From positions 1-44,125 of the forward strand of contig JANXVC010000012.1 of NCBI GenBank assembly GCA_025351925.1: a stretch of 44,125 nt of DNA, read 5' to 3'. Shown here piece by piece: positions 1 through 44,125 of this stretch (positions are counted from its first letter, which is position 1; the number at the start of each line of letters is the position of its first letter). The notes under the pieces were generated by a model that was given only the letters and a program-made list of their open reading frames with translations, did no database searches and was not told where the DNA came from. Source of the DNA: Rhodospirillales bacterium (GTDB taxonomy: Bacteria; Pseudomonadota; Alphaproteobacteria; Acetobacterales; Acetobacteraceae). The translations under genes were made by a program, and so were the position numbers.

Positions 1-1441
1 CGCCGAAGCCGACGCGCGTGGCAAAACCCTTCGGTAGGTCCGCGACAAATCCAGCAGCGGCGGCATAGGCGGCCGCCTCGATCTCCGCGTCGGTGGCGAG
101 CGGCCGGCCCATCCGGATATTGGCCGCCACCGTGTCGTCGAATAGCAGGGTATCCTGGCCGACATAGGCGATCGCGTCGCGCAGGCTGGCGAGCGTCACA
201 TCACGCACATCCGCGCCGTCGATGGTGATGCTGCCCGCCAGCACGTCCTGCAGCCGCGGAATGAGCGCCAACGCCGTGCTCTTGCCAGCGCCGGAGGGGC
301 CGACCAGGGCGATGGTCAGGCCGGGCGCTGCCTCGAACGATAAGCCGCGCAGGCCCGCCCGCCCGTCGGGATAGGCAAAGGTCACGCCGTCGAACCGCAC
401 CCGGCCCCGGCCGGGTGGCAGCGGAGGCGCCGCATTCCGCTCGACGATGCCGGCGGGCTCGTCGATCACGTGAAACACGCGCGCCAGGCCGGCCAGCCCC
501 TCCTGCAGCGCCGCGTTCATCGATCCAAGCGCGCGCAGCGGCTGGGCCGCGATCAGCAGGGCCGCCACGAACCCAGTGAAGTTGCCGACGCCGCCGTCAC
601 CCTGCGCCGCGCGCCAGCCGGCAAAACCGATCACCGCGGCAACCGCGGTACCGCCCAGGACCTCCAGCAGCGGGTCGAGCCGGGCGCGGCTGCGCGTCAT
701 GCGCAGCAAGGCGCGATACAGGTCGTTGAAGGCCGCCGCCGCCCGCGCTGCCTCCGCTGCCTCCAGCCGGTAGGCGCGCACCGTGCGGGCCTGGGCAAAG
801 CTCTCATGCAGCAGCGCCGCCGTTTCGCCCATGCGCTCCTGCATGCCGCCGGACGCCCGGCGGATGCGCTTGCCCAGCCGCTGGATCGGCAGTGCGGCGA
901 GCGGGTACAGCGCGGCTGCGATGGCGCTCAGCACCCAGTCGAGCCAGAGCATGCTGGCGACCAGGCCGATGACGGTCACGGTGTCCTTCACGCCATTCAC
1001 CGCGCGGGTCAGCGCCTCGCGGATGATGGCGGCGTCGGTGGTGAAGCGCGCCGCTAGCTGGGCTGGAGCCTCACGCTCGATCTGTGCGAGGTCGGCGTGG
1101 GCCAAATGGGTGAACATGCGGACCTGCAGCTCGCGGATGACCATCAGCACCGTCTGCTGCACGAGCACGTTCTGGCCGTACTGTGCGGCGGCCTTCGCGG
1201 CGGCCACGATCACGACCAAAATGGGAATCTGATACAGAATCCGCTGGTCCCGTCCGGTGAACATCGAGAATGCGCGGTCGATCACCACCGGATAGAGCGC
1301 GGTCAGCCCCGCCATCATCAGCGTCAGCACCAGGATCAGCAGCAGCCTGCCGCGGTGATGGCGCATGTGCTCGCGCCACAGGCGGCCCAGCAGCACGCGG
1401 GTGCTGTCGGTATCCGGCGCGGCTGGCAAAAGAGCGTCCAT
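1..1441 (-). CDS. ABC transporter, fused permease and ATP-binding protein (MsbA-like), 3' end outside window
   Basis: This gene is not in the ORF track because it runs off the left edge. Reading leftward from ATG at 1441 gives about 480 residues with no stop. The first ~300 residues hold several hydrophobic segments typical of an exporter transmembrane domain. They are followed by a nucleotide-binding domain with Walker A GPSGAGKST and a Q-loop region (YVGQDTLLFDDTVAANIRMG). The LSGGQ signature and Walker B lie beyond base 1. The architecture is the type I homodimeric exporter family that includes MsbA and lipid or peptide exporters, acting in the inner membrane. The substrate cannot be told from sequence. 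It starts 13 bases after the cca stop and is probably the last visible gene of that operon. Confidence 0.9.
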   Translation of the reverse strand, partial: MDALLPAAPDTDSTRVLLGRLWREHMRHHRGRLLLILVLTLMMAGLTALYPVVIDRAFSMFTGRDQRILYQIPILVVIVAAAKAAAQYGQNVLVQQTVLMVIRELQVRMFTHLAHADLAQIEREAPAQLAARFTTDAAIIREALTRAVNGVKDTVTVIGLVASMLWLDWVLSAIAAALYPLAALPIQRLGKRIRRASGGMQERMGETAALLHESFAQARTVRAYRLEAAEAARAAAAFNDLYRALLRMTRSRARLDPLLEVLGGTAVAAVIGFAGWRAAQGDGGVGNFTGFVAALLIAAQPLRALGSMNAALQEGLAGLARVFHVIDEPAGIVERNAAPPLPPGRGRVRFDGVTFAYPDGRAGLRGLSFEAAPGLTIALVGPSGAGKSTALALIPRLQDVLAGSITIDGADVRDVTLASLRDAIAYVGQDTLLFDDTVAANIRMGRPLATDAEIEAAAYAAAAGFVADLPKGFATRVGFG

Positions 1442-1454
1442 GCGGCGGGGTGTA

Positions 1455-2642
1455 TCAGCCAGGCACCCGCCTCGCCAGTTCAGCCCGGCAGGCGGCGGCG
1501 CTGGCGCGGCAACCGCCGTCCATCCACCAGGCCCGAACCTCGCGCAGCAGCTCCCCCACCGCAGGACCGGGCGGCACACCGAGCGCGAGCGCGTCGCGGC
1601 CCTCCAGCGGAAATACAGGTCGGGACAGCGTCACCAACCGCGCTTGCAACGCCGCCCATTCCGGCCCGGCATCCCCTGCCAGCCAGGCCCGGCCCGTCAA
1701 AGCGCCCGGCGGCGCGTCCGCCAGCAAGCGGCGCAGCGCGTCGTCATCCATGTCTCGCTTTGGCGGCGGACCTGCCAAGGCGACCAGGCGATCGCGCTCG
1801 GCGACCGACATCCGCAGCCGCGCCGCAAGATCAAGCCCGGCGCCGGGCACCAGGGCAGCGAGCCGGAGCAGCGGGTCGGCCGGTCCGTCCGCCTGCACCA
1901 AACGGTCCAAGCGCTCCAAGTCCAACCGGCCCGGCAGCACCGCCGGCAGCACGCCCAGCCCGGCCATCAATTGCACGGCACCGCGTGGGTCCGGCGTCGC
2001 CAGAATGCGTTTCAGCTCGCTCCAAACCCGCTCAGGCGACAGGCGGGACAGGCCCGGCACGCCGTCCCGCAGTGCGTCGAGTGCTAAGGGGTCGGGGTCA
2101 CCATGGCCGTAGCGGGCATGGAACCGGAAGAAGCGCAGGATGCGCAGGTAATCCTCGGCAATCCGAGCAGCGGGATCGCCAACGAAGCGAACGCGGCCCG
2201 CACGCAGGTCGGCCGCGCCATCGAAATAGTCGAAGACGGCACCGTCCGGCAGCATGGACATCGCATTCATCGTGAAATCCCGCCGTGCCGCGTCCTCCTG
2301 CCAATCGCTGGTCCAGGCGACCTGTGCATGCCGGCCATCGGTCGCCTCGTCCCGGCGCAGGGTGGTGACCTCGAAGCCCCGACCACCGCTCACCGCCGTC
2401 ACAGTGCCGTGATCGAGTCCGGTAGGCACCGCACGGAGCCCAACGTCCTGCAAGGCACGGGTGACCGCATTGGGTAGGCTGGGCGTCGCGAGATCGACAT
2501 CGGCGACGACGCAGCCGGCGATCGCGTCCCGCACGCAGCCGCCTACCAAGCGAGCGTCCGGCAAGGCCGCGAGAACCGCCTGCAACGCCGGGTCGGAGAG
2601 GAAGGCCGGCAGCGCGATGCGCAACGCCGGCTGCGGCGTCAT
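1455..2642 (-). CDS. cca: CCA tRNA nucleotidyltransferase / poly(A) polymerase family protein
   Basis: This enzyme adds or repairs the 3' CCA end of tRNAs using CTP and ATP. The class II nucleotidyltransferase core is plain: the GGCVRDA loop at residues 34-40, the metal-binding DVD at 48-50, and RRDFTMNAM at about 120-128, followed by a helical tRNA-binding part. At 395 residues the length fits the bacterial family. Its ATG overlaps the stop of the DUF6111 gene (ATGA), so translation is probably coupled. Both tRNA genes in this window encode their own CCA, so for those the enzyme would act mainly in repair. A role as poly(A) polymerase cannot be excluded from sequence alone, but in alphaproteobacteria this form is normally the CCA enzyme. 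Confidence 0.93.
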   Translation of the reverse strand: MTPQPALRIALPAFLSDPALQAVLAALPDARLVGGCVRDAIAGCVVADVDLATPSLPNAVTRALQDVGLRAVPTGLDHGTVTAVSGGRGFEVTTLRRDEATDGRHAQVAWTSDWQEDAARRDFTMNAMSMLPDGAVFDYFDGAADLRAGRVRFVGDPAARIAEDYLRILRFFRFHARYGHGDPDPLALDALRDGVPGLSRLSPERVWSELKRILATPDPRGAVQLMAGLGVLPAVLPGRLDLERLDRLVQADGPADPLLRLAALVPGAGLDLAARLRMSVAERDRLVALAGPPPKRDMDDDALRRLLADAPPGALTGRAWLAGDAGPEWAALQARLVTLSRPVFPLEGRDALALGVPPGPAVGELLREVRAWWMDGGCRASAAACRAELARRVPG

Positions 2643-2884
2643 CCGGCGTGGCCCGGCACGATGCGGCCATTTTGCAATGCGGCCGGGATATAGCGCGCTC
2701 CGGCCGGCAGCCGCTCATGCACCCCGAACCAGGCCAATCCGCCGCCAAACACCAGAAGTCCTAGTAGAATTATCGAGAGGACACGCGGCGACGGCCCGAC
2801 CTGGCCGCGCGCAACCGTCACCCGCCACAGTGCGTAGGCGGCAAGCGGAGCAAAGAACAAGGCAAGCTCAGCCGCGCGGATCAT
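2639..2884 (-). CDS. DUF6111-type small membrane protein
   Basis: A short protein of 81 residues with two predicted transmembrane helices, roughly residues 5-22 and 36-55, and a short polar C-terminus. It resembles the DUF6111 family, found in alphaproteobacteria between a Nudix gene and cca. Its function is unknown. ATG at 2884 overlaps the stop of the CoA pyrophosphatase (ATGA), and its own stop overlaps the cca ATG in the same way, so it sits inside a tightly coupled operon. This makes it a real gene despite its size. Nothing in the sequence points to an enzymatic role. Confidence 0.8.
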   Translation of the reverse strand: MIRAAELALFFAPLAAYALWRVTVARGQVGPSPRVLSIILLGLLVFGGGLAWFGVHERLPAGARYIPAALQNGRIVPGHAG

Positions 2885-3513
2885 TGTGCGGCTACGGCAA
2901 TCGCGCCAGCGTCGCGGATGTCATGGGCCCGCAGCCGATGCGCCAAATGCACCAGAATTGCAGCCGTGGCACCCCAAATGTAGTGGTCGGGATGCGGCCA
3001 CACCCAAAATTCCCGCATCCGTCCGCGAAAATGGGCGCGCCGCCGCTCGGGTGCGGCTGGATCGAGCAAGACAGAAAGCGGCAGGACAAAGATGGCTTCG
3101 ACTTCGGCCTCCGACGGCCTCAGCGCCAGGTTGTCCGGCAACAGCGCCAGCACGGGAGCAATGCGGAAGCCGGAACCCGTAACGTAGTCCGGCAACCGGC
3201 CGACAAGCTCGACCTGATCGGGATGCAGGCCGATCTCCTCCTCTGCTTCCCGCAACGCAGCCGCCTCAATCGACAGATCGGACTGCTCAATCCTGCCGCC
3301 CGGGAACGCCACCTGGCCAGCATGAGATTTCAGCTGCGCCGAACGCTTGGTCAACAGCACCCCCGGCCGGTCGCCATGCAGGATCGGCACCAAAACGGCC
3401 GCGGACACCAGCGGACCACGGTTAAGGTCCAAGGCGTCGTCCGAGGTGGCGAGTGCTGCAATGGCGTCGGAAGGGACGAAAGCGAGGCGCTCACGCAGCG
3501 TCGTCAGGTCCAA
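2881..3513 (-). CDS. Nudix hydrolase, CoA pyrophosphatase type (NudL-like)
   Basis: This is probably an enzyme that cleaves CoA and derivatives to 3',5'-ADP and phosphopantetheine. The Nudix box starts at GGRIEQSDLS and ends REAEEEIGL (about residues 72-96). It is preceded by LKSHAGQVAFPGG, the extension characteristic of CoA pyrophosphatases. The ORF track starts at 3657, which would overlap the upstream DUF1285 gene by 140 bases and adds non-family residues. I prefer TTG at 3513, which has a GAGG ribosome site about 8 bases upstream, lies 4 bases after the DUF1285 stop and gives 210 residues, normal for NudL. The gene ends in an ATGA overlap with DUF6111. Confidence 0.87.
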   Translation of the reverse strand: MDLTTLRERLAFVPSDAIAALATSDDALDLNRGPLVSAAVLVPILHGDRPGVLLTKRSAQLKSHAGQVAFPGGRIEQSDLSIEAAALREAEEEIGLHPDQVELVGRLPDYVTGSGFRIAPVLALLPDNLALRPSEAEVEAIFVLPLSVLLDPAAPERRRAHFRGRMREFWVWPHPDHYIWGATAAILVHLAHRLRAHDIRDAGAIAVAAQ

Positions 3514-3517
3514 CCGG

Positions 3518-4132
3518 TCAAGCCTCGCAAAAATCGTAATCGGCGTTCGGCAGATCGCCCAACGAGAAGAATTGCCCTTGGCTCCACACTCCCAGCACAC
3601 GGCGGCCCGCAACCAAGCCGGGCACCGCAAGCGCCACCAGCTCATAATACACGGCACGGCCGATACGTGCCTCGAGCGCGACGCCCTCAGATGCCCGGAT
3701 TGTGATGTAAGGCGTGGGTTCGCACGTCAAGCAATCGTGTTTGACCCGGATCGGATGCTCGGCGCCCGCCGCCACAACCTGATCGACGTTCGTGCGGAAG
3801 GACAGCACCTGATGCCGGCCGTCGCCAGACCAATCCATCTCAACCGCGAGCCAGGGCGCATCTTCGACCTGGATGCGGCCGCGCTCAACGGGCGTCTCCA
3901 GCCAATAATCGCCGTTATTGCTGCGCTTCAGCACGCTGCTGAACAGGCAAACCAGCTCTTTCCGCCCAATCGGACTGCCGCGATACAGCCAAGTGCCGTC
4001 GCGCTTGATCAGGAACGGCAGGTCGCCGCACTCGACCCGAGGCGGGCGGGATCGGATGGGTTTCGCAACACCTGGACAGGCTGCAGCCTGCGGTGAGTGG
4101 TTTTCATGTCTGGCAGTTTGCGGCTCGGGCAT
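3518..4132 (-). CDS. DUF1285 domain protein
   Basis: This protein has no established biochemical role. The region beginning CGDLPFLIKRDGTWLYRGSP and the following segment with QVEDAPWLAVEMDW match the conserved DUF1285 pattern. The long ORF begins at 4237, but the ATG at 4132 (MPEPQ) gives a 204-residue protein of family size; the extra N-terminus looks like the untranslated leader. It is the first gene of the leftward operon with CoA pyrophosphatase, DUF6111 and cca, and faces moxR divergently across about 150 bases. The conserved linkage to CCA addition and CoA turnover is suggestive but does not define a function. Confidence 0.85.
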   Translation of the reverse strand: MPEPQTARHENHSPQAAACPGVAKPIRSRPPRVECGDLPFLIKRDGTWLYRGSPIGRKELVCLFSSVLKRSNNGDYWLETPVERGRIQVEDAPWLAVEMDWSGDGRHQVLSFRTNVDQVVAAGAEHPIRVKHDCLTCEPTPYITIRASEGVALEARIGRAVYYELVALAVPGLVAGRRVLGVWSQGQFFSLGDLPNADYDFCEA

Positions 4133-4288
4133 GGCATCGTTCACGTCTGCGTCTCCGGGCAACGCCGTGCGTCTGTCGCCGTTAGCGATATAGGTAGTCT
4201 CCCCCCGTTGATGAAACCCCCGGCGTGGGTAGATCATGGGGGTACACGTAGCGTCGCTTCCCTGCCCCCTTCACTGGAGTATCCGCCG

Positions 4289-5281
4289 TTGCCGATAAGC
4301 GACACAGAGGGCCTGGTAGCTGACGTCGAGGCGCTGGGTGCCCGGGCGGCGGCAGCCCGGGCGGAGATCGGCCGGGTCATCTTCGGGCAGGAGTCGGTCG
4401 TTGAGGAGGTGCTGGTCACCCTGCTGTCCGGCGGCCATGCGCTGCTGGTCGGCGTGCCCGGCCTTGGCAAGACGCTGCTGGTCGAGACGCTCGGCACGGT
4501 GCTCGGCCTGACGCCCAAGCGCGTGCAGTTCACCCCGGACCTGATGCCGGCCGACATCACCGGCAGCGAGGTGCTGGACGATGACGGCCAGGGCCGCCGC
4601 AGCTTCCGCTTCGTGCCCGGCCCGGTGTTCTGCCAGCTGCTGATGGCGGACGAGATCAACCGCGCCAGCCCGCGCACCCAGTCTGCGTTGCTGCAGGCCA
4701 TGCAGGAGGGCCGGGTGGCGGTCGGCGGCGTTGATCACCCGCTGCCCCGTCCGTTCCACGTCCTCGCGACCCAGAACCCGATCGAGCAGGAAGGCACCTA
4801 TCCGCTGCCCGAGGCGCAGCTGGACCGGTTTCTGCTGCAGGTGGACGTCGGCTACCCCGATCTTGCAGCCGAACGCGCCATGCTGCTGGCGACCACTGGC
4901 TCGGAGATGGCTCGCGCCCGTCCAGTATTGACTGGCGACGAACTGATGGCTGCGCAGCGGCTGATCCGCCGGGTGCCGGTTGGCGAGACCGTGGTGGACG
5001 CGATCCTGAACCTGGTGCGCGGCGGCCGGCCCGAGACGACCGGCATCGAGGCCGTGCGCTGGCATGTCGCCTGGGGCCCCGGGCCACGTGCCGCGCAGTC
5101 GCTGATGCTCGCCTGCCGTGCCCGCGCCGTGCTGGACGGCCGGCTCTCCCCGAGCCTCGACGACGTCGCGGCGCTGGCCCAGCCGGTGCTGCGGCATCGC
5201 ATGGCGCTGAATTTCTCCGCCAGGGCAGAGGGGGTTGGCCTTCCCGACGTGATCGACGGCTTGGTCGGCCAGGTCGTATGA
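4289..5281 (+). CDS. MoxR family AAA+ ATPase
   Basis: A chaperone-like ATPase of the MoxR class, usually acting with VWA or DUF58 proteins to mature or activate a target complex. It shows Walker A GVPGLGKT (about residues 55-62), Walker B LLMADEIN, and a sensor region ending VLATQNPIEQEGTYPLPEAQ. The start is uncertain. TTG at 4289 has GGAG nine bases upstream and gives 330 residues, normal for MoxR; ATG at 4211 is possible but has no clear ribosome site; the track start at 4097 overlaps the divergent gene. The stop is followed within a few bases by the DUF58 start, so the two are co-translated. Confidence 0.92.
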   Translation: MPISDTEGLVADVEALGARAAAARAEIGRVIFGQESVVEEVLVTLLSGGHALLVGVPGLGKTLLVETLGTVLGLTPKRVQFTPDLMPADITGSEVLDDDGQGRRSFRFVPGPVFCQLLMADEINRASPRTQSALLQAMQEGRVAVGGVDHPLPRPFHVLATQNPIEQEGTYPLPEAQLDRFLLQVDVGYPDLAAERAMLLATTGSEMARARPVLTGDELMAAQRLIRRVPVGETVVDAILNLVRGGRPETTGIEAVRWHVAWGPGPRAAQSLMLACRARAVLDGRLSPSLDDVAALAQPVLRHRMALNFSARAEGVGLPDVIDGLVGQVV

Positions 5282-5288
5282 CTTGGTG

Positions 5289-6170
5289 ATGCCGGGGAAC
5301 CCGGCCTCGTTGCCGGGCCAGAATGCGCGCCGGGCGGAGCCGCTGGGATCACGGCTGCCGCCGCTCCTCGTGGCGGCACAGCGGGTCGCGGCAACGGTGG
5401 CGCAGGGCGTGCACGGCCGCCGTCGCGTCGGTCAGGGCGACAGCTTCTGGCAATACCGCCCGCATCTGCCCGGTGACAGCCAAAGCCGCATCGACTGGCG
5501 CGCCAGCGGCAAATCCGACCGCGCCTTCGTCCGCGAGACCGAGTGGGAAGCGGCGCAGTCGGTGTTCCTGTGGCGCGACAACTCCGCCAGCATGGCGTGG
5601 CGCTCCGGCACGGCGGTGCCCGAAAAGCGCGAACGGGCCGACCTGCTGCTGCTCGCCCTGGGCGCCCTTTTGCTCCGTGGCGGCGAGCGGGTGCGCCTGT
5701 TGGGCGGCCCGCCCCGGCTCCGAGGGGGCCGTGCGGCCCTCGACGGCCTCGCGGACGCGCTGGCCGACCTCCCCAAGAGTGGCGGCATGCCGGAGGCAGC
5801 TCCCGTGCCGCGATATTCGTCCGTCGTGCTGATCGGCGACTTTTTATCGCCGCTTGACGAGATCCGGGCTGTCGTCGCGGGCCTTGCTGCCCTCCCGGTC
5901 GCCGGCCATTTGCTCCAGGTGCTGGACCCCGCCGAGGCGCTGCTGCCCTATACCGGCCGCGTCCGCTTTCGCGGCATGAAGCAGGAGCTCGACGCCGTCG
6001 TGCCGCGCGTCGAGGGCATACGCAACGGGTATGCCGAGGCGTTGGCAGAGCAGCAACGCGGCTTGTCGGCTCTATGCTCGACCGCCGGCTGGAGCTTTGG
6101 CGTGCATCGCACCGATCACCCTCCGGAGGCCGCGCTGCTCGGCCTTTTTATCGCCATGAGTCCCGCTTGA
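5289..6170 (+). CDS. DUF58 domain protein (MoxR partner)
   Basis: A cytosolic DUF58 protein, the family found beside MoxR ATPases and related to VWA metal-binding domains. The hallmark segment is present: YRPHLPGDSQSRIDW at about residues 58-72, then a stretch ending FLWRDNSASM, where the DNSAS pattern is MIDAS-like. Starts are stacked as TTG (5283), GTG (5286) and ATG (5289); ATG is used here, giving 293 residues. The stop overlaps the next gene, whose TTG begins one base before the TGA. The protein probably delivers MoxR activity to the membrane proteins encoded downstream, as inferred from family and context. Confidence 0.9.
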   Translation: MPGNPASLPGQNARRAEPLGSRLPPLLVAAQRVAATVAQGVHGRRRVGQGDSFWQYRPHLPGDSQSRIDWRASGKSDRAFVRETEWEAAQSVFLWRDNSASMAWRSGTAVPEKRERADLLLLALGALLLRGGERVRLLGGPPRLRGGRAALDGLADALADLPKSGGMPEAAPVPRYSSVVLIGDFLSPLDEIRAVVAGLAALPVAGHLLQVLDPAEALLPYTGRVRFRGMKQELDAVVPRVEGIRNGYAEALAEQQRGLSALCSTAGWSFGVHRTDHPPEAALLGLFIAMSPA

Positions 6171-8824
6171 TCTTCGCAGCACCCTGGCTGCTGCTGGCTC
6201 TGGCCGCACTGCCTCTGCTGTGGTGGCTGTTGCGCGTCACTCCGCCCTCTCCGCGCCTGCAAAGCTTTCCGGCAATCCGGCTGCTGGCGGGGCTGCGGGC
6301 CGACGAGCATACCGCATCCCGCACGCCATGGTGGCTGTTGGCGCTTCGGCTGCTGGCGGCCGGGCTGGTGATCATTGGCCTGGCTGGTCCGGTGCTGGAC
6401 GCCGCGGGCGCCCTGCCGGGCAGCGGGCCGCTATTATTGGTGATCGACGACGGCTGGGCGGCGGCGGCGGACTGGACGGCGCGCATGCAGGCCGCAGGTT
6501 CCGTGCTGGACCGGGCGGAGCGTACAGGCCGCACCGCGGCGCTGCTGACAACCGCGCGGACTGAGGCCGACCAAGCGCCGCAGCTCTCCCCAGCCATGGC
6601 CGTGCCCGACCTGCGCACGCGTTTGGCCGCCTTGCGTCCGAAAGCGTGGGCTCCGGACCGCGTTGCAGCCACGGCGGCGCTCAAGGGTGCCTCGGCCGGC
6701 GCGGTCGCCTATGTCTCGGACGGCGCCTCGGCAGCCGGGGACACGGCATTCGGACAAGCTTTGGCGGCTCTCGGGCCGACCACTCAGATGCAGCCCGACC
6801 CCTTGCCCGTCCGCCTCGCCCGGCCGCCGCGCGCCGAGGCCGGACGCCTCGTCGCCCGCGTATCGGCGCTGCCGCAGCCGGCGGAGCGGCCGTTGGCCGT
6901 CCTGGCGCAGACCGGCGATGGCCGTACCCTGGCGCGGGTTGACGCTGTAATCCCCGCTGGGGCTACCGCTGCGGAGGTTCCCATCCCGTTGCCGCCGGAA
7001 CTGCGCAACCAGCTTGCGCGCCTGGTGCTCGACGGCGGAGCCGGCGCTGGGTCGGTCGTGCTGCTCGATGAGCGGTGGAGGCGGCGTCCTGTTGGATTGC
7101 TCGCGGCCCAGGAGGGCGCCGACACGCCGCTGATCGGACCGCTGTTCTACGTTCGCCGCGCTCTGGCTTTGACGTCCGAACTTCGCGAGGGCAATCTTGC
7201 GGCGTTGCTGTCGCGCGAGCTCTCGGTGCTGGTGCTGGCCGACCTGCCGCTCGAAGGCGAGGACGCGGCGGCGCTGGAGCGCTGGGTCGAGGCGGGCGGG
7301 TTGCTGGTCCGCTTTGCCGGCCCGCGTATGGCGGAAGCGAGCAGCGATCCGTCCTGGCACGATCCGCTCCTGCCGGTGCGGCTATTGGCTGGCGACCGGC
7401 AATTAGGCGGCGCGCTGTCCTGGAGTCAGCCTGCAGCTCTCGCCCGGTTCCCAGCCGCTTCGCCGTTCACCGGCCTCGACATCCCTGAAGAGGTTCTGGT
7501 AACGCGCCAAGTGCTCGCTGAACCTTCGGCGCAGTTAGCCGAGCGGAGCTGGGCGCTGCTCGCCGACGGCACGCCGTTGGTGACCGCGGCACCGCGCGGC
7601 GCCGGGCGGGTGGTGCTGTTCCATGTGACGGCGAACGCCGATTGGTCAAACCTGCCGCTGTCGGGTCTGTTCGTTGATATGCTGCGTCGTCTCGTGGACC
7701 TGTCGGCTGGTGTGGCCGGCGCCCCGGAAGACACCGTTCTGGCCCCAGCCGAGGCGCTGGACGGTTTCGGCGTCCTTGGTCCGCCGCCCCCGGCGGCAAG
7801 GGGGTTGACCGCCGCCGACCTGGTTACCCCTGTCGTATCGCCGCGTCATCCGCCGGGGACCTATGGACCGGAAAGCGGCCGGCGCGCGCTCAACCTTGGC
7901 GCTGCCCTGCCCGAGCTTACCGCCGCAGCGCCGGTGCCGGGTGCAGCGCTGGCGCCAATCTCCGGCATGGCTCGCGAGCGGGCGTTGGGCCCAGGACTGC
8001 TGGCGGTGGCGGTCGGTCTGCTGGCGCTCGATCTGCTGCTCTCGCTGTGGCTGCGCGGCCTGCTTCGCCTGCGGGCGGCGACCGTGAGCATGCTGTTGCT
8101 GGTTGCCATGCCGGCGTGGGCCGAGGATGTGCCAGCACTGGCGACCCGCCTGGCCTATGTCGTGACCGGCGACGCCCAGGTGGATGGCGTGTCGCGCGCT
8201 GGGCTGCTCGGTCTGTCAGCCTACGTGAACCGGCGAACCGCGGCGAGCCTGGCCGACCCGTCCGCAATCGTGCCGGGGCAGGATGATCTGTCTTTCTATC
8301 CACTATTATATTGGCCGGTGACCGCCAATGCGACGCTCAGCCCGACCGCGATCACCGCGCTGAACGACTACACCAGCCGCGGCGGCATCATCCTGATCGA
8401 CACCCGCGACGGCGGCAGCGGAGCGGGCTTCGCACCCGGCGCCGAGGCCGCGCTTCGCCGTGTCGCACAGGGCCTGGCGGTGCCGCCCCTGACGCCACTC
8501 TCCAGCGACCACGTGCTGGCACGCTCGTTCTATTTGCTGCAGGAGTTTCCCGGGCGGTTCGCCGGCGACACCGTATGGGTGCAGCGTGACCAGGACCGCA
8601 GCAACGACAGCGTCAGCCCGGTGATCATCGGCGGCCATGACTGGGCGGCGGCTTGGGCGGTGGACGGCGCGGGGCGCAATCCCTACGCCACGATCCCCGG
8701 CGGCACGCGGCAGCGCACGCTGGCCTATCGCTTCGGGGTCAATCTCGTCATGTATGCGTTGACCGGGAACTATAAGGGTGACCAGGTCCACGTTCCGGCC
8801 ATCTTGGAGCGCCTGGGTCAATGA
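6167..8824 (+). CDS. Large membrane protein with BatA-type N-terminus and DUF4159 C-terminus
   Basis: An 885-residue inner-membrane protein. Near the N-terminus is the BatA-like two-helix segment starting FAAPWLLLALAALPLLWWLL, followed by a second helix near residue 70. A long periplasmic or cytosolic middle follows. Another membrane pair lies around residues 625-680, and the last ~210 residues match DUF4159, recognisable from the segment PVTANATLSPTAITALNDYT and the ending RTLAYRFGVNLVMYALTGNY. The track start (6074) overlaps DUF58 by 97 bases; TTG at 6167, overlapping the DUF58 stop by two bases, fits a coupled start and puts the helix at the true N-terminus. The last codon overlaps the next gene as ATGA. 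Family function is unknown. Confidence 0.87.
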   Translation: MIFAAPWLLLALAALPLLWWLLRVTPPSPRLQSFPAIRLLAGLRADEHTASRTPWWLLALRLLAAGLVIIGLAGPVLDAAGALPGSGPLLLVIDDGWAAAADWTARMQAAGSVLDRAERTGRTAALLTTARTEADQAPQLSPAMAVPDLRTRLAALRPKAWAPDRVAATAALKGASAGAVAYVSDGASAAGDTAFGQALAALGPTTQMQPDPLPVRLARPPRAEAGRLVARVSALPQPAERPLAVLAQTGDGRTLARVDAVIPAGATAAEVPIPLPPELRNQLARLVLDGGAGAGSVVLLDERWRRRPVGLLAAQEGADTPLIGPLFYVRRALALTSELREGNLAALLSRELSVLVLADLPLEGEDAAALERWVEAGGLLVRFAGPRMAEASSDPSWHDPLLPVRLLAGDRQLGGALSWSQPAALARFPAASPFTGLDIPEEVLVTRQVLAEPSAQLAERSWALLADGTPLVTAAPRGAGRVVLFHVTANADWSNLPLSGLFVDMLRRLVDLSAGVAGAPEDTVLAPAEALDGFGVLGPPPPAARGLTAADLVTPVVSPRHPPGTYGPESGRRALNLGAALPELTAAAPVPGAALAPISGMARERALGPGLLAVAVGLLALDLLLSLWLRGLLRLRAATVSMLLLVAMPAWAEDVPALATRLAYVVTGDAQVDGVSRAGLLGLSAYVNRRTAASLADPSAIVPGQDDLSFYPLLYWPVTANATLSPTAITALNDYTSRGGIILIDTRDGGSGAGFAPGAEAALRRVAQGLAVPPLTPLSSDHVLARSFYLLQEFPGRFAGDTVWVQRDQDRSNDSVSPVIIGGHDWAAAWAVDGAGRNPYATIPGGTRQRTLAYRFGVNLVMYALTGNYKGDQVHVPAILERLGQ

Positions 8825-10899
8825 GACTTGAGCAGGCCTACGCCGCGCTGCGGTTCGATCCGGCGCTGCCCTGGGCGGCGTTCGCTGCGCTCGCAGTGCT
8901 GTGCCTCATTGCATTGCTGCCAGCGATCTTCCGCAGGGCGCGCGGGGCAGCCTGGCGGGCGCTGGCGTTCGGTGTGCTGCTGCTCTGGCTGTCGGGGCCC
9001 CGCTTGGTGCGGGAAACCCGGGACACCCTGCCCGATATCGGCCTGATGGTCGTTGACGAGTCGGCTTCGATGCAGGTCGGCGATCGTGCCGCGCTGCGCG
9101 ATGCCGCCCGGACCGCAATCGCCGGGCAGGCTGCGCGGATGCCGGACCTGGAACTGCGCACGGTGGTGGTGCCGGCGGGCGGCCACGACGGGACGCAGCT
9201 GTTTGCCGCGGTCAACCGCGCAGTGGCGGACATCCCGCAATCCCGCCTTGCCGGCATTGTGGCGCTGACCGATGGCCAGGTACATGATATGCCTCCCATG
9301 CCGCTGCCGGCGCCGTTGCACGTGTTGATCCCGGCGCGCGGTGAGGAGACCGACCGTCGATTGCGGATTGTTGAGGCACCCTCGTTCGGTTTGGTCGGCC
9401 ACAGTGTCACCATTCGGGTTGCGGTTGATGATCTTGGGGTGCCGCATCCGGCGGGAACCGCAAAGCTGACGCTCCGTCGAGACGGCGAGGCGCCGCAGGT
9501 CAGTGCCGTGCCGATCGGCCAGGAGGTGCCGATTGAGCTGCCGATCACCCGCGCCGGACCGATCCTGGTCGAGCTGCAGGCCGAGGCGCTGCCGGGCGAG
9601 GTCTCGGGCCTGAATAACCGGGCTATTGTCGAGATCAACGGCGTGCGGGACCGGCTGCGTGTGCTGCTGGTATCCGGCGAGCCGCACGCCGGTGAGCGAA
9701 CCTGGCGGCGCCTGTTGAAAGCCGACCCGGCAGTGGATCTCGTGCACTTCACCATCCTGCGCCCGCCCGAGCGCGACGATATGACGCCGCTGAACGAGTT
9801 GGCGCTGATCGCCTTTCCGGTGCGGGAGCTGTTTCAGGTCAAGATACGCGATTTCGACCTGATTATCCTGGATCGTTTCCAGAACCGCGGCATCCTGCCG
9901 CCCACCTATCTGCGCAATATCGCCGACTACGTGCGGGGAGGCGGCGGCCTGTTGCTGAGCGCCGGGCCGGAGTTCGCCAGCAACGCCAGCCTGTCCGCGA
10001 CTCCGCTGGGCAGCGTGCTGCCAGCGCGGCCCAACCTGACGGGAGCCGGCGTGACCGAGGGCGAGTTCCGTCCGCAAGTCACGCCGCTGGGAGGCCGCCA
10101 CCCGGTGACCGAGGGGTTGCCTGGTTGGCAGGCGCCCGGCGTCGAGCCAACCTGGGGATCATGGTATCGCCGGGTCGATGTGGGATCCCAAGCCGGTCAG
10201 CTGCTGATGAACGCGCCTGATGGGGGACCGCTGCTGCTGGTGGACCGCGTCGAGCAGGGGCGCGTGGCGCTGCTGCTGTCGGACCAGATTTGGCTGTGGT
10301 CCCGCGGGCACGAGGGAGGCGGCCCGCAGGCCGAGCTGCTGCGCCGCATCGCGCATTGGCTGATGAAGGAGCCAGGGCTGGAAGAGGAAGCCTTGCGGGC
10401 GCGGATCGACGATGGCCGGCTGTTGATCGAGCGTCGTTCGATCCTGGACGCGCCATTGGGCGAGGTCACCGTGACGTCGCCGGAGGGTGCGGTGACGCGA
10501 CTGAAGCTCAAGGAGGACGGGCCCGGCCATGGTACGGCGGAGCTGCCCGCCGCAGAGCTCGGCGTTTGGTCGGTCGGCGACGGCGCCCGCACAACATTCG
10601 CCGCTGCGGTCAACGCGAACCCGCGGGAGATCGCCGATCTGCGGGCGACCGGGACGGTGCTGGCAGCGGTCGCTCATGCCTCTGGCGGCAGTGTGCATTT
10701 CATCGGCGGCGGCACGCCCGAGTTGCGCCGCATCGAGCCGGGGCGCGAGGCGTCGGGTGCGAGCTGGATTGGACTGCCCCGGCGGCGTGACCATATAGTA
10801 ACCGGGATCGACGCCATCCCGTTGCTGCCGCCATGGGCGGCGCTGCCGCTGTTGCTCGGGCTGGTATTGGTCGCCTGGCGCCGCGAGGGTTCCGGCTGA
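8821..10899 (+). CDS. Membrane protein with VWA-like and class I amidotransferase-like domains
   Basis: A 692-residue protein with N-terminal membrane helices (about residues 15-60) and one C-terminal helix (residues ~665-685). After the N-terminal helices comes a VWA-like stretch with the MIDAS-type motif DESAS near residue 79 and a later TDGQ. Around residues 275-420 is a Rossmann-like segment (VLLVSGEPHAGE, then GGGGLLLSAGPEF) that resembles catalytically unproven class I glutamine amidotransferase folds in such proteins. It begins by ATGA overlap with the DUF4159 gene and is the fourth member of the MoxR cluster. Its role is unknown. Domain pairing suggests it is the envelope partner acted on by MoxR/DUF58. 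Confidence 0.82.
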   Translation: MRLEQAYAALRFDPALPWAAFAALAVLCLIALLPAIFRRARGAAWRALAFGVLLLWLSGPRLVRETRDTLPDIGLMVVDESASMQVGDRAALRDAARTAIAGQAARMPDLELRTVVVPAGGHDGTQLFAAVNRAVADIPQSRLAGIVALTDGQVHDMPPMPLPAPLHVLIPARGEETDRRLRIVEAPSFGLVGHSVTIRVAVDDLGVPHPAGTAKLTLRRDGEAPQVSAVPIGQEVPIELPITRAGPILVELQAEALPGEVSGLNNRAIVEINGVRDRLRVLLVSGEPHAGERTWRRLLKADPAVDLVHFTILRPPERDDMTPLNELALIAFPVRELFQVKIRDFDLIILDRFQNRGILPPTYLRNIADYVRGGGGLLLSAGPEFASNASLSATPLGSVLPARPNLTGAGVTEGEFRPQVTPLGGRHPVTEGLPGWQAPGVEPTWGSWYRRVDVGSQAGQLLMNAPDGGPLLLVDRVEQGRVALLLSDQIWLWSRGHEGGGPQAELLRRIAHWLMKEPGLEEEALRARIDDGRLLIERRSILDAPLGEVTVTSPEGAVTRLKLKEDGPGHGTAELPAAELGVWSVGDGARTTFAAAVNANPREIADLRATGTVLAAVAHASGGSVHFIGGGTPELRRIEPGREASGASWIGLPRRRDHIVTGIDAIPLLPPWAALPLLLGLVLVAWRREGSG

Positions 10900-10929
10900 G
10901 CTTTGCAGAGCGGCACCCGGCGCATACAT

Positions 10930-11472
10930 ATGCTCCAGCAGAAGGAGGGCCGTGCTTTCCAGACTTACGAACCCCCCTCTCGCCGCGCAGCACGCGGCAG
11001 CCTACTGGCGCTGATCGGCTTTGTCGGACTGTCGTTGCTGGTATGGGCGGCGAACGGCGCTATCACGGCCGGCAGCCTTCGCGGCTGGTACGGGTCGCTG
11101 CTCCCCCCGCCGGGCACGCCGTCAACCTGGCTGTTTGCCCCGGTTTGGACCACGCTCTATCCCGTAATGGGCGTGGCCGCGTGGCTGGTATGGCGGCGCA
11201 TCGACATCGGCGCCGAGCGAAAGCGGGCAGCCCTAAGGACTTGGGGCTGGCAATTGCTGGTCAATTCGCTGTGGTCGCCGGCGTTCTTCGGGCTGCATAA
11301 CCTGGGATTGAGCCTGGTCGTCATCGGCCTTCTGCTTGCGGCCGTCACGCTGACCATCCGCCGTTTCCTGCCGCTTCAGCCGGTCGCGGCGGCGTTGATG
11401 CTGCCCTATGTGTTATGGGTGGGCTATGCGGCATACCTCAACGCAGGCTTCTGGTGGCTGAACCGCGGTTAG
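10930..11472 (+). CDS. TspO/MBR family tryptophan-rich sensory protein
   Basis: A five-helix membrane protein of the TspO family, which binds porphyrins and in photosynthetic alphaproteobacteria modulates pigment gene expression. Family signatures are clear: WLFAPVWTTLYPVMGVAAW after the first helix, WQLLVNSLWSPAFFGLHNLG, and the C-terminal LPYVLWVGYAAYLNAGFWWLN. I use ATG 10930 (MLQQ), giving 180 residues. TTG 10903 is the track start, but it adds ten residues with no family match. The N-terminal ~30 residues are polar and longer than usual. It follows the MoxR cluster by 30 bases and may be read with it, though a functional link is only a guess. Confidence 0.9.
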   Translation: MLQQKEGRAFQTYEPPSRRAARGSLLALIGFVGLSLLVWAANGAITAGSLRGWYGSLLPPPGTPSTWLFAPVWTTLYPVMGVAAWLVWRRIDIGAERKRAALRTWGWQLLVNSLWSPAFFGLHNLGLSLVVIGLLLAAVTLTIRRFLPLQPVAAALMLPYVLWVGYAAYLNAGFWWLNRG

Positions 11473-11486
11473 GCTATGACGACGCC

Positions 11487-12113
11487 ATGACATACCGTGC
11501 GCTTCTCCCCGTGTTCCTCGGTGCGGCCTTGTTTGCGCCAGTGGCCTTCGCGCAAACGAACCCTGGCGGAGTGAAAACACCGGGGTTTGGGACCGGTCAG
11601 GGTGTCAAGCCGCAGAAGGCCACCAAAGAAACGATCGCGCCACCGGCGCTGCCCGGCTCACGCGCCGAGCCGACGGCCGTTGCTCCGGCCCAGCGGAACG
11701 CCGCTGACATGCCGCCGACCGAGGCACTATTCGATAGCATCAACCGCGGCGACCTGCCCGGCACGCGGGATGCCATCAGCCGCGGCGCCGACCTGCAGGG
11801 CACCAACGTGCTGGGTCTCACGCCGCTCGAGCTGTCAGTCGATCTCGGACGCAACGAGATCTCGTTCCTGCTGCTCTCGCTGCGCGGCGGTTCCGGCTTT
11901 AGCGCAAGCCATGCTGCCGAAGCCACGGCCGAGGCCAAGCCGCCAACCCGTGCCGAGCGCCTGGCGACCGCCCGGGCCGAGCGCGCCCGCCGTTCCCAAG
12001 TCGCCGCCCGTCCCGCGGCCGATATGGCACCGCAGGCACCCCGGCTATTCAGCGGCAACGGCGGCACGCCGAATGCGCAGGCTGGCTTCCTCGGATTTGA
12101 TAGCGTCCGCTGA
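11487..12113 (+). CDS. Secreted protein with ankyrin-like repeats
   Basis: A 208-residue protein beginning at ATG 11487. The first ~20 residues (MTYRALLPVFLGAALFAPVA) form a signal peptide ending near AFAQ, so it is probably exported. After a Pro/Gly/Lys-rich linker, residues ~78-125 read as one to two ankyrin-type repeats (from LFDSINRGDLPG to LGLTPLELSVDLGR). The C-terminal third is Ala/Arg-rich and of low complexity. The track ORF at 11415 overlaps tspO and is discarded. It lies 14 bases behind tspO and converges with arfB. No specific function is known; the ankyrin part suggests a protein-protein contact in the periplasm. Confidence 0.75.
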   Translation: MTYRALLPVFLGAALFAPVAFAQTNPGGVKTPGFGTGQGVKPQKATKETIAPPALPGSRAEPTAVAPAQRNAADMPPTEALFDSINRGDLPGTRDAISRGADLQGTNVLGLTPLELSVDLGRNEISFLLLSLRGGSGFSASHAAEATAEAKPPTRAERLATARAERARRSQVAARPAADMAPQAPRLFSGNGGTPNAQAGFLGFDSVR

Positions 12114-12115
12114 AA

Positions 12116-12538
12116 TCAATCCCGGACGGGAGTCGAGCGGAGCCGCTTGACCTCGCCCCGCAAGACCTTCGCGTCCGTGCGCCGGCGCCGGGCAGCCTTG
12201 GTCGGCTTGGTATCCCGACGAAGAACGGGCCGGATCGCGGCCTCCTGCAGCAATGCCACGATACGGTCCAGCGCGTCCTGCCGGTTGCGGTCCTGGGAAC
12301 GGTGACGCTGTGCGGTGATGATCAGCACGCCATCCGCCGTCACCCGACGGCCGCCCAGCGCCTCGGCGCGCTCTCGCAACCCCTCCGGAAGTGTGCCGGC
12401 GCGGCGCAGATCGAGCCGGACCTGCACTGCAGACGACACCTTGTTCACGTTCTGCCCGCCAGGACCCGAGGCGCGGATGAAACTCTCCTCGATCTCGTTG
12501 GGATCGAAGGCGATTCCTGGAGCGATCGGGATCAGCAT
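12116..12538 (-). CDS. arfB: ArfB/YaeJ alternative ribosome-rescue peptidyl-tRNA hydrolase
   Basis: This protein releases nascent chains from stalled ribosomes without a stop codon. The catalytic GGQ motif sits in IRASGPGGQNVNKVSSAVQV (residues ~22-41). The C-terminal tail is strongly basic (KPTKAARRRRTDAKVLRGEV), matching the ArfB tail that enters the empty mRNA channel. At 140 residues it is the family length and far shorter than RF1/RF2. The ATG lies directly after the putA stop with no gap, so it may be read at the end of the putA message. It converges with the ankyrin-like gene, separated by two bases. Confidence 0.93.
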   Translation of the reverse strand: MLIPIAPGIAFDPNEIEESFIRASGPGGQNVNKVSSAVQVRLDLRRAGTLPEGLRERAEALGGRRVTADGVLIITAQRHRSQDRNRQDALDRIVALLQEAAIRPVLRRDTKPTKAARRRRTDAKVLRGEVKRLRSTPVRD

Positions 12539-15500
12539 CTATCCAAGCGCCATGAGGTTGGCATTGCCGCCGGCCGCCGTGGTGTTGACGCTGATGGATT
12601 GCTCCTGGATCAAACCGTCCAACTGATAGTCCGGGCTGGCCGTATGAACGGCGACCGTCGGCCCGTCTTGCGCCGCCAGTCTCTGCAGCAGCGCCAGCAA
12701 CGCAGGTTTTGGCCCATCAAACAGCATGGCATCGCATGGTGCCGCCGTCTCGGCTGGGACCGTAGCAACCCAATCTTTGAGTGATGGCGGCAGGCCTTCA
12801 AACGCCAGTCCTGCGATGATGGCTCGGTTCCCAGTGGCCAGCGCCGCGCTCACTTGGCGAATCGCCCCGTTAAGGTCGGGCGCCACGCAAAGTACCTGGC
12901 CGCGCGGCATCGTTCGATAGACATTTCGCTCACCCACCGGGCCGGTCAGCTCGATTTCCAACCCGACGGGAGTAGCAGCCAGGCACGCCGCGCAGTCCTC
13001 GGCGTCACGACCGTGCTGCGCCAGCCAGGTCTGCCAAGCAACGGCGGCCAACGGCGGCGGCCCTGGCGGCAGTGCAGTCCGGCGAGGCCGCGCTGACAGC
13101 AGCCGCCGGACATAGAGCGGACCGCCCGCCTTCGGCCCGGTCCCAGATAGGCCGTGGCCACCAAACGGCTGCACGCCCACCACGGCCCCAATCAGGTTCC
13201 GGTTCACATAGACATTGCCCGCTCCGACCCGGGCGACCACGCGCTCGATCGTCTCGTCAATGCGCGTGTGGATGCCGAAGGTCAGGCCGTAACCCGTTGC
13301 GTTCACGGCATCCACCAGCGCGTCCAACCTATCCCGCGCGAACCGCACAACGTGCAGCACCGGGCCGAAAACCTCGCGGCGTAGCTCCGCCAGCCGATCG
13401 ATCTCAATCAGCGTCGGCGCTACGAACGTGCCATAAGCGCAGCCGGCCGCGAGCGGCACGGAGTGCGTCGCATGCCCAGCCGCGCGCATCGCCTCGATAT
13501 ACCCGGCGATATCCGCCTGCGCCGCCTCAGAGATCACCGGGCCGATATCGACGCAGAGCCGGTCCGGGTTGCCCACCGCCAGCTCGGCAAGCGCCCCCCG
13601 CAGCATCGCCAGCACCCGATCGGCCACGTCGTCCTGCAAGCACAATACTCGCAGCGCCGAGCACCGCTGCCCCGCGCTGTCGAAGGCCGAGGTCAGCACA
13701 TCCGCCACCACTTGTTCGGCAAGCGCCGAGCTGTCCACGATCAGCGCGTTCTGCCCGCCGGTCTCAGCGATCAGCGGCACCGGCGCGCCGTCCGGATTGG
13801 TGCGCGCGGCGAGCTGACGCTGGATCAGCTTCGCCACCGCGGTCGATCCGGTGAACACCACGCCGCACACCCGCGCGTCTCCCGCCAGCTGGGCGCCGAC
13901 GCTGCCTTGGCCGGGCAGCAATTGCAGCGCGTCCGTCGGCACTCCGGCCCGGTGCAGAATCCGAATTGCGGCTGCGGCGATTAGCGGCGTTTCCTCCGCC
14001 GGCTTGGCCAGGACGGTGTTGCCCGCCGCGAGCGCTGCCGCGACCTGGCCGGTGAAGATCGCCAGCGGGAAGTTCCACGGGCTGATGCAGGCGATGGGTC
14101 CCAGCGGCACGTGGGTTTCGTTCGAGAAGCCGTTGCTGACTTCGACGGCGTAGTAGCGCAGGAAATCGACGGCCTCCCGCACCTCGGCGATCGCGTTGGG
14201 CAGGCTCTTGCCGGCCTCCCGTACGATTAGGCCGAGCAGGGCCGGCATCTCTGCCTCCAGCAGGTCCGCCGCACGCAGCAATATTGCGGCGCGTTCTGCC
14301 GGTGGCGTTGCGCTCCAAGCCGGCACACCGGCCTCGGCCTGAGCCAATGCATGGTCAATTTCGGCAGGCATCGCCTCGATCACGTGGCCCACGAGGTCAC
14401 GGTGGTCGGCCGGGTTGCGGACCTCGAGAGCCGATCCTTCTGCCGTGGACGCTGCGGCGTGCCAGGACTGCGCCGCGCTCGCCTGCAACGCGGCGGTTAG
14501 CTCCGCCAAACGCTGTTCATTCGACAAATCCAGCCCGGCGGAGTTCGCCCGTTCCGACCCGAACAGCTCCCGTGGCAGGGCGATCTGTGGATGGGGCGCG
14601 CCGATCGGATGCATCGCTGCCACCTCGGCCACCGGGTCTGCGACCAGCTCCGCGACGCGCACCGCCGGGTCCTGGATGCGGTTTACAAAGGACGAGTTGG
14701 CACCGTTCTCCAGTAGGCGGCGCACCAAATAGGCCAGCAGCGTCTTATGCGTGCCAACGGGGGCATAGATGCGGCACGGGCGATCGAGCTTGTTGTGCCC
14801 GACGACCTCCTCATACAACGGCTCGCCCATGCCGTGCAGGCACTGGAACTCATATTGGCCAGGAGTGAACGGGCCGGCCATGCTGTGGATCGCGGCGACG
14901 GTGTAGGCGTTGTGCGTGGCGAATTGCGGGAACACCGCGTCGGGCGCCGCCAGCAGCGTGCGGGCGCAGGCGAGATAGGCCACGTCGGTGTGCACCTTGC
15001 GGGTGAACACCGGAAAGCCCTCCAGCCCATCGACCTGGGCGCGTTTGATCTCGCTATCCCAATACGCGCCCTTTACCAGGCGGACCATCAGGCGATGGCC
15101 GCTGCGCCGCGCCAGGTCGATCAGCCATTCGACCACAAACGCGCTGCGCTTCTGGTAGCCCTGCACGACGAAGCCGATGCCGTCCCATCCGGCCAGCGCA
15201 GGGTCATGGCACAGCGCCTCCAGCAGATCGAGCGAGACTTCAAGCCGTTCAGACTCCTCGGCGTCGATGTTGAGACCAATGTCGTAGCGGCGCGCCAGCA
15301 CAGCCAACCCTTGCAGCCGGGGCAGCAGCTCGGACATCACGCGCTCCCGCTGCAGCCGCGAGTAGCGGGGGTGCAGCGCCGACAGCTTGATGGAGATGCC
15401 GGGACCCGCTTGAATACCTCGGCCAGCCGCAGCAGTGCCGATGGCGTGGATGGCGCGTTCATAGTCTGCGAGGTAGCGCGCCGCGTCCTCTGCGGTGGTC

Positions 15501-16141
15501 GCCGCCTCGCCCAGCATGTCATACGAGTAGCGGAAGCCACGCGCTTCCAGGCTGCGGCTATTGGCCAGGGCCTCGACGATCGTCTGGCCCGTCACGAACT
15601 GCTCGCCCATCATGCGCATCGCGAGATCGACGCCGCGGCGGATCAGCGGCTCCCCGCCCCGGCCGATCAGCCGGACGAGCGCCGCCGACAACCCGGTCTG
15701 CGGCGTGGTGGCTGTCAGCCGGCCGGTCACCACCAGCCCCCAAGTGGCCGCGTTCACGAACAGCGACGAGGAGTGCCCGACATGCGCCTGCCAGTCGCCG
15801 GTGCTGATCTTGTCGCGGATCAGCGCATCGCGGGTGGCGACGTCGGGGATGCGCAGCAGCGCCTCCGCCAGGCACATGAGCGCCACGCCCTCATGGCTGG
15901 ACAGTGAGTATTCACGGACGAGGCCCTCCACGGTACCGCGGCTTCCCTTGGCCCGCAACGCACTGACCAGACCGGCGGCCAGCGTTTGCGCCTGGAGAAC
16001 TGTTGCTTTGGGCATCGTCGCAGCGGCGACCAAGGACGGCAGGCAGTCCGGTTCCGGCCGGCGATACGCAGCGGTGATCGCGGCCCGCAACGGGGATTGC
16101 GGCTGAACGGACCCAGCGAACTCGGCGAACGGCTGCGGCAT
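12539..16141 (-). CDS. putA: Bifunctional proline dehydrogenase / L-glutamate gamma-semialdehyde dehydrogenase
   Basis: This enzyme oxidises proline to glutamate: an FAD-dependent PRODH barrel followed by an NAD-dependent aldehyde dehydrogenase. The PRODH part covers residues ~150-480 (from GPGISIKLSALHPRYSRL to QFATHNAYTVAAI). The ALDH part has the catalytic Glu in AETGGQNALIV and the nucleophile Cys in SAGQRCSALRV, then PFGGHGLSGTGPKAGGP. A C-terminal ~170-residue domain follows, as in longer PutA forms. The track start (16237) runs through tRNA-Gln; ATG 16141 is the true start, giving 1200 residues. There is no N-terminal ribbon-helix-helix domain, so unlike the E. coli protein it should not repress its own gene. 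Confidence 0.95.
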   Translation of the reverse strand: MPQPFAEFAGSVQPQSPLRAAITAAYRRPEPDCLPSLVAAATMPKATVLQAQTLAAGLVSALRAKGSRGTVEGLVREYSLSSHEGVALMCLAEALLRIPDVATRDALIRDKISTGDWQAHVGHSSSLFVNAATWGLVVTGRLTATTPQTGLSAALVRLIGRGGEPLIRRGVDLAMRMMGEQFVTGQTIVEALANSRSLEARGFRYSYDMLGEAATTAEDAARYLADYERAIHAIGTAAAGRGIQAGPGISIKLSALHPRYSRLQRERVMSELLPRLQGLAVLARRYDIGLNIDAEESERLEVSLDLLEALCHDPALAGWDGIGFVVQGYQKRSAFVVEWLIDLARRSGHRLMVRLVKGAYWDSEIKRAQVDGLEGFPVFTRKVHTDVAYLACARTLLAAPDAVFPQFATHNAYTVAAIHSMAGPFTPGQYEFQCLHGMGEPLYEEVVGHNKLDRPCRIYAPVGTHKTLLAYLVRRLLENGANSSFVNRIQDPAVRVAELVADPVAEVAAMHPIGAPHPQIALPRELFGSERANSAGLDLSNEQRLAELTAALQASAAQSWHAAASTAEGSALEVRNPADHRDLVGHVIEAMPAEIDHALAQAEAGVPAWSATPPAERAAILLRAADLLEAEMPALLGLIVREAGKSLPNAIAEVREAVDFLRYYAVEVSNGFSNETHVPLGPIACISPWNFPLAIFTGQVAAALAAGNTVLAKPAEETPLIAAAAIRILHRAGVPTDALQLLPGQGSVGAQLAGDARVCGVVFTGSTAVAKLIQRQLAARTNPDGAPVPLIAETGGQNALIVDSSALAEQVVADVLTSAFDSAGQRCSALRVLCLQDDVADRVLAMLRGALAELAVGNPDRLCVDIGPVISEAAQADIAGYIEAMRAAGHATHSVPLAAGCAYGTFVAPTLIEIDRLAELRREVFGPVLHVVRFARDRLDALVDAVNATGYGLTFGIHTRIDETIERVVARVGAGNVYVNRNLIGAVVGVQPFGGHGLSGTGPKAGGPLYVRRLLSARPRRTALPPGPPPLAAVAWQTWLAQHGRDAEDCAACLAATPVGLEIELTGPVGERNVYRTMPRGQVLCVAPDLNGAIRQVSAALATGNRAIIAGLAFEGLPPSLKDWVATVPAETAAPCDAMLFDGPKPALLALLQRLAAQDGPTVAVHTASPDYQLDGLIQEQSISVNTTAAGGNANLMALG

Positions 16142-16161
16142 GGTGATGCAATCCCGAAGCA

Positions 16162-16236
16162 TGGTTGGGGCGGAAGGATTCGAACCTTCGAATGGCGGAT
16201 TCAAAGTCCGCTGCCTTACCGCTTGGCGACGCCCCA
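16162..16236 (-). tRNA. tRNA-Gln(TTG)
   Basis: Read on the minus strand this is a 75-base cloverleaf including encoded CCA. The acceptor stem TGGGGCG pairs with CGCCCCA. The anticodon stem is GCGGA/TCCGC with loop CTTTGAA, giving anticodon TTG, and the T-loop is GGTTCGAATCC. It lies between ispE and putA on the same strand. I see no convincing promoter of its own, so it may be processed from the ispE transcript. Confidence 0.95.
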
Positions 16237-16264
16237 TCCTCGGCTGCGACCACTGCCGCCCCTG

Positions 16265-17149
16265 TCAATAGGGGGTGCGGGACCCGTCCGTAAAGCCCTG
16301 CGCATCACTCGCCATCGCGCCGCCCCACGCCCACCAAGACGCAGGCGCCCGCGCCGCCGCCGAAGCGGCGATATCGGCATTGGCAAATAGACCGAAGCAT
16401 GTAGCGCCTGAGCCGCTCATACGAGCGAGCAGGCACCCAGACTGGCTATTCAGCCAGTCCAGCACTGGGGCGATCGCCGGGCAGAGCGCCATGGCCGGCG
16501 CTTGCAGATCGTTGCGCAATTCAGCCAGATCGACCGCCATTGCGGCAGCGTCGGACCAGCTGGCCGGCAGCGCGGGCACTACCGAAAAGCCGCCGCTACG
16601 CGCCCGGAAAACGTCCGGCGTCGCAACCGCCACTCCGGGGTTCAGCAGAACGATCCCGCAGACCGGCAGCGTCGGTGCAGGCTGCAGCAGCTCGCCGATG
16701 CCCTGCATGCGAACCGGCAGGCTGTCGAGAGAGGCCGGTACATCCGCGCCAAGCTCCTGCGCCATGATCCGTAACCGATCCGGCGGCCAGTGCAGGTTCC
16801 ACAGCCGAACCAGCACCCGCAACGCAGCGGCGGCGTCGGCTGAGCCGCCACCAATGCCGCTGGCTACCGGCAGCCGTTTGTCTAGCACAAACCTCGCGCC
16901 GGCCTCAACACCTGCCTCCAAGGCGAGTGCCCGCGCCGCCCGAAGCACCAGGTTCTCTGGTCCGGTGCCTAGACCATCACCCCGAGGCCCGCCGACCTCC
17001 AGCGTCAAGGCCTTTGCAGAAGCGGCGTGCAGCACATCCGAAGCGCCGGGAAACACCACGACGCTGTCTAAAAAATGGTAGCCGTCTGCCCGCCGGCCGA
17101 CAACGTGCAGGTATAGGTTAACCTTCGCCCGCGCCGCCTCGGTCAGCAC
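16265..17149 (-). CDS. ispE: 4-diphosphocytidyl-2-C-methyl-D-erythritol kinase
   Basis: This enzyme catalyses the ATP-dependent phosphorylation of CDP-methylerythritol in the MEP route to isoprenoids. The GHMP kinase fold is evident: N-terminal AKVNLYLHVVGRRADGYH with Lys9, the ATP loop LPVASGIGGGSADAAAAL at residues 93-110, the catalytic Asp in ELGADVP, and the C-terminal glycine motif ARMSGSGATCFGLF. At 294 residues it has the normal length. It lies four bases behind the TPR gene and is followed by tRNA-Gln, an order I associate with this alphaproteobacterial group. It is likely essential. Confidence 0.95.
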   Translation of the reverse strand: MLTEAARAKVNLYLHVVGRRADGYHFLDSVVVFPGASDVLHAASAKALTLEVGGPRGDGLGTGPENLVLRAARALALEAGVEAGARFVLDKRLPVASGIGGGSADAAAALRVLVRLWNLHWPPDRLRIMAQELGADVPASLDSLPVRMQGIGELLQPAPTLPVCGIVLLNPGVAVATPDVFRARSGGFSVVPALPASWSDAAAMAVDLAELRNDLQAPAMALCPAIAPVLDWLNSQSGCLLARMSGSGATCFGLFANADIAASAAARAPASWWAWGGAMASDAQGFTDGSRTPY

Positions 17150-17152
17150 CGC

Positions 17153-18856
17153 TCAGGGTGCGCCGTGGCCGGGACTGGCTGTTTGGGTGGACGGGGCGGC
17201 CTCAGCGTCACGGAGCTTGCGTTCGATACGCGCCTGGTCGTCGGGTTCCGGCTTCAGGTTCAACGCGCGGCGCCATTGGAACTCCGCCTCCCGCCGCCGG
17301 CCGACCGCGTCCAGCACGTCGCCGAAATGCGCGTTGATCACCGGATCCTCCGGCTGCAACTCGACCGCACGCTCAAGGTTTTTCAACGCCCCGGCGGTGT
17401 CCCCCTGGCGCAGTTGCACCCATCCGAGACTGTCAACGAAGGCGCCATCGTCGGGCCGCTGCTCGACCGCCCGCTGGATCATCTGCCGGGCGCGATCCAC
17501 GTTTTGGCCCTGCTCCACCCAAGCGTAGCCCAAGTAGTTCAGAACGCTGGGCTGCTCCGGCGCCAGTTGCAGGGCGTATTCGAAATCCGCCTCGGCTTTC
17601 GGCCATTGGCCGGCGCGCTCCAGGGCAATACCGCGCTCATAAAATAGCGGCCAGTTGGCACGGCTGGGCGTCGCGATGCGGGCCACCGCACGGTCGTATG
17701 CCTCGACCGCCTCGCTGAACCGATTGCGCCGGCGCAGGCTATCGCCGATCTGTATCAGCGGCTCGGGCCGGTCCGGAAATTGCTGCGACAGCACTTCCAG
17801 AACTCGGGTCGCCTCATCCACCTGTCCCATCCCGTCCAGCAGGCTGGCGCGGCGCAGCGTCACCACCACAGCCAACGCATCAGACGGCGCAACGCTCGCC
17901 AGGGTATCGGCGGCAGCGGCCGTGTGCTTGCCCGCCTCCTGAATGTCGGCCAGCAGCAAGCGGGCCGCGGTAAAGTCCTCCCGCAAATCCAAGGCAAGAC
18001 GCAGCAGCACCTGCGCCGAGTCGTTGGCGTTCTGCTGCCGGAGCGTCGCCGCCATCGCGAGGTAGGCCTCGGCGATGCCGTCGGTGGCGTTGCGCACTGC
18101 ACGGTCTGCCACGCTGCGCTCCAGCGCCTCCCGCGCCAGCGCCATATCGCCGTTTGCCCCCACCATGTCCCGCACGGTGCGCTTGGCCTCCTCCAAGTTG
18201 CCCTGCCGGGCCTGCCAGCTCGCGAGGATCTGGCCCAGGCGGATGTTGAGGCCGCCGTATTCGATCCGCGCGACCTCATACAGCCGAGCCGCATCGGCCG
18301 TGAACCCGCCGAGGTCAGCGATCATCGCAGCATGCAGCGTCATGACGCCGCGGAAGCGCTGCTCGTCGAGCATCGGCTGCAGGCCAGCGAGCGCCGCGGT
18401 CGTGCGCCTGGCGCCCTGCTGCGCCCAGGCAATGAGCAAAGGCCGCAGGATCTGCGTCAGCCCTTGCTGCGGCAGCGCGGCAAAGCGCCCCTCGGCCTGC
18501 TCCCAGTTCTCGCTCCTTGCATCCCAGTTGGCCAAGACGAGCTGGGCCACCGCGTTGTCGGCGACGCCCATGGCCAAGCGTGCAGCGTCTGGCCGTCCGG
18601 CCAGAACGGCGGCGACGAACGCTTGGTTCGCCACTTCCGGCACCCCGGCATCTTGCGCCAGCACGGCCTTCAGCTGGTCGGCTGCGAAATCCAGGTCACT
18701 CTCCTGCACCGCAAGCCGCCCGCTCAGATAGGCGCCGAACGCGCCCTTTGGCTGAAACGACGAGGTTCCCGGCGCGTCATCAGGACCAAAGTCACTCGCC
18801 GCCCCTCCGACCAGGGCGGCCAGCATCAGCAGCGCGGTTTGGCGTATGCGCCGCAT
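17153..18856 (-). CDS. Exported TPR-repeat protein
   Basis: A 567-residue protein built of about ten tetratricopeptide-like helical hairpins. Clear repeats occur near the C-terminus (PLIQIGDSLRRRNRFSEAVE; PSVLNYLGYAWVEQGQNVDR; AGALKNLERAVELQPEDPVI). The N-terminus from ATG 18856 (MRRIRQTALLMLAALVGGAA) is a signal peptide, so it acts in the periplasm or as an anchored lipoprotein-like scaffold. The track start (19057) overlaps the ETF-QO gene by about 200 bases and is wrong; 18856 is four bases after the ETF-QO stop. The family is common in alphaproteobacteria beside ispE; its partner is unknown. Confidence 0.85.
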   Translation of the reverse strand: MRRIRQTALLMLAALVGGAASDFGPDDAPGTSSFQPKGAFGAYLSGRLAVQESDLDFAADQLKAVLAQDAGVPEVANQAFVAAVLAGRPDAARLAMGVADNAVAQLVLANWDARSENWEQAEGRFAALPQQGLTQILRPLLIAWAQQGARRTTAALAGLQPMLDEQRFRGVMTLHAAMIADLGGFTADAARLYEVARIEYGGLNIRLGQILASWQARQGNLEEAKRTVRDMVGANGDMALAREALERSVADRAVRNATDGIAEAYLAMAATLRQQNANDSAQVLLRLALDLREDFTAARLLLADIQEAGKHTAAAADTLASVAPSDALAVVVTLRRASLLDGMGQVDEATRVLEVLSQQFPDRPEPLIQIGDSLRRRNRFSEAVEAYDRAVARIATPSRANWPLFYERGIALERAGQWPKAEADFEYALQLAPEQPSVLNYLGYAWVEQGQNVDRARQMIQRAVEQRPDDGAFVDSLGWVQLRQGDTAGALKNLERAVELQPEDPVINAHFGDVLDAVGRRREAEFQWRRALNLKPEPDDQARIERKLRDAEAAPSTQTASPGHGAP

Positions 18857-18860
18857 CGAG

Positions 18861-20498
18861 CTACATGCCGCCCGGGTAGTTGGGCCCGCCGCTGCCTTCC
18901 GGCGTGGCCCAGTCGATGTTCTGCGTCGGGTCTTTGATGTCGCACGTCTTGCAGTGAACACAGTTCTGCGCGTTGATCTGCAGCCGCGGCTCACCCTGCT
19001 CCACGCCCACCGCCTCATAGACGCCGGCCGGGCAGTATCGGCTTTCTGGGCTGGCAAACTGCTCCCAGTTCACGCCCAGCCAACGGCCGGGATCGCGTAG
19101 GTGCAAATGGGCTGGCTGGTCCTCGGCGTGGTTGGTGTTGCTGATGAACACCGAGGACAAACGGTCGAAGGTCAGCTTCCCATCGGGCTTCGGATAGTCG
19201 ATGCGCGGCGCGTCCTTCGCCCGGCGCAGGCCCTCATGGTCGGCGTGGGCGTGGCGCATCGTCCAGGGTGCGCGGCCACGCAGCACAAAGCTATCAAGCC
19301 CAGCGTAAGCGATGCCGCCGAACAGGCCGAATTTAGCCAGGGATGGGCGGATGTTGCGAACGCCGTTGAGTTCTTGGAACAGCCAGCTCTCGCGGAAACG
19401 GCTTTCATAGCTTTCGGGTTCGGGCGGCCGGTTATGCGCGAGCGCCTCGGCGACAGCCTCAGCCGCCAGCATGCCGGATTTCATCGCGGTGTGGGTACCC
19501 TTGATTTTCGGCACGTTCAGGAAACCAGCCGTATCGCCGATCAATGCGCCGCCGGGGAACGTCAGCTTGGGTAGCGACTGCAGCCCACCCTCGCTCAAAG
19601 CCCGCGCGCCATAGCTGATCCGACGCCCACCCTCGAAATGCTTGCGCATGGCTGGGTGCGTCTTGAAGCGCTGCATCTCGTCGAAGGGCGAAAGCCAGGG
19701 ATTGTGGTAGTCGAGCCCGACAACGAAGCCATACGAAACCAAGTTGTCGCCCCAATGATACAGCCAGGACCCACCATAGGTCTTGCGGTCCAATGGCCAG
19801 CCAATGGAGTGCTCGATCAGGCCGGGCTGATGCTGGGCGGCCGGAATCTCCCACAGCTCCTTGATGCCCAGCGCATAGGTCTGCGGATTCCGCCCCTCCT
19901 GCAGGTTGAAGCGAGCGGTAACCTGCTTGGTGAGCGAGCCGCGGCAGCCCTCGGCGAACAGCGTGTAGGCCGCACGCAGCTCCATGCCGGGCTGATAGTT
20001 GGCGCCGTGCTCGCCCTCCTTGGTGATGCCCATGTCGCCGGTCGCGACACCGACCACGCGGCCGTCCTCGATCAGCACCTCGGCGGCGGCAAATCCTGGA
20101 TAGATCTCGACGCCCAACGCCTCGGCCTGGGTGCCGAGCCAGCGGCACACATCGCCGAGGCTCACGATGTAATTGCCGGCATTGTGCATCGGCAGCGGCG
20201 TCGGCAACTTGAAGGCCCGGGTTTTGGTCAGGAACAGGAAGCGGTCCTCGCCGGCCGGGGTCAGCAACGGGGCGCCGGTGCTCTGCCAATCCGGCAGCAG
20301 CTCCGTCAGCGCGCGCGTCTCGATCACAGCGCCAGACAGAATATGCGCGCCGACCTCGCCACCCTTCTCCACAACGCAGACACCGGCGTCAGGCGCCAAT
20401 TGCTTCAGGCGGATCGCCGCCGCAAGGCCTGCCGGGCCCGCGCCCACGATCACGACATCGAACTCCATGGCCTCGCGGGCCACCTCACGTTCCGGCAT
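18861..20498 (-). CDS. Electron transfer flavoprotein-ubiquinone oxidoreductase
   Basis: ETF-QO passes electrons from reduced ETF (fatty-acid and amino-acid dehydrogenases) to ubiquinone at the inner membrane. The N-terminus has the FAD fold VVIVGAGPAGLAAAIRLKQL. The C-terminus carries the 4Fe-4S cluster residues: a Cys in RYCPAGVYE and the run CVHCKTCDIKDPTQNIDW. The GGxNYPGM-type ending is present. At 545 residues it has family length. ATG 20498 is preceded by GGAGGA. It heads the leftward group with the TPR gene and ispE, and is divergent from the glycosylase-like gene across about 100 bases. Confidence 0.95.
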   Translation of the reverse strand: MPEREVAREAMEFDVVIVGAGPAGLAAAIRLKQLAPDAGVCVVEKGGEVGAHILSGAVIETRALTELLPDWQSTGAPLLTPAGEDRFLFLTKTRAFKLPTPLPMHNAGNYIVSLGDVCRWLGTQAEALGVEIYPGFAAAEVLIEDGRVVGVATGDMGITKEGEHGANYQPGMELRAAYTLFAEGCRGSLTKQVTARFNLQEGRNPQTYALGIKELWEIPAAQHQPGLIEHSIGWPLDRKTYGGSWLYHWGDNLVSYGFVVGLDYHNPWLSPFDEMQRFKTHPAMRKHFEGGRRISYGARALSEGGLQSLPKLTFPGGALIGDTAGFLNVPKIKGTHTAMKSGMLAAEAVAEALAHNRPPEPESYESRFRESWLFQELNGVRNIRPSLAKFGLFGGIAYAGLDSFVLRGRAPWTMRHAHADHEGLRRAKDAPRIDYPKPDGKLTFDRLSSVFISNTNHAEDQPAHLHLRDPGRWLGVNWEQFASPESRYCPAGVYEAVGVEQGEPRLQINAQNCVHCKTCDIKDPTQNIDWATPEGSGGPNYPGGM

Positions 20499-20602
20499 CC
20501 ATTCCTCCGTCTCTACCTTTTAAGTGGGGACGGGCGCGGCTTGCGCAAAACCCGCACACGGCACATTTTCACATCTATGCGACATAGAGCGATCTTCGCG
20601 TG

Positions 20603-21376
20603 ATGGACAGTCTCGAAGCGTTGCGAATTCAGATCGAATGGGGCGCGGACGAGGCGCTGGACGACCAGCCGCGCAACCACTTTCTGCCGTCGGCTAAACC
20701 CATGCTGCAGCCTTTGGCGACGCCGTCGGTGCCGAACCTATCGCCACTGCCGATTCGTGCGGCTTTGCCAGTCGCCGCGCGAAGCCAGGCGTTAGCGAAC
20801 TCAGCCGGCACTCTCGCCGACCTGTATGCAGCCCTCGACGCCTTCGACGGCTGCGCGCTGCGGGCCACGGCGACGACGACAGTGCGGCCCGATGGCAATC
20901 CGGCCGCTCGGCTGGTGCTGATCGCCGACGCGCCAGGCGCGGACGATGACCGGACCGGCGTCGCGTTCGCCGGGCTGGCCGGAGCGACGCTCGATCGTGT
21001 CCTGCGCAGCGCAGCGCTCGATCGCAACAGCATGCTGCTGACCCATCTCGTGCCATGGCGTCCACCTGGCGGCCGCGCGCCGACCGAGGCTGAGATCCAA
21101 GCCTGCCTGCCCTTCCTGCTTCGCCTGCTGCAGCTGGTCCGCCCGGACCGGCTCATCCTGCTGGGCTCCGCGCCGGCCAGGGTGCTGACCGGCAGCAGCG
21201 ACAGCATTCGGCGGCTGCGCGGACGCTGGCTCGAGGCCGCGCCGCCCGGCTTCGATACGCCCATACCTGCATTGCCGATGCTGCCATGGGATCAGTGGCT
21301 CCGTAGTCCAGCGGCCAAGCGGGATAACTGGGCCGACCTCCTTGCGCTCCGGGACAAGCTGGACGCAAATCCTTAA
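20603..21376 (+). CDS. Uracil-DNA glycosylase family 4-like protein with altered catalytic motifs
   Basis: The fold is that of the family 4/5 uracil-DNA glycosylase superfamily, visible from RLVLIADAPGADDDRTG, LLTHLVPWRPPGGRAPTEAE, PDRLILLGSAPARVLTG and LRGRW. Several diagnostic residues differ. The GEAPG motif reads ADAPG. The four Cys that hold the 4Fe-4S cluster in family 4 are not present (only isolated Cys in DGCALR and ACLPF). The C-terminal HPA/HPS motif, normally before LLR.P..K, is replaced by LPWDQWLRSPAAKR with no His. A related FeS-less group is known in alphaproteobacteria. This copy may bind DNA or abasic sites rather than excise uracil. Start ATG 20603; GTG 20600 is possible. 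Confidence 0.8.
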   Translation: MDSLEALRIQIEWGADEALDDQPRNHFLPSAKPMLQPLATPSVPNLSPLPIRAALPVAARSQALANSAGTLADLYAALDAFDGCALRATATTTVRPDGNPAARLVLIADAPGADDDRTGVAFAGLAGATLDRVLRSAALDRNSMLLTHLVPWRPPGGRAPTEAEIQACLPFLLRLLQLVRPDRLILLGSAPARVLTGSSDSIRRLRGRWLEAAPPGFDTPIPALPMLPWDQWLRSPAAKRDNWADLLALRDKLDANP

Positions 21377-21406
21377 GAAGGCCTTATCATCCTGACGGAG
21401 GTTGCT

Positions 21407-21949
21407 GTGCCGATCGACGAGAGCCGCCAGTTCATCCCAGTCAACATCGCCGTGCTCACCGTATCCGATACGCGGACCGCCGCAGATGACCGGTCCGGCG
21501 ACACGCTGGCCGCCCGGATTGTCCAGGCCGGGCACCATGTCGGCGCCCGCGCGATCGAGCGGGACGACGCTGGCCTGATCGAGACCCGGCTGCGCGGCTG
21601 GATCGCCGATCCCGCGATCGACGCCGCCATCACGACCGGGGGCACCGGGATCACCGGACGCGATGTCACGCCCGAGGCATTTGACCGCGTGCTGGAGAAG
21701 CGCATCGAGGGCTTCGGCGAGCTGTTTAGGATGCTGAGTTACCAGAAGATCGGCACCTCAACGATGCAGTCCCGCGCCCTCGCCGGCGTCGCCGGGGGTA
21801 CATACCTGTTCGCTCTGCCGGGAAGCACGGGCGCGGTGCGGGATGCGTGGGACGATATTTTGGTTTGGCAGCTCGATAGCCGGCACCGTCCCTGCAACCT
21901 GGTCGAGCTGATGCCGCGGCTGCAGGAGCATCTTCGCGCGGCGGAATAG
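21407..21949 (+). CDS. moaB: Molybdopterin adenylyltransferase-type protein MoaB
   Basis: MoaB/MogA-family enzymes adenylylate molybdopterin before molybdenum insertion. The protein shows the family motifs: VLTVSDTRTAADDRSGD near the N-terminus, TTGGTGITGRDVTPEA with the substrate-binding GGTG loop at ~70, and FALPGSTGAVRDAWD near the C-terminus. At 180 residues it matches MoaB. The start is GTG 21407 behind an AGGAGG-like site (GACGGAGG). It follows the glycosylase-like gene by 30 bases. It may be in the same transcript, but the pathways are not related. Confidence 0.92.
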   Translation: MPIDESRQFIPVNIAVLTVSDTRTAADDRSGDTLAARIVQAGHHVGARAIERDDAGLIETRLRGWIADPAIDAAITTGGTGITGRDVTPEAFDRVLEKRIEGFGELFRMLSYQKIGTSTMQSRALAGVAGGTYLFALPGSTGAVRDAWDDILVWQLDSRHRPCNLVELMPRLQEHLRAAE

Positions 21950-21970
21950 GATCACACACACAAGCAAAAA

Positions 21971-21985
21971 GTTCTTATTCCGTTC
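21971..21985 (+). promoter_or_regulatory. LexA-type SOS box (GTTC-N7-GTTC) at the radical SAM gene promoter
   Basis: The sequence GTTCTTATTCCGTTC is a perfect copy of the direct repeat GTTC-N7-GTTC that alphaproteobacterial LexA binds (established knowledge). The second GTTC touches TTGACT (21986-21991), a good -35 hexamer; the matching -10 is weak (CAAAGT near 22010). The site is about 60 bases before the ATG of the PA0069-type gene and 22 bases after the moaB stop. LexA bound here would cover the promoter. The setting is AT-richer than its surroundings. Confidence 0.75.
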
Positions 21986-22043
21986 TTGACTTTGTCTAGT
22001 TGAACTTGGCAAAGTGCGCTTGGAACGCATAGGGAACAAGTAT

Positions 22044-23243
22044 ATGCCGGACGGGATTATCCCAGATGGAACTCTCGCCGAGCGGCAGTTGCAGCGGAGC
22101 GCGTTGGATCAGGATGCCTTGGCGGCGTTTGCTCAGGCCGGAATGCCAGACGCTGAGCCGACCGGAACTCAGCGTTCCGCAATACGCCGTGGTCGAGGCG
22201 CCACGACAAATCCTGGCGTGCGCTATGACCGCCACATGGCGGAGCCGTTCGAGGACGGATGGGCGCTGTTGGGCGCCGAACTCGCTGAGCTGCCGCCACT
22301 TCCGACAACGCTGACGAGGGACGCCAGCAAGACCGCGATTAGTTGGAACGGCAGCCCGGACATCGGTTTCGACCGTGCGGTCAATCCTTATCGCGGCTGC
22401 GAGCATGGCTGCGTGTACTGCTACGCCCGGCCCAGCCACGCCTATCTCGGCTACTCGCCGGGCCTGGAGTTCGAGACGCAGATCGTCTTCAAGCCCGATG
22501 TGGCGGCCCTGCTGGAGCGGGAACTGCGCAAGCCGGGCTATGTGGCGCAGTCGCTGGCGCTGGGATCGAACACCGATCCCTATCAGCCAGTGGACCGCAC
22601 CCTGCGGCTGACGCGCGCCGTGCTGGAGGTATTGGACCGGTTCAGCCATCCTGTGAGCATCGTGACCAAGTCCGCCGGCGTGCTGCGGGACCTGGACATC
22701 CTACAGCGCTTGGCGTCCCGCGGGCTGATACGGGTCTGGCTGTCGGTTACAACGCTCGACGCTGCGTTGGCGCGGCGCATGGAGCCGCGGGCCGCGACGC
22801 CGTCGCGGCGGCTGCAGACGATTGCGGCATTGGCTCAGGCTGGTGTTCCCGTCGGGGTGCTGGCGGCGCCGATGATTCCGGGATTGAATGACATGGAGCT
22901 GGAGAACATCCTGGCCGCCGCCCGGCAGTATGGCGCAGCGCATGCCGGCTATGTGCTGCTGCGCCTGCCGCTCGAGCTGCGGGAGATGTTCACCGCCTGG
23001 CTGCAGGAGCACGTGCCGGACCGGGCGCGGCGCATTCTGACGCTGATCCGGGAGACGCGGGCCGGCGAGCTGAACGACAGCCGCTTCCATCACCGGTTCA
23101 GCGGCGGCGGGCCCTACGCCGACCTGCTGGCCCAGCGTTTTACGCGCATGCAGCGGCAGCTTGGCTTTCTGGGCCGCGACGCGCTGGACAGCAAGCAGTT
23201 CAGGCTCCCGCCGGCCCGAGGGGATCAGCTCTCGCTGCTGTAG
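22044..23243 (+). CDS. PA0069 family radical SAM protein (SPL-related)
   Basis: A radical SAM enzyme of the PA0069 group, related to spore photoproduct lyase. The cluster motif is in NPYRGCEHGCVYCYARP (Cys at ~119, 123 and 126; CxxxCxxC). The conserved RGATTNPGVRYD segment lies upstream and SLALGSNTDPYQPVDRTLRL follows. Residues 60-100 and the C-terminal ~60 are family-specific. The reaction is not known. ATG 22044 gives 399 residues; GTG 22014 is possible but has no better ribosome site. A LexA box overlaps the promoter, and the next genes are rnhB and ccrM. This supports a role in DNA damage or DNA maintenance, which is an inference. Confidence 0.88.
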   Translation: MPDGIIPDGTLAERQLQRSALDQDALAAFAQAGMPDAEPTGTQRSAIRRGRGATTNPGVRYDRHMAEPFEDGWALLGAELAELPPLPTTLTRDASKTAISWNGSPDIGFDRAVNPYRGCEHGCVYCYARPSHAYLGYSPGLEFETQIVFKPDVAALLERELRKPGYVAQSLALGSNTDPYQPVDRTLRLTRAVLEVLDRFSHPVSIVTKSAGVLRDLDILQRLASRGLIRVWLSVTTLDAALARRMEPRAATPSRRLQTIAALAQAGVPVGVLAAPMIPGLNDMELENILAAARQYGAAHAGYVLLRLPLELREMFTAWLQEHVPDRARRILTLIRETRAGELNDSRFHHRFSGGGPYADLLAQRFTRMQRQLGFLGRDALDSKQFRLPPARGDQLSLL

Positions 23244-23267
23244 GATGGACCTGCTACCCCGGGCAGC

Positions 23268-23900
23268 ATGGGGCCCGATTTTGAGCGCGAGTCGCGGCAT
23301 GGCGGTCGAGTGGCAGGGGTGGACGAGGCCGGACGCGGCCCGCTGGCCGGGCCGGTGGTCGCCGCTGCGGTCGTTTTCCCGGCCGGTGTTCCCGCCTCCC
23401 TTCGACCGCTATTGGATGACTCAAAAAAACTGAGCGCCCCAGCGCGGCAGGCCGCGTTCAACGCATTGCAGCTCTGCGGCCAGGCGGAAATCAGCGTTGC
23501 CGCCGCATCGGTGGACGAGATCGCCCGGCTCAACATCCTGCATGCCTCATTGCTCGCCATGCGCCGGGCAGTGCTTCGCCTGCCGAACCCGCCAGACTTC
23601 GTATTGGTGGATGGCAACCAGGCGCCGCGCCTGCCGTGCCCGGTGGAGTGCTGCGTCGGCGGCGATGCCTCGTCGCTGTCCATCGCGGCCGCCTCGATCG
23701 TGGCGAAGGTGGTGCGCGACCGGGTGATGGCCCGTTTGGCAGTGCGCTACCCCGCCTATGGCTGGCTGGCGAACGCCGGTTACGGCACCGCGGCGCATCG
23801 CGCGGCGCTGCATCGAGTCGGACCTTGCCGGCACCACCGCGCCGCCTTCGGGACCGTCCGGATGCTGCGGAGCGTCGCCCGCGCGGCAGAGGCGGATTGA
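23268..23900 (+). CDS. rnhB: Ribonuclease HII
   Basis: RNase HII cuts RNA in RNA-DNA hybrids and starts removal of single ribonucleotides from DNA. The active-site residues are visible: [19 protein letters not shown] with Asp19 and Glu20, LVDGNQAP with Asp115, and a further acidic residue in [13 protein letters not shown]. At 210 residues it is the normal size. It starts 24 bases after the radical SAM stop and is followed by ccrM after about 50 bases. The rnhB-ccrM order is common in alphaproteobacteria. No oddity was found. Confidence 0.95.
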
Positions 23901-23952
23901 CGCGGCTTCCGGCGTCTCGGCACGATGCGTCCCGAACAGCCGGTTGGACTTT

Positions 23953-25029
23953 GTGGAAATAGCTCGTGAACTGCCGTTGGACCAGGTGCTGCTCGGTGAT
24001 TGCGTACCCCTGATGGGCATGCTGCCGCCGGCGTCGGTCCACTGCGTCTTCGCCGATCCGCCGTACAATCTGCAGCTTCGCGGCGAGCTGCGGCGTCCGG
24101 ACGACAGCCTGGTGGACGCGGTGGACGAGGATTGGGACCAGTTCAGCGATTTTGCCGCCTATGACGCATTCACGCGGGACTGGCTCAGCGAGTGCCGGCG
24201 ACTGCTGCGCAAGGACGGCACGATCTGGGTCATCGGCTCCTACCACAACATCTTCCGCATCGGCGCCATCCTGCAGGACCTGGGCTTCTGGATCCTGAAC
24301 GACGTGATCTGGCGCAAGTCCAACCCGATGCCCAACTTCCGCGGCCGCCGCTTCACCAACGCGCATGAGACGCTGATCTGGGCGGCGCGCGGCCGGGACA
24401 GCCGCTACCGCTTCAACTATCAGGCCATGAAGGCACTGAACGACGACCTGCAGATGCGCAGCGACTGGTTCCTGCCGCTATGTACCGGGGCCGAGCGCCT
24501 GCGCAACCAGCACGGCCTGAAGCTGCATCCCACACAAAAGCCCGAGGCGCTGCTGCATCGCGTGCTGCTCGCCAGCACCTCGCCCGGCGACATCATCCTC
24601 GACCCGTTTCTCGGCACCGGCACCACGGCGGCGATGGCCAAGCGGCTACACCGCCATTTCATCGGCATGGAACGGCACCCAGCCTATGCCGAGGCGGCAA
24701 TCGGCCGCGTATGGCGGGAGAAGCCGGCCTCGGTGGCAGGCATGGCGGCCAGCCCGACCAGGCGCGAGGCGGTCCGGGTCCCATTCGGCAGCCTGGTGGA
24801 ACGCGGGTTCATCGCGCCGGGGGCTGCGCTGTTCGACAAGCAGCGCCGGGTCACCGCCACGGTGACGGCGGACGGCACGCTGGTGTCCGGCGCCATCCGC
24901 GGTTCGATCCATCAGGTCGGCGCCATCGTGCAGAACGCGCCGAGCTGCAACGGCTGGACGTTTTGGCACTTTGAACGGGCGGGCGCGTTGCTGCCCCTCG
25001 ATACGTTACGGGTCGACTCGACACTTTGA
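23953..25029 (+). CDS. ccrM: CcrM-type DNA adenine methyltransferase (GANTC)
   Basis: CcrM methylates adenine in GANTC late in the alphaproteobacterial cell cycle. It is a beta-class methyltransferase: the catalytic DPPYNLQL is N-terminal (residues ~35-42), the SAM loop DPFLGTGTTAAMAKRL follows at ~217-232, and a C-terminal domain (from ~265 to SIHQVGAIVQNAPSCNGWTF) is the extension specific to CcrM. The recognition site is inferred from family. The track start (23758) overlaps rnhB. GTG 23953 gives 358 residues, which I recall as the Caulobacter CcrM length. TTG 23944 is another option. The gene ends one base from the oppositely directed AI-2E-type gene. Confidence 0.93.
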   Translation: MEIARELPLDQVLLGDCVPLMGMLPPASVHCVFADPPYNLQLRGELRRPDDSLVDAVDEDWDQFSDFAAYDAFTRDWLSECRRLLRKDGTIWVIGSYHNIFRIGAILQDLGFWILNDVIWRKSNPMPNFRGRRFTNAHETLIWAARGRDSRYRFNYQAMKALNDDLQMRSDWFLPLCTGAERLRNQHGLKLHPTQKPEALLHRVLLASTSPGDIILDPFLGTGTTAAMAKRLHRHFIGMERHPAYAEAAIGRVWREKPASVAGMAASPTRREAVRVPFGSLVERGFIAPGAALFDKQRRVTATVTADGTLVSGAIRGSIHQVGAIVQNAPSCNGWTFWHFERAGALLPLDTLRVDSTL

Positions 25030-25030
25030 C

Positions 25031-27016
25031 CTACCGACCCGCCTCGGACAGGACCGGCGCGGGTTCCGCAGCCACCTGCGCCGTTTCCGACGCAGCGTGT
25101 GCAGCAGCGAGGCAGGCGTTCACCGTGTCCCGCAGCGACGTGACGTAGTGGTCGGCGCCGATCATGGCGCGAAGGCGCTCGTCGCCCAGCAGCGCCTCGT
25201 CCGCCTGCCAAAGGCCGACCAGGATGGGCGCGCCCGGCAGTCGCTGCCGCAGCCGACGCATCATGTAGCGCAGCGGGGCCGGGCTGCCGCTTGCTTCGAG
25301 GTAGGATACGCAGACCATCGCCACCCCAGCGACGTCCAGCGACATCGCGCGGGCGCGCGAGACGGCGTCATGGCTGACCACACGCCCCCGCAGGCCGTGT
25401 TTGGCCAGTAGCTGCACCAGCATCGTGCACGCGGCCTCGTCCAACGGGCCGCGGCCGGCCACGCAGAGGATGGGTGCCGACCCGGCCCATTCGGGCGCCA
25501 GGCCGCCCGCGGTATCGGCCGGCGCCGGCAGGATCGGCGGCGGTGCGATCGTCTGCGACACCGGCGTCTCTTTGGCATCGGATTTCGACTGCGCCACGTC
25601 AACGTCGTCGTGATCGGCAAGATCGGCCACCACGCCGTCGATGGCGTCCTGGATGTTGCGGAGCTGATCGTCCGTCAGCACGCCGCGCACGGAGTCGTTG
25701 GCTGCAAGCTGCAGGCCCTTCAGCACGACCTCGTCGTAGTAGGACGACAGGGCGCGCTCGCGCAGCAGCACCTCGGCCTGATCAAGCGCCTCGTCCGTGT
25801 CGCCGGCGAGGATACGTTGATAAAAGCTCTCAGCCGGGGTCAGCGCGGGCTGATCGCCCAGCAGCACATCGATGAACTCCAGCCGGTCGATGTGGCGGCC
25901 CAGGACCACAAGGCAGAGCGTGAGCGGCATGGACAGGATCAGCCCGACAGGTCCCCACAGCCAGGCCCAGAATATGGCGGCGACAACGACCGACACGGGC
26001 GACAGCCCAGTGCTGTGGCCATAGACCAGGGGCTCCACGATCTGTCCCGTCAGAAGTTCGATCACCAAAAACAGCGCAATCGTGGACAGCACCATGGTCC
26101 AGCCCGGGTCCACCACGGCCGCCATCGCAATCGGCAGGATCGCCGAGCCGATCGCACCGATATAGGGAATGAACCGCATCAGCCCCGCGATGATTCCCCA
26201 CAGCACCGGGTTCGGCACGCCGACGATCAGCAGGCCCAAACCGATCACCACGCCGAATGCAGCGTTGAGCGCGAGCTGGGTGAGGAAGTACTTGCTCAGC
26301 CGGGCGGCCGCGTCGTCCATCGCGGCGGTGGTGCGGTGCAGGTCGCTCGACCCGAACAGCCGGATCATCCGGTCACGCAGATCCTCCTGCTGCATGAGGA
26401 TAAAAACCGCCACCAGCAGCACGATGCCCGTGGTCGCCAGTGGCGAAAGGATTGGCGACAGCACGCGGGTCGCGATCTCCATCGGGGTCGCGTCGGGCTG
26501 ATGGACTTCCACCGGCACGGGCTTCGGCGTGTCGGAGGGCGGGCTGGCCGGGGCGGGATTTGCACGCGGCTCAGTTGGCGCCTCGGCTGGGCTTGGCGCC
26601 ATCTGCCGGCCGAGGCTGCCCGTCATCGCCGTGATGCGTCCGGTCGCATAGGACCGTACGGCATCGACCTTGCGCTCGATCGTCGAGGCATAGCGGGGCA
26701 CGTCGTCCGCCAGGGTTGCGACCTGCGCGCCGATCACGCCGCCCAGCAGCAGCAGCACGCCCAAAGCGACCAGAACGGCCATGACGACCGCCGGCACACG
26801 CGGCAGGCCGACCCGACGCAGCAGTGCAACCAGCGGCGCCAGCACGAAGGACAGCAGGATCGCCAGCGTGATCGGCACCAGCACCTCCCGCCCTAGATAC
26901 AGCGCCGCCACGACGACGACCGCGACCGCGAGGGTCGTGAGACCTTGAAGGCCGGGCAGCTCGGCCGCGGGAATCTGGGTTTTGGCGCGGGAAGCGGGTG
27001 GAATGATCTCTGCCAT
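25031..27016 (-). CDS. AI-2E/PerM-family membrane protein with a soluble C-terminal domain
   Basis: A 661-residue protein. Residues 1-~390 form the AI-2E transporter (PerM/TqsA) fold with about eight helices; clear pieces are LYLGREVLVPITLAILLSFV, IIAGLMRFIPYIGAIGSAIL and the following LTGQIVEPLVYGHSTGLSPV. A Pro/Ala-rich insert sits near residues 140-175. Beyond ~390 come a helical stretch and then a ~130-residue Rossmann-like region starting APILCVAGRGPLDEAACTML. That region resembles a B12-binding-like fold but lacks a DxHxxG motif. Substrate is unknown; the family exports varied small molecules and some are sodium/proton antiporters. It converges on ccrM with a one-base gap and is divergent from the flavoprotein gene. 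Confidence 0.85.
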   Translation of the reverse strand: MAEIIPPASRAKTQIPAAELPGLQGLTTLAVAVVVVAALYLGREVLVPITLAILLSFVLAPLVALLRRVGLPRVPAVVMAVLVALGVLLLLGGVIGAQVATLADDVPRYASTIERKVDAVRSYATGRITAMTGSLGRQMAPSPAEAPTEPRANPAPASPPSDTPKPVPVEVHQPDATPMEIATRVLSPILSPLATTGIVLLVAVFILMQQEDLRDRMIRLFGSSDLHRTTAAMDDAAARLSKYFLTQLALNAAFGVVIGLGLLIVGVPNPVLWGIIAGLMRFIPYIGAIGSAILPIAMAAVVDPGWTMVLSTIALFLVIELLTGQIVEPLVYGHSTGLSPVSVVVAAIFWAWLWGPVGLILSMPLTLCLVVLGRHIDRLEFIDVLLGDQPALTPAESFYQRILAGDTDEALDQAEVLLRERALSSYYDEVVLKGLQLAANDSVRGVLTDDQLRNIQDAIDGVVADLADHDDVDVAQSKSDAKETPVSQTIAPPPILPAPADTAGGLAPEWAGSAPILCVAGRGPLDEAACTMLVQLLAKHGLRGRVVSHDAVSRARAMSLDVAGVAMVCVSYLEASGSPAPLRYMMRRLRQRLPGAPILVGLWQADEALLGDERLRAMIGADHYVTSLRDTVNACLAAAHAASETAQVAAEPAPVLSEAGR

Positions 27017-27202
27017 CGTAGGAGGCCCTCACCGGACTTTATGCCCGTCTCATCGTAACGCTTAATGGCGGCATTCGCTGCGTTGCGGCATGCAGGTATT
27101 CTTGTATCGGCGCGTCGGTGCGCCCGTCGAGTGCCGTGGCATCAGGGCAGAGTCTCACACCTGCGTGTTGAGGTCCCGCCAGTACTGACCAAATGCTGCC
27201 TC

Positions 27203-28396
27203 ATGATGCCGCCAGCTGCCCTAGCAGATTTTGACGCCATCATTCTCGGCGCTGGGGCGGCGGGGATGATGTGCGCGCTGGTTGCCGGCGGCCGCGGACG
27301 GCGCGTGCTGCTGCTTGACCACGCGGATCAGGCCGGCGCCAAGATCCTGATCTCGGGCGGCGGACGCTGCAACTTCACCAACGAGCACACGACGCCCGAC
27401 CGTTTCCTGTCCGGCAACCCGCGCTTTTGCACGTCAGCGCTGCAGCGCTACACCGCACAAGACTTTATTGCCTTGGTGCGGAAACACCGCATCCCGTTCC
27501 ACGAGAAGACGCTCGGTCAGCTGTTTTGCGACGGATCGGCGCGCGCCATCGTCGCCATGCTGCTGGCCGAGTGCGCGGCGGCTGGCGTCGATCTTCGGCT
27601 GCGTCACCGCGTGACCGGGCTGTCGCGCGCCGATGGTTTCCGGGTCGAAACCGATCAGGGCGAATTCACTGCACCTGTCCTGGTGCTGGCGACCGGCGGG
27701 CTGTCAATTCCCAAGATGGGTGCAACCAGCTTTGCCCATGATGCGGCGCGGCGTTTTGGGCTGCCGTTGACCGATATCCGTCCTGGCCTGGTGCCGTTGA
27801 CGTTCGCCGGCGCTGAACTCGCGCTCATGCAGCCGTTGAGCGGCGTCGCGCTGCCGGTGGTCGCCACCGCCGGCCGCCAGGCGTTTCCGGAGGCGATGCT
27901 GTTCACCCACCGCGGCCTGTCCGGCCCGGCCGTGCTGCAGGCCTCGTCGCTTTGGGAGAGCGGCACGCCGCTGAAGATCGACATGCTGCCCGGCATCGAC
28001 GCCTACGCGGTCCTGCGCGACCGCAAGCGCTCCCGGCCGCGGGCGGAGGCCCGCACGGTGTTGGCCGAGCTGCTGCCGGCGCGTTTGGCGCAGGCGCTGG
28101 CGGCGGCGCACCTGTCCGCTGGGTCAATGGCGAACCTGCCCGACCGGACGCTGCGCGACCTGGCGACCCTGCTGAACGATTGGCGGCCAACTCCGGTGGG
28201 TTCTGAGGGCTACGCCAAGGCCGAGGTGACTCTCGGCGGCGTGGACACCCGCGCCCTGTCGTCGAAGACGATGCAGGCCAACGCTGTGCCGGGCCTTTTT
28301 GTGATCGGCGAGGCGGCGGACGTCACGGGCTGGCTGGGCGGCTATAATTTCCAGTGGGCGTGGTCGAGCGGCTGGTGCGCCGGCCAAGCGGTCTAG
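27203..28396 (+). CDS. HI0933/BaiN-type NAD(P)/FAD-dependent oxidoreductase
   Basis: A flavoprotein of the HI0933 family. Its N-terminus has the dinucleotide fold AIILGAGAAGMMCALVAG and the family motif AKILISGGGRCNFTNEH at ~49-65. Then come ATGGLSIPKMGATSFAHD, and a C-terminal VIGEAADVTGWLGGYNFQWA that closes the FAD site. At ~397 residues it is normal for the family. Reactions are mostly unknown; one relative (BaiN) acts in bile acid dehydroxylation, which need not apply here. Starts ATG 27203 or 27206 are adjacent; the track start (27065) adds ~46 unmatched residues. The stop overlaps the convergent CoA-transferase stop by four bases. Confidence 0.88.
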   Translation: MMPPAALADFDAIILGAGAAGMMCALVAGGRGRRVLLLDHADQAGAKILISGGGRCNFTNEHTTPDRFLSGNPRFCTSALQRYTAQDFIALVRKHRIPFHEKTLGQLFCDGSARAIVAMLLAECAAAGVDLRLRHRVTGLSRADGFRVETDQGEFTAPVLVLATGGLSIPKMGATSFAHDAARRFGLPLTDIRPGLVPLTFAGAELALMQPLSGVALPVVATAGRQAFPEAMLFTHRGLSGPAVLQASSLWESGTPLKIDMLPGIDAYAVLRDRKRSRPRAEARTVLAELLPARLAQALAAAHLSAGSMANLPDRTLRDLATLLNDWRPTPVGSEGYAKAEVTLGGVDTRALSSKTMQANAVPGLFVIGEAADVTGWLGGYNFQWAWSSGWCAGQAV

Positions 28397-29580
28397 ATGG
28401 CGCCGTTCTGGCGCAACGCCTCAACCTCCGCATCGGTGTAGCCAAGACCGAGCAGCACCTCCGCCGTATGCTCCCCGGCGTTGGGCGTCGGGCTGCGGAC
28501 CGCTTTGGAAACGCTCGATAAGTTAAGCGGCGAGGCGACGAGGCTGGACCGGCCCAGACGCGGGTGCTCGACCGGGGTCGCTATGCCGAGATGCTGCACC
28601 TGCGGATCGGCGAACACCTGGTCGATCGAGTAGATCGGCCCGGCCGGAATGCCGTTGCGCTCAAACAGCTCGATCCAGTATGCGGCGGGCCGGGTGCGTG
28701 TGACTTCGGCGATCGCCGCGTTGACGGCGGCGCGGTCGGCGCTGCGGCCGGCCTGGGTCCGCCAGGCCTCGCGCCCGATCCACTCCGCGTGACCGATCGT
28801 CTTGCAGAACCGCGTCCACAGGCGGGCGGAGCTGGCGGCGATGTTGATGTGCCCGTCCGTCGTCGGAAACACGCCGGTGGGGATCCCCGTAGGATGGTCG
28901 TTGCCAGCCTGGCCCGCGACCTCGCCGCGCATCAGCCAGCGGGCGGCCTGGAAGTCGAGCATGAAGGTCTGCGCCTCCAGCAGCGACGTGGTGACCCAGC
29001 GGCCCAGGCCGGTCCGCTCCCGCTCGAACAGCGCGACCATGACGCCGAGCGCTAGCAGGTTGCCGGCGGTGAGGTCGGCGACCGGGATGCCGGCCCGCAC
29101 CGGACCCTGGCCCGGCAGACCGGTGATGCTCATCAGGCCGCTCATGCCTTGGGCGATCTGGTCCACGCCGGCGCGTGCGCCATACGGCCCGTCCTGCCCG
29201 AAGCCGCTGATGCTGGCATAGACCAGACGCGGGTTAACGGCGTGGACGTCGTCCCAGGCGATGCCGAGCCGGTGCTTCACCGCGGCGCGCATATTCTCAA
29301 CGATCACGTCCGCGGTCGCCACCAGGCGCATGAACGCAGCCAGGCCGTCCGATGATTTCAGGTTCAACTGCATCATGCGCTTGTTGCGATGCAAATTCTG
29401 GAAGTCCGGCCCGTCGCGGTCGCCGGCGATGTCGTCGATGCCCACGCTGTCGGGCGGCTCGATCCGGATCACGTCGGCGCCCCAGTCCGCCAGATGCCGC
29501 ACGCAGGTCGGCCCGGCGCGCGCCAGGGTCAGGTCGAGAACGACAAGTCGGGCGAGCGGCAGCGGTACGGGATCGGCCAT
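28393..29580 (-). CDS. Class III (CaiB/BaiF) CoA transferase
   Basis: Enzymes of this family move CoA between organic acids. The family fold is clear from the N-terminal VLDLTLARAGPTCVRHLADW with GADVIRIE, from NLKSSDG, and from the active-site Asp in ARAGVDQIAQGMSGLMSITG (near residue 138), then PVADLTAGNLLALGVMVALF. At 395 residues the size is normal. No neighbouring acyl-CoA gene reveals the substrate, so the acid is unknown. It converges with the flavoprotein gene. The next gene upstream is on the opposite side of a 49-base gap. Confidence 0.93.
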   Translation of the reverse strand: MADPVPLPLARLVVLDLTLARAGPTCVRHLADWGADVIRIEPPDSVGIDDIAGDRDGPDFQNLHRNKRMMQLNLKSSDGLAAFMRLVATADVIVENMRAAVKHRLGIAWDDVHAVNPRLVYASISGFGQDGPYGARAGVDQIAQGMSGLMSITGLPGQGPVRAGIPVADLTAGNLLALGVMVALFERERTGLGRWVTTSLLEAQTFMLDFQAARWLMRGEVAGQAGNDHPTGIPTGVFPTTDGHINIAASSARLWTRFCKTIGHAEWIGREAWRTQAGRSADRAAVNAAIAEVTRTRPAAYWIELFERNGIPAGPIYSIDQVFADPQVQHLGIATPVEHPRLGRSSLVASPLNLSSVSKAVRSPTPNAGEHTAEVLLGLGYTDAEVEALRQNGAI

Positions 29581-29629
29581 CCGGCAAGCCTCCCACGCAC
29601 TGGGAAGCCGTGCAATGTGGAGAACGCCG

Positions 29630-30376
29630 CTAGGGGCGCGGGAGCATCGCGCGGATGGCTGCGGCCGGCACCGCCGACCCGCCGGCGTCGTTCACATTGC
29701 CGGCAACCTGTACGCCCGCCACGCGCCAGGTTCCGTCGAGCGCTTGCACCAGCACCGGACCGCCGCTGGTGCCGCGCGTTCCGGCACAGTCGTGCACCAA
29801 CATGGCGCGGCCAGTTGGCCCAGCCCGGTAGCCCAACGCCGCACAGGACATGTCCGCCAGGATGCGCTCGGCCCGGTCCTGGCCATAGCCGCCGAGCATC
29901 AGTCGAGCTCCACGCGGGACAGGCGCGTCCGCGAGGACCAGTGTTTCGTCCAAGGCAGCCGCCGGGGCCGGCAGGGTCACGATCGCGAGGTCCGCGGCCT
30001 GCCCCGCCGCAGCTGTGGGGTGATACCCATCGCCAATCTCAAATGACGCCGCTAGGACGTGCTGGTTGAAGTTCCCATTGGCGTAGCCCAGCAGGACATG
30101 TACCGAGCCCGGCGGTGCGAAGTGACCGAGCCCACGGCCATACAGGCAGTGCGCCGCCGTCACCACCGTCTGCGGTCCGATCAGGAAACCGGTGCAGCGG
30201 GACACGCCTGGCACCTGGAGCCGGACCACCGCCGCCCACGGCATAGTCCCGACATCGACCGCGGTCCGCGCCTCATGCGGCCCAAGTCCCGGCAAGGCCG
30301 CAGCCCCGGTCGCGAGCAAAGTGCCCAATGCGGCGGCGACCTGAAACAAGGCGCCGCCGTGCCGGGCAGGCCTCAT
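29630..30376 (-). CDS. Exported trypsin-like serine protease
   Basis: An S1-family protease of 248 residues with a signal peptide of about 27 residues ending near GAAALPG. The catalytic triad is complete: His76 in VVTAAHCLYG, Asp129 in AADLAIVTL, and Ser204 in RGTSGGPVLV. The Cys in SRCTGFLIG and in AAHC is in the usual position for a disulfide. It has no PDZ domain, so it is not DegP-like. It is probably a secreted or periplasmic protease of unknown substrate. Its gene follows the cold-shock gene by four bases and may be read with it. Confidence 0.9.
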   Translation of the reverse strand: MRPARHGGALFQVAAALGTLLATGAAALPGLGPHEARTAVDVGTMPWAAVVRLQVPGVSRCTGFLIGPQTVVTAAHCLYGRGLGHFAPPGSVHVLLGYANGNFNQHVLAASFEIGDGYHPTAAAGQAADLAIVTLPAPAAALDETLVLADAPVPRGARLMLGGYGQDRAERILADMSCAALGYRAGPTGRAMLVHDCAGTRGTSGGPVLVQALDGTWRVAGVQVAGNVNDAGGSAVPAAAIRAMLPRP

Positions 30377-30380
30377 GCCA

Positions 30381-31076
30381 TTAGGCAGCCTCGACCGAAA
30401 CCGCCTCCGGCCCGCGGCGGCCGTCAGCCACGTGCATCTTCACGGTTTGATTGGGCTCGAGGCCGCTCAAGCCGCCCCGGTTCAGCGCCGAGATGTGCAC
30501 GAACACGTCCTTGCCGCCGCCGTCCGGCATGACGAAGCCAAAGCCCTTTTCGGCGTTGAACCACTTCACGACGCCGCGCAGTTCGACCGCCATGCTGGCA
30601 TCGACCGGAGTGCGCGCCGCCGGACGCGGGCGCTCTGCGGCATAGGACGGCACCGACGATTGCGGCACGGCCGCACCCTCATCCACCCGCAGCACCTCGG
30701 CGATCTGCGGCCCTTTCTGGCCCGGCGACACCAGCACGCGCAGGGCGGCGCCAGGCTGCACGGTGGTGTGCCCGGCGCGGGACAGCACGCTCACGTGCAG
30801 GAACGCATCGCCGCCGCCGCCTTCAAGCTCAACGAAACCGAAACCCTTCTCGGCATTGAACCACTTCACGACCGCACCCGTCTCCGGCCCGGTCGGCGCC
30901 GCGCCGCGCGGGGCGCCGAAACCGGACGGCGCGCGATCACCGCCGCGCGGAACAAAGGCATCGCGCGGAACATAGGGCTCGTCGCGTCCCCGTGATGGTG
31001 GAAAATCATCGCTTCGTTCGCGCCCACGGCTTCCGCGGCGGGGGCTGTCGAAGGAACGGCGGTCTGGTGTGCGCAT
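30381..31076 (-). CDS. Tandem cold-shock domain protein
   Basis: A 231-residue RNA-binding protein with two cold-shock domains. CSD1 spans ~67-132 (GAVVKWFNAEKGFGFVELEG with FLHVS) and CSD2 spans ~167-230 (RGVVKWFNAEKGFGFVMPDG with VFVHIS). Both hold the RNP-1 core KGFGFV and RNP-2. The first ~60 residues are Arg/Gly/Pro-rich and probably disordered. The track begins at 31142; ATG 31076 (MRTPD) removes an unrelated leader. It acts in the cytoplasm as an RNA chaperone or antiterminator. A strong hairpin lies upstream at 31205-31242. Confidence 0.9.
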   Translation of the reverse strand: MRTPDRRSFDSPRRGSRGRERSDDFPPSRGRDEPYVPRDAFVPRGGDRAPSGFGAPRGAAPTGPETGAVVKWFNAEKGFGFVELEGGGGDAFLHVSVLSRAGHTTVQPGAALRVLVSPGQKGPQIAEVLRVDEGAAVPQSSVPSYAAERPRPAARTPVDASMAVELRGVVKWFNAEKGFGFVMPDGGGKDVFVHISALNRGGLSGLEPNQTVKMHVADGRRGPEAVSVEAA

Positions 31077-31204
31077 ATCAGGTCTCAAACGGTATGAACG
31101 GAACGGAACATGGGACGCCGACAGTGCGGGCCAACCCATCACTCTAAACTATCGAATTCTATACTAGCGGCTTTTGTCGCGGGGAGCCAGCAATCCCTCG
31201 CTAG

Positions 31205-31242
31205 TGGGGAAATCAGACGGAAGCCTCCGTCTGATCTCCCCA
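31205..31242. repeat. Strong palindromic hairpin upstream of the cold-shock gene
   Basis: The run TGGGGAAATCAGACGGA, the loop AGCC, then TCCGTCTGATCTCCCCA pair as a 17-base stem with one mismatch. It lies between the transglycosylase stop (31306) and the cold-shock start (31076), both on the minus strand. No U-run follows on that strand. It could be a Rho-assisted terminator of the transglycosylase gene, a leader structure of the cold-shock mRNA, or a dispersed palindromic repeat. Confidence 0.7.
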
Positions 31243-31305
31243 TTTGCCTTTGTTTGATGAACCAATCCACCTGACGCTTGAGAGTCGAGCGTTGGGATCG
31301 GACCA

Positions 31306-32100
31306 CTAGCTTCGCACAATGCCGCAGCGCGCCCGCGCATTCGCCGCCATGTAGGGCCCGAGTACAGCGGCAACCTGGCACGCGCTCATCCGCCGCGGTC
31401 CGTGCAGGGAAGGCTGCCGGTTGACGTTGATCCGCAGCACCCTTCCCCCGGCCAGCGCAATCCGCAGGCTGCCCTGCCGGATCGCCCGCAGATACAGCGG
31501 CATGCCCAGGCTCACCGGCGGCACACGGCCCTCAGCGATCGCCATCACGCGCTCCCGATAGTCGGCCGCGAGGCTGGGTGTGCGCGAGTGGTAATAGCCG
31601 ACGGCGGTCGGCCAGTCGCCGCCGGCATCGGCGCGCAGGCGATACAGGAAGCGTGCGGCGTAGTCGGCGTTGGCGGCGGGGTCGAAAGCATCGTCCAGGT
31701 CACGGAATGCTGCAGGATGCGACTGCAGATTCACCTGCATGCAGCCGACATCGACCTGCTGCACCCCGCGCTCCAGGGCCAGCCGGGTCCAGGTGACGGC
31801 GGCGGGCTTGCTGTCGAAATACATCGCGGCCCCATCGGCGTTGACCGCCCACGGCCAGGGCTGGATGCCCGGCAGCGGCGGCACCGGCCGGCCGCTTTCC
31901 GCCTTGGCGATCGCCGATAGCAGGCCCGGCGCAGTACCATGCCGGGCCTCGGCCACGCCGAGCGCCGCATTGCACTGCGCGCTCTGCGCCTCTGCCCAGC
32001 TCTGCGCAACAACTGCATCGTCCCGGCCCGCCGCACCTGCCGGCGTGCCCAGCGAGACCAGGAACGACACAATCACAATCCGGTGCAGCCAAGGAGCCAT
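31306..32100 (-). CDS. Exported lytic transglycosylase-like (SLT domain) protein
   Basis: A 264-residue protein starting at ATG 32100 with a signal peptide (APWLHRIVIVSFLVSLG, cut near AGAA). The SLT fold is recognisable from PGLLSAIAKAESG, with the catalytic Glu at ~68, the segment QQVDVGCMQVNLQSH with the family motif GCMQVN, and AVGYYHSRTP with ERV after it. It should cleave peptidoglycan glycan strands in the periplasm. A secretion- or flagellum-linked role is possible for this shape, but no such genes are nearby. The track start 32181 adds an unrelated leader. Confidence 0.87.
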   Translation of the reverse strand: MAPWLHRIVIVSFLVSLGTPAGAAGRDDAVVAQSWAEAQSAQCNAALGVAEARHGTAPGLLSAIAKAESGRPVPPLPGIQPWPWAVNADGAAMYFDSKPAAVTWTRLALERGVQQVDVGCMQVNLQSHPAAFRDLDDAFDPAANADYAARFLYRLRADAGGDWPTAVGYYHSRTPSLAADYRERVMAIAEGRVPPVSLGMPLYLRAIRQGSLRIALAGGRVLRINVNRQPSLHGPRRMSACQVAAVLGPYMAANARARCGIVRS

Positions 32101-32131
32101 GGCCGGGATTATGGCATGACTCGCCACAATG

Positions 32132-32578
32132 CTAATAGGTTGCCCAGAGGCCAGGCCCGGCGACCTCCAGCGAGTGTCCATCGGGGTCGCGAAAATACAG
32201 GCTGCGGCCGCCGAAGCTTTGCGTCACCCGGCTTTCGATCGCAATGCCCAGCGCGCCGAGGTGCCGCTCCCAAGCGCCGAGCTCGGCCAACGGGACGGCG
32301 AAGCAGAGATGCAGCGTGCCGTGCCCGTCATGCGGCGGGATGACGCCGCCTGGCATCACGCTGGGCTCCACCGAGCCGCCGCGCCGAAACAGCAGCAATA
32401 TGCTGCCGCCGGGCACGGCGAGGCCGACCATACGGTCCTCCTGCAGCAGCGTCTCAAAGCCGAACACCTTTTCGTAGAAGGCGCAGGACCGATCGAGGTC
32501 GGTCACGTATAGCGACGACTCGAGCTGTCCGGTGACGCGAGGCGTAGCCCAGACCACGGCCGCGCTGTCAACCGGCAT
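32132..32578 (-). CDS. VOC family (glyoxalase/bleomycin-resistance fold) protein
   Basis: A 148-residue single-domain VOC protein. It has the usual half-motifs: LYVTDLDRSCAFYEKVFGFE near the N-terminus, LHLCFAVPLAELGAWERHL in the middle, and FRDPDGHSLEVAGPG at the C-terminus, where His/Glu ligate the metal. Substrate is not predictable. It ends 31 bases before the transglycosylase start and its ATG is three bases after the SDR stop, so the three leftward genes are probably co-transcribed. Confidence 0.85.
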   Translation of the reverse strand: MPVDSAAVVWATPRVTGQLESSLYVTDLDRSCAFYEKVFGFETLLQEDRMVGLAVPGGSILLLFRRGGSVEPSVMPGGVIPPHDGHGTLHLCFAVPLAELGAWERHLGALGIAIESRVTQSFGGRSLYFRDPDGHSLEVAGPGLWATY

Positions 32579-32581
32579 TCG

Positions 32582-33640
32582 TTACAGTCGGCGCAGCAGG
32601 CGGGAAGCGCCCGTGCCGCCTGCCGCTCGCGCCGTCGAACCGGCCAGCAGCGCCAGCCCGATCAGCCCCATCCCGAGCGCGAAGCCGACAGCGCCGCGGT
32701 TCTTGTTCGCCCACATCTGCGCGCTGGTGCTCAGGCTCTCGCTGTCGAACGGCCCATGGGTCGAGGAGGGACGCTGGCCCGGGCCGTTCAGGTTCGGATC
32801 ACGTATCGCGACCGCGCCGCCCTGATCCGACTGCTGCGCCGTCACACCGAACTTGCCGGCGAAATAGTCCAGCACGCCGGGCGTCAGCTTGTTCGCCACC
32901 GCGAAGCCGAGCGTCGCACCTGCCACCTTCACCTCCCGCCGCCGAGTCGTGGCAGCAAGATAGATGGCATCGGCCACGATCTCCGGCTGATACACCGGCG
33001 GCGGCGGGCGCACCGGCTTCGGCATGTGCGACAGGGCGTGGTTGTAGAACGGCGTGTTCACCGCCGGCGGGTGCACCATCGTCATATGCACCGCGCTGTT
33101 GTCATTCGCGAGTTCGGCCCGGACCGCCTCGGTGAAACCGCGCAGCGCGTACTTGCTGCCGGAATACGGCGACTGCAGCGGCACGCCGCGGTAGCTGATC
33201 GCCGAGAGGATCTGCACGACAGTGCCCTGGTTGCGCGGCAGCATGCGGCGCAGCGCGACGCGGGTGCCATTGACGGTGCCGAAGTAGTTGGTCTCGGTCA
33301 GCCGGCGGAATTCGTCCTCGGCGATGTCCATGAACTTGCCATAGACGCCGACCCCGGCATTGTTCACCCAGACGTCGATCGGGCCGAGCTCGCCCTCGAT
33401 ATGCACCGCTGCCGCCTCGAGCGCCGCGCTGTCGGCGACGTCGGCCACCGCGATCGACGCGGTGCCGCCAGCGGCGGCGACATCCTTGCGGGTGGCGTCG
33501 AGGTTGTCGGCGCTGCGGGCAATCAGGCCGACGCGCCAGCCACGCCGGGCGAACAGCGCGGCAGCGCTGCGGCCGATGCCGGACGACGCGCCGGTGATGA
33601 CGACGACGCCGGGTGAAGGGGGTACTGTGGTGACGGACAT
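32582..33640 (-). CDS. SDR family oxidoreductase with C-terminal membrane anchor
   Basis: A 352-residue short-chain dehydrogenase. The NAD(P) site is VVITGASSGIGRSAAALFAR, then VNNAGVG and the catalytic Ser/Tyr/Lys as ILSAISYRGVPLQSPYSGSK. The last ~100 residues extend beyond the classical SDR and contain one likely helix (GFALGMGLIGLALLAGSTAR), so it may be membrane-attached. It heads the leftward group with the VOC and transglycosylase genes and is divergent from a second SDR gene. Substrate is unknown. Confidence 0.9.
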   Translation of the reverse strand: MSVTTVPPSPGVVVITGASSGIGRSAAALFARRGWRVGLIARSADNLDATRKDVAAAGGTASIAVADVADSAALEAAAVHIEGELGPIDVWVNNAGVGVYGKFMDIAEDEFRRLTETNYFGTVNGTRVALRRMLPRNQGTVVQILSAISYRGVPLQSPYSGSKYALRGFTEAVRAELANDNSAVHMTMVHPPAVNTPFYNHALSHMPKPVRPPPPVYQPEIVADAIYLAATTRRREVKVAGATLGFAVANKLTPGVLDYFAGKFGVTAQQSDQGGAVAIRDPNLNGPGQRPSSTHGPFDSESLSTSAQMWANKNRGAVGFALGMGLIGLALLAGSTARAAGGTGASRLLRRL

Positions 33641-33767
33641 GCGAGCCTCGGAGGTGGACGGGTCTTAACCCAACGCAGCCAGCACTCCAGGTTTCCTGGC
33701 CTGCACTCGCCGTGGCAACACCGCACGGCAGCCCCTATATCGGCCGCATAAGATCGGGAGAATTGGC

Positions 33768-34424
33768 ATGCCCACAGCACTCATCATTGGCGCGTCGCGC
33801 GGTCTCGGCCTTGGCCTGGTGCGCGAACTCGCCGGCCGCGGTTGGGACGTGACCGGCACCGTGCGTGCCGCCGCGGACCGTGCGGCGGTCGAGGCGGCCG
33901 GAGGCAAGACGGCCGTCGCCGACATCACCGACGCGGCGGCGGTCGCTGCTTTGCCAAAGACGCCGCTCGACCTGTTATTCGTCAACGCCGGCGTGTCCGG
34001 CCCGGCGCATCAGGACGCCGGCCGGGCGACGGCGGACGAGGTCAGCGCCCTGTTCCTGACCAACGCCCTCGCCCCGATTGCCGCGGCCCGCACCCTGCTC
34101 GACCGTGTCGTGGACGGCGGCGTGCTGGCCTTCATGACCTCGCGCATGGGCAGTGTGACAGATAACAGCAGTGGCGACATGGAGCTGTATCGCGCCAGCA
34201 AAGCGGCGCTGAACTCGCTGACCCGCAGCCTGATGGCGAAGCTCGGTCGGCCGCTCACCGTGCTGTCGCTGCATCCCGGCTGGGTGCGCACCGACATGGG
34301 CGGAGCTGGCGCCGCCCTTGACGTTGAGACCAGCGCGCGCGGCCTGGTGGACACGATCCTGGCGCATCGCGGCACGCCAGGCTCGGCATTCTTCGACTAC
34401 AGCGGGGCGGAGCTGCCCTGGTAG
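33768..34424 (+). CDS. SDR family oxidoreductase (short form)
   Basis: A 218-residue short-chain dehydrogenase of the CsgA/YciK-like short group. It shows TALIIGASRGLGLGLVRELA, a diagnostic VNAGVSGP, and YRASKAALNSLTRSLMAKLG with the catalytic Tyr/Lys; the C-terminal LHPGWVRTDMGGAGAALDVE is typical. ATG 33768 has no competing start. It is divergent from the longer SDR gene (gap ~127 bases) and ends at a weak hairpin before the response regulator gene. Substrate unknown. Confidence 0.9.
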   Translation: MPTALIIGASRGLGLGLVRELAGRGWDVTGTVRAAADRAAVEAAGGKTAVADITDAAAVAALPKTPLDLLFVNAGVSGPAHQDAGRATADEVSALFLTNALAPIAAARTLLDRVVDGGVLAFMTSRMGSVTDNSSGDMELYRASKAALNSLTRSLMAKLGRPLTVLSLHPGWVRTDMGGAGAALDVETSARGLVDTILAHRGTPGSAFFDYSGAELPW

Positions 34425-34447
34425 CGGCGTCGCCATCGCGGACGCCG
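34425..34447. terminator. Possible terminator hairpin between convergent genes
   Basis: CGGCGTC, nine-base loop, GACGCCG, followed by ATTTAGC on the plus strand. It directly follows the stop of the short SDR and faces the convergent response regulator gene. The U-run is poor, so its activity is uncertain. Confidence 0.4.
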
Positions 34448-34518
34448 ATTTAGCATCCCGCGGGAGGCCAGCGTCGCCGAAAGGGTAGTGCCGGCGGACA
34501 GCAGGCTGCGCCGCTGGA

Positions 34519-35235
34519 TCAAGCGACCGGCGCGACGCCGATCGGGTCTAGTCGGTAGCCGCCGCCCTCGGTCACCAGCAGGCGCGCATTGCTTGGGTCC
34601 GGCTCGATCTTCTGACGCAGACGATAGATGTGCGTCTCGAGCGTATGGGTGGTCACGGCGGCGTTATAGCCCCAGACCTCATTCAGCAGGACCTGCCGCG
34701 CCACCGGGCGGGTGCCGGCGCGATAGAGGAACTTGAGAATTGCGGCCTCTTTCTCGGTCAGGCGGATGCGGCGGTTCTTCACCGGCTCGTGCAGCAGCTT
34801 GGCGCTGGGACGGAACGTGTAGGGCCCGATGGTGAAGACCGCATCCTCGGAGTTCTCGAAAATGCGCAGCTGGGCGCGCAGCCGGGCCAGCAGCTCGGCC
34901 AGGCGAAACGGCTTCGCGATGTAGTCGTTGGCGCCGGCATCGAGGCCGCGGACGACGTCCGCCTCGTCATCCGACCCGGTCAGCATGATGATCGGCATGC
35001 GCAGGCCCTGTTTGCGCAGGAGCGCGCACAGGTCCCGCCCATCACCGTCGGGCAGGCCCACGTCGAGGATGATGGCGTCGAAGCGCGAGTCCTTACCGGT
35101 CAGCAGGGCCTCAGCCTCCGAAACCGTCGCGGCCTCGGCAACCGCGAATTCGCCATCGACCTGCAGCTGCTCCAGCAAGGCCTCTCGCAGAGTCGCGTCG
35201 TCATCGACAATAAGGATCGGACGTTCAGCCGTCAT
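34519..35235 (-). CDS. OmpR-family response regulator
   Basis: A 238-residue two-domain regulator. The receiver (1-~120) has the acidic pocket at ILIVDDDATLRE, the phosphoacceptor Asp58 in AIILDVGLPDGDG, and Lys108 in DYIAKPF. The winged-helix DNA-binding domain (~135-230) has the RLTEKEAAILKFLYRAGTRP and VTTHTLETHIYRLRQKIEPD elements. No histidine kinase gene adjoins it, so it is an orphan in this window. It is divergent from ribA across a 250-base AT-richer gap and may control it or itself. Its target genes cannot be read from sequence. Confidence 0.93.
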   Translation of the reverse strand: MTAERPILIVDDDATLREALLEQLQVDGEFAVAEAATVSEAEALLTGKDSRFDAIILDVGLPDGDGRDLCALLRKQGLRMPIIMLTGSDDEADVVRGLDAGANDYIAKPFRLAELLARLRAQLRIFENSEDAVFTIGPYTFRPSAKLLHEPVKNRRIRLTEKEAAILKFLYRAGTRPVARQVLLNEVWGYNAAVTTHTLETHIYRLRQKIEPDPSNARLLVTEGGGYRLDPIGVAPVA

Positions 35236-35486
35236 TCGGCAACTTCCCTATGTAAGACCGACGGCAGCGCGTCACGCTGGACCCACCGGCATCGTTCTGA
35301 TCGACTGTGCAACACAACAGGGTGACGCCCTTAAATTTGAACCGATCAGGAGCTCAACGCAGGCCAAGCTCTGTAAAATTGTATCATATAGCCTTAGAAT
35401 ACACACATCGTTGTGAGGCAGTTGGATGCGGCGCACAAGAGGACGCCATATCCGATGTCAGAGACCAATTATTGGATGGAGATGAC

Positions 35487-36641
35487 GTGGCCCAGCCGCG
35501 AGGATCACAAGCGGACCAGGCGCCCGCATTTTTGCTCCCTGACCCAGCCGTGCTGCGTATCCGAGCCGTGCACCGCGCCATCGCCGACTTGCGGCGCGGC
35601 ACACCCGTTCTGCTGCTGGGCACCCCTGACCTCGTGGTGCTCGCGGCCGACACCGCTGGTGCGGCCGGACTGGCGGAGTTGGCGGCGCTGGCTGCAGGGC
35701 CGCCGGTTTTGCTGCTGTCCCCGGTGCGCGCCGCCGCCCTGCTGCGCCGTCCGGTCGAGCCGGGTCCGCCCATCGCGCTGCGCACGGCCGGGCTGCTGGA
35801 GCCGGCGCTGCTGCGTGGCATAGCCGATCCGACCGCCGCTCAGCTTCTGGCTGATCCGCCGGAGCAGGCGGCGCTGCCCGCCCCAGCGCCCGCGGCGCTC
35901 GCTTTGGTGAAGCTCAGCCGTCTGCTGCCGGCAGCGCTGGTGGCGCCCACACGGCCGGACGCCCAGGCGCAGGCTGCCCGACTCGGGCTGTTGACGGTGT
36001 CGGCCGCGGATGTGCTGGCGCATCCGGACGCCGACGCGGCCAGCCTGGTACAGGTCGCGTCGGTGCACGTTCCGCTCGCAGCCTCGGCCGATGCCCGAGT
36101 CGTGGCATTCCGCGCGCCAGACGCCGGGATCGAGCACCTCGCCATCCTGATCGGCAAGCCGGAGCATGTGGGTGCTGCGAGCCCAGCGCCGTTGGTGCGT
36201 GTGCATTCCGAATGCTTCACCGGGGATTTGCTGGGCAGCCTGCGATGCGATTGCGGGCCGCAGCTGCACGCGGCGCTGGACCGCATGGCGGCAGAGGGCA
36301 GCGGCGTGCTGCTCTATTTGGCGCAGGAGGGACGTGGCATCGGGCTGGCGAACAAGCTGCGCGCCTACGCCCTGCAGGATCGCGGCCTGGACACGCTCGA
36401 CGCGAACCGTGCCCTGGGCTGGAATGCGGACGAGCGCAACTTCTTGGTCGCCGCGACCATGCTCGAGCAACTCGGAGTCCGCCGGGTGCGGCTGTTGACC
36501 AACAATCCCGACAAGCTGACGGCCCTGGCGGCTTTTGGCGTGAAGGTCGAGGACCGGGAGCCATTGGTGATCGCGCCCAACGGCATCAACGACCACTATC
36601 TGGCGACGAAGCTGCGGCGCTTCGGCCACCTGCTCGGCTGA
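35487..36641 (+). CDS. ribA: GTP cyclohydrolase II with N-terminal RibB-like remnant
   Basis: This enzyme catalyses the first step of riboflavin synthesis, opening GTP to a diaminopyrimidine. The C-terminal half has the zinc Cys at ~243, 254 and 256 (ECFTGDLLGSLRCDCG), then LYLAQEGRGIGLANKLRAYA and LLTNNPDKLTALAAFGVKV. Residues 1-~200 correspond to a DHBP-synthase (RibB) fold but lack its acidic RxEDEGD-type motif, so this half is probably inactive. GTG 35487 has GGAG five bases upstream and gives 384 residues; the track start (35307) adds ~60 unmatched residues. No FMN riboswitch was seen upstream. Confidence 0.88.
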   Translation: MAQPRGSQADQAPAFLLPDPAVLRIRAVHRAIADLRRGTPVLLLGTPDLVVLAADTAGAAGLAELAALAAGPPVLLLSPVRAAALLRRPVEPGPPIALRTAGLLEPALLRGIADPTAAQLLADPPEQAALPAPAPAALALVKLSRLLPAALVAPTRPDAQAQAARLGLLTVSAADVLAHPDADAASLVQVASVHVPLAASADARVVAFRAPDAGIEHLAILIGKPEHVGAASPAPLVRVHSECFTGDLLGSLRCDCGPQLHAALDRMAAEGSGVLLYLAQEGRGIGLANKLRAYALQDRGLDTLDANRALGWNADERNFLVAATMLEQLGVRRVRLLTNNPDKLTALAAFGVKVEDREPLVIAPNGINDHYLATKLRRFGHLLG

Positions 36642-36677
36642 TTTGAGCGTGGCATGCTGCTTGCTTAGGCTTGCGAT

Positions 36678-37232
36678 ATGATCCAACCCACACCCGGCGC
36701 CGACCCAGCGTCCCGCATCTTCGGATATGCCATGCCGCCGGACGGCGCCGGGCTGATCGGGCCTGATGGCCTCTGGCCACAGCCGATCGACGTGCCGTTC
36801 AGCGAGGTGCTGAAAAGCCTCAACCCCTTGCAGCATGTGCCGGGGGTCGGCACAATTTACCGGGCGGTCACCGGTGAGACCATCCCAGCGCCGCTGCAAA
36901 TCTTGGGCGCCGGCATCTTTGGCGGTCCGATCGGCATTCTGGGCGCCGCCGTTATGAGTTTTGTCGGAGCGCTGTTCGCCATGGGTCCAGACCTGTCCCG
37001 CCCCGCCGTTCCGGCCGGCATGTCGGCGACCGGCTCCGAGGCGCCAATGGGCAACATCAGCCCCGGCACGCTCAAGCCCGGCGAATACACGACGCTCGCC
37101 ACCACCGTACCGGAGTTCCTGCAGAGCCCAACCCAGTTTGCCGGCGGCAGTCCGCAGCGCGGGTTCAAAGCCTACTACGACGCCTCGCAGGAATGGCAGC
37201 GGGCCCAAGCGGTCGAGAAAGGCTTGGCATGA
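36678..37232 (+). CDS. Uncharacterised protein with one hydrophobic glycine-rich segment
   Basis: A 184-residue protein I do not recognise. Residues ~72-100 form a long hydrophobic, glycine-rich segment (ILGAGIFGGPIGILGAAVMS then FVGALFAM), probably a membrane hairpin. The N-terminus has NPLQHVPGVGTIYRAVTGET and the C-terminus is polar, ending in QEWQRAQAVEKGLA. It overlaps the start of the L,D-transpeptidase gene as ATGA, so the two products are co-translated and may act together at the cell envelope. Codon use is like that of its neighbours. Confidence 0.75.
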   Translation: MIQPTPGADPASRIFGYAMPPDGAGLIGPDGLWPQPIDVPFSEVLKSLNPLQHVPGVGTIYRAVTGETIPAPLQILGAGIFGGPIGILGAAVMSFVGALFAMGPDLSRPAVPAGMSATGSEAPMGNISPGTLKPGEYTTLATTVPEFLQSPTQFAGGSPQRGFKAYYDASQEWQRAQAVEKGLA

Positions 37233-37741
37233 GCAGAGGCGCGCAAGGCCAAGCGACGCTGGGCGCCGACGGTATTTTGAGGCTGGACGACTTGCGGTTT
37301 CGGGCGGCAGTCGGGCGTGGTGGGGTGCGGCTGCATAAACAGGAGGGCGACGGCGCGACTCCGGCTGGATTGTTGCCGCTGCGCCGGGTGCTGTATCGCG
37401 CCGACCGGGTCGCGCGGCCGCGATGCGCTGTGCCGACCATGCCGCTGGCCCCGCATGACGGCTGGTGCGATGACCCGTCGCATGCCGACTACAACCGGCC
37501 GGTCCGCCTGCCGCATGATGGCCGGCACGAGGCGTTGTGGCGCATCGACTCGATATACGATGTCGTGGGCGTGCTGGGTTGGAACGACGCGCCCGTGGTG
37601 CGCGGGATGGGCAGCGCGATATTTCTGCACGTTGCCCGGCCGGACTTTGCGCCGACCGAGGGCTGCATTGCATTGGCATTCCCGGATCTGTGCAAGCTGC
37701 TGAATGCCGGATTGACGACTATATTAGTACTGGATGCATAA
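37229..37741 (+). CDS. L,D-transpeptidase (YkuD) domain protein
   Basis: A 170-residue protein with the YkuD-type active site: His134 in GSAIFLHVARPDF and Cys146 in PTEGCIALAFPD (spacing normal for the fold). Earlier residues include TPAGLLPLRRVLYRADRV. Such enzymes form 3-3 peptidoglycan crosslinks or attach lipoproteins. There is no signal peptide visible from ATG 37229. The track start (37193) is inside the preceding gene. Export may rely on a partner or an unusual route; coupling to the membrane protein upstream is consistent with this. Confidence 0.87.
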   Translation: MSRGAQGQATLGADGILRLDDLRFRAAVGRGGVRLHKQEGDGATPAGLLPLRRVLYRADRVARPRCAVPTMPLAPHDGWCDDPSHADYNRPVRLPHDGRHEALWRIDSIYDVVGVLGWNDAPVVRGMGSAIFLHVARPDFAPTEGCIALAFPDLCKLLNAGLTTILVLDA

Positions 37742-37750
37742 GGGGCGCCT

Positions 37751-38113
37751 TCAGGGGTCCCGGCTCAGCCCTTTTTGCGCCAGCGCTGCCAAGTAGGCGT
37801 CCCAGAGTGCCGTCTGTTCCTGGCTCATCCGATGCAGCAATGCCCAGGAAAAGATGCCGGTGTCATGGCCGTCGGTGAACTTGATGCGCACAGCGTAGTG
37901 GCCAACCGGCTCGACGCCAGCGATGCCCACGTCACGCTTGCCGGGCACCGTCTGTTTCTGATCGGGCGAATGGCCCTGCACCGCGGCGCTTGGACTCTCA
38001 ACCCGGAGCAGTTCGGCCGGCAGTGATACTTTAGTGTCGTCGTCGAAGTCTATCTCGAGCCGTCGCGTCACACGGCGGAAACGAATCTCAAGTGGTCGCG
38101 GCGGCGCGGTCAT
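37751..38113 (-). CDS. DUF971 domain protein
   Basis: A 120-residue protein of the DUF971 / gamma-butyrobetaine hydroxylase N-terminal family. Recognisable parts are [36 protein letters not shown] and [20 protein letters not shown] with GIFSWALL. The stand-alone form in bacteria is often linked with iron-sulfur assembly or Mrp-type genes; its role here is not shown. Its ATG overlaps the Trm112 stop (ATGA), so it is the last gene of the thioredoxin-LonSB-Trm112 operon. It converges with the L,D-transpeptidase gene. Confidence 0.88.
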
Positions 38114-38298
38114 GCATCATCGAGCAGGCGCGCTTCCTCGGGCAGCATGATCGGAATACCATCGCGCACGGGGAATGCGAGGTTGGCCTTGCGGCTGATC
38201 AGCTCTTGCGCAACACGGTCGTAGATCAAGGGCCCCTTGGTCACTGGACAGACCAGGATAGCAAGCAGACGCGGATCGACGGTCGCTGGATCGGACAT
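38110..38298 (-). CDS. Trm112 family protein
   Basis: A 62-residue protein with the Trm112 pattern [17 protein letters not shown] followed by [20 protein letters not shown]. In eukaryotes Trm112 activates methyltransferases; bacterial versions are short and often lack one zinc Cys, as here (only one Cys is visible). The partner enzyme is unknown. It lies 19 bases after the LonSB stop and overlaps the DUF971 gene, so it belongs to a four-gene operon. Confidence 0.88.
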
Positions 38299-38317
38299 GG
38301 CGATGATTTGCTTCCCT

Positions 38318-38983
38318 CTAGCTCGCCTGCCGTCCCTGCCGCCCTATGTCGGTCGAGTGCGCACCCATTTGCAGCAGGGTCAATAGGGTGCTGGCCCGAT
38401 CCGCCGATTTCGGCGCCTCAAGCAGCGCCTGCTTCTCCGCGGGATCAAATGGGCAGACCATCGCCAGCGTGATGACCAGCGCGTCGTCCGGCATCTCGCC
38501 GATCGCTTCCCAGTTCGCGTCGAAGCCGCGGGCGTTGAAGTAGGTGCGGAGTGCCTGGGTCAGGCCTTCGCGGTCAATGCCCAGCGTGCTCGCCTCGCTG
38601 TCCAAATCGTCCCGGAAGCGCCCCAGATCGGCACGGACCCGGCGATATCCGCGCTGCATCTCCAACTCCACGCTGATCGCGAAGCGGACCATGCCGGTCA
38701 GGGTAATAAGGTAGCGCCCATCATCAGCCTCGCTGAACGAGGATAGCCGACCCAGGCAGCCAACCTTGTACAGCGCCGGCCCGCTTGGTGTCCGCGGCCG
38801 GCTCTCATCGGGCTGCACCATGCCGATGACCCGGCCCGAGGCGAGCGCGTCCTCCACCATGGCGAGATAGCGCGGCTCAAACACGTTGAGCGGCAGCTTG
38901 CCCTGCGGCAGCAGCAGGGCACCGCCGAGCGGAAACACCGGGAATTCCGTCGGCAGTTCGTCCGAGCCGGATTGAGGAGCCAT
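38318..38983 (-). CDS. LON peptidase substrate-binding domain protein
   Basis: A 221-residue stand-alone LON N-terminal domain. The family pattern is [20 protein letters not shown], then [14 protein letters not shown] and IGMVQP. No protease or ATPase domain follows, so it may act as a substrate adaptor. The track start (39061) overlaps the thioredoxin gene; ATG 38983, four bases after the thioredoxin stop, is preferred. It is the second gene of the operon. Confidence 0.88.
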
Positions 38984-38987
38984 GAGA

Positions 38988-39989
38988 TTACCTGAACAAT
39001 AGCGCCGACAGCTTGCGCCGCGCGGCCAGAGTTGCGGGGTCGGTGAGGCCCCAAGCCTCAAACAGTTTCAGCAATTGCAGCCGGGCTGCGTCGTCGTTCC
39101 AGGCGCGGTCTTGCTTAATAATATGCAGCAACGCCTCAGCGGCCTCGGCCCGGCGGCCCCCAGCGTTCAACGCTGCCGCCAGATCGTAGCGTGCCTGATG
39201 ATCGTCGGCATTGGCGGCCAGCCGACGTTCAAACTCGCCCAGCTGACTGCTGGCCCGCCGACCCTCCTCCGCGAGCAGCAGCGCACTCCGCGCGCCATTG
39301 ATCTCGGCGTGGTCCGTGATCGCCGGCGGGATCTGCTCCAGCGCGTCGCGCGCCTGATCCTCTTGCCCGAGCGCCATCAGCACACGGATGAGCCCGGCCC
39401 AGGCGGCAGGGTTCTCCGGGTCATCTTGCAGCAAGGCGCTGAACAGGCCGCCGGCCTCCTCAAACCGCTCTGCCTCCATCGCCACCCGTGCCTCTGCCAG
39501 CAGATCCGCGGCTGGCATGACGCCGCCGGCTAGCTTGAGCAGGCTCTCGACGAAGCGTTTGATCTCGCTCTCCGGCAGCGCACCCTGAAACAGATCGGCA
39601 ACCTGTCCCTGCCAGAATGCCGCGACGGTGGGTACGGACTGCAGCGGCAGGCCGATCTGCGCGAGCTGCTGGACCAGCGCACGGTTGGCGTCGATATCGA
39701 TCTTGACCAGCTTGATCCGACCGCCCGCCGCCCGCGTCACCTTTTCCAACGCAGGAGTGAGCTGTTTACAGGGCCCGCACCATGTGGCCCAGAAATCCAC
39801 CAGGACCGGGGTGGAACGCGACGCCTCAATCACGTCCTGCATAAAAGTCTTCTCGGTGCCATCAACGATCATCTCGTCTGAGGCCACGCCGGCGATACCT
39901 CCCGGTCCGCCGCGCGGCGGATTTTGGGCCGGAGTTCTTTGACCTGGCTTCTTTTGCGCTCCAGTTTTCTGTCCGATAAGCATGTCCAT
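38988..39989 (-). CDS. Thioredoxin-TPR fusion protein (YbbN/CnoX-like)
   Basis: A 333-residue protein with an N-terminal thioredoxin fold whose active site is CGPC (Cys71 and Cys74 in FWATWCGPCKQLTPALEKVT), followed by a helical TPR-type C-terminus (~170-333). This layout is that of YbbN/CnoX, a redox chaperone; E. coli CnoX has SxxC, so here the site is fully reducing. A disordered first ~35 residues precede it. The track start (40247) crosses tRNA-Gly in antisense and is wrong. ATG 39989 is the family start. It is the first gene of the operon with LonSB, Trm112 and DUF971. Confidence 0.92.
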   Translation of the reverse strand: MDMLIGQKTGAQKKPGQRTPAQNPPRGGPGGIAGVASDEMIVDGTEKTFMQDVIEASRSTPVLVDFWATWCGPCKQLTPALEKVTRAAGGRIKLVKIDIDANRALVQQLAQIGLPLQSVPTVAAFWQGQVADLFQGALPESEIKRFVESLLKLAGGVMPAADLLAEARVAMEAERFEEAGGLFSALLQDDPENPAAWAGLIRVLMALGQEDQARDALEQIPPAITDHAEINGARSALLLAEEGRRASSQLGEFERRLAANADDHQARYDLAAALNAGGRRAEAAEALLHIIKQDRAWNDDAARLQLLKLFEAWGLTDPATLAARRKLSALLFR

Positions 39990-40121
39990 GGTGTTGCGCC
40001 CATTCTGGTCGTCTGTTGGTGCATAGATGTTGCGCACGGGCGAGATGTGCAAGCCAGCGCCATGGCGGCGAGGTGGCGTGTGATCAGCGTCCGGCTCATC
40101 TGAATGAAGCCGCAAACCCTC

Positions 40122-40150
40122 TTGCACAGCCGCCCGGACCCGCTTAGAAA
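40122..40150 (+). promoter_or_regulatory. Predicted sigma-70-type promoter of tRNA-Gly
   Basis: TTGCAC (40122-40127) and TAGAAA (40145-40150) are separated by exactly 17 bases, and the tRNA begins 17 bases after the -10. The match is good for a stable-RNA gene in an alphaproteobacterium. No start site is proven. Confidence 0.6.
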
Positions 40151-40166
40151 GCCGGATCGCTGGGGC

Positions 40167-40241
40167 GCGGGCGTAGCTCAGGGGTAGAGCACAACCTTGC
40201 CAAGGTTGGGGTCGAGGGTTCGAATCCCTTCGCCCGCTCCA
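40167..40241 (+). tRNA. tRNA-Gly(GCC)
   Basis: A 75-base cloverleaf with encoded CCA. The acceptor stem GCGGGCG pairs with CGCCCGC. The anticodon stem is CAACC/GGTTG with loop TTGCCAA, giving anticodon GCC, and the T-arm is GGGTTCGAATCCC. It has its own promoter and marks the boundary to the broken-gene region on the right. Confidence 0.96.
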
Positions 40242-40711
40242 GATCATCTTTTGGTCTCGGCATCTTAGGTTGGTGTTAGGTGATGAAGCCTACATCCATC
40301 GCTCGGCTGGACACGGCCAAGGCACCACCGCGAATGTATCAATTTCGGCTCGCTCGGTCAGAGGCTCGCGCATAGTACCTGACAATTCTGGATGTCGAGT
40401 GTCGCGCCGTAACCTAAATAGCGTGATGTGAGTTGAAACTGGGACGACCTCTTGGTTAGTGCGGGGACTTGCGTCGAGTGTTTGGCTCAGAAATCTGTCA
40501 TGGAGAACGCCCTCATGATGGACCCAATCAGTGTCTGATCTTGACCCGCCTCTGTAGGTCAAGATCAGGTTGCAAGGCCAATTTCGCAGAGAGCACGAGT
40601 TCGGTCCCAGCCGCCCACATCATCATTGAGAAATGTGATCGCTGCCACGCTGAAAACGTATCTGATTGGTTGCAGATCTTACCTTGGTGGCCTAGCTCGG
40701 CGAGATAGGTT
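40242..40711. other. Intergenic region with no recognisable gene, lower GC
   Basis: About 470 bases with clearly lower GC than the rest of the window. I find no coding sequence that I recognise. Small ORFs exist on both strands (40290-40562 minus, 40469-40708 plus, and the distal part of 40528-40932 minus), but none shows a known motif. A perfect 12-base inverted repeat lies at 40535-40568. The region looks like foreign or decayed DNA. Confidence 0.6.
40535..40568. repeat. Perfect 12-base inverted repeat with ten-base loop
   Basis: CTGATCTTGACC, loop CGCCTCTGTA, GGTCAAGATCAG. There is no run of T after it on either strand, so it is not a normal terminator. It may be an operator, an insertion-sequence end pair or a relic of one. 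Confidence 0.8.
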
Positions 40712-40925
40712 CGCAGCAGCGGCGGTAGCGAATAATCCTCGACGAGACGATAGCTATAGCCGCGCTCGCCGTCGCCGTGCCCGGGCTGCCCGCAGGCTGT
40801 CGATGTCGCGATAGAGCGAACGCAGGGAAACCCCCCGTCTCCGCAGCGGGCGGCGCCGCGGTGAGCGGTGCGGACAGCTCGCGCATCGTCTGGGGCAGCC
40901 GAAAAAGCCGGTCGGATCGGGCCAT
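40712..40925 (-). pseudogene. YafY/WYL-type regulator, N-terminal remnant with two frameshifts
   Basis: Starting at ATG 40925 the first frame reads MARSDRLFRLPQTMRELSAP and on to ETGG. A one-base gain in a run of six G (the CCCCCC near 40835) moves the frame, after which a second frame reads VSLRSLYRDIDSLRAA. A second shift near 40775 leads to GERGYSYRLVEDYSLPPLL. Together these three pieces make the HTH start of a YafY-type helix-turn-helix regulator. Homology stops after PPLL, so the WYL domain is missing. It is divergent from the VOC remnant, the usual gene pair of this type. Confidence 0.8.
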
Positions 40926-41012
40926 CACTCAACTGTCGAGAATTGGCGGTAGAGGTCAGCTACACCTCTCCTCGCCAGGCAAGCAGTGGGGCCGGCAGGC
41001 AAGGAGCCCGCC

Positions 41013-41393
41013 ATGACGATCAATACCGTAACCCCCCTGAATTTCCGTGGTGACGCGCGCGCGGCGTTTGCCTTCTACCATTCCGTGTTCGGCGGCAACC
41101 AGATGCTGATCTCGTATGCCGACGCCCACAACGTCCAGAACCCGGCCGCGGGCGGACCAAATCATGTGGGGCCAGGTCGCGGCCGATAGCGGCTTCCGCA
41201 TCATGGCGTATGACATACCGTCGGCAACGCCATGGAGTCCGAGTGAAATCCCGTTTTTGGTCTCGGTGCGCGGCGAAGATGCCGACGAGATCAGAGGCTA
41301 TTGGGAGAAATTGAGCGAGGGCTCGACCGTCATACGGCCGCTCGAGCCGGCGGCGAGGGCGACTCTGTATGGGATGGTGAAAGACCGGCAACC
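41013..41393 (+). pseudogene. PhnB-like VOC protein, frameshifted and 3'-truncated
   Basis: ATG 41013 has a good site (AAGGAG). Frame one reads TVTPLNFRGDARAAFAFYHS and on to NVQNPAAG; a shift near 41150 (CCGGCCGCGGGCGG) leads to a second frame DQIMWGQVAADSGFRIMAYD and SEIPFLVSVRGEDADEIRGY, ending LYGMVKDR. The usual last ~15-20 residues are absent because the SRPBCC gene's stop begins at 41394. It is the partner of the YafY remnant. Confidence 0.82.
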
Positions 41394-41837
41394 TTACTGG
41401 TTGATTTCAGGCACAACGAGCTTTTCCAGTTTGTACAATGAATCCTGCCATCCGAGGTAGCAGGCTTCGGGAGGAATCACGTCGGGAATACCTTTTTGCT
41501 CGATGTTCACTTCCGTGCCGACCGAGACGACCCTCAAGGTTACCGTGACTTCCATTTCGCCCGGCAGGCTCGGGTCGTCAAACTTGTCCGAATAGACAAG
41601 GCGTTCACCCGGAACGAGCTCCTGATAGGTGCCGCCAAAGGAATGGCGGCCGCCCGTGGTGAAATTGCGGAACGACATTCTGTGAACGCCACCTACCCTC
41701 GCATCCAACTCATGGACGGTGCCGAGATATCCGAATGGCGGAAGCCAACTCGCCAGCGCATCAGGTTCGAGGAACGCCCGATAGATCTTTTCGGGCTTGG
41801 CGAGGATGACACGGTGTAGGCGGATAGTCCCTGGCAT
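41394..41837 (-). CDS. SRPBCC / AHSA1-type protein
   Basis: A 147-residue START-like fold protein, intact. It has PEKIYRAFLEPDALASWLPP, FGGTYQELVPGERLVYSDKF and the C-terminal EACYLGWQDSLYKLEKLVVP, which identify the AHSA1/SRPBCC group. ATG 41837 follows AAGGAGAGC, a strong site; the track start (41891) is not needed. These proteins bind hydrophobic ligands or help Hsp90 relatives; the role here is unknown. It is transcribed behind the beta-lactamase gene after 59 bases. Confidence 0.88.
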   Translation of the reverse strand: MPGTIRLHRVILAKPEKIYRAFLEPDALASWLPPFGYLGTVHELDARVGGVHRMSFRNFTTGGRHSFGGTYQELVPGERLVYSDKFDDPSLPGEMEVTVTLRVVSVGTEVNIEQKGIPDVIPPEACYLGWQDSLYKLEKLVVPEINQ

Positions 41838-41896
41838 GATGCTCTCCTTCAGAAACACTTCTGGCGCCGACTCCCGGGCCGCTCGCGCCATCTAAT

Positions 41897-42766
41897 CTAC
41901 ATCTCCGCGGCCACTCGCCCGACCTCGGCCAAGATTTCGTTCCGCTCTTTTGGGCTGGCCGGCGCCTGGGTGTAGTACGCGGCGACCACGATCGGCGCAC
42001 GATGCTCGGGCCAGATGACCGCGATGTCGTTGGTGATGTTGTAGTCTCCAGACCCAGTCTTGTCGCCCACCCGCCAGTCGCGCGGCACACCCGCCCGAAG
42101 CCGCTCGTTGCCGGTCGTGTTGGCCGTCAGCCAAGTCGCGAGTTGGTTACGAGACGCTGGCGTCAGCGTGTCGCCGAGAACCGTCCGTCTCAGGACCTCG
42201 AGCGTTGCGAGAGGTGTGGTCGTGTCGCGAGGATCACCTGGGGTCCCCTCGTTGAGTGCGGTCTCGCGTCTGTCGAGGCGCGTATGGGAATCACCGATCG
42301 AGCGCAGGTATCGCGTCAGCGCGCCGGGTCCGCCGAAGCTGTCGAGCATCAGGTTGCCGGCCGTGTTGTCGCTGAGCGTCAAGGCCGCCTCACAAATATC
42401 GCCCATGGTCATGCCAATATCGCCAGCGAATTTCTCTGACTTGGGCGAATAGGGAACCAGATAGTCCTGAGGATAAACGATCCGCCGGTCGAGTTGCTCG
42501 TCATGCTGATCGACACGCGCTAGAACGTAGGCGGCTGCGTGCAGTTTGACGGTGCTGCAGAGCGGGAAGCGCTCTCCTCCCCGGTGCTCGACAATGCGCC
42601 GGTTTCCAGTGTCGAGGATGGCGACGCCGAGACGCCCGCCATGACGCTGCTCGAGTGCCCGTATCTGGTCGAGCTCACCAGCGTTTTGATCGGCAGCGAT
42701 GGCCCGCCGGCTTAGGAATGCAGGCGCAACGGTCATCAACCCTGTCAAAACTTCACGACGATGCAT
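41897..42766 (-). CDS. Class A serine beta-lactamase
   Basis: A 289-residue periplasmic enzyme that hydrolyses beta-lactams. All class A motifs are present: Ser71-x-x-Lys74 (STVK), Ser132-Asp-Asn (SDN), Glu168 in RRETALN, and Lys236-Thr-Gly (KTGSG). The N-terminus MHRREVLTGLMTVAPAFLSR carries a twin-arginine-like RREVL and an Ala-rich end, so Tat export is likely. A Cys precedes the active Ser (Ambler C69), but no Cys follows KTG at 238, so the carbapenemase disulfide is absent. ATG 42766 has GGAGGAG upstream; the track start (42847) lies in the LysR remnant. It is intact among broken genes, suggesting selection or recent arrival. Confidence 0.95.
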   Translation of the reverse strand: MHRREVLTGLMTVAPAFLSRRAIAADQNAGELDQIRALEQRHGGRLGVAILDTGNRRIVEHRGGERFPLCSTVKLHAAAYVLARVDQHDEQLDRRIVYPQDYLVPYSPKSEKFAGDIGMTMGDICEAALTLSDNTAGNLMLDSFGGPGALTRYLRSIGDSHTRLDRRETALNEGTPGDPRDTTTPLATLEVLRRTVLGDTLTPASRNQLATWLTANTTGNERLRAGVPRDWRVGDKTGSGDYNITNDIAVIWPEHRAPIVVAAYYTQAPASPKERNEILAEVGRVAAEM

Positions 42767-42821
42767 TGGGAAACGCTCCTCCAATCCGGTTGATTTTTGA
42801 CACAGCCAAGACATCGTCCTG

Positions 42822-43245
42822 TCAGGATAGCCCGGTCGCCGAGACACTCTTCATGTAGCTCACAAAGGCCCTGACGGGCGGTGACAGTTCACGGTTGCTC
42901 GGAACTACGAGGCTCACGTCCACCCGCGGCAAACACCACTCGGGAAAAAAGTTGGATCAATCGATCGGCGGCGATGTCGGGCGTGCAAAGATAACCCGAC
43001 AAACAACCGATCCCCGCGCCGTTTGCCACGAGCCGGTGAAGTGTTGCCGGGTTACCTACCGCAATCCTCGGCTCGATCTCCACGGTAATCGGCGGTTCAT
43101 CGGCGTGCGTGAAGCACCACGGCCGCGGCCGCCCATTCTGGGCAGGCATCTCGCTCAGGTCGTGGGCGGCCGGAACTTCGATGGTCTCCGGCTCACCCCA
43201 CCGCTGGAGGTAGGCCGGCGCGGCGCAAGCATAGCGATGGATCGT
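42822..43245 (-). pseudogene. LysR-type regulator remnant A (C-terminal half, frameshifted)
   Basis: The minus strand reads CAAPAYLQRWGEPETIEVPA, then PWCFTHADEPPITVEIEPRI and RLVANGAGIGCLSGYLCTPD: the second half of a LysR effector domain. The frame breaks in a run of six T (AAAAAA at 42945-42950). Removing one base restores FPEWCLPRVDVSLVVPSNRE and LSPPVRAFVSYMKS to a stop at 42822-42824. The HTH half is missing. It lies just upstream of the beta-lactamase in the same direction. Confidence 0.78.
43208..43221. repeat. Direct repeat copy 1 (AGGTAGGCCGGCGC)
   Basis: This 14-base sequence occurs again at 43634-43647. Both copies encode the AAPAYL motif of LysR proteins on the minus strand. They flank the NmrA-like fragment. 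Confidence 0.75.
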
Positions 43246-43254
43246 GCAAGCGCC

Positions 43255-43572
43255 CCGTCCGCCTTTCCGCCCGCGCGGGATCACGCGGCAACGGAGGCGA
43301 TGCTGGCTGAACCCGGGCTCGCCTGGACCGCGCTGCGGCACGGTTTCTATGCCGAGAGCGGCCTGATGATGACCGGCGAAGGTCTGCGGACCGGCATAAT
43401 CGAGGCTCCGGCCGACGGCAAAGTAGCTTGGACGACCTACGCCGACCTGGCCGAGCCTGACGCCATCATCCTCGCTGACAAGGGGCAATCCGACGGCCCG
43501 ATGCCGCCGCTCACCGCGTCGCAAGCCATCGACCTCGATGAGTTTGCCGCCATAGCGTTGGACGTGATCTGA
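43255..43572 (+). pseudogene. NmrA-like NAD(P)-binding oxidoreductase, C-terminal fragment
   Basis: On the plus strand, FPPARDHAATEAMLAEPG, LAWTALRHGFYAESGLM, APADGKVAWTTYADLAEPDA and PMPPLTASQAIDLDEFAAIA match the second half of an NmrA-type protein. The dinucleotide-binding N-terminal half is absent, and residues 1-~115 of the track ORF (42895) are only antisense of LysR remnant A. It ends at TGA 43570-43572. Confidence 0.75.
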
Positions 43573-43627
43573 TCGGCGGCCATGATGTCGCCGGGCGGCT
43601 TCAATGATAAACTGCGCGCGCTCATGG

Positions 43628-44000
43628 CCGTCCAGGTAGGCCGGCGCCGCCGCGGTGGCGAACCGCTGGATGCATGGCCCGATTGGCACCGCGCTCATGT
43701 CCTGCTCAATCCGCTCGTCGTACCGGATGCCGGCGTCGTAGCCCGCCGCCAGCACATCGACAAAATTGTCCTCGGCAACGATCTCCACCCGAATATCAGG
43801 ATATGCGGTCAGAAAGCCGGGCAGAATAGCGGGCAGCACCAGCCGGGCGGCGCTGAACGGCACGTTGAGGCGAAGCATGCCGGCCGGTCGCGAAAACCGT
43901 CGATCAGGTCGAGCACCGCCTCCATTTCGCCGAATGCCGGCGCCAGACGATCCATCAATTGCACTCCCGCCTCGGTCGGCGTGACAGGGCTGTTCAACGC
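43628..44000 (-). pseudogene. LysR-type regulator remnant B (linker and first half of effector domain, frameshifted)
   Basis: The minus strand reads VTPTEAGVQLMDRLAPAFGE in one frame, then breaks near 43880 (CCGGCCGGC). It continues in another frame as LRLNVPFSAARLVLPAILPG and VEIVAEDNFVDVLAAGYDAG to ATAAAPAYLDGH. It has no helix-turn-helix. Its sequence around AAPAYL differs from remnant A (IQRFATAAAPAYL against IHRYACAAPAYL), so the two remnants come from different LysR genes. Confidence 0.75.
43634..43647. repeat. Direct repeat copy 2 (AGGTAGGCCGGCGC)
   Basis: Second copy of the 14-base repeat described at 43208-43221, 426 bases away, at the edge of LysR remnant B. Confidence 0.75.
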
Positions 44001-44125
44001 TGCTTGGTCGGCTTTACTGGGTCTCCCCTGCCACACATACGCGGTGAAGTGAGGCGGCTGATCGCAAAAGGGATTTCCGGACTGGCGAATGTCTGACTTC
44101 TGCGGCGGCAATTGGGATGGAGGTT
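44001..44125. other. Unassigned right edge
   Basis: No gene or motif recognised. The minus-strand ORF that continues from LysR remnant B into this stretch (PPHFTAYVWQGRP) does not look like a LysR helix-turn-helix, so foreign DNA has replaced that part. An insertion-sequence remnant is possible but cannot be shown. Confidence 0.4.

Follow-up and report, generated by a model that had tools for sequence, protein, structure and literature searches.

Two predicted LexA operators flank the putative promoter of a PA0069-family radical SAM gene in Acetobacteraceae

Results

Organization of the radical SAM locus

The analysed DNA, hereafter the window, is a stretch of 44,125 nucleotides from a Rhodospirillales bacterium of the Acetobacteraceae (contig JANXVC010000012.1). 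In this window, moaB ends at 21949 and the ATG of a radical SAM gene lies at 22044, and the 94-bp gap between them contains two perfect LexA-type boxes (GTTC-N7-GTTC). The radical SAM gene is followed by rnhB and then ccrM, as the initial annotation had stated, with the last gene now described as ccrM-like. The features are listed below.

21971..21985, + strand: LexA box 1, GTTCTTATTCCGTTC, a perfect GTTC-N7-GTTC that ends right at the -35 element and whose position is kept in relatives
21986..21991, + strand: -35 element TTGACT; in all 71 distinct Acetobacteraceae pairs, box 1 is directly followed by TTGAC
22007..22015, + strand: predicted extended -10, TGG plus CAAAGT (hexamer at 22010-22015, 18 nt past the -35), from aligned-column preferences
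22023..22037, - strand: LexA box 2, GTTCCCTATGCGTTC on the - strand and GAACGCATAGGGAAC on the + strand, a perfect GTTC-N7-GTTC that begins at about +1
22044..23243, + strand: PA0069-family radical SAM protein, 399 aa, C119-x3-C123-x2-C126 (NF033668, PF04055, alignment of 45 homologues)
23268..23900, + strand: rnhB, ribonuclease HII, 24 bp past the radical SAM gene (NF000595, 225 bits against a cut-off of 167)
23953..25029, + strand: ccrM-like adenine methyltransferase, start GTG 23953 or TTG 23944, about 50 bp past rnhB (PF01555 and RAMA)

The radical SAM protein shares the cluster motif of spore photoproduct lyase but is probably distinct from it

Profile searches placed the protein in the PA0069 family of radical SAM proteins, in agreement with the earlier assignment. 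The rSAM_PA0069 model (NF033668) was matched over positions 1-348 of 348 with a score of 470.4 bits against a cut-off of 360, and the protein also matched Radical_SAM (PF04055). The next-best NCBIfam model, that of the Rv2578c family (NF038135), reached 207 bits, which is below its cut-off of 430. In Tsukamurella, a gene of the Rv2578c family is closely preceded by CGAACGAGATGTTC, whose spacing exceeds that of the common actinobacterial LexA site by one base; because of this mismatch, we do not claim LexA control of this actinobacterial cousin. Distant PA0069-like radical SAM genes were also observed in records of archaeal bicaudaviruses (Bicaudavirus) and of gut phages (Dulem virus 36).

The initial annotation had described the protein as related in motif to spore photoproduct lyase (SPL). 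The CxxxCxxC cluster motif is common to both proteins, and the top PDB match of the predicted fold was SPL (4fhc; E 9.3e-7, TM 0.47-0.54, 18% identity). Since the structure model was moderate, with a mean pLDDT of 71.8 and values below 50 around the cluster, this match speaks for the superfamily more than for the reaction. A search of solved structures with the single protein sequence found no significant relative, and a search with the alignment gave weak matches only, the best being SkfB (E 0.01). On the other side, the Pfam SPL profile (PF20903) was not reached (11 bits against a cut-off of 27, E 0.2). Additionally, the only invariant cysteines among the 45 homologues, and also among 111, were C119, C123 and C126. 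The best cysteine column outside the cluster was occupied in 71 of the 111 homologues and holds a serine in the present protein. SPL uses a catalytic cysteine, C140 in 4fhc numbering (named in PDB mutant entries), which we take to be the hydrogen donor; its equivalent was judged here from the conservation of cysteine columns.

These observations bear on whether the gene encodes a true, SOS-controlled SPL that repairs spore photoproduct by the SPL mechanism. The fold match, the shared cluster and a Tyr or Phe beside the third cysteine would fit such an enzyme, as would the name splB given to the gene in the literature. However, residue 127, which occupies this Tyr/Phe position, is Phe in 37 of the 111 homologues, so the exchange is tolerated, and both the SPL profile and an invariant cysteine beyond the cluster are missing. 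To our knowledge, these bacteria do not sporulate, which we also counted against a true SPL. We therefore rejected SPL membership on the profile and cysteine tests and regard a true SPL as unlikely; the protein is probably an SPL-like yet distinct radical SAM enzyme that acts on DNA damage.

Two LexA boxes bracket the predicted core promoter

The initial annotation had reported a perfect GTTC-N7-GTTC that abuts a TTGACT -35, and box 1 (21971-21985, + strand), directly followed by 21986-21991, is exactly this arrangement. The single box is real but only half of the picture, as box 2 at 22023-22037 on the - strand had been missed. The two boxes, whose starts are 52 bp apart, are the only exact GTTC-N7-GTTC matches in the 44 kb, against a chance expectation of 0.85.

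Across the whole genome, we counted 125 exact matches, compared with 96 for a reversed-pattern control. A lone exact match is thus weak evidence in this genome, where chance matches are common, and judging a box by the genome-wide count was rejected, as most exact matches are due to chance. For the present pair, chance was ruled out because the boxes are paired and conserved.

The promoter elements between the boxes were predicted from 71 distinct Acetobacteraceae pairs. Counted from box 1, the aligned columns revealed a preference for G at 36 (71%), C/A at 38/39 (61%) and T at 43 (64%), and a -10-like C-A-N-N-N-T preceded by G was enriched 17 nt beyond TTGAC. A consensus promoter scan reported no promoter in this region, and the predicted -10, CAAAGT, is weak. 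The predicted transcription start lies at about 22022. Because GTG 22014 lies upstream of this position, ATG 22044 is more probably the start codon of the radical SAM gene.

The spacing between box 1 and box 2 is 50-51 bp in 62 of the 71 pairs and 49-52 bp in 69 of them, which sets box 2 on the predicted transcription start. Box 2 also includes AGGGA (22031-22035), a likely Shine-Dalgarno sequence. The two boxes are thus predicted to bracket the core promoter, with box 1 set against the -35 and box 2 lying over the putative start and the Shine-Dalgarno sequence.

This overlap raises the question of whether box 1 is the sole working operator and box 2 is kept mainly as a Shine-Dalgarno sequence, GGGAAC, with the remainder subject to drift. 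One box suffices in most alphaproteobacteria, and some Roseomonas relatives have kept box 1 while their box 2 has decayed; together with the likely role of AGGGA in ribosome binding, these cases favour a single operator. Yet a Shine-Dalgarno sequence does not require GAAC, the upstream half-site of box 2, and both half-sites are perfect at a fixed spacing across dozens of genera. Moreover, box 2 has an internal preference of its own, an A at -9 in 98% of the 71 pairs. We consider a single working operator improbable and two operators the better description of this promoter.

The boxes are conserved upstream of the radical SAM gene

The comparison of homologous upstream regions, which had been proposed as a check on the LexA site, supported it: nearly all alphaproteobacterial orthologues carry GTTC-N7-GTTC. 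Upstream of 111 distinct homologues, we counted 3.8 boxes per kb, compared with 0.019 per kb in the remainder of these loci, an enrichment of about 200-fold. Because the upstream value pools every locus and either orientation, it is an underestimate if anything. Once the strand was corrected for loci on the minus strand, nearly every homologous locus had a box.

We scanned 150 Acetobacteraceae genomes for a twin pattern, a box followed after 31-41 nt by an inverted box. It was found in 77 of them, once per genome, with 0 control hits among the matches listed. Among the 35 genomes surveyed for both the gene and the pair, the exact pair was present in 20 of the 25 family genomes with the radical SAM gene and missing in the other 5, whereas it was found in 0 of the 10 without the gene. 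When 30 twin-box loci were fetched, the radical SAM gene lay beside the boxes in 28, and the remaining two are cut off by the end of the contig after at most about 170 nt.

Alphaproteobacteria outside the Acetobacteraceae have one box, and the TTG of the -35 lies inside its spacer in 40 of 51 cases. TTGAC after the box was found in 1 of these 51, compared with 67 of 74 Acetobacteraceae, the two groups being set from record titles and kinship labels. Relative to the box, the -35 of Acetobacteraceae is thus displaced by 11 bp, one helical turn, and a predicted second operator lies on the far side of the core promoter. The shift of the -35 may have brought about the gain of box 2.

Outside the alphaproteobacteria, we examined 18 Pseudomonadota genomes that have the gene. 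In 11 of them, CTGT-N8-ACAG, the different LexA motif of gamma- and betaproteobacteria, lies 42-95 bp ahead of the profile match; some non-alpha genomes have no LexA site before the gene. An Aeromonas caviae record likewise has the box CTGTATATATAAACAG upstream of its PA0069-family gene. As the same target is kept across a change of repressor and motif, LexA control of this gene has very likely been selected.

The same data bear on the view that the boxes are chance occurrences, or sites for another regulator with a GTTC half-site. The many chance matches to GTTC-N7-GTTC in the genome lend this view some weight, but the roughly 200-fold enrichment across genomes and the substitution of the other LexA motif outside the alphaproteobacteria bring it close to refutation.

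The link to rnhB and the ccrM-like gene is patchy

The gaps of 24 bp and about 50 bp suggest that an SOS transcript may run from the radical SAM gene into rnhB and the ccrM-like gene, and co-transcription of rnhB and then the ccrM-like gene with the radical SAM gene is possible. A search for promoter or terminator evidence separating the three genes yielded just two terminator-like sites, both within rnhB and at chance level. The methyltransferase scored 610 bits with DnaMtaseCcrMCaul (NF050803), under the equivalog cut-off of 830, so the name CcrM denotes likeness only. We also considered whether ccrM has its own promoter with a CtrA site and rejected this, as no TTAA-N7-TTAA was found near ccrM.

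Among relatives, rnhB was adjacent (within 250 bp) in 13 of 102 and within reach in 11 more, and ccrM lay on the same strand in 15, in scattered gene orders; these counts are lower bounds, as many of the fetched stretches are short downstream. Judged from these gene orders, the rnhB-ccrM link is a local arrangement that is patchy elsewhere, and on this ground we rejected the idea that SOS control of the two genes is conserved. An enzyme acting on RNA, protein or a cofactor might nevertheless sit behind an SOS promoter if a neighbour, rnhB or ccrM, were what needed the promoter. Both neighbours lie within about 50 bp here and recur in scattered orders elsewhere, as such an explanation would expect. 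However, loci that lack rnhB and ccrM still have the box at the radical SAM gene, and the adjacency of rnhB in only 13 of 102 relatives makes a neighbour-driven SOS link quite improbable.

LexA boxes elsewhere in the genome

LexA is encoded in the same genome (contig C538; TIGR00498, 169.6 bits against a cut-off of 110.95). In the stretches of this genome that were read for candidate sites, we found GTTC-N7-GTTC boxes before lexA, recA, parC, parE, an ImuA-like gene and the gene of a family-4-like uracil-DNA glycosylase. In particular, both genes for topoisomerase IV subunits, parC and parE, have a box immediately upstream (contigs C78 and C103). The box of the family-4-like glycosylase gene (contig C361, stretch positions 984-998) separates it from a divergent neighbour resembling folK; the other uracil-DNA glycosylase gene, within the window (20600-21376), has no box. 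On contig C83 (stretch positions 703-728), two LexA boxes overlap, built from three GTTC half-sites spaced in steps of 11 bp. The gene downstream of them encodes an S24-type (LexA/UmuD-like) peptidase domain and what looks like a helix-turn-helix at the N-terminus; its product may be a second LexA-like repressor, or one of phage type, under SOS control.

Discussion

We conclude, with a probability of about 0.87, that LexA controls the PA0069-family radical SAM gene of this bacterium. The proposal that the enzyme belongs to the DNA damage response is supported by comparative evidence, namely the boxes before orthologues and the other LexA motif outside the alphaproteobacteria, and the gene very probably forms part of that response.

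SOS control of the gene is not in itself new. In 2012, splB was predicted to be LexA-controlled in alpha- and betaproteobacteria (PMC3323433), and SplB (COG1533) is stated to be SOS regulated in several species (PMC8565304). Upstream of the PA0069-family genes of S. meliloti and P. denitrificans, we found GTTCTTGCTTTGTTC and GTTCTCTAAATGTTC, respectively. As both species are included in the 2012 study, the splB of that study is very probably the same gene. The earlier prediction and these two boxes mean that the central claim of the initial annotation was largely known. The LexA motif in PMC3323433 is the same as that found here. That study is concerned with multi-chromosome species, with Acetobacteraceae absent, and treats the product as a photolyase. 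In contrast to the present locus, twin convergent operators are not described in its accessible passages, and the study gives no splB control in gammaproteobacteria, whereas the Aeromonas caviae gene has CTGT-N8-ACAG.

The gene is not mentioned in the accessible portions of papers on the LexA networks of Caulobacter and Dinoroseobacter. A search of the accessible literature for PA0069 together with LexA found nothing. PA0069 is said to be possibly among the genes in the P. aeruginosa SOS transcriptome of Cirz in 2006. The same kind of search did not find the twin-operator promoter, most subscription papers being outside its reach. The E. coli lexA promoter likewise has two LexA operators (PMC9210283). 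Those boxes are palindromes, whereas the boxes described here are direct-repeat sites in opposite orientation, 50-52 bp apart, that flank the core promoter. What is new here is the twin-operator design and the evidence against a true SPL.

The following model, from LexA binding and dual blockade to induction, read-through and DNA-lesion chemistry, is inferred. In undamaged cells, one LexA dimer would occupy each GTTC-N7-GTTC box. With box 1 at the -35 and box 2 at the start and ribosome-binding site, RNA polymerase would be excluded from both sides. Upon DNA damage, RecA-driven self-cleavage of LexA would vacate both operators and the radical SAM enzyme would be made; RNase HII and the CcrM-like methylase would probably be co-expressed by read-through. 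The radical SAM enzyme would most likely work on damaged DNA or nucleotides by means of a 5'-deoxyadenosyl radical, as SPL does, and would differ from SPL by its lesion or by its hydrogen-return step. We regard the double-operator mechanism as likely, and DNA-lesion chemistry as somewhat better than evenly supported. A broader proposal, which we put forward tentatively and at slightly less than even odds, is that the PA0069 family is a widespread SOS-induced DNA-repair group of radical SAM enzymes without a thiol hydrogen donor, with a chemistry unlike that of SPL, and that the two-operator promoter of Acetobacteraceae arose as the -35 moved 11 bp from the ancestral box.

With its twin operators, the promoter is a compact natural experiment through which the re-positioning of LexA operators after a promoter shift can be examined. 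For the family, the label 'splB photolyase' should not be taken literally, and apparently consistent LexA control in Pseudomonadota, under two LexA motifs, would narrow the job of PA0069-family enzymes to the handling of DNA damage.
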